In this document: positions 1-64,000 of the stretch, in pieces
Position numbering within the stretch: the first letter of the stretch is position 1
How the letters are laid out: each line of letters begins with the position of its first letter
Assembly: GCA_017745295.1 (NCBI GenBank)
Contig: JAGHZR010000003.1
Location: forward strand, 1-64,000
Direction of reading: 5' to 3'
Length of the DNA: 64,000 nucleotides
Source: Novosphingobium sp.
GTDB taxonomy: Bacteria > Pseudomonadota > Alphaproteobacteria > Sphingomonadales > Sphingomonadaceae
Notes under the pieces: generated by a model
Told to the model about the DNA's origin: nothing
Seen by the model: the letters and a program-made list of their open reading frames with translations, nothing else
The model's database searches: none
Position numbers and translations under genes: made by a program

Positions 1-1005
<1,005 letters not shown>

Positions 1006-1215
1006 CTTAGGAATAACCGTCCTTTCGCCCGCCAATGTAGGGTGGGGCGCCTGAATCGCAAGTTGGCATAGCCAGTCAGTGTAATCGTTTCGGCCTTTCG
1101 TGTCCGTTCGAAAATGTGAACGGCCCTATTTCCCCCTGCGCCCGCTTTCCGCATCAACAGCCTGTGGATTAATATCGCCCTTCTCCTCGCTTGCTGGCGG
1201 GGGGCGAGATGGGGC

Positions 1216-2742
1216 ATGTTGTATCCCCTCATGTCCCAACAAGCCGCCATTGCCCTCGCACCCGAGGCCGAAGCCCGCAGCCTGCCCGCTAACGTCGAGG
1301 CAGAGGCCGCATTCCTGGGCGCCGTCCTGATCGACAACCGGGTGATCGAGGAACTGCAGACGCAGCTTTCGCCGACTCATTTCTACGAGCCGGTCCACGC
1401 CCGCATCTACGAGCGCATTCTCCAGCTGCTCGACCGCAAGGCGGTGGTGACGCCGGTCACCCTGCGCCCCTATTTCGAATCGGACGAGGCGCTGAAGGCG
1501 CTGGGCGGCGTGTCCTACCTTGCCCGCCTCACCGCCGACGGACAGGGCCTGCTCGCCCCGCGTGAACTCGCCGACCAGATCTACGACCTCGCCCTGCTGC
1601 GCGAACTGATCTCGGTGGGCCGCAATCTCGTGGCCGAGGCCATGGACACCTCCGAATCGGTGGAGCCGATGGAGCAGGTGGAGCGCGCCGAAGCCGCACT
1701 CTACAAAGTGGCCGAAGGCGCCTCCACCGCGAACGAGGCCAAGAGCTTCGCCAGCGCCACCCGCACCGCCATCAGCGCCATTGAAAAGGCGTTCAATTCG
1801 GGCGGCCACATCTCGGGCAAGACCACCGGCCTCAACTCGGTCAACGGCAAGATCGGCGGCCTGCACGATTCCGACCTTATCATCCTCGCCGGACGTCCCG
1901 GCATGGGCAAGACCTCGCTCGTCACCAACATCGCGTTCAATGCCGCCGACCGGCTCCAGCGCGATCTGGCCGATGGCATCCCGGTCGAGAAATCGGTCGG
2001 CGCGGCAACGGCCTTCTTCAGCCTCGAAATGAGCGCGGACCAGCTCGCGACGCGTATCCTTGCCGAGCAGTCTGGCATCAGCTCCGAAGCTCTCCGCATG
2101 GGCAAGATCAGCCGCGAGGACTTCCAGCAGCTGTCCTTCGCCAGCCAGCGCCTGGCCGAACTGCCGCTCTACATCGACGATACGCCAGGCCTCACCATTG
2201 CCGGTCTGCGCACCCGTGCGCGCCGTCTCAAGCGCCGCCACAACATCGGCCTCGTCATCATCGACTACTTGCAGCTGCTGCAGGGTTCCGGCCGCGCCAA
2301 CGACAACCGCGTGAACGAAATCTCGGAAATCTCGCGCGGCCTCAAGACGCTCGCCAAGGAACTCCACGTTCCGGTGATCGCGCTCTCCCAGCTCTCGCGT
2401 GCGGTGGAATCGCGCGAAGACAAGCGCCCGATGCTTTCCGACCTTCGCGAATCGGGCTCGATCGAGCAGGACGCGGACATGGTCTGGTTCGTCTTCCGCG
2501 AAGACTACTACGCCAAGGGCGCCGAGCCGCGCGAACCCGGCGACAACGATCCGCCCGACGTCCACGCCAAGTGGAACGAGTGGCGCGAGCACATGGAGCG
2601 CGTCACCGGCCTCTCCGAACTGATCATCGCCAAACAGCGCCACGGCGCCACCGGCAAAGTGCGCCTGCGCTTCGAGGCACGGATCACCAAGTTCTCCGAC
2701 CTTGCCGACGACGACATGCGCGCGGCCTTCGAAAGCGACTGA
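1216..2742 (+). CDS. dnaB: replicative DNA helicase DnaB
   Basis: DnaB is the hexameric 5'-3' helicase of the replication fork. The product is 508 residues. The N-terminal domain begins at RSLPANVEAEAAFLGAVL (about residue 21) and the RecA-like domain carries Walker A GRPGMGKT at about 226-233, Walker B LVIIDYLQLL, and the downstream sensor stretch SQLSRAVESREDKRPMLSDLRESG. ATG 1216 is preceded by a GGGGCGAG run at a plausible distance. The in-frame ATG at 1231 has no visible ribosome-binding site, so 1216 is preferred, though only five residues are at stake. No intein or insertion is seen. Confidence 0.97.
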   Translation: MLYPLMSQQAAIALAPEAEARSLPANVEAEAAFLGAVLIDNRVIEELQTQLSPTHFYEPVHARIYERILQLLDRKAVVTPVTLRPYFESDEALKALGGVSYLARLTADGQGLLAPRELADQIYDLALLRELISVGRNLVAEAMDTSESVEPMEQVERAEAALYKVAEGASTANEAKSFASATRTAISAIEKAFNSGGHISGKTTGLNSVNGKIGGLHDSDLIILAGRPGMGKTSLVTNIAFNAADRLQRDLADGIPVEKSVGAATAFFSLEMSADQLATRILAEQSGISSEALRMGKISREDFQQLSFASQRLAELPLYIDDTPGLTIAGLRTRARRLKRRHNIGLVIIDYLQLLQGSGRANDNRVNEISEISRGLKTLAKELHVPVIALSQLSRAVESREDKRPMLSDLRESGSIEQDADMVWFVFREDYYAKGAEPREPGDNDPPDVHAKWNEWREHMERVTGLSELIIAKQRHGATGKVRLRFEARITKFSDLADDDMRAAFESD

Positions 2743-2764
2743 TCTCCCCCGAAAAAGGAATAGG

Positions 2765-3505
2765 ATGAGCGACCAGAAAGTCCTGCTCCTCGCCGGTGGC
2801 AGCGGTTCCATCGGCAGCGCCGTGGCCCGACAGGCGCTCGCCCATGGCTGGAAGGTCGCTCTCCATGGTCGCACGCAGGAAAAGGTCGCTGCCCTCGTTA
2901 CCGGGCTGTCCTACCTCGGCACCATCGACGGCTTCATCGCCGACGCCTGGGAAGAGGACGCGGCCGAAACTCTGATCGCCGAAGTGGGCGAGCAATACGG
3001 CCGGATCGACGCGGTGATCGACTGCGTGGCCACCGGGCCGCTCGGCATCACCGGCCTGCTCCCGGAAACCGCACCCGAGACCTTCGGAGACTTCCTCAAT
3101 GTCTCCGTCGGCTGGGTGGAACGGCTCGCGCTGGCCAGCTACGGCTTCCTCGCGACGCAGGGCGGCACCTTCATCGCGCTGGTTTCGGACGCCGGAATCT
3201 ACGCGGCACCGCGCCAGAGCCTGATTGGCGCGGCGCGGGCGGGAACGATCGGCTTCATCCGCAACTTCGCCCTCGAAGCCGCGCGCGACGGCATCCGGGC
3301 TCACGCGATCTCCACCAGCTTCGTCGAAGGCAGCGAAAGCGCCGTGCGCATGGGCGCCGAACGCATGGCCCGCGCGGCACGGAAGGCGGGGCTTGGCTTG
3401 CCGAGCACGGACGATATCGCGCCCTTGGCGCTGTTTTTGTGCTCGGACGGGGCGGCGAAGATTACTGGGCAGGTTATCAGTGTGAATGGTGGGTTGAATG
3501 CTTGA
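2765..3505 (+). CDS. SDR family oxidoreductase
   Basis: The 246-residue product is a classical short-chain dehydrogenase/reductase. It has an N-terminal Rossmann motif GGSGSIGSAVA, and a C-terminal segment (ITGQVISVNGGLNA) typical of NAD(P)-dependent SDRs. The usual YxxxK catalytic pair is not obvious: the expected region reads YAAPRQSLIGAARAG, with a tyrosine but no lysine four residues later. The enzyme may therefore be divergent or inactive. ATG 2765 follows an AAAAAGGAATAGG purine run. It starts 22 bp after dnaB and may be co-transcribed. Substrate cannot be read from the sequence. Confidence 0.85.
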   Translation: MSDQKVLLLAGGSGSIGSAVARQALAHGWKVALHGRTQEKVAALVTGLSYLGTIDGFIADAWEEDAAETLIAEVGEQYGRIDAVIDCVATGPLGITGLLPETAPETFGDFLNVSVGWVERLALASYGFLATQGGTFIALVSDAGIYAAPRQSLIGAARAGTIGFIRNFALEAARDGIRAHAISTSFVEGSESAVRMGAERMARAARKAGLGLPSTDDIAPLALFLCSDGAAKITGQVISVNGGLNA

Positions 3506-3522
3506 AGGGGTAAGAAGGTTAA

Positions 3523-3694
3523 GCAGGGGAGCATAGCCCCCCTGCACCCCCAAAACTGTCGAGGTCAGGCGGACCAAATCCGTTGCGCGCCCACGGCTGC
3601 GTCGGGAGACTTAATGGCTGCGCCGCAAGGAGCGCACTACGGATAGATAGCGCGCGAGGTTGACATTCCGCGGGTCTGGGGGATCATCCCCCAG
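3523..3694. repeat. convergent-intergenic palindromic element, copy A
   Basis: This ~172-bp element is nearly identical to the reverse complement of the segments at 8687-8854 and 16848-17015. One end is a GCAGGGG...CCCCTGC hairpin (3523-3545) and the other a CTGGGGGAT/ATCCCCCAG hairpin (3676-3694). Inside are inverted partners such as TCCG...CGGA and GCGC tracts. It lies between the convergent SDR and aminotransferase genes. The 3676-3694 hairpin runs into the last codons of the aminotransferase. Confidence 0.85.
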
Positions 3695-4868
3695 GACTTA
3701 ATTCTTTCTTGAATTCTGAAAGCCTCTGAACAGCCTCATCCAGCACGCCATCCGGCTTGGTAAAGCAGAACCGAACGAGATGCTCGGGCACCTGATCGCC
3801 CTGATAGAGCGCGGAGACCGGCACGGTCGCCACCCCGGCCTCCAGCACGGCGCGTTCGCTGAAGGCGCTGTCCTTGAGCGCCAGCCCCGAAGCCGCGAGA
3901 TCGACGGTCAGGAACCATGTCGCCGCATTGGGGAGCACCATGTAGCCCGCTTCGGTCAACCCCGCCTTCAGGCGCGCGCGGGAAGCGGCCCATTCCGCGC
4001 GTTGTTCGTCCAGCACAGTATCGGGCAGTAAGAGGCCTTCGGCGACGGCCCATTGCAGCGGCACGGCGGTCGAGAAGGTCAGGAACTGGTGGGCGCGGGA
4101 GAGGGCGGTGGCGAGATGGCCTGACGCGATCATCCAGCCGATCTTCCAGCCGGTGAGGCCGAAAATCTTGCCTGCGGAGCCGATCTTTACCGTCCGTTCC
4201 GCCATGTCGGGGAAGCTCATGAGCGAGCGATGGGGCATGCCGTCGAAGCGCACGTCCTCCCAGACTTCGTCGCAGATCGCGATCAGGTCATGCGCGGCGC
4301 AGACCTGCGCGAGTCCGGAGAGTTCTTCGTAACTGGCGACCGTGCCTGCGGGATTGAGCGGGTCGTTGAGCATCACTGCGCGGGTCTGCGGCATGACGGC
4401 AGCTGCCAGCGCCTCGGCAGGATAGCGAAAATCCGGCGGTGAGAGCGGGATCGAGACGGGAATGCCGCCCGCGCGGCGTACGAGCGGCGCATAGGCATCG
4501 TAGGCGGGCTGGAACAGGATCACCTCGTTGCCCGGCTTCACCAGGGCGAAGACGGCGGCGGCGAGCGCTTCTGTGGCGCCGGAGGTGACGGTCACCTGCT
4601 CGGGCGAGAGCGCCAGTCCCTGCCGCCGGGCATAGTAGCCGCAGATCGCCTCGCGCAGTTCGGGAAGTCCGGCGCCCGGCGGGTATTGGCTCGATTTCTC
4701 GTGGAGCGCGCGGCTTGCCGCTTCGATCAGGGCGGGCGGCGGCAGGCCGTCGGGGAAGCCTTGCCCGAGGTTGATCGCGCCGTGCTCGCGGGCAAGCGCC
4801 GACATGCGGTCGAACACGGTGCGTTCCATGTCCGCGTAGACCGGGTGGATGCGGCCGGCTGTCTTCAT
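3684..4868 (-). CDS. PLP-dependent aminotransferase, class I/II fold
   Basis: The product (394 residues) resembles fold-type I aspartate/kynurenine-family aminotransferases. It has an N-terminal NLGQGFPDG motif, the PLP-pocket motif in variant form NDPLNPAG (usually NxPHNPTG), ICDEVWEDV with the cofactor-contacting Asp, and SAGKIFGLTGWKIGW with the Schiff-base lysine. The chosen ATG (4868, MKTAGRIHPVYAD) has a GAAGG ribosome-binding site seven bases upstream. An in-frame start at 4901 lacks one. The final residues (ELSPGG) are encoded inside the terminal hairpin of the adjacent repeat. The amino donor is not predictable. Confidence 0.9.
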   Translation of the reverse strand: MKTAGRIHPVYADMERTVFDRMSALAREHGAINLGQGFPDGLPPPALIEAASRALHEKSSQYPPGAGLPELREAICGYYARRQGLALSPEQVTVTSGATEALAAAVFALVKPGNEVILFQPAYDAYAPLVRRAGGIPVSIPLSPPDFRYPAEALAAAVMPQTRAVMLNDPLNPAGTVASYEELSGLAQVCAAHDLIAICDEVWEDVRFDGMPHRSLMSFPDMAERTVKIGSAGKIFGLTGWKIGWMIASGHLATALSRAHQFLTFSTAVPLQWAVAEGLLLPDTVLDEQRAEWAASRARLKAGLTEAGYMVLPNAATWFLTVDLAASGLALKDSAFSERAVLEAGVATVPVSALYQGDQVPEHLVRFCFTKPDGVLDEAVQRLSEFKKELSPGG

Positions 4869-5025
4869 TCGATTGCCTTCGTTCTCGGTGTCGGAATCCA
4901 CTTTGGACGAACGGTTCCAGAGGGCAAGATGAGAGCGCTGCGCCGGGAACCGCCGCCCGGATCGCGCGTCTTTGCCTTGACTGGGCCATGCCGATAGTCT
5001 CCGCGTAGCGAAAGATTTGCCTTAA

Positions 5026-6099
5026 GTGAACCGATCCGCCCGTTTCCAGACCCGGTTCCTCGAACGGTTTCCGTTGATTCCCGAACGTCCGCTGGCGAGG
5101 TACGGTGCTACGGTATTGCTGTGCCTGCTGGCGCTGTGGCTGCGCTGGGTGCTCGATGACGCCTTTCCGCCGGGCTATCCTTACCTGACTTTCTTTCCTG
5201 CGGTGATCCTGTCGTCGTTCCTGTTCGGGGCGCGCCCCGGGATGGTGGCGGCGCTGATCTGCGGGCTGTTCGCGTGGTATCTGTTCATCCCGCCGCGCTT
5301 CGGCTTTGCATTCGATTACAGGACGCTGGTGTCGTTGGCGTTCTATCTCGGCGTCGTCACCGTCGATATCGCGCTGGTCCACCTGATGCAGCGCGCCAAT
5401 GCCCGGCTTCACCTTGCACGCGAAGACGTGCGCAAGCTCGCGGAAGAGCGCGGTGTTCTGGCCGAGCGCACCGAACTGTTGTTCCAGGAGCTTCAGCACA
5501 GGGTCGGCAACAACCTCCAGATGATCGGCGCGGTGCTCTCGCTCCAGATGCGGGGGCTGGAGGAACCCATCGCCCGCCGCGCCATCGCCAATGCCGCCGG
5601 GCGGCTTCAGGTCATCGGCCGCATCCAGCGCCGGCTCTACAAGTCGGACGGGGAACTCGTTCCGCTCGGCCGCTTCGTGCAGGATCTGTCGGAACAGGTC
5701 ATGGAGTCCGGCGGGCGGGAGAGCATCGCCTGCCATGTCGCGGTCGAATCGGGCATCGTCCTGCGCCCGGACGCGGCGGTGCCGGTGGCGCTGATCCTGT
5801 CCGAGGCGATCGCCAATGCGCTGGAGCACGGGCTGGCCGCGCGCGAAAGCGGCCTGATCCGCATCGACGTGCGCCGCCACGGCGAAGGCATCGCGCTTAC
5901 CGTGGAGGACGACGGCGTCGGTCTCCCGCAAGGTTTCGAGTCGGAACGGGCCGAATCGATCGGCCTGCGGATATCCCGCGTGCTCAGCCGCCAGTTGGAG
6001 GCGCAGTTCGTGCTGGAGAACATGCCGGCGGAATCGGGCCGGAGCGGTGCCCGCATGCGCCTTCACCTGCCGCCATGCCGTGTTGCCGGATCGCAATAG
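5026..6099 (+). CDS. membrane sensor histidine kinase, DUF4118 + HWE/HisKA_2 type
   Basis: The 357-residue kinase has about four membrane segments in a DUF4118-like sensor region (residues ~22-122) and a short coiled coil. A HisKA_2-type dimerisation domain follows with phospho-acceptor His158 in ELQHRVGNNLQMI. The HATPase domain carries the N-box (SEAIANALEHG) and G-box (VEDDGVGLP). The start is GTG 5026, diverging from the aminotransferase across 157 bp. There is no response regulator next to it, so it is an orphan kinase here. HWE/HisKA_2 kinases in Alphaproteobacteria often serve light or general stress signalling. The signal sensed is unknown. Confidence 0.92.
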   Translation: MNRSARFQTRFLERFPLIPERPLARYGATVLLCLLALWLRWVLDDAFPPGYPYLTFFPAVILSSFLFGARPGMVAALICGLFAWYLFIPPRFGFAFDYRTLVSLAFYLGVVTVDIALVHLMQRANARLHLAREDVRKLAEERGVLAERTELLFQELQHRVGNNLQMIGAVLSLQMRGLEEPIARRAIANAAGRLQVIGRIQRRLYKSDGELVPLGRFVQDLSEQVMESGGRESIACHVAVESGIVLRPDAAVPVALILSEAIANALEHGLAARESGLIRIDVRRHGEGIALTVEDDGVGLPQGFESERAESIGLRISRVLSRQLEAQFVLENMPAESGRSGARMRLHLPPCRVAGSQ

Positions 6100-6195
6100 C
6101 GCGGCAGGGAACGCCGAAAATCGGGCTTTTACCGGATTTTCGCGAAGACTCTCCCTTGCGACCCCATGCTGCGAGCGCGTAAAGGACAGGGGAAC

Positions 6196-6678
6196 ATGTC
6201 CGATCCGCGCATCTCCCACATCGAACTGGACGACGCGACCATCCTGTGGCGCAACGCCGATATCGAGCAGGAACGGCGCATCGCCATCTTCGACCTTATC
6301 GAGGACAATGTCTTCAAGCCGGTTCGCGCCTTCGAGGCCGGGCACGAGGGGCCTTACCGGCTGAAGCTCTCGGTCCGCGACGGGCGCCTCTCGCTCGACC
6401 TCGGCGACGAGGAGGGGCAGGCGCTGGAGACGATGGTGCTGGGCCTCGCGCGGTTCCGCAGGCCGGTGCGGGAATATTTCGCCGTCTGCGAAAGCTACTA
6501 CCAGGCGATTCGCAAGGCCTCCGCCCAGGAGATCGAGACGATCGACATGGCCCGGCGCGGCATCCACGATCAGGCGGCGGAACTCCTCCTCGAACGGCTC
6601 GACGGCAAAGTCGAGACCGATCACCCCACTGCGCGCAGGCTGTTCACGCTGATCTGCGTCCTGCATATTCGCGGCTGA
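6196..6678 (+). CDS. UPF0262 family protein
   Basis: A soluble 160-residue protein matching the alphaproteobacterial UPF0262 family by its pattern IELDDATILWRNADIEQERRIAIFDL and VLGLARFRRPVREYF. Function is unknown. ATG 6196 is supported by AAAGGACAGGGGAAC just upstream, better than the in-frame ATG at 6166. No membrane segment or catalytic motif is visible. It is followed 13 bp later by the GH25 gene, so the two and the next gene (cdd) probably form one transcript. Confidence 0.85.
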   Translation: MSDPRISHIELDDATILWRNADIEQERRIAIFDLIEDNVFKPVRAFEAGHEGPYRLKLSVRDGRLSLDLGDEEGQALETMVLGLARFRRPVREYFAVCESYYQAIRKASAQEIETIDMARRGIHDQAAELLLERLDGKVETDHPTARRLFTLICVLHIRG

Positions 6679-6691
6679 GGGGGCTTTTCGA

Positions 6692-7417
6692 ATGGCACGG
6701 TCCGGGAAAGGCTCGGCGGCAAAGGCGCGTGCGCGCATCCTCTGGCGAATCGCCGCGGTGTTGTTGCTGGCGGCGATGCTGGCAGGCGCCTGGGGCTGGT
6801 GGTATCTGCGCCACTGGACGCCCGAGCGCGCGATCTACCCCGTACAGGGCGTGGAGATCGGCGCCGCCGACGGCGAAGTGAACTGGAAGTCGCTCAAGGC
6901 CGTGGGCGTCGATTTCGCCTATATCGACGCCAGCGCGAGCGTCAGCGCCTTCGCCCGCGATCCGCGCTTCGTCGCCAACTTCGTGGCGGCGAAAGCGGCG
7001 GGCCTGCAAGTGGGAGCGGTCCACCGCTACGACCCCTGCCAACCGGCGGACATGCAATCGGCCAACTTCGTCACCACCGTCCCGCGCGACGCGGCGCTGC
7101 TGCCGCCCGCGGTCGACCTTGAGATCCTGGCCGACGGCTGCCCGACCAACGTCTCCGACGCCAAAGTCGAAAGCGAGTTGATGACCTTCATCAACCAGAT
7201 CGAGACCCACGCCGGAAAGCCGGTGATCCTCAAGGTCGGCCGCGCCTTCGAACAGCGCTATCGCATCGCTGCCAAGCTCGACCGCAACCTCTGGCTGGTC
7301 CGTGACCGCCTGCTGCCCGACTACTGCGGCCGCCCGTGGTCGCTGTGGACGGCCAACCAATCGCTTGCGAGCGAGATTGCGCAAGGGGGCCTGCGCTGGG
7401 TAGTGGTGCAGCCATGA
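6692..7417 (+). CDS. GH25 muramidase-like protein with N-terminal membrane anchor
   Basis: The 241-residue protein has one N-terminal hydrophobic segment (about residues 19-38), a signal anchor or uncleaved signal. A glycoside hydrolase family 25 domain follows, beginning QGVEIGAADGEVNWKSLK, a variant of the family's QGIDVSxxxGxIDW opening. The acidic motif VDLEILADGC contains the expected catalytic Glu. Family members cleave the N-acetylmuramyl linkage of peptidoglycan. No phage genes are nearby, so a housekeeping wall role is more likely than a phage lysin. Its stop overlaps the cdd start (ATGA). Confidence 0.85.
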   Translation: MARSGKGSAAKARARILWRIAAVLLLAAMLAGAWGWWYLRHWTPERAIYPVQGVEIGAADGEVNWKSLKAVGVDFAYIDASASVSAFARDPRFVANFVAAKAAGLQVGAVHRYDPCQPADMQSANFVTTVPRDAALLPPAVDLEILADGCPTNVSDAKVESELMTFINQIETHAGKPVILKVGRAFEQRYRIAAKLDRNLWLVRDRLLPDYCGRPWSLWTANQSLASEIAQGGLRWVVVQP

Positions 7418-7863
7418 CTTTCAGCACCCAGCAGCGCGACGCCCTGATCGCCGCCGCCCGCGAGGCCGCCACGCGCGCCTATGCGCCCTATTCGAAGTTC
7501 CACGTCGGCGCCGCGCTGCTGCTGGCGGACGGCTCGGTCGTCACCGGCGCCAATGTCGAGAACGCCAGCTACGGCCTCTCGCTCTGCGCAGAGACGGTCG
7601 CTGTCTCCGGCATCCTCTCCTCGGGCACTTTCCGCGAGCAGAACGGCAAGCTGGAAGCCGTCGCCGTGACCGGCGGTGCGCCAGGCGCGGCGGGGCAGGG
7701 CGATACCGTCACCCCCTGCGGACGCTGCCGCCAGATCCTCAACGAGATCGCGCAGATCGGTGGCTCCGACCCGGTCGTCTGGTGCGACGGCGCCGAGGGC
7801 GTGCTGGAAGCGCGCCTCTCGGACTTGCTCCCCCACGCCTTCGGACCGGCCAACCTCCTGTAA
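7414..7863 (+). CDS. cdd: cytidine deaminase
   Basis: The 149-residue homotetrameric-type cytidine deaminase converts (deoxy)cytidine to (deoxy)uridine in pyrimidine salvage. Visible motifs are YSKFHVGAALL, the nucleoside-binding NVENASYGLSLCAE with zinc Cys and the proton-shuttle Glu, and PCGRCRQIL with the other two zinc cysteines. ATG 7414 overlaps the stop of the GH25 gene by four bases, implying translational coupling. Length is slightly above the usual ~130. Confidence 0.95.
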   Translation: MTFSTQQRDALIAAAREAATRAYAPYSKFHVGAALLLADGSVVTGANVENASYGLSLCAETVAVSGILSSGTFREQNGKLEAVAVTGGAPGAAGQGDTVTPCGRCRQILNEIAQIGGSDPVVWCDGAEGVLEARLSDLLPHAFGPANLL

Positions 7864-7951
7864 AACGAAGGTAAACCCCAGCCTGCCCAAACCCGCGTCG
7901 GTTACGGCGTTTCGGAGCGACGCGGCAAGGCATCGTTTTATCGGAATCCTA

Positions 7952-7978
7952 TTGTCAACTTAAACAGTTGAGTTATGG
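7952..7978 (+). promoter_or_regulatory. possible promoter with 6-5-6 inverted repeat
   Basis: TCAACT and AGTTGA flank a 5-bp spacer at 7955-7971, ahead of the RBBP9-like gene. A TTGTCA hexamer (7952) and TTATGG (7973) flank the same palindrome with a 15-bp spacer, so the palindrome would sit between -35 and -10. No regulator gene is adjacent. The promoter is inferred from pattern only. Confidence 0.3.
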
Positions 7979-8041
7979 TGTGTGGTGTCGGGACGTAGAC
8001 AGAGTCGACCGGCGGTTCCCCCAACAGCGTTGGAGCACCCC

Positions 8042-8674
8042 ATGACACACTACCGTTATCCCCGTGCACAGGACCATCTGCCACTGATCCTCCTAGTCCC
8101 CGGCGCTCCGCTCACCGAAGGGCACTGGATGAACCGCTGGGCCGGGTGGAGCGAGCATTGCCGCGTGCTGGAACTCGGCCTCTGGGACGAGCCGCACCGC
8201 AACACCTGGGTCAACAAGCTCAACCTCGCGATCCGCCGCGCCGACCGACCGGTGGTGATCGTCACCGACGATATCGCCGCGCTGGCGCTGGCCTGGTGGG
8301 TCGAGTTCGAAGGCGTGGGGCCGGAAAACCCGGTGCTCGGGGCCATCGTCGTCAATCCGCCGAACATGGACTTGCCTGGCGCCGACCGTCGCCTCTCCCG
8401 CTTCGGCGCCTGTCCGCGCCAGACGCTGCCGTTCATGTCGTTCATGGTGGGGGATCTCGACGCACCCGCGTCGCAGCAGCGCTCGATGATCCGGCTCGCC
8501 AAGGACTGGGGCTCGTCCCCGGTCTGCGACGATACGCGCGGAGACTGGGCGGGGGGCTGGATGATGCTCCAGGACCTGCTGGGCGAAGTGCCTGCGGCTT
8601 CGGTGGCTCCGGCGTGGAGTTATGATGAGAATTTGGCCGTAAGGCAGGCTTTGAGACAGTGGGCTGGGATTTAA
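8042..8674 (+). CDS. RBBP9/YdeN-like alpha/beta-hydrolase-fold protein, catalytic residues apparently lost
   Basis: The 210-residue protein follows the RBBP9/YdeN layout: an early LLVPGAPLTEGHWMNRW strand-loop and WVNKLNLAIRRADRPVVIV before the nucleophile elbow. Where family members have an H-S-L-G elbow, this one reads VTDDIAALALAWW, so the nucleophilic Ser position is Asp. The C-terminal Gly-His-Ile-Asn segment is replaced by PVCDDTRGDWAGGW, so the catalytic His also seems absent. It is likely a non-catalytic hydrolase fold. ATG 8042 is chosen over 7982 because MTHYRYPRAQ fits the domain start. It converges on the M14 gene with repeat copy B between. Confidence 0.75.
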   Translation: MTHYRYPRAQDHLPLILLVPGAPLTEGHWMNRWAGWSEHCRVLELGLWDEPHRNTWVNKLNLAIRRADRPVVIVTDDIAALALAWWVEFEGVGPENPVLGAIVVNPPNMDLPGADRRLSRFGACPRQTLPFMSFMVGDLDAPASQQRSMIRLAKDWGSSPVCDDTRGDWAGGWMMLQDLLGEVPAASVAPAWSYDENLAVRQALRQWAGI

Positions 8675-8686
8675 GAAAAGAGAAGA

Positions 8687-8854
8687 CCGGGGGATGATCC
8701 CCCGGACCCTCGGAATGTCATCGTCGCGCGCTACCTATTCGTAGTGCGCTCCCTGCGGCGCAGCCATTAATGTCTTCCGGCGCAAGGGGCGCGCAAACCG
8801 ATAGTGCAGGGCACGACGCCGACAGTAACGGGGTGCAGGGGTAATAACACCTGC
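8687..8854. repeat. convergent-intergenic palindromic element, copy B
   Basis: A ~168-bp element in the same orientation as the copy at 16848 and inverted relative to that at 3523. It is bounded by a CCGGGGGAT/ATCCCCCGG hairpin (8687-8705) and a GCAGGGGT/ACACCTGC hairpin (8835-8854). It fills almost all the space between two convergent genes (stops at 8674 and 8868). It is the most diverged of the three copies. Confidence 0.82.
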
Positions 8855-8867
8855 ATTTTGCTTTAAC

Positions 8868-10025
8868 CTACTTCTTCTCTCGCTCGACAAACCACTCCAG
8901 CAAGGCCCCCATGCAATCCTTGCCAAGCTGCGCCGAACGCTCCGGGCTCCAGCCCTGGCGCGGGTCGGCGGCGTCGTCGTGGTCCTTGAAGGGCATTTCC
9001 AGCGTCATCGACACCGCGCCGAAGCGTTCGGCCAGCTGGTTGGTGGACATCGACAGGTTGCCCTTGCCCGGCTGCGAGAGGCCGTAGCCGAGCTTGGTCT
9101 GGAAGTCCGGCGTGCGGCGGTCGAGGATCGCGGTGTAGCGATCGTAGCCCTGCTTCTGTTCGGCCGTGAGCGAGGGGATGCCTTCGAACCCGGCCATGAA
9201 CACGGCGGGGATGGCTTCGTCGCCGTGGATGTCCATCGCGAAGTCCACGCCGGTCTCGTCCATGGCCGCGAGGATCGCGAGCACTTCGGGTGACTTTTCG
9301 GCGCTGGGGGCGGCCCATTCGCGGTTGAGGTTCACGCCTGCCGCATTGGTGCGCAGGTGTCCGCGGGCCGAGCCGTCCGGGTTCAGGTTGGGCACGACGT
9401 GGAAGGTGCAGCGCTTGCGCAGTTCGCGGCCGACCGAATCGGCGGGATCGGCCAGGACTTCGAGCGCCCCTTCCATCCACCATTCGGCCATCGATTCGCC
9501 GGGGTGCTGGCGGGCGTAGAGCCAGACTTGCGCCTCGCCGTCGCCGATCGACAGGCAATCGAGCGGGCGGCCGTCGAGCGTGGTGCCGAGCAGGCGGTAT
9601 TCCACGTCCTCAAGCCCGGCGAGCGAGGAAACGAGGTCGTGGTGGCGCTCCATCGAATAGGGCGCGAAATAGGCGAACCAGGCCAGTTCGCCTTCGGGGG
9701 TGTGGCGGATGGTGAGCGTACCGCCGTCCTTGCCGCCGTCCCAGGTGGTGTCGGTGCGGCCCCAGAACTGGCGATCTTCCGAGGCGCAGGCGCGGTAGCC
9801 GGGCCAGCCCATCGGGTAGGCCGAACCGTTGAGGCCGGTGATCTTCAGGGTCAGTTCCTGCCCGGCGATGGACTGGCCGGGCGCGGCGCTGACGCGGAAG
9901 TGGAACCACTGGAAGAAGTCCGACTCGTGGTCACGCCGGATCGCGAGGCGGGCCGTGGTGCCTTCGGCTGAGAGGACTTCGATGTTGCCGGAATCGAAAG
10001 CGGAGGAAATCTGGATGCTGGTCAT
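8868..10025 (-). CDS. M14-family metallocarboxypeptidase (cytosolic carboxypeptidase-like)
   Basis: The 385-residue protein has an N-terminal beta-sandwich-like domain (about 1-130) and a C-terminal zinc carboxypeptidase domain. Zinc ligands are visible in [12 protein letters not shown] (HxxE) and MDIHGDE, and the general-base Glu in [33 protein letters not shown] supplies the substrate-binding Arg/Asn. This matches M14 subfamily B proteins related to cytosolic carboxypeptidase 6. There is no signal peptide, so it acts in the cytoplasm. Its start overlaps the stop of the upstream DUF4136 gene by four bases (ATGA). Confidence 0.9.
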
Positions 10026-10645
10026 TTCACGGTGATAGTTTCGCCCGACTTGCCGGGGAAGCCCTTGAACAGCGCTTCGGCCATTTTTGCGGCGCCGAGC
10101 GAGGTCTGCGCCATCGGCGACTTCGAGCCGACGGTGAAGGCGGCGCGGCCTTCCCAGATCGTGCGGCCTTCGGGGCGCTCCTTGATCATGACCTGCATGC
10201 GGGTCTCGATCTGGTCCTGCGGCTTGCCTGCGAGGTTGATCCCGAGGCCGAGGCCAAGCCCGGAGCCGTAGCTGCCGGTGCTGCCGCCGACGCCGACCGA
10301 GACCGGGCTGCGCTCGCGTCCGGGCTGGTAGACCTGACGGTCGATCGACAGCACCGCGACTTGCGTATCGCGCACGGTCTCGCCGGGGAGCGCCTGCCGG
10401 TAGCCGACTTTCGCCAGCTCCTGCGCCACGGCGGCGGCATACGTGCGGAATTCCAGGCTGGAGGCGTCCTGCGGCTTGGCCGGATCGATGCGGATCACCC
10501 CGCGCCCGAGGGTCGGGGCATCCGGGGCGCTGAAGCGCGTCACTTCGACAGGCCCCACTTGCGCCGCGCAGCCCGCGAGTGCCAGCGCGCCGCCGAGGGC
10601 AAGGAGGATCGAACGGGCCGTTCCGGCCATGAGGGGGCGGGTCAT
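10022..10645 (-). CDS. DUF4136 lipoprotein
   Basis: A 207-residue secreted lipoprotein with a signal sequence ending in LALAGC. A DUF4136-like body follows ([24 protein letters not shown]). The preferred start is ATG 10645, with GGAG upstream. An in-frame TTG at 10666 is less likely. It is a paralogue of the next gene upstream, sharing the layout of an N-terminal strand region, a Gly-rich stretch, and a C-terminal IWEGRA...AALFKGFP motif. DUF4136 proteins sit at the inner leaflet of the outer membrane with unknown role. Confidence 0.85.
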
Positions 10646-10708
10646 TTCAGGCTCTCCGGAAGGCAAGTCTCTGCACGATAGACCTTATTGCGCGCCCCCG
10701 CCACAACC

Positions 10709-11461
10709 TCAGTTCTGGGCCGCTCCCAGTCCGACCGGATCGGCCTTGGGGAAGCCGTCGAACAGCGCCGAGGCCAGCTTTCCGGCGATGCGGTAGTCGG
10801 GCCACTTGTCGTCGCCTTCGCGCGTGGCGATCGTGGCGTAGCCTTCCCACAATACCTTGCCGCTGACCTTGTCGACGATCCGCGTGTCAAGGCGGGTGCC
10901 GATCAGCGCGGTGCGGGGCTTGGTGAGATCGACGTTGACCGCCAGCCCATAGGCCGAGCCGCGATTGCTGACGCCCATCGCGGCGGTGCCGCTGACCGGA
11001 TTGCGCTTTTCCTCGGCGGGGGTGAGGACCTGGCGGCTGATCTTGAGTTCGGCGACCTGGCCGCCTTTGTCGTCCTTGTGCTGCGTATCGTAGCCGGCGC
11101 CGACCAGCGCCTCGACGATGGCGGCCTCGTAGGCGGCGCGCTCGGCGCCGGGGACCCACTGGCCCTCGCCCGAATCGGACTGGACCGCGACGATGCCCTT
11201 GCCGAGTTCGGCGGCTTCGGGACCCTGCGCCACGAATCGGCTGACTTCGACTCGGCCTTCGCGCGAATCCTGGGTGCGATTGCGCGAGGAAATCGGCGAA
11301 CCGATCGGCCCGCCCATCAGCGGATCGTCCCAGGAGTTGCCCCAGCCACCATAGCCGCCACCCCAAGGCGAACCCCAGCCGGGACGGGCTTCGAGAGCAG
11401 GTGCGACAAGGAGGGCCCCGGTGATGCCGGTGGCGAGAATCGCGGCTTTGAGCGTTTTCAT
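10709..11461 (-). CDS. DUF4136-like exported protein
   Basis: The 250-residue protein has a cleavable signal peptide (MKTLKAAILATGITGALLVAPALEA). A Gly/Trp-rich linker follows (GWGSPWGGGYGGWGNSWDD), then a DUF4136-like domain ending VLWEGYATIATREG...LASALFDGFP. No lipobox cysteine is present, unlike its paralogue immediately downstream. ATG 11461 is chosen because it places the signal peptide at the N-terminus. The longer frame to 11623 adds a non-secretory leader. The two genes probably arose by tandem duplication. Confidence 0.82.
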   Translation of the reverse strand: MKTLKAAILATGITGALLVAPALEARPGWGSPWGGGYGGWGNSWDDPLMGGPIGSPISSRNRTQDSREGRVEVSRFVAQGPEAAELGKGIVAVQSDSGEGQWVPGAERAAYEAAIVEALVGAGYDTQHKDDKGGQVAELKISRQVLTPAEEKRNPVSGTAAMGVSNRGSAYGLAVNVDLTKPRTALIGTRLDTRIVDKVSGKVLWEGYATIATREGDDKWPDYRIAGKLASALFDGFPKADPVGLGAAQN

Positions 11462-11480
11462 GGTGTTCTGGGTCCGAAGA

Positions 11481-11520
11481 ATCGATTGGCCGGGAATCAG
11501 TTGGCCGAGAATCAGTTTGG
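11481..11520. repeat. 15-bp tandem repeat, about 2.7 units
   Basis: Two imperfect 15-bp units (ATCGATTGGCCGGGA, ATCAGTTGGCCGAGA) and a partial third (ATCAGTTTGG) lie in the leader, about 20 bp upstream of the exported DUF4136 gene start. Confidence 0.7.
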
Positions 11521-11708
11521 TGTCACCCGAACTTGGGTTATGAGCCGCTGCGATTGCCCGTGGATGAACGGGAAAAGCACGGGTCAGGCCACGAGAAATG
11601 GCCTCTTGTGCTTGACTTTGCAAGCCGTGACCCGTAACGGCGCCACTTCAATTTTCAGGCGGCCAGCCCTTCCGGGCCCACCGCCGGACCACGCAGACGA
11701 GACAAGAC

Positions 11709-11834
11709 ATGAAGATTCGCAACAGCCTGAAGTCGCTCAAGGGTCGTCACCGGGACAACCGCGTGATCCGCCGTCGCGGCCGTACCTACGTCATCAACAA
11801 GACCAACCGTCGCTTCAAGGCCCGCCAGGGCTGA
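11709..11834 (+). CDS. rpmJ: 50S ribosomal protein bL36 (zinc-free type)
   Basis: This 41-residue ORF encodes ribosomal protein L36, beginning [17 protein letters not shown] and ending NRRFKARQG. The four zinc-binding residues of the C+ form are absent and there is no cysteine at all, so it is the C- (zinc-independent) form. It is monocistronic, with a stable GC hairpin (11848-11865) and then a T-tailed hairpin terminator (11902-11928) downstream. It is too short for typical ORF cut-offs but unmistakable by sequence. Confidence 0.96.
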
Positions 11835-11901
11835 TTCGTCTGCCTGTCCCCGCTATCGGGCGGGGATAACAAGGCGGACGGGCGATTACGTCTGATGACA
11901 T

Positions 11902-11931
11902 AAGGCCCCCGCCATTCGCGGGGGTCTTGTT
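11902..11931 (+). terminator. Rho-independent-type terminator after rpmJ
   Basis: An 11-bp stem pairs AAGGCCCCCGC (11902-11912) with GCGGGGGTCTT (11918-11928), allowing one G-T pair, with a 5-nt loop (CATTC) and a short T-rich tail. It ends four bases before the start codon of the HAD gene, so its 3' arm (GGGGG) also lies where a ribosome-binding site would be. Confidence 0.75.
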
Positions 11932-12573
11932 ATGTCTGCTGTTCACGCTAATCGTCCGCCGGATGCCTCGGTTCAGGCTGTCGTCTTCGATGTCGGGCGC
12001 GTCCTCGTCGAATGGGACATGCGGCTACTGTTCGCCAAGCTGATTCCGGAAGCGGAGCGGCTCGACTGGTTCTGCTCGACCGTCATCACCGAAGAGTGGC
12101 ACTTCCAGCATGACGCCGGGCGCGATCTGGCGGAACTGGTCGCCGAGCGGAAAGCGGAATTTCCCGGCAACGACCTGTTGATCGACGCCTACGCCACGCG
12201 CTTCCTGGAAACGATTCCCGGCAATGTGCCCGGTAGCCACGAGATCGTGCGCGAACTTGCGGCGGGCGGCATGCCGCTCTTCGCGATCACCAACTTCGCC
12301 AGTCCGTTCTGGCGGGAATATCGCGCCACCGAACCGCTGTTCGACCTGTTCGGAGACATCGTCGTCTCCGGGGACGAGAAGCTGGCCAAGCCCGATGCCC
12401 GCATCTTCGACCTTGCCGCGCGCCGCTTCGGCCATGCCCCGCAGGCGATGCTGTTCATCGACGACAATGCGGCGAACATCGCTTCCGCGCGTGATCTCGG
12501 CTGGCAGGTGCATCACTTCCACGGCGCGGATGCCCTGCGGGCCGACCTGAGCGTGCGGGGGCTGCTCGATTAG
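11932..12573 (+). CDS. HAD superfamily hydrolase (subfamily IA)
   Basis: The 213-residue phosphatase-like protein has HAD motif I VVFDVGRVLVEWD (about residues 17-29, with both Asp at the family spacing DxGxV), motif II in FAITNFA, motif III lysine in GDEKLAKPDARIF, and motif IV LFIDDNAANI. It resembles haloacid dehalogenase-like or phosphoglycolate phosphatase-like enzymes. The substrate is unknown. The start must be at 11932 or shortly after, because motif I begins at residue 17. The start sits directly behind the rpmJ terminator hairpin, an unusual arrangement. Confidence 0.88.
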   Translation: MSAVHANRPPDASVQAVVFDVGRVLVEWDMRLLFAKLIPEAERLDWFCSTVITEEWHFQHDAGRDLAELVAERKAEFPGNDLLIDAYATRFLETIPGNVPGSHEIVRELAAGGMPLFAITNFASPFWREYRATEPLFDLFGDIVVSGDEKLAKPDARIFDLAARRFGHAPQAMLFIDDNAANIASARDLGWQVHHFHGADALRADLSVRGLLD

Positions 12574-12720
12574 TCAACCGCACTTAGCATTTGCAGCAGG
12601 CGGTCCCTTGGCGGTGATTGCCTGAACTGCGGCGCGTTCGACCAAATCGGTCCGATTTCTGCCGATCCGCGCAGGAATTTTTCTTTCGCAGTTGCAGCGT
12701 AGCCGCTTGGCAAGTCCGAT

Positions 12721-12740
12721 TCCATGTTGCATCACATGGA
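12721..12740. promoter_or_regulatory. inverted repeat upstream of the ATP-grasp/Anbu operon
   Basis: Seven-base arms TCCATGT and ACATGGA are separated by 6 bp, 15 bp upstream of the operon's first start codon. It could be an operator or an mRNA hairpin in the leader. No regulator gene is adjacent. Confidence 0.4.
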
Positions 12741-12755
12741 CAAACGGGAGTCACA

Positions 12756-14192
12756 ATGACGGCTGCGGGCAGAACCAACTACGACGAAATGCTCAACGAG
12801 GACGGGTCGGTGAGGCCTGCCTACGCAGACTTCAGGAACTGGTACGACTCGCAGGACAAGGCCTGGTTGAAACGCCAGGATGCCGAGGCCGAGCGCTTCT
12901 TCCGCCGCATCGGCATCACCTTCAACGTCTACGGCAACGAGGCCGCCGAAGAACGCCTCATCCCCTTCGACATGATCCCCCGCATCATCACCGCGCGCGA
13001 GTGGCGAAAGCTCACCCGGGGCATCGAGCAGCGGGTGCGGGCGCTGAATGCCTTCCTTCAGGATCTCTATCACCGGCAGGAGATCATCCGCTCGGGCCGC
13101 CTGCCGATCAGTGCGCTGCGCGATAACGAGGCCTTTCTCAGCCAGATGATCGGCATGACCCCGCCCGGCGGCGTCTATACCCATATCGTAGGCATCGACC
13201 TCGTCCGCACCGGGCCGGAGGAATTCATGGTGCTGGAGGACAATGCCCGCACCCCCTCCGGCGTCTCGTACATGCTCGAGAACCGCGAGACGATGATGGC
13301 GATGTTCCCGGAGCTGTTCACCCGGATCCCGGTGCGCCCGGTCTCGGATTACCCCCGCCGTCTCGCCCGCTCGCTGCGGGCCTGCGCGCCGCCCGCCTTC
13401 AAGGGATCGGGGCGCCCGACCGTGGCGGTGCTGACGCCGGGCATCTACAATTCGGCCTATTTCGAACATGCCTTCCTGGCCGACCAGATGGGCGCGGAAC
13501 TGGTGGAAGGCAGCGACTTGCGCGTGGTCGACGGCCGGGTCGCCATGCGCACGACCACCGGTTTCAAGGCGATCGACGTGATCTATCGCCGGGTCGACGA
13601 CGACTATCTCGATCCGCTCAGCTTCCAGCCCGATTCGGTGCTGGGGGTGGCGGGGATCATGGACGTCTACCGCTCGGGCGGCGTGACCATCGCCAATGCG
13701 CCGGGCACCGGCATCGCCGACGACAAGGCGATCTACAGCTACATGCCCGAGATCGTCGAGTTCTACACGGGCGAGAAGCCGATCCTCTCCAACGTGCCGA
13801 CCTGGCGCTGCTCGGAGCCGGACGCGCTGGCCTATGTGCTCGACAACCTGTCGGAGCTGGTGGTGAAGGAAGTCCACGGCTCGGGCGGCTATGGCATGCT
13901 GATCGGGCCGACATCCTCGAAGAAGGAACTGGCCGATTTCGAGGCCAAGCTGCGGGCGCGGCCGGACAACTATATCGCCCAGCCGACGCTTTCGCTCTCC
14001 ACGGTGCCGATCTTCACCAAGGAAGGCCTGGCGCCGCGCCATGTCGACCTGCGGCCTTTCGTGCTGGTCTCGCCCGAAGGCATCGACATCACGCCCGGCG
14101 GCCTGACCCGCGTGGCGCTCAAGAAAGGATCGCTGGTGGTGAATTCGTCGCAGGGGGGCGGCACCAAGGATTCGTGGGTTCTGGACGAGTGA
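12756..14192 (+). CDS. circularly permuted ATP-grasp family protein (COG2308)
   Basis: The 478-residue protein matches the circularly permuted ATP-grasp family (DUF404/DUF407). Visible motifs include EERLIPFDMIPRII, LEDNARTPSGVSYMLENR, GIADDKAIYSYMPEIVEFY, the nucleotide-binding LVVKEVHGSGGYGMLIGP, and RHVDLRPFVL near the C-terminus. Relatives are predicted to form amide or peptide bonds. ATG 12756 has an ACGGGAG ribosome-binding site. It starts a four-gene operon with alpha-E, transglutaminase and Anbu, a recurrent association that suggests ATP-dependent peptide tagging or peptide synthesis with dedicated proteolysis. The substrate is unknown. Confidence 0.92.
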   Translation: MTAAGRTNYDEMLNEDGSVRPAYADFRNWYDSQDKAWLKRQDAEAERFFRRIGITFNVYGNEAAEERLIPFDMIPRIITAREWRKLTRGIEQRVRALNAFLQDLYHRQEIIRSGRLPISALRDNEAFLSQMIGMTPPGGVYTHIVGIDLVRTGPEEFMVLEDNARTPSGVSYMLENRETMMAMFPELFTRIPVRPVSDYPRRLARSLRACAPPAFKGSGRPTVAVLTPGIYNSAYFEHAFLADQMGAELVEGSDLRVVDGRVAMRTTTGFKAIDVIYRRVDDDYLDPLSFQPDSVLGVAGIMDVYRSGGVTIANAPGTGIADDKAIYSYMPEIVEFYTGEKPILSNVPTWRCSEPDALAYVLDNLSELVVKEVHGSGGYGMLIGPTSSKKELADFEAKLRARPDNYIAQPTLSLSTVPIFTKEGLAPRHVDLRPFVLVSPEGIDITPGGLTRVALKKGSLVVNSSQGGGTKDSWVLDE

Positions 14193-14202
14193 GGGCGCGC
14201 TG

Positions 14203-15150
14203 ATGCTGGGAAGGGCCGCCAACGGCGTATACTGGATGAGCCGCTACCTCGAACGCGCGGAGAATACCGCGCGGCTGATCGACGTGGGGTTCCACCTCGC
14301 CCTGACGCGGGGCAACAAGCATTCGCAGGACGAGGAATGGAAGTCGGTCCTGACCACGACCGGGCAGGTAGACGACTATTGCCGCGCGCATGGTGAGTTT
14401 ACCGGGCCGCAGGTGTTCAACTTCCTGCTGCGCGACAGGGACAATCCCGGTTCCGTCCTTTCCATGGTCGAGAATGCGCGGACCAATGCCCGCATGGTGC
14501 GCAACAGCCTGACCAATGCGGTCTGGGAAACCACCAACGAGGGCTGGATGCACTTGCGCGACCTGCTCGCGCGCCCGGTGCGGGAAACCAATCTGGGTGA
14601 GGTGCTCGGCCAGATCCGCCGTACCGGAACGCTGGTGCGCGGGGCGCTGGAAGGCACTATGCTGCGCAACGAGGTGTTCAACTTCGCCCGAATCGGCACG
14701 TTCATCGAGCGGGCCGACAGCACCGCGCGCATTCTCGACGTAAAGTATTACGTGCTGCTGCCCTCGGCGGCCTGGGTCGGGTCCAGCCTCGACAATGTGC
14801 AGTGGGACACGTTGCTGCGCTCGGTGGCGGGAAACCGCGCCTATTCGTGGCTCAATGCCGGGGCACTGGAATCGCGCGGGATCGCGAAGTTCCTGATCCT
14901 CGATGGGCAGTTTCCGCGCAGCCTCGTGTTCTGCTACGACAAGCTTCGCAGCAACATGGCCGGCCTCGCCAAGCAATATGGCGGCGAGACGCCCGCGCAC
15001 GACCTCCTGCGCGCCACCGGCAAGGCCCTGCACGAAACCTCAATCGAGGCGATCTTCGACATGGGCCTGCACGAATTCCTGCAGGACTTCATCGGCAAGA
15101 CCGGCAGCCTCGGCAACGCCATCGCCGCCGATTACCGGTTCATCGAATAG
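14203..15150 (+). CDS. alpha-E domain-containing protein (COG2307)
   Basis: The 315-residue, mostly alpha-helical protein begins MLGRAANGVYWMSRYLERAENTARL, the hallmark of the alpha-E family. No catalytic motif is known for the family. It nearly always travels with circularly permuted ATP-grasp and transglutaminase-like proteins. It starts 10 bp after the ATP-grasp stop. I infer that it works as a partner or scaffold of the ATP-grasp enzyme. Confidence 0.92.
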   Translation: MLGRAANGVYWMSRYLERAENTARLIDVGFHLALTRGNKHSQDEEWKSVLTTTGQVDDYCRAHGEFTGPQVFNFLLRDRDNPGSVLSMVENARTNARMVRNSLTNAVWETTNEGWMHLRDLLARPVRETNLGEVLGQIRRTGTLVRGALEGTMLRNEVFNFARIGTFIERADSTARILDVKYYVLLPSAAWVGSSLDNVQWDTLLRSVAGNRAYSWLNAGALESRGIAKFLILDGQFPRSLVFCYDKLRSNMAGLAKQYGGETPAHDLLRATGKALHETSIEAIFDMGLHEFLQDFIGKTGSLGNAIAADYRFIE

Positions 15151-15164
15151 AGGACGGCTTTCCC

Positions 15165-16028
15165 ATGCTGCTAACCGTCACCCATACCACCCGCTATGCC
15201 TTCGCCGCTCCGGTCGCACACGGTTTGCAGCGCCTGCGGCTGCGGCCCAAGACCACCCATGGGCAGGAAGTGCTGGACTGGCGCATGGACCTGACCGGCG
15301 CGCGCCACGAGGCGGAATACGACGACCAGCACCATAACCACACGGCGCTCGTCTCGATCGAGCCGGGGGCCGGCGAAGTCACCGTCACTTGCTCCGGCAC
15401 GGTGCGGACGATGGACAACAATGGCATAACCGGCGCCCATTCCGGGCATACGCCGCTGTGGTGCTTCCTGCGCCCGACCCCGCTGACCCGCGCGGGAACC
15501 CGCGTGCGGGCGCTGCTGGCCTCGGTCGATGCCGATCGTTCGGACACGCTGGGGTTCCTCCATGCCCTGTCCGATGCAGTGGCCGCCCATGTCGAATATG
15601 CCCCCGGCACGACCCATGTGGGCACCACGGCGGAGCAGGCGCTGGCGGCGGGGCAGGGCGTGTGCCAGGACCATGCCCATGTCTTCATCAGCGCCGGGCG
15701 CTTGCTCGATATCCCGATGCGCTACGTCGGCGGCTATCTGCGCATGAACGACCGGGTGGAGCAGGAGGCCGGGCACGGCTGGGCAGAGGCCCATGTCGCG
15801 GGCCTCGGCTGGGTCGGTTTCGACGTCTCCAACGCGATCTGCCCGGACGAGCGCTACATCCGGGTCGCCAGCGGCTGCGACTATGCGGAGGCCGCACCGA
15901 TCACCGGCGTGGCGACAGGGGCGGGGGAAACCCGGCTGGACGTGCATTTGTCCGTGGACGAGAACCTGCTAGGACAGCAGCAACAGCAGTCCGCAGGCGG
16001 CGGACAGCAGCAGATGCAAGGCGGCTGA
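15165..16028 (+). CDS. transglutaminase-like cysteine peptidase family protein
   Basis: The 287-residue protein has the bacterial transglutaminase N-terminal domain (MLLTVTHTTRYAFAAPV...LRLRPKT) and a papain-like core. Candidate triad residues are Cys167 in GQGVCQDHAHV, His204 in AGHGWAEAHV and Asp220 in GFDVSNA. The C-terminus carries a Gln-rich tail (LLGQQQQQSAGGGQQQMQGG), possibly disordered. It starts 14 bp after alpha-E. With ATP-grasp and Anbu it would supply the peptide-cleaving or transpeptidating step of the system. Confidence 0.92.
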   Translation: MLLTVTHTTRYAFAAPVAHGLQRLRLRPKTTHGQEVLDWRMDLTGARHEAEYDDQHHNHTALVSIEPGAGEVTVTCSGTVRTMDNNGITGAHSGHTPLWCFLRPTPLTRAGTRVRALLASVDADRSDTLGFLHALSDAVAAHVEYAPGTTHVGTTAEQALAAGQGVCQDHAHVFISAGRLLDIPMRYVGGYLRMNDRVEQEAGHGWAEAHVAGLGWVGFDVSNAICPDERYIRVASGCDYAEAAPITGVATGAGETRLDVHLSVDENLLGQQQQQSAGGGQQQMQGG

Positions 16029-16088
16029 AAAGGCCGCAGCCCCGCAGAAGGTCGCGCGGGGTACAGGATTTCAGGGGTTACAGGTTCC

Positions 16089-16838
16089 ATGACCTATTGC
16101 GTGGGCATGATGCTGGATCGCGGGCTCGTGCTGATGAGCGACACTCGCACCAATTCGGGCGTCGACAATATCTCGACCTTCCGGAAGATGTACCACTGGG
16201 AAATCCCCGGAGAACGCATCATCACCCTGATGACGGCAGGCAATCTCGCCACCACCCAGGCGGTCGTCAGCCAGCTCGAAGAACGCAACAAGGCCCCCGC
16301 CGACCGGCACAATACCCTCCTCGAAGCGCCGACGATGTTCCAGGTGGCCACGCTCGTCGGCAACCTGCTCCAGGACATCATCAGCGAACGCGCGAGCGAC
16401 AATGGCCAGAACGCCGCCTCCGGCACCTTCAGCGCCTCGATGATCGTCGCTGGCCAGATCAAGGGCATGGAACCGCGCCTGTTCCTGATCTACCCCGAAG
16501 GCAACTTCATCGAAGCCAGCTTCGACACGCCTTTCTTCCAGATCGGCGAGACCAAATACGGCCGCCCGATCCTGATCCGCGGCTACGACCCGGACATGAC
16601 CTTCGAGGAAGCGGTGAAACTGCTCTGCGTCTCTTTCGATTCGACGGTGAAGGCGAACCTCTCTGTCGGCCTGCCGCTCGATCTGCTGGTGCTGGAACAG
16701 GATCGCTTCACACCGCTCCACGAACGGCGGATCGAGGCAGGAGACCCCTACTTCCAGTCGGTTTCGGAAGGCTGGGGTGAGGCTTTGCGGAAGGCTCTGG
16801 ATGCCTTGCCGGATTATGAGATGAAGAGTTCGAAGTAA
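16089..16838 (+). CDS. Anbu-type proteasome-like peptidase
   Basis: The 249-residue protein is the ancestral proteasome beta-like subunit Anbu (COG3484). It begins MTYCVGMMLDRGLVLMSDTRTNSGVDNISTF, so removal of Met exposes Thr2 as the N-terminal nucleophile. SDTRTNSGVDN matches the family's catalytic-core signature, and the length is normal. It is the last gene of the operon, 60 bp after the transglutaminase gene, and converges on GH43 with repeat copy C between. Anbu forms cytoplasmic ring or helical assemblies. Its natural substrate is not established. Confidence 0.94.
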   Translation: MTYCVGMMLDRGLVLMSDTRTNSGVDNISTFRKMYHWEIPGERIITLMTAGNLATTQAVVSQLEERNKAPADRHNTLLEAPTMFQVATLVGNLLQDIISERASDNGQNAASGTFSASMIVAGQIKGMEPRLFLIYPEGNFIEASFDTPFFQIGETKYGRPILIRGYDPDMTFEEAVKLLCVSFDSTVKANLSVGLPLDLLVLEQDRFTPLHERRIEAGDPYFQSVSEGWGEALRKALDALPDYEMKSSK

Positions 16839-16847
16839 GGGAAAGTC

Positions 16848-17015
16848 CTGGGGGATGATCCCCCAGACCCTCGGAATGTCGACCTCGCGCGCACCCTATC
16901 CGGTGTGCGCTCCTTGCGGCGCAGCCAATAAGTCTCCCGACGCAGCCATGGGCGCGCAACGGATAGGTAGCGCCTGACCTCGACAGTAGCGGGGTGCAGG
17001 GGCGATGGCCCCTGC
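16848..17015. repeat. convergent-intergenic palindromic element, copy C
   Basis: A ~168-bp element whose reverse complement closely matches copy A. Terminal hairpins are CTGGGGGAT/ATCCCCCAG (16848-16866) and GCAGGGGC/GCCCCTGC (16996-17015). Internal partners CTATCCG (near 16905) and CGGATAG (near 16960), plus TGTCGA and TCGACA further out, make the whole an imperfect long inverted repeat. It lies between the convergent Anbu and GH43 genes. Confidence 0.85.
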
Positions 17016-17034
17016 TTATCCCTTGTTCTTCCAA

Positions 17035-18690
17035 TCAATCTTCCAACGCCGTGAACCGGAAATCGCGGAACGTCGCCTCGCCCGGCCCGGCGGCGTAGAG
17101 GCCGGGGCGCAGCATCAGGAAGCCGCCGCGCACGTTGTGGTGGTAGCCGGAGACTTCCATGCCCCGGTCGAAGCGTTTCCAGGTCTTCCCGCCGTCTCCC
17201 GACGTGTGGAAGGAGACGATGTGGCGGCGGTTGGTCAGGCGCATCTTCATGCGGCGGCCGTGCGGGTTGGCCGGGCGGCCGCGTTCGATGCCGTATTGGT
17301 GGGTGACGAAGCGGGTCTCGTCGAAGCCGAGGCCTGCGTAGAGTTTGTCGTCGTAGAACAGCACGAGACCGGCGGTGCCGCCGGGCGCCAGTTCGATATC
17401 GCATTCGAGCTGGTAGCTGGTGTCGCCCGCGATCAGCAGCAGCGGCGATCCGCTTGACGGAGCGAGGCCTTTGCCTGCGAAGTGGAGTGCGCCGTCCGTT
17501 ACGCGCAAGCGGGAGGCTTCGTCCGGGGCGGGGCGGAAGAACGACCATTTCGATCCCAGCGCCAGCGGCGCGGAGAAGTCGTCGGACAGCGGCATGCCGT
17601 GGGGCACCGGTTTGGCCACTTTCGGCACCGGCAGCGGCTGCGAGAGGTCCCCGCCGGTCATGCGGAACCAGCCGTCGTCGGTCCATTTGATGGTATCGAG
17701 CAGGCACTGGCGGCCGAGTGTCCAGTAGCCGTTCTCGAAGCCGTGGTAGAGCGTGTACCAGCGTTTGTCCGGCCCCTCGACCAGCGAGGCGTGGCCGCGC
17801 GACCACCAGGCTTCGGACTGGTCTTCGGTCCGCACCAGCGGGTTGCCGGGGTGCTGTTCCCACGGCCCGTGGATCGAGCGGGCGCGGGCGGCGATGACCA
17901 TGTGGCCGGTCGGCGGACCGGCGGTGCCGCCGACGGCGGTGAGCATGTAGAACCACGGGCCGTGGCGGTGGATCTTGGGGCCTTCGGGCGAGAAGCCCTC
18001 GACATCCCAGTCGTCCGGATAGTGCCAGGGGTCGTAGACATGCTCGACCTTGCCCGCCAGCGAGAGGCCGTCGTCGGAGAGGCGCACGCGGTCTCCGCCC
18101 GAGAGGAACAGCCAGCGCGAGCCGTCTTCGCCCACCGCGTGGCAGGGGTCGATATGGTCGTGGAGGCCGAGCGGCTTCGGGGCGCTCCAGGGGCCGTCGA
18201 TGTGATCGGCCCAGATCACGTAGATCTCGTTGGGCTGCGCCTTGACCGGGATGTAGAGGAAGTAGCGGCCCTTGTGCTTTTCGAGGCTGACCGCCCAGAC
18301 CGAGCCGATATTGCGGGTGAGTGCCGGTTTGCGTGGCTGCCAGTTCACCAGGTCGCGGCTGTGCCAGATGGTGAGGCCGGGATAGGAATCGAAGCTGGAG
18401 AAGGTGAGGTAATAGTCCTCACCGTCCTTGAGGATGGCGGGATCGGGCCGGTCGCCGGAGAGCACGGGGTTGAGCATCGTCCCGTTCCCGAGATCGGACA
18501 TGCGCTGTCCGTCGAAACCGCGCCGCCAGTGGCGGGCGGGAGCCGGGGCGGGGGGTGGAGGAGAAGTCCCCGTCCCCAATTCTGATATTGCTTCCCTTGC
18601 GGCAGCGTCTCCCCGCGCGAGAGTCGGTGCCGCAAGGCCGATGCCGCCCAGCAGGGCGGTTTTGAGTGCATCGCGTCTGTCGAAAGTCAT
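17035..18690 (-). CDS. glycoside hydrolase family 43 protein with Tat-type signal
   Basis: The 551-residue exported protein opens with DRRDALKTALLGGIGLAAPTLA, compatible with a twin-arginine signal. It has a five-bladed GH43-type domain with the three acidic residues in DRPDPAIL, DHIDPCH and GFSPEGPK. A C-terminal beta-sandwich (from about LPLSDDFSAPL) resembles the GH43 C2 / laminin-G-like accessory domain. GH43 enzymes cut arabinofuranosyl or xylosyl linkages in arabinan and arabinoxylan. It sits downstream of an esterase and a TonB receptor on the same strand, as in a polysaccharide-utilisation locus. Substrate specificity is not determinable. Confidence 0.9.
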   Translation of the reverse strand: MTFDRRDALKTALLGGIGLAAPTLARGDAAAREAISELGTGTSPPPPAPAPARHWRRGFDGQRMSDLGNGTMLNPVLSGDRPDPAILKDGEDYYLTFSSFDSYPGLTIWHSRDLVNWQPRKPALTRNIGSVWAVSLEKHKGRYFLYIPVKAQPNEIYVIWADHIDGPWSAPKPLGLHDHIDPCHAVGEDGSRWLFLSGGDRVRLSDDGLSLAGKVEHVYDPWHYPDDWDVEGFSPEGPKIHRHGPWFYMLTAVGGTAGPPTGHMVIAARARSIHGPWEQHPGNPLVRTEDQSEAWWSRGHASLVEGPDKRWYTLYHGFENGYWTLGRQCLLDTIKWTDDGWFRMTGGDLSQPLPVPKVAKPVPHGMPLSDDFSAPLALGSKWSFFRPAPDEASRLRVTDGALHFAGKGLAPSSGSPLLLIAGDTSYQLECDIELAPGGTAGLVLFYDDKLYAGLGFDETRFVTHQYGIERGRPANPHGRRMKMRLTNRRHIVSFHTSGDGGKTWKRFDRGMEVSGYHHNVRGGFLMLRPGLYAAGPGEATFRDFRFTALED

Positions 18691-18708
18691 TCTGTCTCTC
18701 GCGTCCTT

Positions 18709-18764
18709 TCAGCCCAGTTCGATCAGCCCAGTTCGATCAGCCGAGGCCGATCAGCCGAGGCCGA
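18709..18764. repeat. 14-bp tandem repeat, four units
   Basis: Two units of TCAGCCCAGTTCGA are followed by two of TCAGCCGAGGCCGA. The last unit contains the stop codon and final codons of the esterase gene. The other three fill the gap before the GH43 start. The pattern points to local slippage or duplication of the gene's 3' end. Confidence 0.85.
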
Positions 18765-19752
18765 CCGAGCGCGCCCAGGCGCGCCAGAGTTCGGGCCATG
18801 CCTCCACGGGTTTGCCGATCGTGCCGCGCAGGCCGAAGCCGTGGCCGCCTTGCGCGAAGAGGTGGGTTTCCACCGGCACGCCCTGTGCTTTCAGCGCGGC
18901 GCGCAGGCGCAGGGTGTTGTCTACCGGGACGACGGGATCGTCCTCGGCGTGGAGCAGGAAATGCGGTGGTGCGTCCTTGGGGACGGTACGGTCGGGCGAG
19001 TGAGCCTCTTCCTGTTCCGCCGCGGGCGAGGGGCCGAGCAGCAGGTCGCGCGATCCGGCGTGGGCGACGGCGGGGTCCATCGAGACCACCGGATAGATCG
19101 GCGCCGCACAGAACGGGCGGGCGGAGAGCTTGTCCGCTGCGTCGACCGGCGAATAGACTTTGGCGTCGAAGCGGGTGGAGAGGCTGGAGCAGACATGGCC
19201 GCCCGCCGAAAAGCCCATGGCGGCGACGCGCTCTGGCTGGATGCCATAGTCCTTCGCGCGGTGGCGGATCAGGCGCATGGCGCGCTGGGCGTCGGCCAGC
19301 GACACGTCCTGTCGATCCGCCCAGCCTTCGCCCGGCAGGCGGTAGAACAGGACGAAGGCGGTGAAGCCGCGTGCGGTCAGCCAGCGGGCCAACTCGTAGC
19401 CCTCCTTGTCGATCACGACGAGGCGGTAGCCGCCGCCCGGCGTGATGAGCACGGCGGCGCCGTTGGGCCGGTCCGGCCGGAACACGACCAGGCGCGGGCG
19501 CGTGGTGCCGGTGACGGAACGGTCGTTGACCTGCGCGGTGGTGGAGCGTTCGGTGACGGTCTCGACCGGGGGCCTGGCGGGCAGGCCCGGCGCGCCTTTC
19601 GGCCAGAGGTCGATGGTCTCCGTGGGTTCCGGCAGGCCTGCGGGCGGCGCCTTCGCCGCGTCGAAAGGCGGCGCGGTCTGGGCGAGCGCTTTGCTTGCGG
19701 CGAGGCCGGACAAGAGGGAAGCCGCCACGAACGATCGGCGGTCGATGGTCAT
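18751..19752 (-). CDS. alpha/beta-hydrolase esterase, acetylxylan/feruloyl-esterase-like
   Basis: The 333-residue exported protein begins MTIDRRSFVAASLLSGLAASKALAQ, a Tat-like signal. The esterase fold shows the oxyanion-hole region LITPGGGYRLVVIDKEG, nucleophile elbow GFSAGGH, the acid in HAEDDPVVPV and the His in QGGHGFGL. This layout matches BD-FAE/Axe2-like esterases that remove acetyl or feruloyl groups from xylan. It lies between the TonB receptor and GH43, so it probably de-esterifies the polysaccharide that GH43 trims. The stop codon lies in the 14-bp tandem repeat. Confidence 0.88.
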   Translation of the reverse strand: MTIDRRSFVAASLLSGLAASKALAQTAPPFDAAKAPPAGLPEPTETIDLWPKGAPGLPARPPVETVTERSTTAQVNDRSVTGTTRPRLVVFRPDRPNGAAVLITPGGGYRLVVIDKEGYELARWLTARGFTAFVLFYRLPGEGWADRQDVSLADAQRAMRLIRHRAKDYGIQPERVAAMGFSAGGHVCSSLSTRFDAKVYSPVDAADKLSARPFCAAPIYPVVSMDPAVAHAGSRDLLLGPSPAAEQEEAHSPDRTVPKDAPPHFLLHAEDDPVVPVDNTLRLRAALKAQGVPVETHLFAQGGHGFGLRGTIGKPVEAWPELWRAWARSVGLG

Positions 19753-19810
19753 GGCGGCTTCCTCTTCGCTATTTCAGTTCCGGCCATTCGGCCGATTTAT
19801 CGGCTGCGCG

Positions 19811-22684
19811 TCAATACTTTGCGCGTGCCCCGAACAGGATGGTGCGCCCGAAGTGGTTGTTCTCGTAGTTGCGCTGCGCGTAGATGTCGTTGGTGCGGTA
19901 GCGATAGGCATCGGTCAGATTGTTGCCGTCGATCGAGAGTTCCAGCCACTCCGTCGCCTTGTAGCGGATCGCTGCATCGACGCTGGTGTAGGAGCCGTAG
20001 CCCTCGAACACATTGCCGGTGGCGCTGGTGGCATCGCTGAACGGGCCGCGATAGCTGACCGAGCCGCGAATGCTGAACTTGCCGTCGTCATAGTAGAGCG
20101 TGGCGTTCCAGGCCTTCTCCGACACGCCGAGCAGGGTGTTGTTGTAGATCGCCGAGACGCCGGTAAGGCCGCAGGCATTGGTCGTCGCGTTGCGGGTGCA
20201 GGCCGAGACCGCCGGGCCGGTGATCTGGTAGTCGGCGCTGCTGTCGATGAAGGTGGCGTTGCCCTGGAAGCCGGTATGGCTGAGCAGGCCCGGCAGGAAC
20301 GTGAAGGGCAGTTGCAGCGCCAGTTCCACGCCCTTGAGGGTCGCGCCCTTGCCGTTGACCTGCGAGGAAACGACGTATTCCTGGTTGGGGTCGTAGTTGA
20401 GGTAGGCGGGTGTGCTGGTGCCCAGCACGTCACGGCCGAGGCCGAGCTGCGGCAGGGTGGCGACGTAAGTCCCGGCGACCGGGAAGCTCTCGATCTTCTT
20501 GATGAAGCCCGCCACCGAAAGCAGCGCCTGCGGGGCGAAGTACCATTCGACCGAGGCGTCGAAATTGGTCGCGCGGTAGGGATCGAGGAACGGGTTGCCG
20601 AAGGTCACGCGGTAGTTGAACCCGTCGACCGAGCCGCCGGGGTTGAGGTTGCCCAGCGAGGGGCGGGTGATGACCTTGGCGATGGCGCCGCGCACGATCA
20701 CGTCATGGCGCGGATAGAAGGCGATGTTCATCGCCGGGAGCCAGTCGTCGTAGCTGCGCCCCACCGTGGCGGCGACGCCTGCGGTGTAGCCGGTCGAGGT
20801 CTGCTTGGTGTGGGCGTAGCGAACGCCCGCGTTGCCCGCGAATTCGAGGCCGAGGATCTCGCCCTTGACGTCGAACTGGAGGTAGCCCCCGGAGGTTTCC
20901 TCGCGCACGCGGCGGTTGTTGCCAAGATCCTCGACGGCGGTGCGGGCGTAGAGATTGGTGTATTTCGCCGCCTTGTCGATATCCGCCACCAGCCACGAAC
21001 TGGTGGTGCCGCCGGGCTGTCCGGCGTCGCCCAGGTTGACGAGGCTTGAGATGTCGGACGTGACGGGCAGGCCGTAGACGCTGGCCGAACAGGTCACCTG
21101 GCCGAGGATCAGGTCGCGCTGGCCGTTGGTCGCGCAGGCGGCGGTGTCGCGCTGGAACAGCTGGGTGCGGAAATCATATCGACGCCAGACGGCGCCCGCC
21201 TTGACGGTGAAGCCTTCCGCCATGTCCCATTCGGTGCGCAGCTGCGCGGTCTTGAACCGGTTCTTCACATAGGAAGGGCGGTCGCGGATTTCGGCAAGCT
21301 GGAAGTTCGCCGGGTTGGTCACGTCCAGCCCGTAGTTCAGGATCGGCGACTTCATGTCCGAATAGTCGAAGCTGAAGTCGTTGGCGTTGCGGTTGTCGTA
21401 GGCGAAAGTCGTTTCCACCGGGATGTCGGCGTTCGACTGCGAGAAGCCGCCCAGCGCGGTGAAGCGGAAGGTATCGCTCACGTCCTGGTCCCAAGTCGCG
21501 CCGAATTGGTAGAATTCGGTCTCGGACTTGCGCAAGTAGCTTTCGGTGCGGACCCAGGCATTGTCGTAAGTGCCCGCGATCATCGTGCCCTTGTCGTCGT
21601 AGACCGGGTTCGTGAGATTGAAGCGGCGCTCGTTCGAGCGGGCGAGCACTTCCAGCCACTGTTCGACGCGGTCTTCCTTGAACGAGGAATAGAGACCGTC
21701 GATCGAGAGCTTGGTGCGGTCGCTCGGTTCGAACTGGATCGATCCGGTCAGGCCGAGGCGGCGGCGGTCGTGCTCGACCACGCCGTAGCGCGGGATGCGC
21801 GCGTGGAACGAGAGCGCGGCCGCGTCGCAAGCCGCCGAGGGGCGGTAACCGCCGCCGGAATTGACCGGGGTGCCGCCGGTCGGGCCGACGTTCGAATAGA
21901 AGCAGGGCGTGCCGTTTACCGAGTTGAAGTAGGCCTGCGCCCAGCGGACGGTGTTGTTGCCGGTCTCCAGCGTGTCGGTGTGCGAATAGGCGGCCGAGAG
22001 GTTGACGCCGAACGTACCGGCATCGTTGCGCCACGACAGCAGCCCGGCCACGCGCGGCCCGACGTTCTTCGACAGGTCGTTGTAGGAGCCCTGCACGTTG
22101 AGCACGGCGGAAAGCCCGGCCTTGCCGGTCAGCGGATTGCCGGTGTTGAGATCGACCACGGCGCCCAGCGAGCCTTCGTCGAGGCTGGCTTCGGCGGTCT
22201 TGTGAACGACGAGGCTGCTGAACAGTTCCGAGGCGAAGACGTTGAAGTCGAAGGCGCGGTCGCGGTTGGCGCTGGCGCCGTCGGAGCTGGTGGCGATGGT
22301 TTCGAGGCCGTTCACGCGGACGCGGGTGAACTGGGCGCCGAGACCGCGCACCGTGATCGCGCGGCCTTCGCCGCCGTCGCGCTGGATCGAGATGCCGGGG
22401 ATGCGCTGGAGCGATTCCGCCAGGTTCTGGTCGGGGAACTTGGCCATGTCTTCGGCAACGACGGCATCGACCGCGCTGATCGATTCCCGCTTCACGTTGA
22501 GCGCGGCTTCCAGCGACTTGCGGAAGCCGGTGACGATGATTTCCTCGGCCGCCGGGCCTTCCGAGACGGCGGCCTGCGGTGCGCCCGTCGCATCCTGCGC
22601 GAAGGCGGCGTGCGGCAGCGCAACCGCGCTGCCGGCGACCAGAGCGGCCTTCAGTATCGAAATCCTGGAAACATGCCCTTGCAT
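19811..22684 (-). CDS. TonB-dependent outer-membrane receptor
   Basis: The 957-residue receptor has a signal peptide ending AAFAQ, and a TonB-box-like EEIIVTGFRKSLEAAL. The plug domain (DQNLAESLQRIPGISIQRDGGEGRAITVRGLG) and a large beta-barrel follow, ending in FGARAKY with the terminal aromatic. The sequence fits the TIGR01782-type receptors of Caulobacter, Xanthomonas and sphingomonads that import carbohydrates. ATG 22684 has GGGGGAG five bases upstream. The GTG at 22690 is too close to it. It is first in the operon with esterase and GH43, and its promoter region holds two similar operators. Confidence 0.93.
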   Translation of the reverse strand: MQGHVSRISILKAALVAGSAVALPHAAFAQDATGAPQAAVSEGPAAEEIIVTGFRKSLEAALNVKRESISAVDAVVAEDMAKFPDQNLAESLQRIPGISIQRDGGEGRAITVRGLGAQFTRVRVNGLETIATSSDGASANRDRAFDFNVFASELFSSLVVHKTAEASLDEGSLGAVVDLNTGNPLTGKAGLSAVLNVQGSYNDLSKNVGPRVAGLLSWRNDAGTFGVNLSAAYSHTDTLETGNNTVRWAQAYFNSVNGTPCFYSNVGPTGGTPVNSGGGYRPSAACDAAALSFHARIPRYGVVEHDRRRLGLTGSIQFEPSDRTKLSIDGLYSSFKEDRVEQWLEVLARSNERRFNLTNPVYDDKGTMIAGTYDNAWVRTESYLRKSETEFYQFGATWDQDVSDTFRFTALGGFSQSNADIPVETTFAYDNRNANDFSFDYSDMKSPILNYGLDVTNPANFQLAEIRDRPSYVKNRFKTAQLRTEWDMAEGFTVKAGAVWRRYDFRTQLFQRDTAACATNGQRDLILGQVTCSASVYGLPVTSDISSLVNLGDAGQPGGTTSSWLVADIDKAAKYTNLYARTAVEDLGNNRRVREETSGGYLQFDVKGEILGLEFAGNAGVRYAHTKQTSTGYTAGVAATVGRSYDDWLPAMNIAFYPRHDVIVRGAIAKVITRPSLGNLNPGGSVDGFNYRVTFGNPFLDPYRATNFDASVEWYFAPQALLSVAGFIKKIESFPVAGTYVATLPQLGLGRDVLGTSTPAYLNYDPNQEYVVSSQVNGKGATLKGVELALQLPFTFLPGLLSHTGFQGNATFIDSSADYQITGPAVSACTRNATTNACGLTGVSAIYNNTLLGVSEKAWNATLYYDDGKFSIRGSVSYRGPFSDATSATGNVFEGYGSYTSVDAAIRYKATEWLELSIDGNNLTDAYRYRTNDIYAQRNYENNHFGRTILFGARAKY

Positions 22685-22732
22685 GATCACTCCCCCTTGA
22701 GCCTTTTGGCCCTCATGGCCTTTTTAGCCAAT

Positions 22733-22746
22733 TGATACCGGTGTCA
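22733..22746. promoter_or_regulatory. ACCGGT-centred operator 1 (LacI-type candidate)
   Basis: TGATACCGGTGTCA is a near-perfect palindrome 49 bp upstream of the TonB-receptor start. It shares ACCGGTGTCAT with the second site at 22890-22903. LacI-family operators commonly have this even-length, CG-centred design, but no regulator gene lies in the window. Confidence 0.55.
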
Positions 22747-22889
22747 TGAGTGGTCGCACATGGAGTGCTCCCTTTCTTCGACACCTGCTCCCGACGCCTT
22801 CAGGGCGCCTTTCTTCGCGCCTTGTGGCGCTTGTCGTTCGACCGGCGACATTGAGGTCGCACAATCGTCAGTTCTTTGTTGTCGGTTTT

Positions 22890-22903
22890 GGTAACCGGTG
22901 TCA
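22890..22903. promoter_or_regulatory. ACCGGT-centred operator 2 (LacI-type candidate)
   Basis: GGTAACCGGTGTCA shares the core and right half-site with operator 1. It lies 57 bp before the 46-codon ORF, so the pair brackets the divergent promoter region. Centre-to-centre spacing is 157 bp, about 15 helical turns. Confidence 0.55.
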
Positions 22904-22960
22904 TCATGTGTGCCGCAGGGATGCCACCCTGTCAAGAACCTGTACGAAGGGGAGAGCGCA

Positions 22961-23101
22961 ATGACCTTCGAGGGCCTGAATCCTCACCTGTCCATGGCCG
23001 TTCCTGTCGATTTTCCGCCTCTTCGCGCCGCAAGGGAAATTGCCCGCGCGAAGGCTGCGTGGGCACGGTGCCAGCGAATCATACGGAGGGAACAGCCGTG
23101 A
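22961..23101 (+). CDS. 46-residue small protein, translationally coupled to the cupin gene
   Basis: A short ORF (MTFEGLNPHL...RIIRREQP) with a strong GAAGGGGAGAGCGCA leader. Its TGA overlaps the GTG start of the cupin (GTGA). The C-terminal half is basic and helical-looking (REIARAKAAWARCQRIIRR). I do not recognise a family. It could be a genuine microprotein or a leader peptide that couples translation of the cupin gene. The good ribosome-binding site and precise overlap argue against chance. Confidence 0.5.
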   Translation: MTFEGLNPHLSMAVPVDFPPLRAAREIARAKAAWARCQRIIRREQP

Positions 23102-23505
23102 TCGCGGCGGTCCTGCTGATGGCAACCGCTGCCGCCCCCGCTCCGGCAATGGCCGTGATCGACGAGAAGGACACCGTGCGGGAAGAAGCGCCGCCGCACG
23201 GCGCCATCGGCATGAGCACGGCCTATCGCATTTCCGACGCGGCCCCGGCACCGCGCGCGATGGAGTTCCGCCGCCGCGTGCTCCACAAGGGCGCGGCGAT
23301 CGGTGAGCATCCGATCGCGCACGACGAAGTCTACTACGTGCTCTCGGGAGAGGGCGAAGTGGTGTCGGACGGCAGGCGCGCAGTGCTGCGGCCGGGCATG
23401 ACCGCCTATCTCTACAACGGTGCGGTGGTCGGCATCTGGCAGCGGGGCGAGGAACCGCTCTCGCTTATCGTTTCCTACCCAAACCCTCCGGTAGCGGCAC
23501 AGTAG
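23098..23505 (+). CDS. exported cupin-domain protein
   Basis: The 135-residue protein starts at GTG 23098 behind a GGAGGG site and has a short hydrophobic secretion signal (AAVLLMATAAAPAPAMA). A single cupin domain follows: GEHPIAHDEVYYVLSGEGEVV with candidate metal-binding His/His/Glu, and RPGMTAYLYNGAVVGIW. It diverges from the TonB receptor and faces the same pair of operators, so it may belong to the same carbohydrate response. Enzymatic or binding role is unknown. Confidence 0.8.
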   Translation: MIAAVLLMATAAAPAPAMAVIDEKDTVREEAPPHGAIGMSTAYRISDAAPAPRAMEFRRRVLHKGAAIGEHPIAHDEVYYVLSGEGEVVSDGRRAVLRPGMTAYLYNGAVVGIWQRGEEPLSLIVSYPNPPVAAQ

Positions 23506-23543
23506 GGGCTGGAGCAAGACCCCGACCTGCAATCTGGCGTTTC

Positions 23544-23620
23544 CGTCATTGCGAGCGTAGCGAAGCAATCCAGGGCGGTTTTGTGCGACTCTGGATTGCC
23601 TCGCTACGCTCGCAATGACG
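23544..23620. repeat. GTCATTGCGAG inverted repeat pair
   Basis: Head-to-head pair: CGTCATTGCGAGCGTAGC...CAATCC on the plus strand, a short spacer, then its inverted copy ending CGCAATGACG. It lies between the cupin gene and the convergent tesB and can form a long hairpin. Confidence 0.88.
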
Positions 23621-23667
23621 TGAAATCGCGTTTTTCAGGCGGCTTGCGGGTTCCCACCCGTTCTCCG

Positions 23668-24540
23668 CTATTCCCCGCCTTGCGGTTTGACCCGCAGCAG
23701 GCCTTCCTGTGCCACGCTCGCCACCAGTTCGCCGCCGCGCGTGTAGATCGCGCCGCGCGCGAAGCCGCGGGCGTGCCCCGCCCAGGGGCTGTCCATCGAA
23801 TAGAGCAGCCAGTCGTCGATCGGGGGCGTTCGGTGGAACCAGAGCGCATGGTCGAGGCTGGCCCCGGAAACGCCCGGCGAAAAGAAGCCGAGGCCGTGCG
23901 GCATTAGCGCCGTGGAAACGAGCGCGAAATCGCTGGCATAGGCGAGGATCACGCGCTGCATCACCGGATCTTCGCTCAGCGGCTGGGCGAGGCGGAACCA
24001 CTGATGGCGCTGGGGCAAATCGCCGCCGCGTACCGGCGGACAGGGCCGGATGTCGAACGAGGCGAGGCGGTCGATCAGGAACGGCGGCAACTTCTGACCG
24101 GCAGCGGCAAGCGCCTCGCGGAAATCCGGGCACTGTTCCGGCGCGGGCACCGGCGGCATCGCCACGGCGTGGGACAGGCCCTCCTCCTGCCGGTGGAACG
24201 AGGCGGCGAGGTTCAGGATCGGCTGGCCGCCCTGCATGGCGACGACGCGGCGGTTGGAGAAGCTGCCGCCGTCGAAATCGGGCAGGACGCGGTAGATGAT
24301 CGGACGTCCGGAATCGCCCGCACGCAGGAAGTAGGCATGGAGCGAGTGCGCCTGGCGCGCGGGATCGATCCCGCGCGCGGCGGCGTCGAGCGCCTGGGCC
24401 ACGACTTGCCCGCCATAGACGCGGCCGGGCTGTTCGGCCGAAGCCGCGCCGCGGAATATCCCGGTGTCGATCTCCTCGACGGTGAGCAGCTTGCGGAGTT
24501 CCTCCACGGCGAGACGGGCGGGTTCGGTCATCGGCTTCAT
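23668..24540 (-). CDS. tesB: acyl-CoA thioesterase II
   Basis: The 290-residue TesB-type double hot-dog thioesterase hydrolyses acyl-CoA to free fatty acid and CoA. Recognisable segments are FRGAASAEQPGRVYGGQVVAQALDAA, HSLHAYFLRAGD, RRVVAMQGGQPILNLAASFH, and in the second half SLDHALWFHR and SMDSPWAGHARGFARG. Its start overlaps the stop of the MerR gene (ATGA). It is last in the minus-strand fatty-acid operon, where it would relieve acyl-CoA excess. Confidence 0.94.
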   Translation of the reverse strand: MKPMTEPARLAVEELRKLLTVEEIDTGIFRGAASAEQPGRVYGGQVVAQALDAAARGIDPARQAHSLHAYFLRAGDSGRPIIYRVLPDFDGGSFSNRRVVAMQGGQPILNLAASFHRQEEGLSHAVAMPPVPAPEQCPDFREALAAAGQKLPPFLIDRLASFDIRPCPPVRGGDLPQRHQWFRLAQPLSEDPVMQRVILAYASDFALVSTALMPHGLGFFSPGVSGASLDHALWFHRTPPIDDWLLYSMDSPWAGHARGFARGAIYTRGGELVASVAQEGLLRVKPQGGE

Positions 24541-24989
24541 TTTCCGTCAGGGGAGCCTTGAAGCCAGTCGAGCGACTGGCGTTCGATGGAGAGCAGTTCC
24601 TCGAGGGTCTGCTCGATCGCGGTTTTCTGCTGGCGCAGTTCGTCGATGCGGTCGGTGACTTTGGCCAGCAGCGCGCGGACCTGTTCGTGGTGCTCGGGAT
24701 CGACGTCGTAGAGGTCGAGGAATTCCTTGATCTCGCGGATCGAGAAGCCAAGCCGCTTGCCGCGCAGGATCAACTGCATCCGGCCCATTTCGCGCTTCGA
24801 ATAGATGCGCGTGGTGCCGACGCGCTGCGGCGCGATCAGACCCTTGTCCTCGTAGAAGCGCAAGGTTCGCATCGTCACGCCAAGCTCGGTGGCGGCTTCC
24901 TGAATGCCGAGCATGTCGCCGCCGGAAGGGGGTGAGGGCGATGCCGCACCCGTCTCGTTGGGAGTCAGAGCTGCGCCCGTGCCGCTCAC
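24537..24989 (-). CDS. MerR-family transcriptional regulator
   Basis: The 150-residue regulator has a Ser/Pro-rich N-terminus, then an HTH_MerR domain (about 26-95: MLGIQEAATELGVTMRTLRFYEDKGLIAPQRVGTTRIYSKRE). A coiled-coil dimerisation region follows (VRALLAKVTDRIDELRQQKTAIEQTLEELL). No Cys-rich metal site is present, so metal sensing is unlikely. It overlaps acyl-CoA ligase upstream (GTG start in GTGA) and tesB downstream. The position inside a beta-oxidation operon suggests it senses acyl-CoA or a fatty-acid intermediate. Confidence 0.9.
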   Translation of the reverse strand: MSGTGAALTPNETGAASPSPPSGGDMLGIQEAATELGVTMRTLRFYEDKGLIAPQRVGTTRIYSKREMGRMQLILRGKRLGFSIREIKEFLDLYDVDPEHHEQVRALLAKVTDRIDELRQQKTAIEQTLEELLSIERQSLDWLQGSPDGK

Positions 24990-26707
24990 TCGGCCTGTCC
25001 CTGAGGCTGTCGTGCGGCGCGGCGCGCGGCTTCTTCCTCGACCAGCTCCTTCTTGGAGAGCTTGCCGACCAGCGTCTTGGGCAGGCTGTCGCGGAATTCG
25101 ATCTTGCTTGGCATTTCGATCTTGTTGAGCCGCTCCTTGAGGAAGGCCATCAATGTTTCCTCGTCCAGAACGTCCCCCGGATGCAGCGCCACGAAGGCCT
25201 TGGGGGCCTGCCCGCGATAGGCGTCCGGCACGCCGATCACGATCGCCTCGTGGACCATCGGATGCTCATAGAGCGCATCCTCGATCGTTCGCGGATAGAC
25301 GTTGTACCCCCCGCACAGGATCATGTCCTTGATCCTGTCCACCAGGAACAGATAGCCGTCTTCGTCGAGATAGCCAATGTCTCCGGTACGCAAGGCGCCG
25401 TAGATGAAGGTCTTTTCCGATTCCTCGGGCCGGTTCCAGTAGCCGGACATGACCTGAGGCCCGCGCGCGCAGACTTCGCCGCGCTCGCCCTGCGGCATGA
25501 CCCGGTGCGGATTGTCGGGATCGCGGATCTCCAGCACGGTGCCGGGGAAGGCGGGGCCGCAGGAATTGCTCTTCACTTCGCCTTCCAGCGGATTGCAGGC
25601 GATGATCGGCGAGGCTTCGGAGAGGCCGTAGCCCTCGACCACCTTGACGCCGGTGCGCTGCTCGAACTTCTGGCGCACTTCCAGCGGCAGCGGCGCGCCG
25701 CCGGAGATGCAGACGCGCACATGGTCGAACTCGCCGTGCAGGTCCTTGTTGTTGAGCGCGGTATAAAGCGTCGGAACGCCGAAGAACTGCGTCGGCTTGG
25801 TGCGCTTGGCGGTGGCCAGGAACGACTTCATCTCGAAGCGCGGCAGCAGGATCATTTCGGCGGCGGTGTCCACCGAGTAGTTGAGCACGGTGGTCAGTGC
25901 GAAGACGTGGAACAGCGGCAGCACGCCGAGCGTGCGCTCCTGCGTTTCCGGCATGTGGCCGACATGGGCGATCATCTGCGCCGAGTTCGCCGCGAGGTTG
26001 GCATGGCTGAGCATCGCGCCCTTGGGTACGCCGGTGGTGCCGCCGGTATATTGCAGCACCGCGAGGTCGGAGGGCGAGCGCTCGACCGGATCGGGATCGG
26101 CGTCGCGGGCAATAAGGTCGGCATAGCGCAGGAAGCGCAAGTCGTGCGGCTCGTGCGCGATGTCCTTGCGCTTGAGCAGGCGATAGGCGCGGCCCTTGAG
26201 CTTGGGCAGGGCGTCGGCGATCGGGCAGACCACCACGCGGCGCAGCGAGCCCCTACCGTTCTTGGCGCCGACCAGCGGCTCGATCTTCGGTAGCGAGAGC
26301 GCCAGATCGGAAGCGACCATGAATTCGGCGCCCGAATCGTCGACCAGATGCGCCATCTCACGCTCGGTGTAGAGCGGGTTGAAGTTCACCACGATCCCGC
26401 CGATGCGCAGGATCGCGAAGTAGCAGATCACGTAATAGGGCGTATTGGGCAGGCACAGGCCCACCCGTGTCCCCCGCTTGACGCCGAGGTCCTGGAACCC
26501 CCGCGCCGCGCGGCGGGATAGCTCGCCGATCTCCCTGTAGGTCCACTTGCGGCCCATGAAGTCGATCGCCGGCCAGGCGCCGTGGGCTTCCACGGCATGG
26601 TCGAGCAGGTCGGTGAGCAACCGCGGCGCGATCGGCGGCATCTCTTCCGGGTGTTGGGAGGAGGTTTCCGGGGCGGAGTGACCGCCGATCGTCGCCGCGG
26701 CGCCCAT
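24986..26707 (-). CDS. long-chain fatty-acid-CoA ligase
   Basis: The 573-residue AMP-forming acyl-CoA synthetase has P-loop YTGGTTGVPKGA, core motif EGYGLSEASP, TGDIGYLDEDGYLFLVDRIKDMI and the C-terminal catalytic Lys in LVGKLSKKEL. It activates imported fatty acids for beta-oxidation. The ATG at 26707 shares a base with the FadL stop (TGATG), showing tight coupling. The open frame continues upstream to 27835 but that part is only the shadow of fadL. Confidence 0.93.
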   Translation of the reverse strand: MGAAATIGGHSAPETSSQHPEEMPPIAPRLLTDLLDHAVEAHGAWPAIDFMGRKWTYREIGELSRRAARGFQDLGVKRGTRVGLCLPNTPYYVICYFAILRIGGIVVNFNPLYTEREMAHLVDDSGAEFMVASDLALSLPKIEPLVGAKNGRGSLRRVVVCPIADALPKLKGRAYRLLKRKDIAHEPHDLRFLRYADLIARDADPDPVERSPSDLAVLQYTGGTTGVPKGAMLSHANLAANSAQMIAHVGHMPETQERTLGVLPLFHVFALTTVLNYSVDTAAEMILLPRFEMKSFLATAKRTKPTQFFGVPTLYTALNNKDLHGEFDHVRVCISGGAPLPLEVRQKFEQRTGVKVVEGYGLSEASPIIACNPLEGEVKSNSCGPAFPGTVLEIRDPDNPHRVMPQGERGEVCARGPQVMSGYWNRPEESEKTFIYGALRTGDIGYLDEDGYLFLVDRIKDMILCGGYNVYPRTIEDALYEHPMVHEAIVIGVPDAYRGQAPKAFVALHPGDVLDEETLMAFLKERLNKIEMPSKIEFRDSLPKTLVGKLSKKELVEEEAARRAARQPQGQAE

Positions 26708-28005
26708 CAGAAGGCTACCCGCGCGCCGAGCGAGAACACCAGCGCCGAAGCGTCGGTCAGGCGGCCGTCGGTGAGGATCGGCGTTTGTGCGGCGGTGCCT
26801 GCGTAGGCGGCGGTCACGCGGTCGATCGTGGTGTCCTTGAAGGTGATGTACGAGGCCGCCGCGTCGATCGCGATCTTCTCGCTCATGTTGTAGGTGGTGC
26901 CGGCCGAGAAGTTCCAGCGGTTGCTGTCCGGCACGCGGGCGTCGCGGTCGCCGTTCTGGGTCGGGGTTTCGCCGTATTGGATACCGCTGCGCACCGTCCA
27001 CTTCGGGTTGACGTCGTAGTCGATACCGAAGGCGTAGGAGAAGCCGTCCTTGTAGTTCTCGGGGATCGACTGATTGATCGGGGCGCCGAGGTCGATCGTG
27101 TCGAACTTGCTCCAGCCATAGGCTACGACCTGGGCGTTCAGGGTGAGTTGCTTGGTCGCCTTGATGCGGCCCGACATGATCGCCTGCCACGGCGTGGTGA
27201 ACTCGGCGGTGGCGTCGAGCGTGCGGTTCTGCGCGGCGAGCGGGCCGAGCAGGCCGTCGACGGTCAGCGTGCCTTTGAGCTTGTGCTTCACGGCCGACTT
27301 GTAGGCGACGCCGATCGAGGCCGGGCCGTTGTGATACTGGGCGCCGACCGACCAGCCCACATCCCAGCCGTTGCCTTTGAGGTTCTGGTGGCCGTCGGCC
27401 AGCAGCGGCGAGAGGTTGGGCAGGTAGTTGCCGAGCGCGGCATCGACATATTCCACATTGGCGGCGGCGCCGACATAGAAGCCCTCGAAGGGCTGGAAAG
27501 CGACGCTCGGCTGGATGTCGATGGTGCGCAGCTTGGTCTTGTCGGCCGAATAGCGCGCCCAGCTGTCGGCATCGTAGTTGGTGGTGAAGGAATAAGGCGA
27601 GGTGACGGTCAGGCCGAAGGCGAACTTGCCGGTGCCGTAGGCGATCGAGCCGGAGGGCAGGACGCCCTTGTTGATCGGATTCCTGGCGACGCCGTTGCCG
27701 CCGACCGGCGCCGGAGCCTGGCCGGGGCGGAGGATCACAGTGCCGTCGTCGACGACCTTGCCGCGCGGGATGATGACGCTGGCGTGGATTGAGGCCTGTC
27801 CGCCTTCGAGGCCGCCGATCGCGGCCGGGTTCCACCAGAGCGAATCGACGCCGGTATCGGCGGCCTCACCCGAGAAAGCGCGTCCTTGCGCGCGTACAGA
27901 CTGTTCCTGAAGATAGAAGGCCTGGGCATGAGCCGAACCGGCGAAGCCGAGCACGATGGCCGATGCGGTGCCCGCGAGAAGAATGCGGCCCGAATTGCGT
28001 TTCAT
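26707..28005 (-). CDS. FadL/OmpP1-type outer-membrane fatty acid transporter
   Basis: The 432-residue protein has a signal peptide (MKRNSGRILLAGTASAIVLGFAGSAHAQ) and the family N-terminal plug AFYLQEQSVRAQGRAFSGEAADTG...LWWNPAAIGG. Beta-barrel strands follow, ending LVFSLGARVAF. FadL proteins carry hydrophobic substrates across the outer membrane. Together with the ligase downstream it forms an uptake-activation pair. ATG 28005 is chosen because it opens the signal peptide. Confidence 0.92.
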   Translation of the reverse strand: MKRNSGRILLAGTASAIVLGFAGSAHAQAFYLQEQSVRAQGRAFSGEAADTGVDSLWWNPAAIGGLEGGQASIHASVIIPRGKVVDDGTVILRPGQAPAPVGGNGVARNPINKGVLPSGSIAYGTGKFAFGLTVTSPYSFTTNYDADSWARYSADKTKLRTIDIQPSVAFQPFEGFYVGAAANVEYVDAALGNYLPNLSPLLADGHQNLKGNGWDVGWSVGAQYHNGPASIGVAYKSAVKHKLKGTLTVDGLLGPLAAQNRTLDATAEFTTPWQAIMSGRIKATKQLTLNAQVVAYGWSKFDTIDLGAPINQSIPENYKDGFSYAFGIDYDVNPKWTVRSGIQYGETPTQNGDRDARVPDSNRWNFSAGTTYNMSEKIAIDAAASYITFKDTTIDRVTAAYAGTAAQTPILTDGRLTDASALVFSLGARVAF

Positions 28006-28063
28006 ATCCTTGAACTCCCTAACTCTCTTATGCCCTGAACCTTTGTCTTCTTCCCGGTGCGCC

Positions 28064-28510
28064 TCAGGGGATGCGCGTCCAGGTCTGGGTCTTGCACAAG
28101 GGCCAGACAATGCACCCCTTGAGCTTGAGGCTGTCGGCCCCGGCAGGCGTTATCGTCGCCTTGTAGGTGCCGCCGTCCTCAGGGTTGTAGATCTGTCCTT
28201 CGACCCATTCGTTCCCTTTGGCCTTGAAACCGCCGACAATTTGCAAACCTTTAATCTTGCGGGTGCGCTTGGTGGTGTCCTTGTTGTTCGCATCGCGCAG
28301 GTCGGGATTGGCCTTGAGACCGTCCGAATCGACCAGCCTTCCGCACAGCGATTCGCCGCAGCGGCTGAGCTCGACCACACCGTGCTTCGAAGGCGTGCGC
28401 CATTTCCCGACGACCGCGTCGTTGCCCGCCGCAAAGGCCGGATTCAGGCCAAGGAGCAAGGGTGCGGCACCGGCAACCATTGCCAACCCCATGCGTTTCC
28501 AATTTTTCAT
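28064..28510 (-). CDS. DUF2147 exported protein
   Basis: The 148-residue protein has a signal peptide (about residues 1-27) and a DUF2147 domain: VVGKWRTPSKHGVVELSRCGESLCGRLV...GGFKAKGNEWVEGQIYNPEDGGTYKATI...LKGCIVWPLCKTQTWTRI. Four cysteines could form disulfides in the periplasm. GGAGAGG lies upstream of ATG 28510. Its role is unknown, though DUF2147 proteins often accompany lipid-uptake genes. It is the first gene of the minus-strand operon and diverges from the thiolase gene. Confidence 0.87.
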   Translation of the reverse strand: MKNWKRMGLAMVAGAAPLLLGLNPAFAAGNDAVVGKWRTPSKHGVVELSRCGESLCGRLVDSDGLKANPDLRDANNKDTTKRTRKIKGLQIVGGFKAKGNEWVEGQIYNPEDGGTYKATITPAGADSLKLKGCIVWPLCKTQTWTRIP

Positions 28511-28697
28511 GAGCGACCTCTCCATCGTCTCTCCAATCGGACATCTTCTCACCGGCGGGACGGGGCCCTTAGGTGGGATGCTGATTTCTCGTAACCCAAA
28601 AATTGCTTGACGTATAGGGAAAGAATTGCACCCTTAGGGAAGACGACGACGCAGCTTCGGGAAAAGCCCAAGGCGCGTCCGCCCACGGAGAGAGTGC

Positions 28698-29834
28698 ATG
28701 CAAAGTGTCGTGATCGCGGGTTATGCCCGCTCGCCCTTCCATCTGGCGAACAAGGGGGCGCTTGCCCGCGTCCGTCCCGACGATCTTGCCGCGCAAGTGA
28801 TTCGCGGTCTCATCACCAAGACCGGCGTCGAAGCTGCTGATATCGAGGACGTCGTCGTCGGCTGCGCATTTCCGGAAGGCGAGCAGGGCTTCAACATCGC
28901 GCGCCTCGTCGGCCTGCTGGCGGACCTGCCGATCTCGGTCGGCGGCATGACCGTGAACCGTTTCTGCGGCTCCTCGATGAGTTCGATCCACTACGCCATG
29001 GGCCAGATCGCCATCGGCGCGGGCGAAGTCTTCGTCTGCGCGGGCGTCGAATCGATGAGCCGCGTGCCGATGATGGGCTTCAACCCGCTGCCCAACCCGG
29101 AATTGGCCAAGCGCAGCGCCGCCTACATGTCGATGGGCGAAACCGCCGAGAACGTCGCCACCAAGTACCAGATTTCGCGCGCCGAACAGGAAGCGCTTGC
29201 CGTCTCCAGCCAGCAGAAGGCTTCGGCCGCCCGTGATGCGGGCAAGCTGACCGACGAGATCGTGCCGATCCAGACCAAGACCGGCCTCGTCAGTGAAGAC
29301 GGCACCATCCGCGGCGAAACCACCGCAGAGGGCCTTGCCGGTCTGAAGCCCGCCTTCGACGCCGCCGGTTCGGTGACCGCCGGTACTTCCTCGCCGCTGA
29401 CCGATGGCGCCAGCGCGGTGCTCGTCACCACCGAGGACTATGCCCGCGCTCACGGCTTGCCGATCCTCGCCCGCATCAAGTCGGTGGCGATTTCGGGCTG
29501 TGCGCCGGAAACCATGGGCCTCGGCCCGATCCTTTCCAGCCAGAAGGCGCTTGAGCGCGCGGGCATCGCCGCCACCGACCTCGACGTGGTGGAACTGAAC
29601 GAAGCCTTCGCCTCGCAGGCACTGGCCTGCATCAAGGATCTCGGCTTGGACGTTGCCAAGGTGAACATCGACGGCGGCGCGATCGCCATCGGCCACCCGC
29701 TCGGCGCCACCGGTGCGCGCATCGTCGGCAAGGCAGCCTCGCTGCTGAAGCGCGAAGGCGGCAAGTATGCGCTCGCCAGCCAGTGCATCGGCGGCGGTCA
29801 GGGCATCGCCACGATCCTGGAGTCGGTGGAATGA
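28698..29834 (+). CDS. fadA: acetyl-CoA C-acyltransferase (thiolase)
   Basis: The 378-residue degradative thiolase cleaves 3-ketoacyl-CoA to acetyl-CoA and shortened acyl-CoA. Active-site motifs are NRFCGSSMSS with the nucleophilic Cys at about 90, GHPLGATGAR with the His, and SQCIGGGQG with the second Cys. Its stop overlaps the start of fadB (ATGA), consistent with a FadA-FadB complex. It diverges from the fatty-acid uptake operon. Confidence 0.95.
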   Translation: MQSVVIAGYARSPFHLANKGALARVRPDDLAAQVIRGLITKTGVEAADIEDVVVGCAFPEGEQGFNIARLVGLLADLPISVGGMTVNRFCGSSMSSIHYAMGQIAIGAGEVFVCAGVESMSRVPMMGFNPLPNPELAKRSAAYMSMGETAENVATKYQISRAEQEALAVSSQQKASAARDAGKLTDEIVPIQTKTGLVSEDGTIRGETTAEGLAGLKPAFDAAGSVTAGTSSPLTDGASAVLVTTEDYARAHGLPILARIKSVAISGCAPETMGLGPILSSQKALERAGIAATDLDVVELNEAFASQALACIKDLGLDVAKVNIDGGAIAIGHPLGATGARIVGKAASLLKREGGKYALASQCIGGGQGIATILESVE

Positions 29835-32158
29835 GCGACACCATCAAAAAAGTCTGCGTGATCGGCGCCGGTACCATGGGTGCCGGGATCGCCGCTCAGG
29901 TCGCCAATGCCGGCGTGCCGGTGCTGCTGCTCGACATCGTGCCCAAGGACGCCACCAATCGCAACGTGGTGGCCGAAGGCGCGGTGGCGAAGATGCTCAA
30001 GACCGAGCCTGCGCCGTTCATGAGCAAGTCGGCCGCCAAGCTGGTCGAGACCGGCAACATCGAAGATCACCTGGGCAAAGTCGCGGAGTGCGACTGGGTG
30101 ATCGAGGCGGTGATCGAGCGTCTCGACATCAAGCAGAGCCTCTACGCCAAGCTGGAAGCGGTGAAGCGCGACGGCACCGCCGTCTCGTCCAATACCTCGA
30201 CGATCCCGCTCGCCCATCTGGTGGAAGGGCGCTCGGACGCGTTCAAGCACGATTTCCTGATTACGCACTTCTTCAACCCGCCGCGCTACATGCGCCTGCT
30301 GGAGATCGTCACCGGCCCGGCGACCGACGCTGCCGTCGCCGCCAGGGTCGAGCAGTTCGCTGACGTTTCGATGGGCAAGACGGTGGTCAAGGCCAAGGAT
30401 ACGCCGGGCTTCATCGCCAACCGTATCGGCACTTACTGGATCCAGCTTGGTCTCAACGCCGCGTTCGACATGGGGATCACCGTCGAACTGGCCGACGCCA
30501 TCGCCGGAAAGCCGATGGGCGTGCCCAAGACCGGCATCTTCGGCCTTGTCGATCTGGTCGGCATCGACCTTATGCCGCACTTGCAGGCCAGCCTCACCTC
30601 GACGCTGCCCGCAGGTGACCTCTACCACGGCATTGCCCGCGACATCCCGCTGATCAACAAGATGATCGGTGAGGGCTATACCGGCCGCAAGGGCAAGGGT
30701 GGCTTCTACCGTCTGAACAAGGAGGCAGGGCGCCGCAAGGAGACCATCGACCTCCAGACCGGCGAATACCGTCCGACCATTACCGCACAGGGCCCGCGCG
30801 GTGCCGCCGCCAAGGGCGACCTGAAGGCACTGGTCGAAAGCAAGGGCGACATCGGCGCCTACGCATGGGCCGTGCTGGGCGATACGCTGGCCTATGCCGC
30901 CAGCCTCGTGCCCGATGCCGCTTCGGACGTGGTTGCCGTCGATGACGCGATGAAGCTGGGCTACAACTGGAAGTCCGGCCCGTTCGAGATGATCGACACG
31001 CTCGGCGCCAGGTACCTCGCCGAACGCCTTGCCGCCGAAGGCAAGGCCGTGCCTGCGATCCTGACCGTCGCGGGCGACCGCACGTTCTACCGGGTCGAGA
31101 ACGGCAAGCGCCAGTTCCTCGGCCTCGACGGCGAATATCGCGATATCGTCCGCCCCGAAGGCGTGATGCGCCTGGCCGACGTGAAGCTTTCGTCCAAGCC
31201 GATAATCCGCAATGGCTCAGCCGCACTGTGGGACATCGGCGACGGCGTCGTCTGCCTTGAATTCACCGGCAAGATGAACGCGCTCGACGGCGAAGTCATG
31301 AAGCTGATCGGGCAGGCCATCCCGCTGGTGGCGGCGCAGTACAAGGCGCTTGTCGTCTACAACGATGCCGATACCTTCTCGGCCGGCGCCAACCTCGGCC
31401 TCGCGCTCTTCGCGGTGAACATCGCGGCTTGGGGCGAGATCGAGAAGCTCGTTGCCGGTGGTCAGCTCGCTTACAAGGGCCTGAAGTACGCTCCGTTCCC
31501 CGTCGTCGGCGCGCCTGCCGGGATGGCGCTGGGCGGTGGCTGCGAGATCCTGCTGCATTGCGACGCGATCCAGGCCCATGCCGAACTCTACTGCGGCCTT
31601 GTGGAATGCGGCGTCGGCCTCGTTCCGGGCTGGGGCGGCAATGGCGAGATGATCGACCGCTGGCGCAAGGCTCCGGGCATGCCCAAGGGCCCGATGCCGG
31701 CAGTGGCCAAGGTGTTCGAGATGGTCTCGACCGCGCAAGTCTCCAAGTCTGCCCAGCAGGCGCGCGAGATGATGATCCTGCGCAAGGACGACGGCATCTC
31801 GATGAACCGCGATCGGCTGCTCTACGACGCCAAGCAGAAGGCGCTTTCACTGGTGGAAGGTTACACTCCGCCCGAAGCGCCCGAGTTCAAGCTGCCCGGC
31901 GCCGGTGGCCGGACGGCGCTTGGCCTTGCGGTGGAAGGTTTCCACAAGCGCGGCATGGCGACCGACTACGACGTGGTCGTCTCCGGCGTGCTGGCCGATG
32001 TGCTGACCGGCGGCGGCGAGTTCGACCTCGTCGATACGGTGAGCGAGGGCGAACTGCTAAAGCTGGAGCGCGATGCCTTCATGGGCCGCCTGCGCGACGA
32101 CCGCTCGGTCGCCCGCGTCGAGCACATGCTCGAAACCGGCAAGCCGCTGCGTAACTGA
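29831..32158 (+). CDS. fadB: multifunctional 3-hydroxyacyl-CoA dehydrogenase / enoyl-CoA hydratase
   Basis: The 775-residue enzyme has the 3-hydroxyacyl-CoA dehydrogenase half first, with NAD motif GAGTMGAGIA at about 12-21 and SSNTSTIPL, THFFNPPRYM and DTPGFIANRIG. The enoyl-CoA hydratase half is C-terminal (about 470-700; FSAGANLGL, APAGMALGGGCEILLHCD, GVGLVPGWGGN). This HAD-ECH order is the reverse of E. coli FadB. It is coupled to fadA and supplies the second and third steps of beta-oxidation. Confidence 0.95.
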   Translation: MSDTIKKVCVIGAGTMGAGIAAQVANAGVPVLLLDIVPKDATNRNVVAEGAVAKMLKTEPAPFMSKSAAKLVETGNIEDHLGKVAECDWVIEAVIERLDIKQSLYAKLEAVKRDGTAVSSNTSTIPLAHLVEGRSDAFKHDFLITHFFNPPRYMRLLEIVTGPATDAAVAARVEQFADVSMGKTVVKAKDTPGFIANRIGTYWIQLGLNAAFDMGITVELADAIAGKPMGVPKTGIFGLVDLVGIDLMPHLQASLTSTLPAGDLYHGIARDIPLINKMIGEGYTGRKGKGGFYRLNKEAGRRKETIDLQTGEYRPTITAQGPRGAAAKGDLKALVESKGDIGAYAWAVLGDTLAYAASLVPDAASDVVAVDDAMKLGYNWKSGPFEMIDTLGARYLAERLAAEGKAVPAILTVAGDRTFYRVENGKRQFLGLDGEYRDIVRPEGVMRLADVKLSSKPIIRNGSAALWDIGDGVVCLEFTGKMNALDGEVMKLIGQAIPLVAAQYKALVVYNDADTFSAGANLGLALFAVNIAAWGEIEKLVAGGQLAYKGLKYAPFPVVGAPAGMALGGGCEILLHCDAIQAHAELYCGLVECGVGLVPGWGGNGEMIDRWRKAPGMPKGPMPAVAKVFEMVSTAQVSKSAQQAREMMILRKDDGISMNRDRLLYDAKQKALSLVEGYTPPEAPEFKLPGAGGRTALGLAVEGFHKRGMATDYDVVVSGVLADVLTGGGEFDLVDTVSEGELLKLERDAFMGRLRDDRSVARVEHMLETGKPLRN

Positions 32159-32211
32159 ACCAAAGGAAAACCGGGCCGAGAGCGTGACCTGCTACCCCAT
32201 CCTCCTTTCCT

Positions 32212-32294
32212 CGTCATTGCGAGCGGCGAAGCCGCGCGGCAATCCAGGGGCGTTGCAAACCGCCCTGGATTGCTTCGCTCTGCTCGCAATGACG
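32212..32294. repeat. GTCATTGCGAG inverted repeat pair
   Basis: Head-to-head pair between fadB and the acyl-CoA dehydrogenase gene. The left arm carries an expanded middle (GCGGCGAAGCCGCGCG). The right arm ends CTCGCAATGACG. It is inserted within the beta-oxidation operon, 52 bp before the dehydrogenase start. Confidence 0.88.
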
Positions 32295-32346
32295 ACGTGG
32301 GGGTGGGGTGAGGGGAGTTCATCTCTCGACCCGCGAGGAGAGTGAC

Positions 32347-34137
32347 ATGCAAGTCTACGAAGCGCCCCTGCGCGACATGAAGTTCGTGCTCCACGAACTC
32401 CACAACGATGACGGCTTCGGCAATCTCGAAGCCCTGGCCGAATTCACGCCCGACCTTGTCGACGCGGTGCTGGAAGAGGCTGCCAAGGTGGCGCAGGAAG
32501 TGCTGCTGCCGCTGAACCGCAGCGGCGACATCGAGGGCTGCACGCTGGAAAACGGCGTGGTTCGCACCCCCAAGGGCTTCAAGGAAGCCTACGACATGTT
32601 CCGCGAAGGCGGCTGGTGCGCGCTGGCGTCCGATCCCGAATGGGGCGGTCAGGGCCTGCCCGAAGCGCTGAACAAGCTGACCGAGGAGATGATCTGCTCC
32701 TCCAACCTGTCGTTCAGCCTCTATCCCGGCCTCACCCACGGCGCGACCACCGCGATCGAGGGCTATGCCAGCGACGCACTGAAGCAGGCCTACCTGCCCA
32801 AGATGGTCGAGGGTACGTGGTCGGGCACGATGTGCCTTACCGAACCGCACTGCGGCACCGACCTTGGCATGCTGCGCACCAAAGCCGTTCCTCAGGGCGA
32901 TGACAGCTACAAGATTTCCGGCGCGAAGATCTTCATTTCGGCTGGCGAGCACGACCTGACCGAGAACATCATCCACCTCGTCCTCGCGCGGCTGCCCGAT
33001 GCGCCGGAAGGCGTGAAGGGGATCAGCCTGTTCCTGGTGCCGAAATATCTGCCCAAGGAAGACGGCACGCCCGGCCAGTCCAACGGCGTTTCGGTGGCGG
33101 CGATCGAGCACAAGATGGGCCTCAAGGCCTCGGCCACCTGCCAGCTCAACTTCGACGATTCGATCGGCTGGCTGGTCGGCACTGCGAACAAGGGCATGGA
33201 AGCCATGTTCAAGATGATGAACACCGAACGCGTTTCGGTGGGCATCCAGGGCCTTGGCGTGGGTGAAGCCGCCTATCAGTCGGCCGCGTGGTACGCCAAG
33301 GAGCGCGTGCAGGGCCGATCGCTGTCGGGCGTGAAGAACCCCAAGGGGCCGGCCGATCCGATCATCGTCCACCCCGACGTGCGCCGCATGCTGATGACTG
33401 CGCGTGCCTACAACGAAGGCAGCCGCGCCGTCGGTGCCTGGGTCAGCCGCGCGCTCGATGCCGAAAAGCACGCGACCGATCCGGCCGTGAAGGCCCGCGC
33501 GGAAGACTTCATCGCGCTGATGACCCCGGTGGTGAAGGCGCTCTTCACCGACTGCGGTTATGAAAGCGCGAACCTGGCCGTGCAGGTCTACGGCGGCCAC
33601 GGCTACATTGCCGAAAGCGGCGTGGAGCAGTTCGTGCGTGATGCCCGCATCGCCATGATCTACGAAGGCACCAACGGCATTCAGGCGCTCGACCTCGTCG
33701 GCCGCAAGATGCCCGCCCATGCCGGTCGCTATCTGCGCTCGTTCTTCCACCCCGTCTCGGACTTCATCGAGGCGAACAAGGTGGACGAGACCTTCGGCAA
33801 GATGATCGAGGGTCTGGAAAAGGCTTTCGGCGCGCTCCAGCTTTCGACCGGAACGATTGCCCAGAAGGGCATGAAGGACCCCGAGGAAGCCGGCGCCGCC
33901 GCGACCGACTACCTGCGCCTGCTCGGCCTTGTCGCCATGGGCTACACTTTCGCCAAGGCGGCACTGATCGCCAAGTCCAGGCTCGACGAAGGCACCGAGG
34001 ACGCGGCGTTCTACACCGCCAAGATTGCCACGGCGCGGTTCTTCTTCGACCGTCTGCTGCCGCAGGCGACTGCCGCGTTCCTGGCGATCAAGTCGGGCAA
34101 GGCCTCGATGATGGCGCTGGACGTCGATATGTTCTGA
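32347..34137 (+). CDS. acyl-CoA dehydrogenase, ~600-residue type
   Basis: The 596-residue FAD-dependent acyl-CoA dehydrogenase belongs to the long subfamily with an extra C-terminal domain (related to 3-methylmercaptopropionyl-CoA dehydrogenase DmdC). Visible are GTMCLTEPHCGTDLG, KISGAKIFISAGEHD, the FAD-binding YGGHGYIAESGVEQFVRDARI and the catalytic-base Glu in YEGTNGIQALDLVGR. ATG 32347 follows GAGGAGAGTGAC. It performs the first oxidation of the fadAB pathway encoded just upstream. Chain-length preference is unknown. Confidence 0.93.
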   Translation: MQVYEAPLRDMKFVLHELHNDDGFGNLEALAEFTPDLVDAVLEEAAKVAQEVLLPLNRSGDIEGCTLENGVVRTPKGFKEAYDMFREGGWCALASDPEWGGQGLPEALNKLTEEMICSSNLSFSLYPGLTHGATTAIEGYASDALKQAYLPKMVEGTWSGTMCLTEPHCGTDLGMLRTKAVPQGDDSYKISGAKIFISAGEHDLTENIIHLVLARLPDAPEGVKGISLFLVPKYLPKEDGTPGQSNGVSVAAIEHKMGLKASATCQLNFDDSIGWLVGTANKGMEAMFKMMNTERVSVGIQGLGVGEAAYQSAAWYAKERVQGRSLSGVKNPKGPADPIIVHPDVRRMLMTARAYNEGSRAVGAWVSRALDAEKHATDPAVKARAEDFIALMTPVVKALFTDCGYESANLAVQVYGGHGYIAESGVEQFVRDARIAMIYEGTNGIQALDLVGRKMPAHAGRYLRSFFHPVSDFIEANKVDETFGKMIEGLEKAFGALQLSTGTIAQKGMKDPEEAGAAATDYLRLLGLVAMGYTFAKAALIAKSRLDEGTEDAAFYTAKIATARFFFDRLLPQATAAFLAIKSGKASMMALDVDMF

Positions 34138-34161
34138 GGCCAACTTCCTAACACATACCAT

Positions 34162-34204
34162 CGTCATTGCGAGGAAGCGAAGCTGACGAAGCAATCCAGA
34201 GCGG
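34162..34204 (+). repeat. GTCATTGCGAG repeat, left arm of GIY-YIG cassette
   Basis: CGTCATTGCGAGG...GAAGCAATCCAGAGCGG on the plus strand. It pairs with the inverted copy at 34529-34568. The stop codon of the GIY-YIG reading frame lies 27 bp inside this arm. Confidence 0.85.
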
Positions 34205-34230
34205 CATAACGCCCCCTTCGGATCGCTTCG

Positions 34231-34528
34231 TCAGCCGCAGATGCTCTCAAACAGATCATCCCAAAGCGGATTTTCCGCCTCGATCAACGCGGTCTTTCGC
34301 TTGCGGGAGCCGCCTTTGAGTTGCTTCTCGCGCACGATGGCATGCTCCATGGTGGAATGCAGTTCGAACCACACGAGGCGCTTGCAGTTGTAGCTTGGAA
34401 AATCCATCGATCACGCCTTCACGATGCTGGAAAGCGCGTTTGGGCAAATCGGATGTCACGCCGACGTAGAGCGTACCGTTGCGAGCGCTTGCGACAATGT
34501 AGACGGTGGGCTGGAAGTCGCGCTGCAT
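34231..34528 (-). pseudogene. GIY-YIG nuclease (YhbQ/UvrC-type small domain), frameshifted
   Basis: Starting at ATG 34528, codons read MQRDFQPTVYIVASARNGTL and then YVGVTSDLPKRAFQHREGVIDGFSK, the N-terminal half of the small single-domain GIY-YIG nucleases. The frame then leaves the family pattern and would stop at 34256. Shifting frame at AAG-C-TAC restores the expected C-terminal half: YNCKRLVWFELHSTMEHAI, REKQLKGGSRKRKTALIE, ENPLWDDLFESICG, with a stop at 34231-34233. One extra base (or two missing) near 34389-34394 therefore breaks the gene. The metal-binding Glu (ENPLW) is in the shifted half. ATG abuts the right-hand inverted repeat. Confidence 0.85.
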
Positions 34529-34568
34529 CGCTCTGGATTGCTTCGTCGCTTCGCTCCTCGCAATGACG
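34529..34568 (-). repeat. GTCATTGCGAG repeat, right arm of GIY-YIG cassette
   Basis: Inverted copy (CGCTCTGGATTGCTTCG...CTCGCAATGACG) that touches the GIY-YIG start codon at 34528. Confidence 0.87.
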
Positions 34569-34619
34569 GATGGGGTTATAATTTTGTCATGGTGGACGAT
34601 CTTCGTCCTACCCACTTTT

Positions 34620-34654
34620 CGTCATTGCGAGCGTAGCGAAGCTATCCAGAGCGG
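34620..34654 (+). repeat. GTCATTGCGAG repeat, third copy
   Basis: CGTCATTGCGAGCGTAGCGAAGCTATCCAGAGCGG, with one change (CAATCC to CTATCC), 51 bp beyond the cassette's right arm and 20 bp before the end of the cytochrome b561 gene. Confidence 0.87.
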
Positions 34655-34674
34655 CTGGGCGAAACGCCCGAACC

Positions 34675-35346
34675 TCATGCCGCCCCGACCCAGACCACCC
34701 AGCCCGTCAGCCATGCCACGACGACGCAGGCGATCAGCCGCCAGACCGGGGCCTTTTTCAGCCCGTCGGCGCTGGCGGGAAGCGGCTTTGATCCGGTAAT
34801 CATCGGCGCGATCAGGTTCTCTCGCTTGATGACGCGGTAGTAGACGATCGCCGCAAGGTGCAGCGCGATCATCGCAAGGATCAGGTAGAACACCGCGCCG
34901 TGCAGTTCCGTCGCCTGGCCAGCCGTCGTCGAGGAGACAAGGTGGTTCAGCGGCCCGGTGGTGCCGTCGTCCGGATCGCCCGCGACAAGCCCCAGCGAGA
35001 CTTGCAGTGCCATAAGCCCCAGCAACGCGAGAACGCTCCAGCCGCCGGCGGGATTGTGACCGACCGAGGGTTCCTCACGCGGCGAGCGCAAATGCGCGAA
35101 GACTGCGCGCGGCCCCCGCACGAAGGAGGAGAACCGCGCGGTCGAACCGCCCACGAAACCCCACAGTACGCGGATCACCAGCAGTTGCATCAGCACCGTG
35201 CCGATGCTGGTATGCCAGCCCATCTCGCCGTTCTCGGCGGTCCACCAGAGCGCCGGGATCAGCGCCGCGAAGCTCCAGTGGATCACGCGGACCGGCCAGT
35301 CCCACAGCGGAGTGCGGACGATCTCCGCACCCCGCCCGGGCGTCAC
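34675..35346 (-). CDS. cytochrome b561-type membrane protein
   Basis: The 223-residue protein has four to five membrane segments and the layout of the di-haem cytochrome b561 / hydrogenase-type cytochrome b family. Haem-ligand histidines lie in PVRVIHWSFA, GWHTSIGT, ELHGAVFYLI and ALHLAAIVYY. It carries electrons in the cytoplasmic membrane. The GTG start overlaps the stop of the cytochrome c' gene (GTGA), so the two are an operon and probably redox partners. Confidence 0.9.
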   Translation of the reverse strand: MTPGRGAEIVRTPLWDWPVRVIHWSFAALIPALWWTAENGEMGWHTSIGTVLMQLLVIRVLWGFVGGSTARFSSFVRGPRAVFAHLRSPREEPSVGHNPAGGWSVLALLGLMALQVSLGLVAGDPDDGTTGPLNHLVSSTTAGQATELHGAVFYLILAMIALHLAAIVYYRVIKRENLIAPMITGSKPLPASADGLKKAPVWRLIACVVVAWLTGWVVWVGAA

Positions 35347-35852
35347 TGCTTCTTCTCGCGGAAGGTTTCGTGGCAGCCCTTGCAGGCACCGCCGATCTCA
35401 CCCATCGCCGCGGTCGCCGCCTTGGCGTCCTTGGCATCGGCGGCCGTCTTCAGCGCACCGGCGGCGGTGGCGAGCTTGTCGGCGGCGGTCTTGAACTCGG
35501 CGGGCTTTTCCCAGATCGCGGGAAGCGCCTCGGTCTTCTCGCCCGATTCCTTGCCGCTGCCCTTGGGGAACAGACCTGGAATCTTCCCGGCGTCGGTCTG
35601 GATCGAGGTGGCCGCTGCGGCCACGGCGGCGAAGTCGGGCGTGCCCGCTTCCAGCGCGGACTTGGCGGCCTTGTTCGCCTTGCCGATCGCCTTGAAATTG
35701 GCCTGACGTGCCTTGATCGTCCCGGCAACGTCCACCGTTTCGCCGGAGGCGTTGGTGGCCGTTGCGGCGGGTTCGGAGCCCTTGCAGCCGGTCATGGCGG
35801 CGGTGAGGGCGATGGCGGTCAGGGTCGTCGTCAGGATGGTCTTCGATACCAT
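35343..35852 (-). CDS. cytochrome c' family protein, possibly lipid-anchored
   Basis: The 169-residue protein has a signal sequence ending AMTGCKG, which could be a lipobox with Cys as the lipidated residue. A four-helix cytochrome c' domain follows, with the C-terminal haem motif CKGCHETFREKK. Cytochromes c' bind NO and other gases. An Ala/Lys-rich helical body fits the family. It lies directly upstream of a cytochrome b561 gene, a pairing seen in many Proteobacteria. Lipid anchoring is inferred. Confidence 0.9.
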   Translation of the reverse strand: MVSKTILTTTLTAIALTAAMTGCKGSEPAATATNASGETVDVAGTIKARQANFKAIGKANKAAKSALEAGTPDFAAVAAAATSIQTDAGKIPGLFPKGSGKESGEKTEALPAIWEKPAEFKTAADKLATAAGALKTAADAKDAKAATAAMGEIGGACKGCHETFREKKQ

Positions 35853-35968
35853 GTCGCTGCTCCTGGCAGTTATCTTGCGAGCGGGAGGCCGTCCATTTTG
35901 CCCGTCGGCCTTGTTCCCAAGCGCTTGATAACCGCTGTTGTTGCCATGCAGCGAATGGTTTTTGATGC

Positions 35969-37042
35969 TTACCCGAAAACAACCCCGTCCATCAGCTTGC
36001 GCGCGGTGCGAAGGAGGGCGGCGCTCTTGACGGCGCCGCCCTCGTCCGTGTCGAGGACACAGGACATCTCGCCGGTCGGATGCTCGACCGACAGTGTCTT
36101 GCGGCGACCCTCGGGGATCTGGGCGACTTCGGCGGCGGGCGAGCCTTCGATCAGGCAGGCCGTCGCCACCGAGACCGCGCCGAGCACGCCGATCGTGGCG
36201 TGGGCGCGGTGGGGAATGAAGCTGCGCACGGTCACCGCGCCGCCGTGCCTGGGCGGGGCGACCAGCATCATCTTGGGCACCGACTTGTCCTTGACGTCGC
36301 CCAGGTTCATCCGCTCGCCCACGGCCAGACGGATGGCCTCGATCTTCGCCTTGACGTCGGTATCGGCGTCGAGGCTCTCGCGGTCCTCGTAGCCGGTCAC
36401 GCCGACGTCCTCGGCCTTCATGACGACGCAGGGCATGCCGTTGTCGATCAGGGTCACGCGCACGCCGTTCACTTCGTCGACCGGGTTGCCGCTGGGCAGC
36501 AGCGAACCGCAAGAGGAACCGGCGGTGTCGCGGAATTCCAGCGGGATCGGGGCATGGGTGCCCGGTACGCCGTCAATCGCGGCCCCGCCCTTGTAGGAGA
36601 CCGTTCCGCCCGGCGTCTGTACGGTGGCGACGGCGACCTGGCCGGTGTTCTCCATGAAGATGGCGACCGGGGTTTCCTCGCCCTTGGCTGCGATCAGCCC
36701 GCGCTCGATGGCGAAGGGGCCGATCCCGGCAAGGATATTGCCGCAGTTCTGCTGGTCGCTGACGAGCGCCTGATCGACGAAAACCTGCAGGAACAGGTAG
36801 TCGACATCGATGCCCTCACGCTCGGATTTGTTGACGACCGCGACCTTGCTGGTCAGTGGGTCGGCGCCGCCCATGCCGTCGATCTGGCGCGGGTCGGGCG
36901 AGCCCATGATGGAAAGCAGGAAGGCATCCCGCGCGGCGGTGTCGGCGGGGAGGTCTTCCTTGAGGAAATAGCCGCCCTTGGAAGTGCCGCCGCGCATCCA
37001 CATGCAGCGTACGCCGGTCTGGTTCGCGTCGGTGGCACTCAT
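35969..37042 (-). CDS. ligU: 4-oxalomesaconate tautomerase/isomerase (PrpF family)
   Basis: The 357-residue PrpF-like protein fits LigU/GalD, which interconverts double-bond isomers of 4-oxalomesaconate in the protocatechuate 4,5-cleavage pathway. Family features are RCMWMRGGTSKGGYFLKEDLP, QQNCGNILAGIGPFAIERGL and GSSCGSLLPSGN, with the two cysteines (CGN, CGS) used by this fold. ATG 37042 (MSATDANQTG) is preferred over upstream in-frame codons, with GGAGAA before it. It diverges from the LysR regulator and lies beside ligJABC, which supports the assignment over a generic PrpF. Confidence 0.88.
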   Translation of the reverse strand: MSATDANQTGVRCMWMRGGTSKGGYFLKEDLPADTAARDAFLLSIMGSPDPRQIDGMGGADPLTSKVAVVNKSEREGIDVDYLFLQVFVDQALVSDQQNCGNILAGIGPFAIERGLIAAKGEETPVAIFMENTGQVAVATVQTPGGTVSYKGGAAIDGVPGTHAPIPLEFRDTAGSSCGSLLPSGNPVDEVNGVRVTLIDNGMPCVVMKAEDVGVTGYEDRESLDADTDVKAKIEAIRLAVGERMNLGDVKDKSVPKMMLVAPPRHGGAVTVRSFIPHRAHATIGVLGAVSVATACLIEGSPAAEVAQIPEGRRKTLSVEHPTGEMSCVLDTDEGGAVKSAALLRTARKLMDGVVFG

Positions 37043-37143
37043 TGAAATTCTCCTTTTCCCGCAGCCTTCGTCCTGCCGCAGCGCCTGCAAAGGGGGAAAG
37101 AGAAACTTTGGAACTGCCATAGGATTTGGCTAAGAGTGATTCC

Positions 37144-38298
37144 ATGGACATCTGGAATTTCAACCTCAGGCACTTGCGCGCGGTCGCCAAGATCGCCGAA
37201 CTGGGGACGGTGAATGCGGCGGCTCTGGCCGTAAACCTCAGCCAGCCTGCAATAACACAGGCGTTGGGTCGGCTTGAGGCGATGATCGGGTTGCCGCTGT
37301 TCGAACGTCGCCACGACGGGATGATTCCGACCCGCGCCGGAGAGATCCTGGCGCCCCGCATCGGCGCCGCGCTCGCCCATATCCAGAGCCCGCACGTCAC
37401 CATGTCGCGCCTGCGCGCCCTGCTCGCGCTGGCCGAGACGGGCAGCTATGCCGGAGCGGGGCAGGAGACCGGGCTGTCGCTTCCTTCGATCCACCGCGCG
37501 GTCAACGATCTGGCGCTGGCGCTGCGCCGTCCGCTGGTTGCGCGGCAGGGCAAGTTCGTCATCACCACCGAGGCGGGGGGGCAGCTCGCCCGCGAGTTCC
37601 GCCTTGCGAAAGTCGAGCTGGAGGCGGGCCTTTCCGAGGTCGAGGCGCTGCGCGGGCTGGAGACCCGGCGCATCGCCATCGGCGCCATGCCGCTCTCCCG
37701 CGCGCGCATCCTCCCTGCCGCCGTGGCGCGGTTCCTGTCGCGGCGCCCCAAAGTGAAGCTTACGATCGTCGAGGGATCGCGTGCGGAGCTGGTCGAGCCG
37801 CTGCGCAACGGCACGCTCGACCTCATGGTCGGCGCCTTGCGCGAGCCGCTGGTGGAAGGCGACCTGATCCAGCACCCCCTCTTCGAGGATCGTCCGGCGG
37901 TCTATGGCCGCAAGGGGCATCCGCTGGAAGGTACGGGCCCCGGCGCTGCCGACGTGGCGCGCTACCCCTTCACTTTGCCGCCGCGCGGTACGCCGCTGCG
38001 CGACAGTTTCGAGCGCTATTTTCTTTCCCACGATGTGCCGCTTCCGGAAGTGCCGGTCGAATCGGGGTCGGTCATGATGATCCGGCAGGTGATGATGGGC
38101 GGCGATTTTCTCACCGTGCTGTCGCCCGATCAGGTGACGGTCGAAGTCGAGGCGGGATGGCTATCCGAACTGTCGCGGCTGCCTGCGGAATTTACCCGCC
38201 ATATCGGCATGACGACCCGCGCTTCGCTGCGCCCGACCGAAGTGCAGAGCGAATTCTTCGCCGATCTCGAATGGGCGGCGCGGGAGGTCTCGCGTTAA
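37144..38298 (+). CDS. LysR-type regulator with two tandem winged HTH domains
   Basis: The 384-residue protein is about 85 residues longer than a usual LysR regulator. Residues ~3-70 form one LysR winged HTH (NLRHLRAVAKIAELGTVNAA, then NLSQPAITQALGRLE and FERR...PTRAGE). Residues ~84-155 form a second (RLRALLALAETGSYAGAG, then GLSLPSIHRAVNDL and VARQ...ITTEAG). The effector-binding domain follows (RRIAIGAMPLSRARILP onward). ATG 37144 is preferred over TTG 37126. It diverges from ligU and precedes the ligJABC genes, so it is probably the regulator of protocatechuate meta-cleavage. Confidence 0.9.
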   Translation: MDIWNFNLRHLRAVAKIAELGTVNAAALAVNLSQPAITQALGRLEAMIGLPLFERRHDGMIPTRAGEILAPRIGAALAHIQSPHVTMSRLRALLALAETGSYAGAGQETGLSLPSIHRAVNDLALALRRPLVARQGKFVITTEAGGQLAREFRLAKVELEAGLSEVEALRGLETRRIAIGAMPLSRARILPAAVARFLSRRPKVKLTIVEGSRAELVEPLRNGTLDLMVGALREPLVEGDLIQHPLFEDRPAVYGRKGHPLEGTGPGAADVARYPFTLPPRGTPLRDSFERYFLSHDVPLPEVPVESGSVMMIRQVMMGGDFLTVLSPDQVTVEVEAGWLSELSRLPAEFTRHIGMTTRASLRPTEVQSEFFADLEWAAREVSR

Positions 38299-38346
38299 CT
38301 TGCGCTTCGATTTCGTGTCTGAGAGGCTGCCTCTCCCGCTTCGGAA

Positions 38347-38372
38347 GGATCCTGAAACAAGGTCGGGATGAC
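38347..38372 (-). repeat. degenerate single copy of the GTCATCCTGAAC repeat
   Basis: GGATCCTGAAACAAGGTCGGGATGAC matches the reverse-complement arm found at 56881-56907 with a few changes. It lies in the 176-bp gap between the LysR gene and the DUF1932 dehydrogenase gene. Confidence 0.6.
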
Positions 38373-38474
38373 GGGAGGGCGGTGAGAAGTGCTCGATCCG
38401 CTCATTACGCGAAGCTTATAGCTTCCGGGCGGTTCCAATTGGCCGATTTCGGGCGATCGGGGCAGACTGGCAAT

Positions 38475-39338
38475 ATGAACAGGTCTATTGCCCTTATCGG
38501 GTTCGGAGAGGCCGGATCGACGTTTGCGGGAGCTGGGGACTGGGCCGGACAGGCTCGTGCCTTCGACATCCTTCCCGAACGCCGTGACGTCATGACCGAA
38601 CTCGGCATCACCGTTTGCGACAGCACGGAGCAGGCCCTTTCCGGTGCCTCGCTGGTGCTCTCGCTCGTTACCGCAGATGCCGCGCCGCTGGTGGCGGAGG
38701 CCGTCGCGCCGCTCTTGGGCGAGGGGGCGCTGTTCTGCGACATGAATTCGGTCGCGCCGGGCACCAAGCGCGCCGCCGCCAAAGCCATCGCCACCGGCAA
38801 GGGGCGCTACGTCGACGTCGCCGTGCTCGCGCCGGTGAACCCCGCGCGGATGAAGGTTCCCCTGCTGGTTTCCGGCCCCGATGCCGCGGAGGCGGAAGCG
38901 GCGCTGACGGCGGTGGGCTTCACCAATGTGCGCGTCGTCGGCGATGCGGTCGGCCGGGCCTCCGCGATCAAGCTGGTGCGCTCGGTCATGGTCAAGGGGC
39001 TTGAGGCGCTGACCGCCGAGATGATGATGGCCGCCCATGCCGAAGGCGTGGCGGACGAGGTGCTGTCCTCGCTCGACGCCAGCGAGAAGACCATTCCCTG
39101 GGCGACCCGCGCGGACTACAATCTCGACCGTATGCTGGTCCACGGCCGCCGCCGCGCCGCCGAGATGGACGAGGCTGCGGAAATGCTGCGTTCGCTGGGC
39201 ATTCCGCCGCTCATGACCGAAAATACCGTCGCCTGGCAGCAGGCGCTGGGCGAGCTTGGCCTTGCGCCGCCGCCCGAAGGATTCGAAGCCAAGCTTGCGG
39301 CAGCCGTCGCGGCGGGCGTACTCAAGGGAGAGAATTGA
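38475..39338 (+). CDS. NAD(P)-binding oxidoreductase with DUF1932 domain (6-phosphogluconate dehydrogenase-like)
   Basis: The 287-residue protein has an N-terminal Rossmann domain (IALIGFGEAGSTFA at about 5-18) and a C-terminal DUF1932-type helical domain (IKLVRSVMVKGLEALTAEMM...), as in beta-hydroxyacid dehydrogenases. The conserved lysine in the helix (AIKLVRS) could be catalytic. It starts the ligJABC transcript, two bases before ligJ. A role in protocatechuate metabolism is inferred from position only, perhaps reduction of a pathway-derived hydroxy or keto acid. Confidence 0.85.
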   Translation: MNRSIALIGFGEAGSTFAGAGDWAGQARAFDILPERRDVMTELGITVCDSTEQALSGASLVLSLVTADAAPLVAEAVAPLLGEGALFCDMNSVAPGTKRAAAKAIATGKGRYVDVAVLAPVNPARMKVPLLVSGPDAAEAEAALTAVGFTNVRVVGDAVGRASAIKLVRSVMVKGLEALTAEMMMAAHAEGVADEVLSSLDASEKTIPWATRADYNLDRMLVHGRRRAAEMDEAAEMLRSLGIPPLMTENTVAWQQALGELGLAPPPEGFEAKLAAAVAAGVLKGEN

Positions 39339-39340
39339 GC

Positions 39341-40362
39341 ATGTCGCTCATCATCGACTGTCACGGACATTATACCGTCCTGCCCAAGGCGCATGACGCC
39401 TGGCGCGAAGCCCAGATTGCCGCGTTCAAGGCCGGCGAGGAAGCGCCGCCGTATCCCGAGATTTCCGATGCGGAGATCCGCCAGACCATCGAGGACAACC
39501 AGCTTCGCCTCATCAAGGAGCGCGGCGCCGATCTTACCGTGTTCAGCCCGCGCGCCAGCGCCATGGCGCACCACGTCGGCGATCAGGCGGTGTCCGAGGC
39601 ATGGGCGGTCCACTGCAACAATCTTATCGCCCGCGTGGTCCACATGTTCCCCGAGACGTTCGTGGGCGTGTGCATGCTGCCGCAGAGCCCCAAGGCGGAC
39701 CTTTCCGCCTCGGTGAAGGAACTGCGCCGCTGCGTCGAGGAACTGGGCTTCATCGGCTGCAACCTCAATCCCGATCCGGGCGGCGGCCACTTCGAGCATC
39801 CGCCGCTGACCGACGAATACTGGTTCCCGATCTACGAGGCGATGTGCGAGCTGGACGTTCCGGCGATGATCCACGTCTCGGGTTCGTGCAACCCGGCGAT
39901 GCATGCCACCGGCGGCTTCTACATCGCGGCGGACACCGTGGCCTTCATGCAGCTGATGCAGGGCGACCTCTTCGCGAAGTTCCCGAAGCTGCGCTTCATC
40001 ATCCCGCACGGCGGCGGCGCGGTGCCGTACCACTGGGGCCGCTATCGCGGGTTGGCGGACATGCTGAAGAAGCCTTCGCTCGACGAATACATCATGAACA
40101 ACGTGTTCTTCGATACCTGCGTCTACCACCAGCCGGGCGTGAACCTGCTGGCCGACGTGATCGACAACAAGAACATCCTGTTCGGCTCCGAAATGGTCGG
40201 CGCGGTGCGCGGGATCGACCCGCAGACCGGCTTCTACTTCGACGACACCAAGCGCTATGTCGACGCGCTCGACATCTCCGATGAGGAGCGCCACGCGATC
40301 TTCGAAGGCAACGTGCGCAAGGTCTTCCCGCGCCTTGACGCCAAGCTGAAGGAACGCGGCCT

Positions 40363-40366
<4 letters not shown>
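39341..40366 (+). CDS. ligJ: 4-oxalomesaconate hydratase
   Basis: The 341-residue amidohydrolase-2-family protein matches LigJ in length and context. The metal-site motifs are IIDCHGHYT near the N-terminus, MIHVSGSC mid-protein, FIIPHGGGAVPYHWGR and FGSEMVG near the C-terminus. LigJ hydrates 4-oxalomesaconate to 4-carboxy-4-hydroxy-2-oxoadipate. ATG 39341 is two bases after the DUF1932 stop. Its own stop overlaps the ligA start (GTGA). Confidence 0.93.
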
Positions 40367-41701
<1,335 letters not shown>

Positions 41702-41710
41702 TCGATTCCG

Positions 41711-41745
41711 CGTGCCGGTGGTTGACGCCGGCACGCCCTTTGTCT
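41711..41745 (+). terminator. hairpin between ligB and ligC, possible partial terminator
   Basis: CGTGCCGG (41711-41718) pairs perfectly with CCGGCACG (41728-41735) across a 9-nt loop, followed by CCCTTTGTCTTTG. It may attenuate transcription or protect the 3' end of the ligAB message. The tail is not a clean T-run. Confidence 0.5.
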
Positions 41746-41771
41746 TTGACAGACACCCCAAGGAGATTCCC

Positions 41772-42728
41772 ATGCGTATTGCCCTCGTCGGCGCCGGCGC
41801 TTTCGGTGAAAAGCACCTCGACGGCCTCAAGAACATCGACGGCGTAGAGATCGCCTCGGTCATTTCGCGCAATGCCGAGCAGGCTGCCGAAGTCGCCGCC
41901 AAGTACGGCGCGCCGCACTCCGGCACCGATCTGGCCGAAGTTCTGGCCATGCCCGATGTCGATGCCGTGATCCTCTGCACCCCCACGCAGATGCATGCCG
42001 AACAGGCCATCGCCTGCATGAACGCCGGCAAGCACGTTCAGGTCGAGATCCCGCTGTCGGACAGCTGGGCCGATGCCGAAGCGGTCGTCGCGAAGCAGCA
42101 GGAAACCGGCCTCGTCTGCATGGTTGGCCACACCCGCCGCTTCAATCCTTCGCACCAGTACGTGCACAACAAGATCACCACGGGTGAGTTCAACGTCCAG
42201 CAGATGGACGTGCAGACCTACTTCTTCCGCCGCAAGAACATGAACGCCAAGGGCCAGCCGCGCTCGTGGACGGACCACCTGCTGTGGCACCACGCCGCGC
42301 ACACGATCGACCTGTTCGCCTACCAGTCGGGCAAGATCGTCGCCGCCAACGTGCTGCAGGGCCCGAAGCACCCGGAACTCGGCATCGCCATGGACATGTC
42401 GATCCAGCTCAAGGCAGAGACCGGCGCGATCTGCACGCTCTCGCTCTCGTTCAACAACAACGGCCCGCTCGGCACCTTCTTCCGCTACATCGGCGACAGC
42501 GAGACCTACATCGCGCGTTACGACGATCTGGTGAACGGCCGTGAGGAAGCGATCGACCTTACCGGCGTGACCGTGTCGAACAACGGCATCGAACTGCAGG
42601 ACCGCGAATTCGTCGCCGCCATCCGCGAAGGGCGTGAGCCCAACTCGTCGGTCGGCAAGGTGCTCGATTGCTACCGCGTGATCGGCGAACTGGCCGAGAG
42701 CCTCGAAGCACAGGACGGCTGGTCCTGA
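41772..42728 (+). CDS. ligC: 4-carboxy-2-hydroxymuconate-6-semialdehyde dehydrogenase
   Basis: The 318-residue GFO/IDH/MocA-fold oxidoreductase fits LigC, which oxidises the ring-cleavage product to 2-pyrone-4,6-dicarboxylate. The Rossmann motif is ALVGAGAFGEKHLDGL. VEIPLSDSW and WHHAAHTIDLF are in the catalytic region. ATG 41772 follows AAGGAGATTCC. It sits directly after ligAB. The stop shares bases with the next gene's start (TGATG). Confidence 0.94.
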   Translation: MRIALVGAGAFGEKHLDGLKNIDGVEIASVISRNAEQAAEVAAKYGAPHSGTDLAEVLAMPDVDAVILCTPTQMHAEQAIACMNAGKHVQVEIPLSDSWADAEAVVAKQQETGLVCMVGHTRRFNPSHQYVHNKITTGEFNVQQMDVQTYFFRRKNMNAKGQPRSWTDHLLWHHAAHTIDLFAYQSGKIVAANVLQGPKHPELGIAMDMSIQLKAETGAICTLSLSFNNNGPLGTFFRYIGDSETYIARYDDLVNGREEAIDLTGVTVSNNGIELQDREFVAAIREGREPNSSVGKVLDCYRVIGELAESLEAQDGWS

Positions 42729-43717
42729 TGACCAAACGCCTCCTCGCGGGCCGTCCGGTCCACTCCGTCGGGCTCGGCTGCATGAATGTGGCCTGGGCCT
42801 ACGGCAATCCGCCGTCTCGCGAGGAGGCGGCCCGACTGTTCCGCCACGCCTTGGATGCTGGCTGCGATCACTTCGACACCGCCAACATCTACGGCATGGG
42901 TCTCAGCGAAGAGATCCTGAACGAAGCCATCATGGACCGGCGGGACGAGTTCCTGCTGGCCTCCAAGACCGGCATCCTGATCGACGGCGCCCGCCGCGGC
43001 ATCGACTGCGCACCGGACAGCATCACCGCCTCGCTCGACGCCAGCCTGAAGCGGCTCGGCACCGATCACATCGATCTGTTCTACATGCACCGCTTCGATC
43101 CGAAGGTGCCGATTGCCGACTCGGTGGGCGCCATGGTGCGCGCGATCGAGGCGGGCAAGATCGGCGCTTATGGCGTGTCCGAATGGTCCGCCGCGCATAT
43201 CCGCGAGGCCCATGCGGTGCATCCGGTGGCGGCGGTGCAGACCGAATATTCGCTCTGGACCCGCAATGTCGAACTCGGCGTGCTGGAAGCGACGCGCGAG
43301 CTGGGGATCGCGCTCGTCGCCTTCTCGCCGGTCGCGCGCGGGGCGCTGGGCGGTGAGCTGACCGATGTGGGCACCCTCACCGAGAACGACCTGCGCCGCA
43401 ATTTCCCGCGCTTCGTGGGCGATAACTGGGCGCACAACCTGGCGCTGATCGAGGCATTCAACGCGCTGGCGGCATCCGTGCAGGCGACCCCGGCGCAGCT
43501 CGCACTGGCCTGGGTCCTTGCGCAGGACGCGCATGTCCATGCCATTCCGGGGACCCGCGCGATCCCGCACTTCGACCAGAATCATGCGGCCGCCGCGCTG
43601 GAAATCGATGCAGTCGTTCTGGAGAAGGCGGGCGAACTGATGAACCAGCAGACCATCGCCGGTCATCGCTACCCGGACACGATCAAGCCCACCATCGATA
43701 CCGAGGATTACGTCTGA
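42728..43717 (+). CDS. aldo/keto reductase
   Basis: The 329-residue AKR shows the expected tetrad: Asp and Tyr in HFDTANIYG, Lys in LLASKTG and His in LFYMHRFD. NADPH-binding segments AFSPVARGALGG and the C-terminal repeat are also present. It is translationally coupled to ligC. The known pathway does not need an AKR after LigC, so it may process a side product or an upstream aromatic aldehyde. The substrate is not predictable. Confidence 0.9.
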   Translation: MTKRLLAGRPVHSVGLGCMNVAWAYGNPPSREEAARLFRHALDAGCDHFDTANIYGMGLSEEILNEAIMDRRDEFLLASKTGILIDGARRGIDCAPDSITASLDASLKRLGTDHIDLFYMHRFDPKVPIADSVGAMVRAIEAGKIGAYGVSEWSAAHIREAHAVHPVAAVQTEYSLWTRNVELGVLEATRELGIALVAFSPVARGALGGELTDVGTLTENDLRRNFPRFVGDNWAHNLALIEAFNALAASVQATPAQLALAWVLAQDAHVHAIPGTRAIPHFDQNHAAAALEIDAVVLEKAGELMNQQTIAGHRYPDTIKPTIDTEDYV

Positions 43718-43730
43718 GGCGTTCGATCTA

Positions 43731-43836
43731 ATCGCTCTGGATTGCTTCGCTTCGCTCGCAATGACGAAGCAAGGGGGCGTTGCATACCCCACTTCGTCAT
43801 TGCGAGGAGCGCAGCGACGAAGCAATCCAGAGCGAT
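43731..43836. repeat. GTCATTGCGAG inverted repeat pair, tail-to-tail
   Basis: The arms are ATCGCTCTGGATTGC...CAATGACG (43731-43766) and CGTCATTGCGAGG...AATCCAGAGCGAT (43795-43836). Here the AATGACG ends face each other, opposite to the pair at 23544. The outer ends read ATCGCTCTGG and CCAGAGCGAT, an exact 10-bp inverted repeat. Confidence 0.88.
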
Positions 43837-43878
43837 TAGCGCCACGGAACATCCTCCCTCCGGGTCGGTTCTGACGGC

Positions 43879-44775
43879 ATGGACGATGCCCGCACCGACC
43901 CCGAACCCTCCGACGAACTGGCCCACGACGATCCCGAACGCCGTGAAAGCGACCGCGAGATCGAGCGGGACGAAGCCGGCCTGACCGGCCACGAACGCGG
44001 ACAGATCAAGGACAACCTGCGGCTTTCCGCCCGCACCGTCTTCTCGGTGATCCGGCGCGAGGGCGAGGAGGAACTGTACCGCCCGGCCATGTCGCTCTGG
44101 TGGTCGGGCATCGCCGCCGGGATCGGCATCTCCACTTCGGTCTTCGCGCAGGGCCTGCTCCACAATGCGTTCGAAAGCCATCCTCACCGCGCCCTGATCG
44201 CCGCCTTCGGCTATGCCATGGGCTTCGTGCTGGTGGTCCTTTCGCGCCTGCAACTGTTCACCGAAAACACGCTGACCGCGGTGCTGCCGCTGCTGGCCGG
44301 GCCGAATGGCGAGCGGCTGTGGCGCACGGCGCGGCTATGGGGCGTGGTTCTGGCCGCGAACCTCGTCGGCACGTTCATCACTGCCCTGTTCCTGGACCTT
44401 CTGGTCGACCCCGCACATCCGACATTGGCCGGGATGCTTGCCGTATCGCGCAAGGCGGCAGAGGCGAGCGGCACGGCGGCCCTGCTCGACGGCATTCCGG
44501 CAGGCTTCTTCATCGCGGCTTTCGTCTGGATGCTGCCGAGTTCCAAGGGGTTCGAAATCTTCGTGGTCGCGCTCTTCACCTGGCTGATCGCGGCGGGCGG
44601 CTTTACCCATGTCGTGGCCGGTTCGACCGAGATGTTCCTGCTGGCCTTCCACGGCGAAATGGCGATGACGGAGGTCTTCACGCTTCACCTGCTGCCGACG
44701 CTGCTCGGCAATGTGCTGGGCGGCACCGGGCTGTTTGCGCTGCTGGCCTATGCGCAGATCAAGGCGGAAATCTGA
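43879..44775 (+). CDS. formate/nitrite transporter (FNT) family protein
   Basis: The 298-residue protein has an acidic, charged N-terminal extension of about 65 residues, then six membrane segments of the FNT fold (WWSGIAAGIGISTSVFAQG, LSRLQLFTENTLTAVLPLL, AGGFTHVVAGSTEMF, LLPTLLGNVLGGTGLFALLAY). The conserved central His appears in GGFTHVVAGS. FNT channels move formate, nitrite or hydrosulfide. It is 35 bp from fdhD, which points to formate. No clear ribosome-binding site precedes ATG 43879. Confidence 0.9.
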   Translation: MDDARTDPEPSDELAHDDPERRESDREIERDEAGLTGHERGQIKDNLRLSARTVFSVIRREGEEELYRPAMSLWWSGIAAGIGISTSVFAQGLLHNAFESHPHRALIAAFGYAMGFVLVVLSRLQLFTENTLTAVLPLLAGPNGERLWRTARLWGVVLAANLVGTFITALFLDLLVDPAHPTLAGMLAVSRKAAEASGTAALLDGIPAGFFIAAFVWMLPSSKGFEIFVVALFTWLIAAGGFTHVVAGSTEMFLLAFHGEMAMTEVFTLHLLPTLLGNVLGGTGLFALLAYAQIKAEI

Positions 44776-44810
44776 ATGACCCGGACCGCGCGCCGGGCTA
44801 GGATCGTCGC

Positions 44811-45647
44811 ATGAACGGCGCCAGAAAGATCATCGTTTCCCGAAGCCATTACGGTGCGGGGCCGGACGCGGCGGAGGACCTCGCTGTCGCGGTCGAAGCG
44901 CCCATCGCCATCGAGACCAACGGCATCGCCTATGCCGTGATGATGGCCACCCCCATCGAGATCGAGGATTTCGTCACCGGTTTCCTGCTCGCTGAAGGGC
45001 TGGCGGCGGCGGGCGAGATCGGCGAAGTCGCGGTCCACGCCGTCGAGAACGGGGAATGGGGCAGGGGCTACGTCGCGCGCGTCAACCTTCCGCCCGAGCG
45101 CCTCTCGCTGATCGTCGAACGCGCGCGTCGCCGCACGGGCGACAGTTCCTGCGGCATCTGCGGGATCGAGGGCGTGGAGGCCGCCTTGCGCCCCCTGCCG
45201 CCCCTCTCGCGCCAGAGCGCGGCCAGCCCGGAGGCGATCCGGCGCGGTCTCGATGCCATGGGCGGCCAGCAGCGTTTGGGCCGTGAAACCCGCGCCACCC
45301 ACGCCGCTGCATTCTGCGACGAGGATGGCATGTTGCTGGCGATCCGCGAGGATGTCGGCCGCCACAATGCGCTCGACAAGCTGATCGGTGCGCTGGCCCG
45401 TGGCGGCATCGATCCGGCGCAGGGTTTCGTCGTCATGACGTCGCGCTGTTCCTACGAACTGGTCGAAAAGACCGTGCGCGCCGGGGTCCCGCTGCTGGTG
45501 ACGATCTCCGCGCCTTCCGATCTTGCGGTGCGCCGCGCCCAGGCGGCGAGGCTTTCGCTTTGCGTCGTCGCGCGCGACGATGCCATGCTGGTGATCGGCC
45601 ATGTCCGTGCTTCCGACGAAAGGGCCATGCCGCTCGTCGAACCGTAG
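44811..45647 (+). CDS. fdhD: formate dehydrogenase accessory sulfurtransferase FdhD
   Basis: The 278-residue protein delivers sulfur to the molybdenum cofactor of formate dehydrogenase. It shows the sulfur-transfer motif DSSCGICG, with both cysteines, and the FdhD core (ATHAAAFCDEDGMLLAIREDVGRHNALDKLIG, TSRCSYELVEKT and SAPSDLAV). It follows the FNT gene on the same strand. The formate dehydrogenase structural genes are not in this window. Confidence 0.94.
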   Translation: MNGARKIIVSRSHYGAGPDAAEDLAVAVEAPIAIETNGIAYAVMMATPIEIEDFVTGFLLAEGLAAAGEIGEVAVHAVENGEWGRGYVARVNLPPERLSLIVERARRRTGDSSCGICGIEGVEAALRPLPPLSRQSAASPEAIRRGLDAMGGQQRLGRETRATHAAAFCDEDGMLLAIREDVGRHNALDKLIGALARGGIDPAQGFVVMTSRCSYELVEKTVRAGVPLLVTISAPSDLAVRRAQAARLSLCVVARDDAMLVIGHVRASDERAMPLVEP

Positions 45648-45737
45648 AGGGGGCCGCTCCTGTTTTGCTTGTAGTTTTTTCGGTCCGACCTAGATTTGCT
45701 GGAGACGACTACATTCGAAGGACAGGGATTTTCCTAG

Positions 45738-46952
45738 ATGGCTACGACGACTGATCAGGTGACGGCAGGCGAGTTGAAACTTACGCCTCCCGATCCGGTG
45801 CCGGTGGTGCAGCCTGAGAAGGCCGCCGGTCTCGTGCCGGTGGGGGATGAGCAGAAGTCCAAGCTGCAAGTGCGCGTCGATGAATTCGTCGACGATCTTG
45901 TCACGCAGGACGTGAACTCGCCCGAATTCGGCCGCCGCGTCGACCAGATCACCAACATGGGCCGCAAGGAAATCGCCGAGGCGTCGGGCCAGTCCAACCG
46001 CTTCCTCGACCGCCCGGTGCGCGCGATGGACAAGGACGCCGGTGTCGGTGCCGACCTTGCCGAACTGCGCCGCACGGTGGAAGACCTCGACCCCTCGACC
46101 AAGGGCGACCTGCTCTCGCGCCGCAAGATCTTCGGGATCATCCCGATGGGCAACAAGCTGCGCAACTACTTCGACAGCTACTCCAGCGCGCAGGGCCACA
46201 TCAGCGCGATCCTCGCCCGCCTGCAGGGCGGCAAGGACGAACTGCTGATGGACAATGCCGCCATCGACGTGGAGCGCCAGAACCTCTGGGCGGCCATGGG
46301 CAAGCTTGAACAGATGATCTTCATGTCGAAGGCGCTGGACGAGACGCTGGAGCAGAAGGCCAACGACCTCGACCACACCGACCCCGCCAAGGCCAAGGCC
46401 GTGCGCGAGTCTGCGCTGTTCTACGTGCGCCAGCGCACGCAGGACCTGCTGACGCAGATGGCGGTTTCGGTGCAGGGCTACCTCGCGCTCGATCTGGTCA
46501 AGAAGAACAACGTCGAACTGATCAAGGGCGTCGATCGCGCCTCCACAACCACGGTCGGCGCGCTGCGCACGGCGGTCACGGTGGCGCAGGCGATGGCCAA
46601 CCAGAAGCTGGTGCTGGACCAGATCACCGCGCTCAACACCACGACGGCGCGGATCATCGACGGCACCGGCCAGATGCTGAAGGACAACACCGCGCGCATT
46701 CACGAGCAGGCATCGAACGCCACGATCCCGCTGGAAACGCTCAGCCGTGCGTTCCAGAATATCTACGACACGATGGATTCGATCGACACCTTCAAGATGC
46801 AGGCGCTCGATTCGATGAAGCAGACGGTGCAGTCGCTGGAAGGTGAAGTCACCAAGTCCAAGGCCTATATCGCCCGCGCGCAAGGGCAGGCCGAAGGCGC
46901 CACGTCCGGCGATACCAAGGCGGCCAAGGCGCTGCTGGAGGCGCTGGACTGA
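45738..46952 (+). CDS. TelA/KlaA family toxic-anion resistance protein
   Basis: The 404-residue, largely coiled-coil protein matches TelA (COG3853): LLSRRKIFGIIPMGNKLRNYFDSYSSAQGHISAILARLQGGKDELLMDNAAI, RQRTQDLLTQMAVSVQGYLALDLVKKNNVELI, and NTTTARIIDGTGQMLKDN. Members are linked to tellurite and cell-envelope stress tolerance through an unknown mechanism. It begins a gene set that continues with a two-helix membrane protein, a YqiJ-like protein and a flotillin. Confidence 0.93.
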   Translation: MATTTDQVTAGELKLTPPDPVPVVQPEKAAGLVPVGDEQKSKLQVRVDEFVDDLVTQDVNSPEFGRRVDQITNMGRKEIAEASGQSNRFLDRPVRAMDKDAGVGADLAELRRTVEDLDPSTKGDLLSRRKIFGIIPMGNKLRNYFDSYSSAQGHISAILARLQGGKDELLMDNAAIDVERQNLWAAMGKLEQMIFMSKALDETLEQKANDLDHTDPAKAKAVRESALFYVRQRTQDLLTQMAVSVQGYLALDLVKKNNVELIKGVDRASTTTVGALRTAVTVAQAMANQKLVLDQITALNTTTARIIDGTGQMLKDNTARIHEQASNATIPLETLSRAFQNIYDTMDSIDTFKMQALDSMKQTVQSLEGEVTKSKAYIARAQGQAEGATSGDTKAAKALLEALD

Positions 46953-46970
46953 GCCTGATAGATTAGCACC

Positions 46971-47699
46971 ATGTCCGAACCCTCTTCGCGCGCGGTTTCC
47001 ACGCGCACTGCCATGAATCAGGAGATCATCCGCGCCGCCCGCCGCCAGCGGGCCGCGCGGCTCTACAACGCGCGCAAGGAACGCTGGGCGTTTCGCTGGC
47101 GGCGCATCCGGCGGGCGTTTCTGGCCGTGGCGGGGATCTTCATCGTCGCGCTGACCGCCGGGCTGATCCTCGGCGGGCTTTCCTTCGCGACCACGGTGCT
47201 GACCACGCTGCTGGCTTTCGTGGTGTTTTGCGTGCTCTCCATCTACCCGTCCAGCCCGCGCCTGGGGGTCGGCGACCTCGGCAGTTCGACCTTGCCGGAA
47301 CTGGCGGGATCGACCGAAATCTGGCTGGAAAACCGCCGCCGCGCCTTGCCGAGCGCTGCGGTGGATGCGGTGGACATGATCGGTGTCCGCCTCGAACAGA
47401 TCGCCCCGCAACTGGCCTCGCTTCAGGAAAACGGCCCCGCCGCCTATGAAGTGCGCAAGCTGCTGTCGGAGCATCTGCCCTCGCTGGTGGACAGCTACAC
47501 CCGCATTCCGGCGGAACTGCGCAACAAGCCGCATGCGGGCGGCACCACCCCGTCCGAGCAACTGGTCGAAGGGCTGGACGTGATCGCGGGCCAGATCGAG
47601 GCGATGAGCCTCGACCTGTCGCGCGGCGACCTCGATGCACTGGCCACGCGCGGCCGCTTCCTCGAAGCCAAGTACATCGATTCTCGCGACGATGCTTGA
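46971..47699 (+). CDS. two-TM membrane protein of the TelA operon (XpaC-like position)
   Basis: The 242-residue protein has a basic N-terminus (RAARRQRAARLYNARKERWAFRWRRIRRA), two adjacent membrane segments (about 48-92) and a soluble helical tail (VDAVDMIGVRLEQIAPQLASLQE...). I do not recognise the family with certainty. In other bacteria TelA is often next to an XpaC-like membrane protein with similar topology, so it may be a diverged partner. It follows telA by 18 bp and overlaps the next gene by 8 bp. Confidence 0.8.
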   Translation: MSEPSSRAVSTRTAMNQEIIRAARRQRAARLYNARKERWAFRWRRIRRAFLAVAGIFIVALTAGLILGGLSFATTVLTTLLAFVVFCVLSIYPSSPRLGVGDLGSSTLPELAGSTEIWLENRRRALPSAAVDAVDMIGVRLEQIAPQLASLQENGPAAYEVRKLLSEHLPSLVDSYTRIPAELRNKPHAGGTTPSEQLVEGLDVIAGQIEAMSLDLSRGDLDALATRGRFLEAKYIDSRDDA

Positions 47700-48318
47700 G
47701 CTGCTGACCCGCGCGGGAAGCCTGCCTTTCTCGGTCGCGCTGGCGCTGATGCTGATGTTCGCACTGCTCCAGATCGTCGGCGCGGGGGACTTTCTCGGCG
47801 GTGATGCGGATGTCGATGTCGACGGACATGGCGGTATCGACGCGGGCCTGTTGTCGGTGCTGGGCATCGGCCGGGTGCCGTTCCTGATGTGGCTGATGCT
47901 GCTGCTGACCGTGTTCGGGCTGGCGGGTATTTCCGCGCAGGAACTGCTGCTGGCGCTGACGGGCCAGACCTGGAGCGCATGGCTGGTGACACCTGCGGTC
48001 GGTCTTGCCGCGCTGCCGATTACCGGCGCGCTCTCGCGCGGGCTGGGGCGGATCATCCCGCAGGACGAGACGACGGCCATCGATGTGTCGATGCTGGTCG
48101 GGCGCGAGGCGGAAATCCTCGTCGGCACCGCGACGGCGGGCAGCGCGGCGCGGGGCCGGGTGATCGACCACTACGGGCAGGCCCATAATGTCATGGTCGA
48201 GCCGGACAGGAGCGATCAACGCTTCGTGCAGGGCGAGAAGGTCCTGCTGGTGCGGCGCGAGGGCGACCTGTTCAAGGCGATTGCGCGCGGCGATCACTAT
48301 CTGCCGCGTCTCGATTGA
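47692..48318 (+). CDS. YqiJ/NfeD-like membrane protein with OB-fold tail
   Basis: The 208-residue protein has three to four membrane segments (FSVALALMLMFALLQIVG; FLMWLMLLLTVFGLAG; WLVTPAVGLAALPITG). The C-terminal beta-rich domain has the NfeD/OB-fold look (VGREAEILVGTATAGSAARGRVIDHYGQAHNVMVEP...GEKVLLVRREGDLFKAI). YqiJ in E. coli is encoded next to the flotillin YqiK, exactly as here. ATG 47692 overlaps the previous stop. Confidence 0.85.
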   Translation: MLELLTRAGSLPFSVALALMLMFALLQIVGAGDFLGGDADVDVDGHGGIDAGLLSVLGIGRVPFLMWLMLLLTVFGLAGISAQELLLALTGQTWSAWLVTPAVGLAALPITGALSRGLGRIIPQDETTAIDVSMLVGREAEILVGTATAGSAARGRVIDHYGQAHNVMVEPDRSDQRFVQGEKVLLVRREGDLFKAIARGDHYLPRLD

Positions 48319-48483
48319 GATGCGCGCCGCGTGACTTGTGACAAAGGCGGTTAACGCTTTGAAAGCGCCGGAGCCCGGTCCGGTTTTCATGGGAGCGAGC
48401 GGCCCCGTCTGCTAGTTACGCCAACAGATTTCAATGCGCTGTGTCCGGCGAGGATTGCACGGCGCCTGGGGGAGTATTGTCCA

Positions 48484-50166
48484 ATGAACGACCTCGTCGG
48501 CATCGCCATTCTGGCCGGCATCGCCCTTGTCCTGTTTCTGGCGCTGGGCCTCATGCTGGCGCGGCTCTACAAGCGCGCGTCGAAGGAAATCGGTTTCGTG
48601 CGGACCGGTTTCGGCGGAGAACGGGTCGTCATGAACGGCGGCGCATTGGTGCTGCCGGTGTTCCACGAGACGATGCCGGTGAACATGAACACCGTTCGCC
48701 TTGCCGTGGAGCGCAAGAACCAGGACGCGCTGATCACGCTCGACCGCCTGCGCATCGACGTGAAGGCGGAATTCTATGTTCGTGTCCGTCCCGATGCCGG
48801 GGCCATCGCCATGGCCGCGCAGACGCTGGGTGCGCGCACCATGCACCCCGAAGCGCTGAAGGAACTGGTCGAAGGCAAGTTCGTCGATGCGCTGCGCTCG
48901 GTCGCGGCGGGGATGACGATGAACCAGCTTCACGAACAGCGCGCGGATTTCGTGCAGAAGGTGCAGCAGGTCTCCTCGTCCGACCTGGCGATGAACGGGC
49001 TGGAGCTGGAATCCGTCTCGCTGACCGGGCTCGACCAGACGTCGATCGAGCACTTCAACGCCAACAATGCCTTCGACGCCGAGGGTCTGACCAAGCTGAC
49101 CGAGCAGATCGAACTGCGCAAGAAGGCGCGCAACGACATCGAGCAGGACACCCGCGTCCAGATCGAGACGAAGAACCTTGAAGCGGAGCGCCAGTCGCTC
49201 TCGATCCAGCGCGACAACGAATTCGCCCGGCTCGAACAGGAGCGCGAGATCGAGATGCGCCGCGCCGAGCAGGCCGCCGAAGTCGCCCGCGAACAGGCGC
49301 TGCGCAGCCGCGAGGCGGAGGAAGCGCGGATCATCGCCAAGCAGCAGGTCGATTCGCAGCAGATCGAGGCGGATCGCACCATCCAGCAGGCCAAGATCGC
49401 GCAGGCGCAGGCGGTCGAACTGGCGCGCCAGGGCCAGCAGATCGCCATTCAGAACAAGAGCCGCGAGGAAAGCCAGGCCAAGGCCGAGGCGGACGAGGCC
49501 CGCGCCAAGGCCGTCGCCGCCGAGGAACAGGTCGCCACCAGTCGCGAGACCGAGATCGCCGAACGTGCCAAGCGCATCGAACTGATCGAGGCCGCCAAGG
49601 AGGCCGAGCGTCAGGCCATCGCCATCACCGTCCAGGCCGAAGCCGACAAGACCGCCGCTGCCAACCGCGCCGAGGCCGTCCGGCTGGAAGCCGAAGGCGA
49701 GGCCGAGGCCGAAAAGCTGCGCGCCGAAGCCGCGCGCGTGCGGTTCGAAGTCGAAGCCGCCGGTCAGCGCGCGATCAACGAGGCGGCGAACCTGCTCTCG
49801 TCCGATCAGATCTCGCTGCAGATGAAGATGGCGCTGCTGAAAGTCCTGCCCGAAGTGGTGCGCGAGAGCGTGCGGCCGCTGGAAGCCATCGATTCGATCA
49901 AGATCGTGCAGGTAGACGGGCTTACCCAGAAGGGTGGCTCGGCAAGTTCCGGCGGTGCGGTCGGTGGTTCGGGCAATCTTGCCAACGATGCTGTCAGCGC
50001 CGCGCTCGCCTACCGCGCGCAGGCACCGGTGATCGACGGGCTGATGAAGGAACTCGGCCTGGATGGTGCCTCGCTCGCCAATCTGGTGCAGGGCGCGGTG
50101 CCGGTTCCGGCTGCTCCGGCGGCGACTTCCGCGGCCAATGACGAGCAGGCTCTGGCGGCGGAGTAA
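48484..50166 (+). CDS. flotillin family protein (YqiK-like)
   Basis: The 560-residue protein has one N-terminal membrane segment (about 5-28). An SPFH/band-7 domain follows (FVRTGFGGERVVMNGGALVLPVFHE...RLRIDVKAEFYVRV), then a long Glu/Ala-rich coiled coil (about 215-440) and a flotillin-type C-terminus (LPEVVRESVRPLEAIDSIKIVQVDGL) with a Gly/Ser linker. Flotillins organise membrane microdomains. It is the last gene of the TelA set, followed by a strong terminator. A 165-bp gap after the YqiJ-like gene could hold its own promoter. Confidence 0.93.
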   Translation: MNDLVGIAILAGIALVLFLALGLMLARLYKRASKEIGFVRTGFGGERVVMNGGALVLPVFHETMPVNMNTVRLAVERKNQDALITLDRLRIDVKAEFYVRVRPDAGAIAMAAQTLGARTMHPEALKELVEGKFVDALRSVAAGMTMNQLHEQRADFVQKVQQVSSSDLAMNGLELESVSLTGLDQTSIEHFNANNAFDAEGLTKLTEQIELRKKARNDIEQDTRVQIETKNLEAERQSLSIQRDNEFARLEQEREIEMRRAEQAAEVAREQALRSREAEEARIIAKQQVDSQQIEADRTIQQAKIAQAQAVELARQGQQIAIQNKSREESQAKAEADEARAKAVAAEEQVATSRETEIAERAKRIELIEAAKEAERQAIAITVQAEADKTAAANRAEAVRLEAEGEAEAEKLRAEAARVRFEVEAAGQRAINEAANLLSSDQISLQMKMALLKVLPEVVRESVRPLEAIDSIKIVQVDGLTQKGGSASSGGAVGGSGNLANDAVSAALAYRAQAPVIDGLMKELGLDGASLANLVQGAVPVPAAPAATSAANDEQALAAE

Positions 50167-50173
50167 CGTTATC

Positions 50174-50213
50174 GATGGAGGGCGTCGAGCGAAACGCCCT
50201 CCATCACGTTTTT
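50174..50213 (+). terminator. Rho-independent terminator after flotillin gene
   Basis: A perfect 12-bp stem (GATGGAGGGCGT with ACGCCCTCCATC), an 8-nt loop and the tail ACGTTTTT, eight bases after the flotillin stop. Confidence 0.9.
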
Positions 50214-50262
50214 GACAAGTTCGATAGCGGGGTGGCCCTCCTCTCCCTGTCGGGAGGGATCG

Positions 50263-51054
50263 TCAGAGGCCCAGTCTGCCCAGGATGCCGCCGTCCACCT
50301 TGATGTCGCATCCGCTGACATAGGACGCGCCCGGTGAGCAGAGGAATTCCGCGACCGAGGCGATTTCGTCGCCAAGGCCCTGTCGTCCGAGCGGGGTCAT
50401 GCCCATCATCTGGACCATCTGCTCGCTCGCGCGGGCTTCGGCCCGGCTCATTTCGGTGTCGATGAAGCCCGGGGCGATGGAGACGATGCGCAGACCGCGC
50501 GCGCCGTAGGCGGCGGCCTCGCGCCCGACCAGACCGATGACCCCGCGCTTCGACAGAGTATAGCCCATGCCCGGATTCGTGGCGAAGCGGTCCACGCCTT
50601 CGCGGCTCTTGCCGGAAACGAGGTCCTCGACGGCGGCGATCATGGCCGGGTCGGCAATGAGATAGGCCGACATCGACGAGACCAGCACGGCACAGCCGCC
50701 TGCCTCGAAACGGGGAAGCAGCGCCGCAACCAGCCTTTCGGTGGCGAAGTAGTTCACGTCGAGGATACGCGGCGCTTCGGCCATCGTCGGGGAGAGACCT
50801 GCCGTGTGGATCAGTGCGCCAAGCGTCGCATCGCCCAGTCCGTCGAGCAATTGCTGGGGAAACTCCGGTGCGGCGATGTCGCCGGCGAGCGTGGAGACCC
50901 GGGCGCCGCCCTCACGCAGTTCACCGGCCACCGCCTCGAGCCTTTCGACATGCACGTCGCAGAGCAGCAGCGGCCGACCCTGCGCGGCGAAGCGGGCGGC
51001 GGCGGGGCGTCCCATGCCCCCGGCCGCTCCCGTGACGATGACGGTTGCGCTCAT
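50263..51054 (-). CDS. SDR family oxidoreductase
   Basis: The 263-residue classical SDR has the TGAAGGMGRPAAARFA cofactor motif, a catalytic Ser in LVSSMSAY and YTLSK (the YxxxK pair), then the PGFIDTEMS loop and C-terminal YVSGCDIKVDGG. Relatives include 3-alpha-hydroxysteroid-type and other alcohol dehydrogenases. GGAGAGGTC precedes the start. It lies on the same strand as, and 126 bp downstream of, the Lrp-type gene, probably as a separate unit. Substrate is unknown. Confidence 0.9.
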   Translation of the reverse strand: MSATVIVTGAAGGMGRPAAARFAAQGRPLLLCDVHVERLEAVAGELREGGARVSTLAGDIAAPEFPQQLLDGLGDATLGALIHTAGLSPTMAEAPRILDVNYFATERLVAALLPRFEAGGCAVLVSSMSAYLIADPAMIAAVEDLVSGKSREGVDRFATNPGMGYTLSKRGVIGLVGREAAAYGARGLRIVSIAPGFIDTEMSRAEARASEQMVQMMGMTPLGRQGLGDEIASVAEFLCSPGASYVSGCDIKVDGGILGRLGL

Positions 51055-51180
51055 GACCTCTCCTAAAGGCGCCGGGATCCGGCTTTCCGGTGCAGTCGTA
51101 GCCGGGGTGCCGAGCCGCCGCTACCCGTGCGCGGATTCATCGCAGGGGGGAACGAGGACCGTGCGCTTCGGGTCCCGACC

Positions 51181-51651
51181 CTAGCTGCTGGCGTCTTTCA
51201 CTGTCTCCATCGCCACATATGTCGACGTGCTGGAGACATGCGGCAGGCTGGAGAGTTTCTCTCCCAATACCGCCCGATAGCGGTGAATGTCGCGGGTGCG
51301 GACCTTGAGGAGATAGTCGAAATGGCTGGCGAGCATGTGGCACTCCTCCACTTCGGGAATGCGCTGGATCGCCGCGTTGAATTCGCGCAGCGCCTGTTCG
51401 CGGGTGTCCGAAAGTTTGACTTCGGTGAAAGCCACATGGTCCAGCCCGAGCGCGACCGGATCGATGACAGCGCGGAAGCCCCGGATCACGCCGGATTGCG
51501 TCAGGCGGCGCAGGCGGACCTGACAGGGGGTTTTCGAAAGCCCGACGACTCGCGCAAGGTCCGTCACGCTCATCCGGCCGTCTTCGCGCAGTGCGGCGAC
51601 GATCTTGCGGTCGTAGTCGTCCAGAATGACCGGATCGGTGCGTTTTGCCAT
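51181..51651 (-). CDS. putR: Lrp/AsnC-family regulator, likely of proline utilisation
   Basis: The 156-residue regulator has an AsnC-type HTH (LDDYDRKIVAALREDGRMSVTDLARVVGLSKTPCQVRLRRL) and a ligand-binding RAM domain (VEECHMLASHFDYLLKVRTRDIHRYRAVLGE). It diverges from putA across 98 bp that contain an inverted repeat. In other Alphaproteobacteria an Lrp-type activator PutR divergent from putA responds to proline, so this role is a reasoned inference. ATG 51651 is preferred to the TTG at 51675. Confidence 0.88.
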   Translation of the reverse strand: MAKRTDPVILDDYDRKIVAALREDGRMSVTDLARVVGLSKTPCQVRLRRLTQSGVIRGFRAVIDPVALGLDHVAFTEVKLSDTREQALREFNAAIQRIPEVEECHMLASHFDYLLKVRTRDIHRYRAVLGEKLSSLPHVSSTSTYVAMETVKDASS

Positions 51652-51674
51652 GCGATTGAACTGCCGATGAGACA

Positions 51675-51699
51675 AAGATAAGTCCGAATGGATTATCTT
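51675..51699. promoter_or_regulatory. inverted repeat in the putR-putA intergenic region
   Basis: AAGATAA (51675-51681) and TTATCTT (51693-51699) are perfect 7-bp arms 11 bp apart, centred about 63 bp before the putA start. AT-rich arms of this size suit an Lrp-type operator. Confidence 0.6.
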
Positions 51700-51749
51700 G
51701 TGCCTCTGAAAAGTCGGATTGCCAAGCGGGCTTGCGATATTGGCGATTC

Positions 51750-54700
51750 ATGACCCAGACCTCGCCCGCCCCTGCGCCTTTCTCCGCCTTCGCCCCCGTC
51801 GTCAGCGCGCCGACCCCGCTGCGCCGTGCGATCACCGATGCCTTCCGCCGCGACGAGGCCGCCTGCATGGCGCCACTGCTCGAAGCCGCGACCCTGCCCG
51901 AGGCGCAGCGCCGCGACGTGCGCGAGACCGCGAGCGCGCTCGTCACCACCTTGCGCGCCAATCACAAGGGCACCGGCGTCGAGGGCCTCGTGCAGGAATA
52001 TTCGCTGTCGAGCCAGGAAGGCGTGGCGCTCATGTGCCTGGCCGAGGCGCTGCTGCGCATTCCCGACAATGCCACGCGCGATGCCCTGATCCGCGACAAG
52101 ATCTCCGACGGCGACTGGAGCGCGCATCTCGGCGGCGGCAAGTCGATGTTCGTCAATGCCGCGACCTGGGGGCTGGTGGTGACCGGCAAGCTGGTCGGCT
52201 CGGTCGATGACAAGGGCCTCGGCGCTGCGCTGACCCGTCTGGTCGCCCGCGCGGGCGAGCCGGTGATCCGGCGCGGCGTCGATCTCGCCATGCGCCTGAT
52301 GGGCGAGCAGTTCGTCACCGGCGAGACCATCGGCGAGGCGGTGAAGCGCGCGAAGGAGCTGGAAGAAAAGGGCTTCCGCTACAGCTACGACATGTTGGGC
52401 GAAGCGGCGACCACCGCTGCCGATGCCGATCGCTACAACGACGACTACGTGAACGCCATCCACGCCATCGGCAAGGCCAGCGCGGGCCGGGGCATCTACG
52501 AAGGTCCGGGCATCTCGATCAAGCTTTCCGCGCTCCACCCGCGCTACAGCCGCGCGCAGGCGGGCCGGGTGATGGGCGAGCTGCTGCCCCGCGTGAAGGC
52601 GCTGGCGGTGCTCGCCAAGGGCTACGACATCGGTCTCAACATCGATGCCGAGGAAGCGGACCGTCTCGAACTCTCGCTCGACCTGCTGGAAGCGCTCGCG
52701 CTCGATCCGGATCTCAAGGGCTGGGATGGTCTCGGCTTCGTGGTGCAGGCCTATGGCAAGCGCTGCCCCTACGTGCTCGACTGGATCATCGATCTCGGCC
52801 GCCGCGCCGGTCGGCGGATGATGGTGCGTCTGGTCAAGGGCGCCTATTGGGACGCCGAGATCAAGCGCGCCCAGGTGGACGGCCTTGCCGACTTCCCGGT
52901 CTATACCCGCAAGGTCCACACCGACGTGTCCTATGTCGCCTGCGCGAAGAAGCTGCTGGCGGCGCCGGACGCGGTGTTCCCGCAGTTCGCCACCCACAAC
53001 GCGCAGACGCTGGCGACGATCTACCACCTCGCCGGGCCGGACTTCGTGGTCGGCCGCTACGAGTTCCAGTGCCTCCACGGCATGGGCGAACCGCTCTATT
53101 CGCAGGTCGTGGGCAAGGACAACCTCGACCGCCCCTGCCGCATCTACGCGCCGGTCGGCACCCATGAGACGCTGCTGGCCTACCTCGTGCGCCGCCTGCT
53201 GGAAAACGGCGCGAACTCCTCGTTCGTGAACCGCATCGCCGATCCAGCGGTGCCGGTGGAAGACATGGTGGCCGATCCGGTCGAGGTCGTGCGCGCGATG
53301 CCCCATCCCGGCGCCCGTCACGACCTGATCCCGCTCGCCGCCGATCTCTATCCGGGCCGCCGCAATTCGGACGGCATCGACATGGCCGACGAGACCGCGC
53401 TCGCCGTGCTTTCGGAAGACCTGCGCCGCTCCGCCGCGCGCGAATGGTTTGCCATGCCCGCCAATGCGCAGGGCGAGGCGCGCGCCGTGCTCAATCCGGC
53501 GGACCATGAGGACGTGGTCGGCCGGGTGATCGAGGTCGCGCCCGAAGCGGCAGCGGTCGCCGTCGCCCGCGCCGCGATCAGCCGCTGGGGCCAGGTGCCG
53601 GTGGCCGAGCGCGCCGCTATGCTCGACGCCGCTGCCGATGCCATGCAGGCGCGGATCGGCGTGCTCATGGGCCTCGTCATCCGCGAGGCGGGCAAGTCCG
53701 CCGCCAATGCCATTGCCGAAGTGCGCGAGGCGATCGACTTCCTGCGTTACTACGCCAAGCAGGCGCGCGAGACTTTCGGTGCCGACCAGGCGCCGCTCGG
53801 GCCGGTGGTCTGCATCAGCCCGTGGAACTTCCCGCTGGCGATCTTCGCCGGACAGGTCGCCGCCGCGCTCGTCGCGGGCAATCCGGTGCTGGCCAAGCCC
53901 GCCGAGGAAACCCCGCTGATTGCCGCCGAGGTGGTGCGCCTGCTGCACGAGGCGGGGGTCCCCAAGGATGCGCTCCAGCTGCTGCCGGGCGAGGGCATGC
54001 TCGGCGCCGCGCTGGTCGCCGCGCCGCAAGTGGCCGCCGTCATGTTCACCGGCTCGACCGAAGTGGCGCGCCTGATCCAGAAGCAGCTTGCGGGCCGCGT
54101 CTCGGCTGAGGGCCATGCGATCCCGTTCATCGCCGAGACCGGCGGCCAGAACGCGATGATCGTCGATTCCTCGGCACTGGCCGAGCAGGTGGTGGCGGAC
54201 GTGATCGCCTCGGCCTTCGATTCGGCGGGACAGCGCTGCTCGGCGCTGCGCGTCCTCTGCCTGCAGGAAGACGTGGCCGATCGCACCCTGACGATGCTCA
54301 AGGGCGCGCTGGCGCAATTGCGCGTGGGCAATACGCAGGAACTCGCGGTCGATATCGGCCCGGTCATCACTGCCGAGGCCAAGGGCATGATCGACGGCCA
54401 TGTCGTCCGCATGAAGTCGCGCGGCTGCAAGGTCGAGCAAGTGGCAATCCCGGCGGAATGCGAGGCGGGGACTTTCGTTGCGCCCACCATCGTCGAGATC
54501 GCAAGCATCGCCCAGCTCGAACGCGAGGTGTTCGGTCCGGTGCTCCACGTCGTGCGCTTCAAGCGCGACGACCTGCCCGCGCTGATCGAGGCGATCAACG
54601 ATACCGGCTACGGCCTGACTTTCGGCCTCCACACCCGTCTCGACGCGACGGTGGAGCAGGTGACTTCGGCGATCCGTGCAGGCAACCTCTACGTCAACCG

Positions 54701-55355
54701 CAACACCATCGGCGCGATCGTCGGTGTGCAGCCGTTCGGCGGGCGCGGGCTTTCGGGCACCGGTCCGAAGGCGGGCGGGCCGCTCTATCTGGGCCGCCTT
54801 GCGTCGCTGGCGCCGCAAGTGCTGGATGCCCCGGCGCAGACAGCCCCGCTGGTCGAGGCTTTCGCGACCTGGCTGAGCGGGCAGGGCGACGCGGCCTCGG
54901 CGGCTGCGGCGCGGGCGATGGCGGCCTCTTCGGCGCTGGGCCTCGAACTGGCGCTCCCGGGGCCGGTGGGCGAGACCAACCTCTATGCCCTCCACCCGCG
55001 CGGCCGCGTGCTGCTGCGTCCGGCGACCGCCGAGGGGCTTTACGGGCAGATGGCGGCAGTGCTCGCCAGCGGCAATACAGCGACGGTCGAGGGCATGGCG
55101 ATTCCCGCCGGTCTGCCGGAAGCGGTGGCGGCGCGCTTTGCGCCGGATGCGGGCGAGCACTTCGCGGCCTGTCTGGTGGAAGGCGATGCCGAAGCGGTCC
55201 GCGCGGCCTGCAAGGCGGTGGCGGAACTGCCGGGGCCGATCGTTCCGGTTCACACTTCGGCGGGTCCGAACCTCGTCTGGCTGCTGGAGGAAGTCTCTAC
55301 CTCGATCAACACCACCGCGGCGGGCGGCAATGCCAGCCTGATGATGATCGGCTGA
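51750..55355 (+). CDS. putA: bifunctional proline dehydrogenase / L-glutamate gamma-semialdehyde dehydrogenase
   Basis: The 1201-residue PutA oxidises proline to glutamate. No N-terminal ribbon-helix-helix is visible, so it is not a self-regulating trifunctional PutA. The proline dehydrogenase barrel (about 150-460) includes GPGISIKLSALHPRYSRAQ, GLNIDAEEADRLELSLDL and RLVKGAYWDAEIKRAQ. The aldehyde dehydrogenase domain (about 540-1000) has FIAETGGQNAMIVDSS with the Glu and AFDSAGQRCSALR with catalytic Cys at about 829. A ~170-residue C-terminal domain suggests the longer type B class. It is divergent from the Lrp gene, which probably controls it. Confidence 0.96.
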   Translation: MTQTSPAPAPFSAFAPVVSAPTPLRRAITDAFRRDEAACMAPLLEAATLPEAQRRDVRETASALVTTLRANHKGTGVEGLVQEYSLSSQEGVALMCLAEALLRIPDNATRDALIRDKISDGDWSAHLGGGKSMFVNAATWGLVVTGKLVGSVDDKGLGAALTRLVARAGEPVIRRGVDLAMRLMGEQFVTGETIGEAVKRAKELEEKGFRYSYDMLGEAATTAADADRYNDDYVNAIHAIGKASAGRGIYEGPGISIKLSALHPRYSRAQAGRVMGELLPRVKALAVLAKGYDIGLNIDAEEADRLELSLDLLEALALDPDLKGWDGLGFVVQAYGKRCPYVLDWIIDLGRRAGRRMMVRLVKGAYWDAEIKRAQVDGLADFPVYTRKVHTDVSYVACAKKLLAAPDAVFPQFATHNAQTLATIYHLAGPDFVVGRYEFQCLHGMGEPLYSQVVGKDNLDRPCRIYAPVGTHETLLAYLVRRLLENGANSSFVNRIADPAVPVEDMVADPVEVVRAMPHPGARHDLIPLAADLYPGRRNSDGIDMADETALAVLSEDLRRSAAREWFAMPANAQGEARAVLNPADHEDVVGRVIEVAPEAAAVAVARAAISRWGQVPVAERAAMLDAAADAMQARIGVLMGLVIREAGKSAANAIAEVREAIDFLRYYAKQARETFGADQAPLGPVVCISPWNFPLAIFAGQVAAALVAGNPVLAKPAEETPLIAAEVVRLLHEAGVPKDALQLLPGEGMLGAALVAAPQVAAVMFTGSTEVARLIQKQLAGRVSAEGHAIPFIAETGGQNAMIVDSSALAEQVVADVIASAFDSAGQRCSALRVLCLQEDVADRTLTMLKGALAQLRVGNTQELAVDIGPVITAEAKGMIDGHVVRMKSRGCKVEQVAIPAECEAGTFVAPTIVEIASIAQLEREVFGPVLHVVRFKRDDLPALIEAINDTGYGLTFGLHTRLDATVEQVTSAIRAGNLYVNRNTIGAIVGVQPFGGRGLSGTGPKAGGPLYLGRLASLAPQVLDAPAQTAPLVEAFATWLSGQGDAASAAAARAMAASSALGLELALPGPVGETNLYALHPRGRVLLRPATAEGLYGQMAAVLASGNTATVEGMAIPAGLPEAVAARFAPDAGEHFAACLVEGDAEAVRAACKAVAELPGPIVPVHTSAGPNLVWLLEEVSTSINTTAAGGNASLMMIG

Positions 55356-55359
55356 TACG

Positions 55360-55395
55360 AAAAGGCCCGCGAGTTCATCACTCGCGGGCCTTTTT
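55360..55395 (+). terminator. Rho-independent terminator after putA
   Basis: AAAAGGCCCGCGAG pairs with CTCGCGGGCCTTTTT across a 7-nt loop (TTCATCA). Because both flanks carry A and T runs, it can also serve the convergent MFS gene. Confidence 0.92.
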
Positions 55396-55417
55396 CATGG
55401 GGTCGGTTAAAGCTGCT

Positions 55418-56629
55418 TCAGCAAGCTGGGAGGGGGGCTCCGCCGATCTCGCCTTCGCGCTTGTGGAGCGAGAGGGTCACGAGGAAGATCGCAAGGCCGC
55501 CGAGCGAGAGGCCCATGCCGATCCAGCCGGTCGAGGTCAGGCCATAGCCTGCCGAGATCGCCAGTCCGCCGAGCCAGGGGCCGAGCGCATTCGCCATGTT
55601 GAAGGCGCTGTGATGCGCGGCGGCGGCGAGGGCCTGGGCGTCTCCGGCCACGTCCATCAGGCGGGTCTGGAGGATCGTTCCGAGGCCGCCCGCGAAGCCG
55701 ATCATCACCACGACGACGCTGAGCGTCCAGACGTTGCTCGCCGCCATCGGGAACAGGGCGAGCGCAAAAGCGCTGAACAGCAGGGCGCCGATCGCTGCCT
55801 TGTTCAGCGAGCGGTCGGCGGCCCAGGCCCAGAACAGGTTGCCCACCGTCATGCCGACGCCGAACACCGCGAGGACAACGGGCACCAAGTGCTCGGAGAC
55901 CTTGGTGACTTCGATCATGGTCGAGGCGATGTAGGTGTAGACGGCGAAGAGGCCGCCGAAGCCGATGGCGCCGGTCAGCAGGGTCAGCAGCACTTGCGGG
56001 CGGCGCAGCGCGCCGAGTTCGCGCATCGGGCTGGCGCCCTCGGCGGCCTGCTGGTGCGGGGCATAGAGCGCGACGAGCGCCATGGTGATGATCGCAAGGA
56101 CCGAGACCACGGCAAAGCCGGTACGCCAGCCGAAGGCTTGCCCCAGCCAGTTGGCCAAGGGAACGCCGATGATCGTGGCGACGGTCAGCCCCGACATGAC
56201 CAGCGCCACCGACTGCGCGCGCTTGTTGGCGGGCACCATCGAGGCGGCAACCAGCGCGGCGATGCCGAAGTAGGCACCGTGGGGCAGGCCGCTGATGAAG
56301 CGGAACAGCAGGAGCAGCGGATACGTCGGCGCCATGGCCGAAAGCGCGTTACCTACCGCGAAGAGCGCCATCAGCCCGATCAGCAGCGCGCGCCGGGGCA
56401 GCTTGGCTGCCAGCACGGCAATGATCGGCGCCCCGACCACCACGCCGAGCGCATACGTGCTGATCGCATGGCCCGCTTCAGGCTCGGTCAGGCCTAGGTC
56501 GCGCGCGAAATAGGGCACGAGGCTCATCGCGGCGAATTCGGTGGTGCCGATGGCGAAGGCGCCCATCGCCAGCGCCAGGATGACGAGCGCGGGATGGGTA
56601 TGGGGCTGGGCGTTCTGCTGTCTGGTCAT
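55418..56629 (-). CDS. MFS transporter, DHA1 family (AraJ/SotB-like exporter)
   Basis: The 403-residue protein has twelve predicted membrane segments and starts at ATG 56629 with MTRQQNAQPHTH. The first helix reads LALAMGAFAIGTTEFAAMSLVPYFA, and the motif-A loop AAKLPRRALLIG connects helices 2 and 3, as in AraJ/SotB-type drug or sugar efflux proteins. The substrate is unknown. The open frame continues upstream for several hundred codons without a stop but that part has no transporter sequence. A perfect 15-bp palindrome lies 68 bp upstream. Confidence 0.92.
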   Translation of the reverse strand: MTRQQNAQPHTHPALVILALAMGAFAIGTTEFAAMSLVPYFARDLGLTEPEAGHAISTYALGVVVGAPIIAVLAAKLPRRALLIGLMALFAVGNALSAMAPTYPLLLLFRFISGLPHGAYFGIAALVAASMVPANKRAQSVALVMSGLTVATIIGVPLANWLGQAFGWRTGFAVVSVLAIITMALVALYAPHQQAAEGASPMRELGALRRPQVLLTLLTGAIGFGGLFAVYTYIASTMIEVTKVSEHLVPVVLAVFGVGMTVGNLFWAWAADRSLNKAAIGALLFSAFALALFPMAASNVWTLSVVVVMIGFAGGLGTILQTRLMDVAGDAQALAAAAHHSAFNMANALGPWLGGLAISAGYGLTSTGWIGMGLSLGGLAIFLVTLSLHKREGEIGGAPLPAC

Positions 56630-56696
56630 GTTGCACTGCAATATTGGGGGCATTTGCGATCTAGTGGACCACCCCGCCATGCCAACCCGCCAAAGA

Positions 56697-56711
56697 GTGC
56701 AATAATTGCAC
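56697..56711. promoter_or_regulatory. 15-bp perfect palindrome upstream of the MFS gene
   Basis: GTGCAATAATTGCAC, 7+1+7, is a likely operator. Related half-sites TTGCACTGCAAT (56632-56643) and GTTGCAATGTGTTGC (about 56727-56741) lie on either side. This 320-bp gap (56630-56949) otherwise holds only the inverted pair at 56774-56907. I see no gene in it. Confidence 0.6.
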
Positions 56712-56773
56712 CCACGGTCTCGTTTGTTGCAATGTGTTGCGCAGGTTTTGCCTGCTGGCACAACAGCGCTTTC

Positions 56774-56907
56774 GTCATCCTGAACTTGTTTCAGGATCCA
56801 TCTCTCAGCATCGCCCGGCGGTCGCGTGAACAATGCCGCGATTGCAATTTGCCACTCGCAACACTGCGTTAGCGGCGGGATGGATCCTGAAACAAGTTCA
56901 GGATGAC
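56774..56907. repeat. 27-bp inverted pair (GTCATCCTGAACTTG...)
   Basis: The arm at 56774-56800 (GTCATCCTGAAC...CAGGATCCA) is repeated exactly inverted at 56881-56907, with 80 bp between. The arm is itself partly palindromic (CCTGAAC-TTGTTTCAGG). It lies between the MFS promoter region and the 3' end of cysH. Confidence 0.88.
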
Positions 56908-56949
56908 ATATGGTTTGAGGTAGGGAAGCGCGAAAAGCGCAGTCGAACC

Positions 56950-57750
56950 TCAGAGCCCCGGATCGAACTCCGGCGCGTTCTTGGTCGTGTAGTCCGAATG
57001 GGTGGCGACATGGATGCCGCATTCGGTCTTGTTCCAGCCGCGCCAGCGGCCCGAGCGCGGGTCTTCGCCTTCCGCGACCTTGCTGGTGCAGGGCATGCAG
57101 CCGATCGAGGGATAGCCCTGCGACACCAGCGGATGGGGCGGCAGATCGTGCTCGGCGATATAGGCGGCGATGCGCTCCGGCGACCAGTCGATCAGCGGAT
57201 TGACCTTGAGGCGGCCTTGCGCATCCGTGGTATCCACCTCGAAGCGGGGCAGGGTGGCGCGGGTCGAGGCCTGGAACGCCTTGCGGCCGGTCAGCGAGGC
57301 ATCGTAGCCGAGCAGGGCCTTTTCCAGCGGCTTGACCTTGCGGATCTCGCAGCAGCCGTCGGGGTCGTAGGACCAGCGCAGCCCGTTCTCGTCCTTCTTC
57401 GCCAGTTGCTCGGCATCGGGCAGGAGATTGCTGAGATTGGTCAGGCCCAAACGCTCGACCAGCAGGTCGCGATAGGCGAGCGTTTCGGGGAAATGCTTGC
57501 CGGTTTCGAGGAACAGCACCGGCACCCCCGGATCGACGCGGCTGACGAGGTGCAGCAGCACCGCCGATTCCGCACCGAAGCTGGACACGATCGCGATATC
57601 GCCCGCCATGCCTTCCTTGAGCACCGTTTCGAGCATCTCGCTCGTGTCGGTGCCGCGGAAGAGGCGGTTCAGGCGAACGGCATCGGCCTCGTCGAAACGG
57701 GGGCCGGTGTCGATCAGGTCGCGGATACGTGCAGCTTCGGTATGGGGCAT
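56950..57750 (-). CDS. cysH: phosphoadenylyl-/adenylyl-sulfate reductase
   Basis: The 266-residue thioredoxin-dependent reductase converts (P)APS to sulfite. It shows SSFGAESAVLLHLVSRV (the PP-loop), FLETGKHFPET, and RWSYDPDGCCEIRKVKPLEKAL and YPSIGCMPCTSKV. The Cys-Cys and CxxC pairs point to an iron-sulfur APS reductase-type enzyme rather than a cluster-free PAPS reductase. The catalytic C-terminal Cys is in NKTECGIH. It is last in the sulfate-assimilation operon. Confidence 0.94.
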   Translation of the reverse strand: MPHTEAARIRDLIDTGPRFDEADAVRLNRLFRGTDTSEMLETVLKEGMAGDIAIVSSFGAESAVLLHLVSRVDPGVPVLFLETGKHFPETLAYRDLLVERLGLTNLSNLLPDAEQLAKKDENGLRWSYDPDGCCEIRKVKPLEKALLGYDASLTGRKAFQASTRATLPRFEVDTTDAQGRLKVNPLIDWSPERIAAYIAEHDLPPHPLVSQGYPSIGCMPCTSKVAEGEDPRSGRWRGWNKTECGIHVATHSDYTTKNAPEFDPGL

Positions 57751-57773
57751 TTCTATTCCCTTCCGGTGGACGC

Positions 57774-58208
57774 TTACGCCGGGTGGCGCTTCGCCCAGAT
57801 CGCCGGGCGCCCGTCGACGACGGTGGCCTGGTAGACGTTTTCCCAGCGATCGAACGCGGTGCGCGCGTCCTCTTCGTTGAGGGCCTTGTCGGGCGCGAAG
57901 GCATCGAAGCCGCAGCGCCGCAAGTGATGGAGCATGTCGATCACGAGATCGCCCACTGCGCGCATCTCGCCCGCGTAGCCCGCTTCGCGCAGGATACGGG
58001 CCGAGGAATAGCCGCGCCCGTCGGTCCAGGCCGGGAAGCTCACTTCGATCAGCGAGAGCCGGTCGAGGTGGGGCAGCAGCTCGCGCGCGTCGTCGCCCGG
58101 TTCGAGGCGGACGGCAGTGGCGTTGGACTGTTCGGAGAACGAATCCACGGTGACGGCTGGGTCGTTGACGGTTTCGTCGTCACGGAAGCGGAACTGGACG
58201 TCAACCAT
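57774..58208 (-). CDS. DUF934 family protein of the sulfite-reduction operon
   Basis: The 144-residue soluble protein has the DUF934 pattern LSLIEVSFPAWTDGRGYSSARILREAGYAGEMRAVGDLVIDMLHHLRRCGFDAF. Its ATG overlaps the sulfite reductase stop by eight bases. DUF934 proteins almost always lie between cysI and cysH in Proteobacteria. The exact biochemical role is unsettled, possibly sulfite-reductase support or electron transfer. Confidence 0.88.
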   Translation of the reverse strand: MVDVQFRFRDDETVNDPAVTVDSFSEQSNATAVRLEPGDDARELLPHLDRLSLIEVSFPAWTDGRGYSSARILREAGYAGEMRAVGDLVIDMLHHLRRCGFDAFAPDKALNEEDARTAFDRWENVYQATVVDGRPAIWAKRHPA

Positions 58209-59835
58209 AGATGGCCTCCTTGAACGGGTCCATGCCGATACGGCGATAGGTGTCGAGGAAGCGTTCCTCGCCCTGCTTGTTGGCGAGATAGACTTCGGTG
58301 GCCTTTTCGATGGCATCGACCACGCCGTCCTCCGTGAAGCCGGGGCCGATGATCTTCGCGAGCGAGGTATCCGCGCCCTCGCTGCCGCCGAACAGGAGCT
58401 GGTAGTTTTCCAAGCCCTTCTTGTCGACGCCGAGGATGCCGATGTGGCCCGCGTGGTGGTGGCCGCAGGCATTGATGCAGCCCGAGATCTTCAGCTTCAG
58501 TTCGCCGATTTCGGCCTGGCGCTGGGCGCTGCCGAAACGCTCGGAGATCTTCTGCGCGACCGGGATCGAGCGGGCATTGGCCAGCGAGCAGTAGTCGAGA
58601 CCCGGGCAGGCGATGATGTCGCCCACGGTGTCGAGATTGGCGGTGGCGAGACCGGCTTCGTCGAGCGCCTGCCAGACGGTGTAGAGGTCGGCCTTGCGCA
58701 CATGCGGGAAGACGATGTTCTGGGCGTGGGTGACGCGCAGTTCGTCGAAGCTGTAGTCCTTGGCGAGCTTCGCCATCAGGCGGATCTGGTCGGCGGTGGC
58801 GTCGCCGGGGATGCCGCCCACGGGCTTGAGGCTGACCGTGGCGATCACATAGCCCGCCTGCTTGTGGGCGTGCGTGTTGCGCTCCACCCAGAGGCGGAAG
58901 TCGGGATCGGTCAGGTCCAGGTCGTCCGCGGCACCGGCGTCGAAATCGGGGCCGGTGAAGTGGGCCTTGATGCGCTCCAGTTCGGCGAGCGGCGGCTCGA
59001 TCGGCTGGGTGAGCAGGTGCGCGAACTCTTCCTCGACCTGGCGGACATATTCGTCGCGGCCCAGTTCGTGGACGAGGATCTTGATGCGCGCCTTGTACTT
59101 GTTGTCGCGGCGGCCGTAGCGGTTGTAGACGCGCAGGCAGGCTTCCGAGAAGGTGATGAGCTGGTCCAGCGGCACGAAGTCGCGGATCAGCGGGGCGATC
59201 ATCGGGGTGCGGCCCATGCCGCCACCGGCATAGAACTGGGCGCCGATCTCGCCGGCGTCGTTACGCACCATCTTGATGCCGATGTCGTGCAGACGCATCG
59301 CCGCGCGGTCCTTTTCGGACGCGATGACGGCGATCTTGAACTTGCGCGGCAGCACCAGGAATTCCGGGTGGAAGCTGGACCACTGGCGCAGCAGTTCCGC
59401 ATAAGGACGCGGATCGACGATCTCGTCGGCGGCGGCACCGGCGAACTGGTCGGAACTGATGTTGCGGATGCAATTGCCGCTGGTCTGGATGGCATGCATC
59501 TCCACCTTGGCGAGTTCGGCCAGGATGTCGGGCGTGTCTTCCAGCTTGATCCAGTTGTACTGGATGTTCTGGCGGGTGGTGAAGTGGCCGTAGCCGCGGT
59601 CGTACTTGTCCGCGATGTCGCCCAGCAGCGTCATCTGCGCGGAATTCAGCGTGCCATAGGGCACCGCGACGCGCAGCATGTAGGCGTGGAGCTGAAGGTA
59701 GAGGCCGTTCTGCAGGCGCAGCGGCTTGAACTGGTCCTCGGTGAGATCACCGGCAAGGCGGCGGCGCACCTGGTCGCGGAATTCCGCGACGCGGGTATCG
59801 ACCATCTGCTGGTCGTATTCGTCGTACTTGTACAT
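58201..59835 (-). CDS. cysI: assimilatory nitrite/sulfite reductase hemoprotein
   Basis: The 544-residue siroheme/4Fe-4S protein reduces sulfite to sulfide. Cluster cysteines are in ACPGLDYCSLANARS (Cx5C) and SGCINACGHHHAGHIGILG (Cx3C). The siroheme-binding stretches GHFTTRQNIQYNWIKLED and SGNCIRNISSDQ are also present. The partner genes (cobA for siroheme, DUF2849, DUF934, cysH) favour sulfite over nitrite. No flavoprotein subunit (CysJ) is adjacent, so ferredoxin or another donor may be used. ATG 59835 shares a base with the DUF2849 stop. Confidence 0.94.
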   Translation of the reverse strand: MYKYDEYDQQMVDTRVAEFRDQVRRRLAGDLTEDQFKPLRLQNGLYLQLHAYMLRVAVPYGTLNSAQMTLLGDIADKYDRGYGHFTTRQNIQYNWIKLEDTPDILAELAKVEMHAIQTSGNCIRNISSDQFAGAAADEIVDPRPYAELLRQWSSFHPEFLVLPRKFKIAVIASEKDRAAMRLHDIGIKMVRNDAGEIGAQFYAGGGMGRTPMIAPLIRDFVPLDQLITFSEACLRVYNRYGRRDNKYKARIKILVHELGRDEYVRQVEEEFAHLLTQPIEPPLAELERIKAHFTGPDFDAGAADDLDLTDPDFRLWVERNTHAHKQAGYVIATVSLKPVGGIPGDATADQIRLMAKLAKDYSFDELRVTHAQNIVFPHVRKADLYTVWQALDEAGLATANLDTVGDIIACPGLDYCSLANARSIPVAQKISERFGSAQRQAEIGELKLKISGCINACGHHHAGHIGILGVDKKGLENYQLLFGGSEGADTSLAKIIGPGFTEDGVVDAIEKATEVYLANKQGEERFLDTYRRIGMDPFKEAIYG

Positions 59836-60131
59836 CAGATCACCCAGTCTGCGGCTGCGGGGTCGGACGGCTTCAGCGTCAGGTCGAGGCGCACGGTCGG
59901 CCCGAGGGCGCGGATGCGCTCCTTGATATGGGCGGGGCGGATGCCCTCGGCGGTCTTCTCGCCGTCGATCACATAGGCGGCGACGGCGTTCTGGGCGCCT
60001 TCCTCGCGCGCCACCAGAGCGGCGCCATGGTCGCCCACGTCGGCGGATTCATTGACGTCGAGCGACCAGCCCACGCCGGTCCACCAGATGACCGCTCCGG
60101 TCTTCAGGTCGTTGCCCGTCAGGATCTTCAC
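59835..60131 (-). CDS. DUF2849 protein of the sulfite-reduction operon
   Basis: The 98-residue protein starts at GTG 60131 inside the cobA stop (GTGA) and ends in the cysI start (TGATG). It shows VKILTGNDLKTGAVIWWTGVGWSLDVNESADVGD, then AYVIDGEKTAEGIRPAHIKERIRALGPTVRLDL, the DUF2849 signature. It is typical of alphaproteobacterial cobA-cysI operons. A role in cysI function is inferred from this fixed position. Confidence 0.9.
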   Translation of the reverse strand: MKILTGNDLKTGAVIWWTGVGWSLDVNESADVGDHGAALVAREEGAQNAVAAYVIDGEKTAEGIRPAHIKERIRALGPTVRLDLTLKPSDPAAADWVI

Positions 60132-60898
60132 TTTGTTGCCTCCAGCGCCGCGGCGCGAATGGTGTTGTCGGGTTCTGCGGTGACGTGCCCGATAACGATA
60201 AGCGCGGGACTTTGCACCTTCGCATCCGCGATCAGGTCGGCAAGTCCGGCGAGCGGCCCGCGCAGCACGCGCATGGCCGAGCGCGTGGCGTTCTCGATCA
60301 CCGCTACCGGCACGTCGGGCGCGAGGCCGTCGGCCATGAGCTTCTCGGCGATCTGGGCGGCGGTGGCGATGCCCATGAAGATCACCAGGGTACGCCCCTT
60401 GCCCGCGAGGCCCGACCAGTCCTGATCGGTCAGGCCCTTGCACTGGCCGGCCACGAACGTGACGATCGAGGCATGGTCGCGGTGGGTCAGCGGGATCTGC
60501 GCGGCGGCGGAGGCGCCCAGCGCCGAGGAGATGCCGGGCACGACTTCCACCGGCACGCCGGCGGCATGGCAGGCTTCGGCTTCCTCGCCGCCGCGGCCGA
60601 ACACGAAGGGATCGCCGCCCTTGAGGCGCACGACATCGTGCCCGGCCAGCGCCTCGCGCACGAGCAGGGCGTTGATCTCTTCCTGCTTCATCGTGTGGCG
60701 GGCGCGGCTCTTGGCGACCGAGACCAGACGCGCCGAGGGCTTGGCCATGGCCAGGATCGCCGGATCGACGAGTCCGTCGTGCACGATCAGCGCGGCATTC
60801 ATCAGCAGCCGCGCGGCGCGCAAGGTCAGGAGATCGGGATCGCCGGGACCGGCGCCGACCAGAAAGACTCGACCAGAGGGGGCGGGATTCGCTTGCAT
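60128..60898 (-). CDS. cobA: uroporphyrinogen-III C-methyltransferase
   Basis: The 256-residue SAM-dependent methylase makes precorrin-2, precursor of siroheme. It shows VFLVGAGPGDPDLLTLRAARLL, DVVRLKGGDPFVFGRGGEEA, VVPGISSALGASAAAQIPLTHR and the C-terminal PALIVIGHV. It lacks the dehydrogenase/ferrochelatase half of CysG, so that step must be encoded elsewhere. It opens the sulfate-assimilation operon and supplies siroheme for cysI. Confidence 0.95.
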   Translation of the reverse strand: MQANPAPSGRVFLVGAGPGDPDLLTLRAARLLMNAALIVHDGLVDPAILAMAKPSARLVSVAKSRARHTMKQEEINALLVREALAGHDVVRLKGGDPFVFGRGGEEAEACHAAGVPVEVVPGISSALGASAAAQIPLTHRDHASIVTFVAGQCKGLTDQDWSGLAGKGRTLVIFMGIATAAQIAEKLMADGLAPDVPVAVIENATRSAMRVLRGPLAGLADLIADAKVQSPALIVIGHVTAEPDNTIRAAALEATK

Positions 60899-61011
60899 GA
60901 TGGCGCAGATGATCCTCCGCGCCCCGGATTGCCAGCGATAATGGCTTTGTCCGGGGCAAGGGAGGCTTTAGCGGTGCGCCGAAGGCCTTCGGGAAGGCCC
61001 TGCCGGGGGGG

Positions 61012-63822
61012 TCAGGCGACCTGGTCTTCCAGCAGTTCGGGCAGGTTTTCCGGCGATTGCGGATTGCTGCTCGGCGCGCGGTCGGGGCGGCCGAGGAAGT
61101 AGCCCTGCGCCTCCTCGCAGCCTTCGCTGATGAGCAGGTTGAACTGGCTCTGCGTTTCCACGCCCTCGGCCAGGACCGGGATGCGCAGCGACTGGCCGAG
61201 CGCCAGGACGGCCCGGATGATGGCGCGGGCCTGCTCGTTCTCGTCCGATTCGAGCAGGAACGACTTGTCGATCTTGATCTTGTCGAACGGGAAGGAGTGG
61301 AGCGTGTCGAGCGAGGAATAGCCGGTGCCGAAATCGTCCATGGCGATGGCCACGCCGAGGCTCTTGAGCTGGCGCAAGTTGTTGAGCGCGCGGGTCTTGT
61401 CGGTAATGATCGCGCTTTCGGTGATTTCCAGTTCGAGCCGGGAGGCGGGAAGTCCCGCTTCTTCCAGTACCCGCGCGACCATCGGCGCGAGGTCCTGCTG
61501 GACGAGCTGTATCGGCGAGACGTTGACGGCGATGCGGTGGTCCGAATGCCAGGTGGCAGCCTCTCGGCAGGCCTGTGCCAGCACCCATTCGCCGATCTGG
61601 AGGATCGCGCCGGATTCCTCGGCGATCGGAATGAACTCGGCAGGCGAGACGAGGCCGTGCACGGGATGGTGCCAGCGCACGAGCGCCTCGTAGCCGGAAA
61701 GCTGCCCGCTGCGCAGCTGGCACTGCGGCTGGTAGAGCAGCACGAGTTCCTGCCGTTCGATCGCGAGACGCAAGTCGTTCGCGAGTTGACGCCGGGCGCG
61801 GGCGGTCTCGTCCATGCTCGGCTCGTAGTAGCAGATGCGCTCGCCGATCTGCACTTTGGCACGGTACATGGCGAGGTCCGCATTGTTGAGCAGGGCTTCG
61901 CGGTCGGTGCCGTCATGCGGATAGGCCGCCACGCCCAGGCTGGCGCCGAAGCTGAGGTCCTGCTTCTCGTGCCGGACCGGCTCGTCGAAGCAGGGGCGTA
62001 CGCGGGCGAGGAATTCGGCCAGCTGCTCGTCGGTGTCGAAGAGCTTGGCCAGGCCGAACTCGTCGCCGCCGAGGCGCGCGGCGATCTCGTCCTCGCCGAT
62101 CACCGACTGCAGGCGGCGGGCCAGTTCGGCCAGAACCACATCGCCCCAGGCATGGCCGTAAGTGTCGTTGATTTCCTTGAACCGGTCGAGGTCGATCGCG
62201 GTCACGCCCAGGCGCTTGCCGTGGCGCGAGGCCTGGTCGAGCATCTCGTCGATCCACAGGTTGAAGCGCGTGCGGTTCGGCAGGCCGGTCAGCCCGTCGT
62301 GCATCGCCATGTGGGCGATCTGCGCCTCGGACTCGTGCTGGCGGGTGATGTCGTCGAACGTCGAGACCCAGCCACCGCCCGGCATCGGCCGGCTGGCGAT
62401 GGAGATGACCGTGCCGTCGGGATATTCCGACAGGATCGGCGGGTGGGACTCGGTCGCCAGGTTCTCGAGGATCGCCCGCTGCGAGACCTCAACCCGTTTC
62501 GCGATCAGTTCGGGTGCGAAGCGAAAGGCGCTGCTGAGGCGGATCACTTCGGAAAGATGCATGCCCGGCAGCAGCGCTTCCGGTTCGAGGCCGTACATCT
62601 CCATGTAGCGCGGATTGGAGAGAACGAGCTTCTCGTCCGCATCGAACAGGCAGAGGCCCTGGTGCATATGGCCAAGCGCCGCGTCGCGCTGGCGGCTTGC
62701 CTCGGCGATGCGGTCCTGCGCTTCCTTGAAGCGGGACATGTCGCGGGTGATCTTGGCGAAGCCGATCGGCTGGCCCAGGTCGTCCAGCATGGTTTCCATC
62801 GTCACGTGAGCCCAGAACCGGGTGCCGTCGCGGCGGACACGCCAGCCCTCGCCGTAGTAGCGGCCCTCGCTGCGCGCCTTGCCGAGGGCGATCCGGTCGC
62901 GTTCAGCCTCGCGGTCTTCCGGGGTGTAGAAGCTGGAGAGGTGGAGGCCGAGCACTTCCGCTTCGGCATAGCCCTTGAGGCGCTGGGCACCGGCGTTCCA
63001 GTTGACGACCCGGCCTTCGAGATCGAGCATGTAGATCGCGCAGTCGGAAATGCCGCGCACGAGGAACGAGAAATTGCGCTCGCTCATGGCCAGGGCGGCG
63101 GCGGTGCGGCGGCTCACGAAGAGTGAGATCGCCGAAATCGCGATGAGCAGCAGGGTGACGGCGGTGACCGCAAGGGCCATTTCACGCGGGGAGATGAGCA
63201 GCTCGGGCGGTGCCGATCGCGTCGGGATCAGCGTCAGCCCGGTCATGCCGGTGAAGTGCAGGGCGACCACCGAGGCGGAAACCAGGCCGGTCGCCGCGAG
63301 CAGCCCGCGCAGGCGGCGGTCTTCGAGCACGAGGGCGAGCGCCGGGTAAAGCGGCAGCCAGGCAAGGACGATCGATGCCAGAATGAACCCCGGCTTCCAC
63401 GTCATGATGGCCGGAAGTTCCAGTGCCTGGGTGCCGGTATAGTGCATGGCGGCGATGCCCAATGCGGCCACCAGGGAAGCGGCGAGCAAGGCCGGACGAT
63501 TCAGCCCCTTCAGGGCAATGCCGAAGGCAAGGGCCAGCGCGACGATCGGGATCGCCAGCGACGTCAGGGTCAGGACCGGTTCGAAGCCGGTGATCATCTC
63601 CGGAGCATAGCCTTGCATGGCGACGAAATGGGTCGCCCAAATGCCGAATCCGGCGCTTGCGCCCGCCATGCAGCACCAGCGCCGTCGCGCCTTGCCCGCA
63701 CAGGACTGTGCCTGGCGCAGCAAGGCCAGGGCAGTCAAAGAAGAAAGCAGGCAGATCAACGCAGCGAGCACGACAAATTTCAGGTCATGCCCGTCGCGGA
63801 TGCAAAGATAGATATCGAACAC
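61012..63822 (-). CDS. MHYT-PAS-GGDEF-EAL c-di-GMP signalling protein
   Basis: The 936-residue membrane protein has an N-terminal MHYT sensor of seven helices (motifs WATHFVAMQG, AAMHYTG and VALHFTG) and PAS domains (ISDCAIYMLDLEGRVVNWN; LGHMHQGLCLFDADEKLVLSNPRYM). A GGDEF domain follows (RLGGDEFGLA, intact), then an EAL domain with YEALVRW, NVSPIQL, ELEITES, MDDFGTGYSSL, KIDKSFL and EGVET. All phosphodiesterase motifs appear intact. The RxxD inhibitory site before GGDEF is absent (IGEDEIAARL). MHYT domains are thought to bind copper and sense O2, CO or NO. Confidence 0.94.
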   Translation of the reverse strand: MFDIYLCIRDGHDLKFVVLAALICLLSSLTALALLRQAQSCAGKARRRWCCMAGASAGFGIWATHFVAMQGYAPEMITGFEPVLTLTSLAIPIVALALAFGIALKGLNRPALLAASLVAALGIAAMHYTGTQALELPAIMTWKPGFILASIVLAWLPLYPALALVLEDRRLRGLLAATGLVSASVVALHFTGMTGLTLIPTRSAPPELLISPREMALAVTAVTLLLIAISAISLFVSRRTAAALAMSERNFSFLVRGISDCAIYMLDLEGRVVNWNAGAQRLKGYAEAEVLGLHLSSFYTPEDREAERDRIALGKARSEGRYYGEGWRVRRDGTRFWAHVTMETMLDDLGQPIGFAKITRDMSRFKEAQDRIAEASRQRDAALGHMHQGLCLFDADEKLVLSNPRYMEMYGLEPEALLPGMHLSEVIRLSSAFRFAPELIAKRVEVSQRAILENLATESHPPILSEYPDGTVISIASRPMPGGGWVSTFDDITRQHESEAQIAHMAMHDGLTGLPNRTRFNLWIDEMLDQASRHGKRLGVTAIDLDRFKEINDTYGHAWGDVVLAELARRLQSVIGEDEIAARLGGDEFGLAKLFDTDEQLAEFLARVRPCFDEPVRHEKQDLSFGASLGVAAYPHDGTDREALLNNADLAMYRAKVQIGERICYYEPSMDETARARRQLANDLRLAIERQELVLLYQPQCQLRSGQLSGYEALVRWHHPVHGLVSPAEFIPIAEESGAILQIGEWVLAQACREAATWHSDHRIAVNVSPIQLVQQDLAPMVARVLEEAGLPASRLELEITESAIITDKTRALNNLRQLKSLGVAIAMDDFGTGYSSLDTLHSFPFDKIKIDKSFLLESDENEQARAIIRAVLALGQSLRIPVLAEGVETQSQFNLLISEGCEEAQGYFLGRPDRAPSSNPQSPENLPELLEDQVA

Positions 63823-63896
63823 CGCAACCCCGATTCTGTGCTCGAAAAAATACGGATATCCGGGTTAGCAATCGATTAACGCCGATTTCATCCCAA

Positions 63897-63925
63897 TTTG
63901 ACTTTTGGTACGCGATAAAGTCAAA
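63897..63925. promoter_or_regulatory. 9-bp inverted repeat upstream of the GGDEF-EAL gene
   Basis: TTTGACTTT (63897-63905) and AAAGTCAAA (63917-63925) are perfect arms 11 bp apart, 75 bp upstream of the start codon. It lies in an AT-rich stretch likely to contain the promoter. It is an operator candidate. The cognate regulator is not identified. Confidence 0.5.
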
Positions 63926-64000
63926 CTGAGGGTTTCTGCGGATGGAACTCGGTAGAAAATTAGCCAAGATGCTAACCGATTCTTAATCCCTGTGCGGACA

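Follow-up and report, generated by a model that had tools for sequence, protein, structure and literature searches.

The window analysed here, a 64,000-nucleotide stretch of Novosphingobium sp. (positions 1 to 64,000 of contig JAGHZR010000003.1, assembly GCA_017745295.1), contains a small GIY-YIG nuclease gene on the reverse strand (34231-34528), recognized by a Pfam match, that is enclosed by inverted copies of a dispersed repeat designated family A. As read from the sequence, the left arm (CGTCATTGCGAG...GAAGCAATCCAGAGCGG, with a core abundant throughout the genome) occupies 34162-34204 on the forward strand and the right arm, an inverted copy, occupies 34533-34568 on the reverse strand. An additional lone family A arm lies beside the unit at 34620-34654 (forward strand). 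This arrangement agrees with the original prediction, which had placed a GIY-YIG gene between inverted repeat copies, its ATG touching one arm and its stop lying 27 bp inside the other: the start codon at 34528 adjoins the right arm, CGCTCTGG being part of the repeat from 34529, and the stop codon (34233-34231) is 27 bp from the left arm.

The accompanying claim of a repeat-nuclease-repeat unit at 34162-34568 holds with regard to the presence of the gene but not to its integrity, as the reading frame is broken near 34395, with the part up to GVIDGF in one frame and the remainder to the stop in another. The Pfam GIY-YIG domain match (34397-34507, 27.6 bits) covers the first part of the gene only; when both pieces were searched separately, each obtained its best scores against the eight A-flanked proteins among 97 GIY-YIG proteins. 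Unless an error in the draft assembly is responsible for the frameshift, the window copy is a pseudogene, and an active nuclease encoded at this position was accordingly rejected.

This genome contains 121 copies of the family A core CGTCATTGCGAG (57+64; control 0+0), which persist with the A-family gene decayed. Among three gene-free pairs noted earlier at 23544, 32212 and 43731, the first two are inward-facing doublets of 77 bp (23544-23620) and 83 bp (32212-32294), which fold with z-scores of -11.3 and -7.4, respectively, against shuffled sequences, whereas the third (43730-43830) consists of two outward-facing arms, at 43730-43766 on the minus strand and 43795-43830 on the plus strand. When the first 100 entries in the list of family A sites were inspected, 74 proved to belong to inward doublets of 67-86 bp. 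Apart from UvrC and the window gene, this genome contains two small GIY-YIG genes, both enclosed by other families: one (L001) by CCCGCTCAGGCTGAGCTTGTCGAAGCCC of family S, whose core occurs 53 times including the unit's own two arms (control 0), and the other (L002) by CGTCATCCCAGCGAAAGCTGGGACC of family R3, whose degenerate core occurs 7 times versus 2 in the control. The exact R3 core is found three times, two of them being the arms of the L002 unit; the R3 unit is hardly dispersed. Family T has 51 cores in this genome, in which a T-type GIY-YIG gene is absent. Two places in the window carry family T (GTCATCCTGAACTTGTTTCAGGATCC): an inward doublet without a gene occupies 56774-56907, and a single arm, diverged in sequence, lies near 38344 (38344-38383). 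A longer, unrelated repeat (GGGGGATGATCCCCC...GCGGCGCAGCCA) is present in three window copies (3548-3699, 8689-8863 and 16843-17024). One copy is inverted, and over 82 bp the three share roughly 87-91% of their sequence.

Enclosure of small GIY-YIG genes by inverted repeats

Enclosure was scored by comparing the 250 bp upstream of the GIY-YIG domain with the 330 bp downstream of it and taking the highest-scoring inverted match. The genus set comprised the small GIY-YIG matches listed from 59 genomes of the genus together with the window gene, added by hand (98 genes); two were left out for short flanks, leaving 96 testable genes, and weak or decayed genes are under-counted among the matches listed. 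At score thresholds which, like the arm-family patterns, were chosen after seeing the data, 84 of these 96 genes are enclosed by inverted arms at a score of at least 18 and 91 at a score of at least 15. Control ORFs in the same stretches, tested with slightly different flank windows, reach these scores in 1 and 5 of 498 cases, respectively, in line with the earlier expectation that inverted copies would flank small GIY-YIG genes much more frequently than they flank genes of other kinds. Among control ORFs of 240-450 nt at the same loci, 1 of 87 is enclosed, and swapped downstream flanks reach 18 in 84 of 960 pairings between genomes and 16 of 190 within genomes. The 12 genus genes scoring below 18 include five below 15, among them a SpoU-methylase fusion (G012) and two second tandem domains whose ORFs continue with similar sequence.

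A second set, covering Pseudomonadota, comprised 70 of the 72 places listed down to an E value of 1.7e-14 from 150 genomes; omitted were a place at a contig edge and the C7 gene of the present genome, which had been counted before. A score of 18 is reached by 27 of the 70 (swapped flanks, 69 of 4830). When split by protein type, with a motif rule written once the scores were seen, 27 of 39 repeat-type genes are enclosed, compared to 0 of 27 YhbQ-like genes (GAK/GAR motif) and 0 of 4 others, which fall in neither group and all score below 15. A third scan took the best 80 matches from named genomes of several phyla, including Nitrospira, Desulfobulbaceae, Dehalococcoidia, Nitrospinae, Methylobacter, Xanthomonas and Neisseria; two loci were left out for short flanks, and several loci overlap with the genus set. 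Among these best 80 matches, 59 of 78 testable loci reach 18 (control ORFs, 0 of 62), as do 34 of the 50 loci outside sphingomonads and rows named only Alphaproteobacteria.

Coincidence would mean that dispersed palindromes fill so many intergenic gaps that small stand-alone genes are often flanked. The repeats are indeed dispersed and abundant (121 A cores), but chance, or a general trait of small genes, is ruled out as the cause of enclosure by the control ORFs (1 of 87 even for short ones), the swapped flanks and the YhbQ-like genes, and the matching of nuclease clades to repeat families described below would be left unexplained; we give this explanation almost no credence. On the sequences compared, enclosure of small GIY-YIG genes by inverted arms of dispersed palindromes appears to be a general rule.

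Among individual loci of the named-genome scan, a Neisseria GIY-YIG gene (L266) lies between inverted GGATTCCCGCTTTCGCGGGAATGACG arms with a score of 20; these arms resemble the dRS3 repeat known from this genus.

Nuclease clades and their palindrome families

Most of the encoded proteins are approximately 90-120 residues long. In three proteins scanned with Pfam, GIY-YIG (PF01541, 42.9-59.8 bits) is the only domain, with no second domain, such as NUMODs, a separate DNA-binding domain or a reverse transcriptase, being found; NCBIfam provided no name for any of four proteins. Residues Y10, G23, R31, H35, E68 and N87 are invariant in 54 relatives and Y21 is nearly so, and we take these to be catalytic-type residues, with roles assigned from the superfamily. 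The nuclease is under purifying selection: 123 within-family pairs give a median dN/dS of 0.17, with 93% of the values below 0.5 (R2 is highest, at 0.48). An AlphaFold2 model (pLDDT 88.5) is nearest to UPF0213 structures, 1zg2 being the best match (best E 0.0027, TM 0.55), followed by UvrC and Slx1.

These features bear on the possibility that the proteins are structure-specific housekeeping nucleases which trim or resolve repeat hairpins and which the host retains; the arms next to the gene would then be regulatory or bystanders. Purifying selection, structural relatives including Slx1 and UvrC, and the armless GIY-YIG/SpoU-methylase fusion in G012 would fit such a role, but the presence of the genes is patchy (0 to 5 small genes per genome of the genus, among the matches listed), several near-identical copies occur within single genomes, YhbQ-like genes are not enclosed, and decay is frequent, with in-frame stops in 6 of 60 translated relatives from the named-genome scan as well as the broken window gene. 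We consider a housekeeping function decidedly improbable.

Eight arm families were distinguished by their cores: A (TTGCGAG), T (TGAACTTGTTTCA), S (TGAGCTTGTCGA), Q (CGAGCGAAG), G (GTGCTTGAC or GGGCTTGAC), R1 (ATTCCCGCG), R2 (CCCCGCG) and R3 (CCAGCG). When placed on a protein tree, with eight labels on 86 of 97 rows, 11 unlabelled rows left out and four rows set to "other" by hand, the labels require nine changes, close to the possible minimum of seven and far from the mean of 58.2 with shuffled labels, none of 200 shuffles giving as few; a tree from the GIY-YIG domain alone likewise gives nine. Each of R1, S, T, A and Q is confined to a single group, while G, R3 and R2 are not single clades and need 2, 2 and 5 changes, respectively. 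It thus appears from the tree that each GIY-YIG clade mostly has its own palindrome family. Since arms and gene are physically linked, this match indicates that units have stayed together across loci and time, and alone it does not demonstrate recognition of the arms by the nuclease.

Repeat number also follows the cognate gene, as had been anticipated. Median exact-core counts in the 59 genus genomes with versus without the cognate gene are 58.5 versus 1 for A, 8.5 versus 0 for T and 4 versus 0 for G, where the A gene set includes the window's broken gene and the T set two genes with stops. Ignoring genome kinship, the corresponding p values are 8e-5, 8e-5 and 2e-10, or 1e-4, 4e-4 and 3e-7 after subtraction of the unit's own arms. 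Three of 12 off-type comparisons also give p<0.05 (T copies with G genes, T copies with S genes and G copies with T genes). An exception is G029, which contains 497 exact A cores, far above the other 58 genomes, with an A-type gene absent among the matches listed. Loss of the gene with repeats lasting would yield both this exception and that of family T in the present genome, a suggestion with which the window's broken gene is in line.

Arms of several families share a CGTC foot. It is present in most arms of T (11+11 of 12+12), G (16+16 of 17+17) and R1 (12+14 of 14+14), and elsewhere in 6+7 of 9+9 A arms, 6+3 of 7+7 R3 arms, 4+4 of 12+12 R2 arms and 1 of 40 S and Q arms, the latter beginning with CCGTT or CCGCT. 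In 47 distinct CGTC-foot arms from families other than S, Q and A, the stem has on average 7.19 paired positions out of 8, compared to 4.75 when 3' halves are dealt among arms (maximum 5.17 in 200 rounds), and seven of the eight positions show at least two pair types. The 8-bp stem thus appears to covary, its structure being preserved with its sequence changing. The folding of single arms exceeds that of shuffled sequences in R1, T and G (z -3.6 to -4.2) but not in A, S and Q. In genes of the S, Q and T types (e.g., L108 and L048), the reading frame often enters the downstream arm, so that the last residues (such as ASTSSA) are repeat-encoded.

With a foot plus hairpin and inverted doublets, these repeats resemble REPs, and it is conceivable that another enzyme, a RAYT or IS transposase, moves the arms with the GIY-YIG gene as cargo. 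A Y1 (RAYT-type) match is present in 17 of the 59 genus genomes. However, a search covering the Y1 type found none in the other 42, including the present genome (89.6% complete) and G006, G015, G018, G027 and G031, each of which has 46-74 A copies, and cargo would not be expected as one enzyme type matched to each arm family. The missing Y1 match in this and other repeat-rich genomes makes RAYT unlikely as the driver, and we see little prospect for a passenger role of the nuclease gene.

Units at several loci, empty sites and deletion derivatives

Near-identical units, 92-97% alike over 420-489 bp, are located at different loci of a single genome in G047 (three units) and in G003, G005 and G018 (two each), with the similarity stopping at the arms or some tens of bases beyond. 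Empty orthologous sites, which had been proposed for comparison, were found, one of them at the window's own site: G057 (L276) shares both the gene upstream (92% identical) and the sequence downstream, with a gap of about 100 bp between them and without the unit, while in other relatives compared the downstream sequence is mostly different. A second site lies between two genes that, judging from their sequences, are presumably rnc and era; this gap is short and empty in G022 and G047, holds a gene-free S doublet in G023 and a gene-bearing S unit in G012. No target duplication was seen at the empty sites, whose flanks are too diverged to place one, so that this part of the proposed comparison could not be judged.

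The gene-free copies are partly traceable to gene-bearing ones. Among seven fetched G-family inward pairs with 100-320 bp inside, six (L303-L306 in G003, L307 in G055 and L308 in G050) match pieces of the gene unit's interior at 78-99% identity with differing junctions, which indicates that part of the gene-free progeny derives from the gene unit by deletion. The seventh (L302, 313 bp inside) and ten shorter pairs (L309-L318, 30-80 bp) showed no match to gene remnants; of two T-family pairs, L319 has one weak 28-base match to the gene interior and L321 none. Gene remnants in every inward pair were accordingly rejected. In G028, doublets at two loci (L316 and L317) contain almost identical loops, which looks like copying that followed the loss of the gene. 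The insides of nine T doublets of G029 are no more alike than their flanks, and the loops of 11 A doublets of the present genome are more than 85% alike in 1 of 55 pairs; neither set supports amplification of doublets as fixed sequences.

The main rival explanation concerns the direction of this relationship. In a homing-like process, a free-standing nuclease would cut gene-free doublets of its own family, and repair that uses the arms as homology would copy the gene into the cut doublets, which themselves would spread by other means. The GIY-YIG fold is that of homing endonucleases, according to the accessible sections of a 2006 survey (PMC1564403), and the rnc-era gap, with its gene-free doublet in one genome and gene-bearing unit in another, is what such copying could produce. 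On the other hand, G022 and G047 have neither doublet nor unit in this gap, the six deletion derivatives point in the reverse direction, no DNA-binding domain beside GIY-YIG was found in the three scanned proteins, and the spread of the doublets would be left unexplained. We therefore regard homing into doublets as unlikely.

Several minor observations were made at individual sites. At L108 (11423-11563), this genome has an S doublet in a gap that in other genomes has R2 gene units 67 (G037, L079) and 59 (G053, L071), as if some intergenic gaps attracted different repeat families. A GGGTGG..AGCGG motif occurs within 120 bp of 5 of 91 units (L108, L057, L094, L097 and L106), above background, and forms outer inverted copies around the G047 units; with 5 of 91, it was rejected as a general outer motif.

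Relation to known mobile systems

Taken across genomes, the comparison brings out enclosure, a match between clade and family, units at several loci, empty sites, gene-free doublets and deletion derivatives, all as read from sequence. The window probably contains a decayed copy of an arm-bounded unit with a stand-alone GIY-YIG gene as its only gene, and the nuclease of each family would probably move its own repeat, in a manner similar to that proposed for RAYT transposases and REPINs. In such a process, the nuclease would recognize the foot and hairpin of its own arms, possibly in single-stranded or cruciform DNA, and cut or nick there; host replication or repair might then carry the unit to new intergenic places, and gene-free doublets could be carried likewise, with the nuclease acting in trans. 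To our knowledge, GIY-YIG enzymes form no covalent intermediate, so that rejoining would need host functions.

The RAYT/REPIN-like system with a GIY-YIG endonuclease that had originally been suggested is supported by enclosure and copy number and in part by the empty sites, and the parallel palindrome families with their own GIY-YIG clades extend the idea beyond a single repeat. The features of RAYT/REPIN used for comparison come from the accessible part of a TnpA-REP survey (PMC6006769). Shared with that system, as described there, are dispersed intergenic foot-plus-hairpin repeats, mostly in inverted doublets; an enzyme gene that has copies of its own repeat family on its flanks (here 84 of 96 enclosed, with clade matching family); and the coexistence in one genome of several families, to each of which a particular enzyme type belongs. 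The systems differ in that the enzyme is GIY-YIG rather than an HUH Y1 (TnpA-REP) transposase, the foot of the T, G and R1 types is CGTC rather than GT[AG]G, and there is exactly one arm per side with the gene unit at several loci, whereas REPtrons are said in the same part of that survey not to transpose as a unit (PMC6006769).

Other systems share fewer features. GIY-YIG homing endonucleases of the I-TevI type belong to the same catalytic superfamily (GIY-YIG domain, PF01541) and have a similarly selfish life style, with the gene in sites that are empty in relatives. However, the present units are intergenic, encode proteins mostly of about 90-120 residues without a second domain (three scanned), and are bounded by inverted repeats also present in many gene-free copies; the available portion of the 2006 survey reports that GIY-YIG homing enzymes were not found in Alphaproteobacteria (PMC1564403). 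UPF0213/YhbQ-like proteins are comparable in size and fold, with 1zg2 as the best structural match, but the YhbQ-like genes of Pseudomonadota lack inverted arms (0 of 27). IS elements with MITEs likewise combine terminal inverted repeats, a gene-bearing unit and internal-deletion derivatives (here 6 of 7 longer G-family pairs), but the present units code for GIY-YIG only, without a known transposase, and the arms of several families are themselves hairpins; as to target duplication, none was seen here, the flanks of empty sites being too diverged. In Penelope-like retroelements, which combine GIY-YIG with a reverse transcriptase, a GIY-YIG nuclease also serves a mobile element, as outlined in the accessible text of the 2006 survey (PMC1564403), but no reverse transcriptase domain was found in the three proteins scanned here.

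The GIY-YIG units are apparently an undescribed kind of mobile DNA, set apart from RAYT/REPIN by enzyme and foot and from homing endonucleases by domain make-up; if a kind were defined by layout alone, they would count as a variation on a known one. A search of titles and abstract starts in the open-access literature, outside which most subscription papers and all preprints lie, found among the entries listed no GIY-YIG genes tied to REPs or dispersed palindromes. We lean slightly towards the broader view that these units, with one small GIY-YIG gene between inverted hairpin-type arms and each clade moving its own palindromes, make up a superfamily of minimal mobile elements that has no kinship with any transposase known so far. 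This superfamily may be the origin of many palindromes for which no enzyme is known, the GTCATTCCCGCG...CGGGAAT type among them, both in Pseudomonadota and in further phyla.

Among the intergenic repeats of bacteria, short palindromes scattered over the genome are common, and many of them have no known enzyme. If palindrome families have cognate GIY-YIG nucleases, the question of what makes or moves them would become testable with single small enzymes. GIY-YIG would then join the enzyme types underlying DNA mobility, the units would represent a system that converged on the RAYT/REPIN arrangement from an enzyme of different ancestry, and they would offer a source of small nucleases with possible hairpin specificity. 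An answer might also be provided to a question raised in the available part of the 2006 survey, namely whether further GIY-YIG members are molecular parasites (PMC1564403).

A separate observation concerns fusions of GIY-YIG domains with SpoU-type methylases. At L110 in G012, a GIY-YIG domain without arms is in frame with a SpoU-type methylase (Pfam-checked in G012), and at L068 (G056) and L080 (G023), two tandem GIY-YIG domains lie ahead of SpoU-methylase-like sequence. These genes are possibly domesticated copies; a GIY-YIG/SPOUT methyltransferase fusion is noted for Erythrobacter in the accessible sections of the 2006 survey (PMC1564403).
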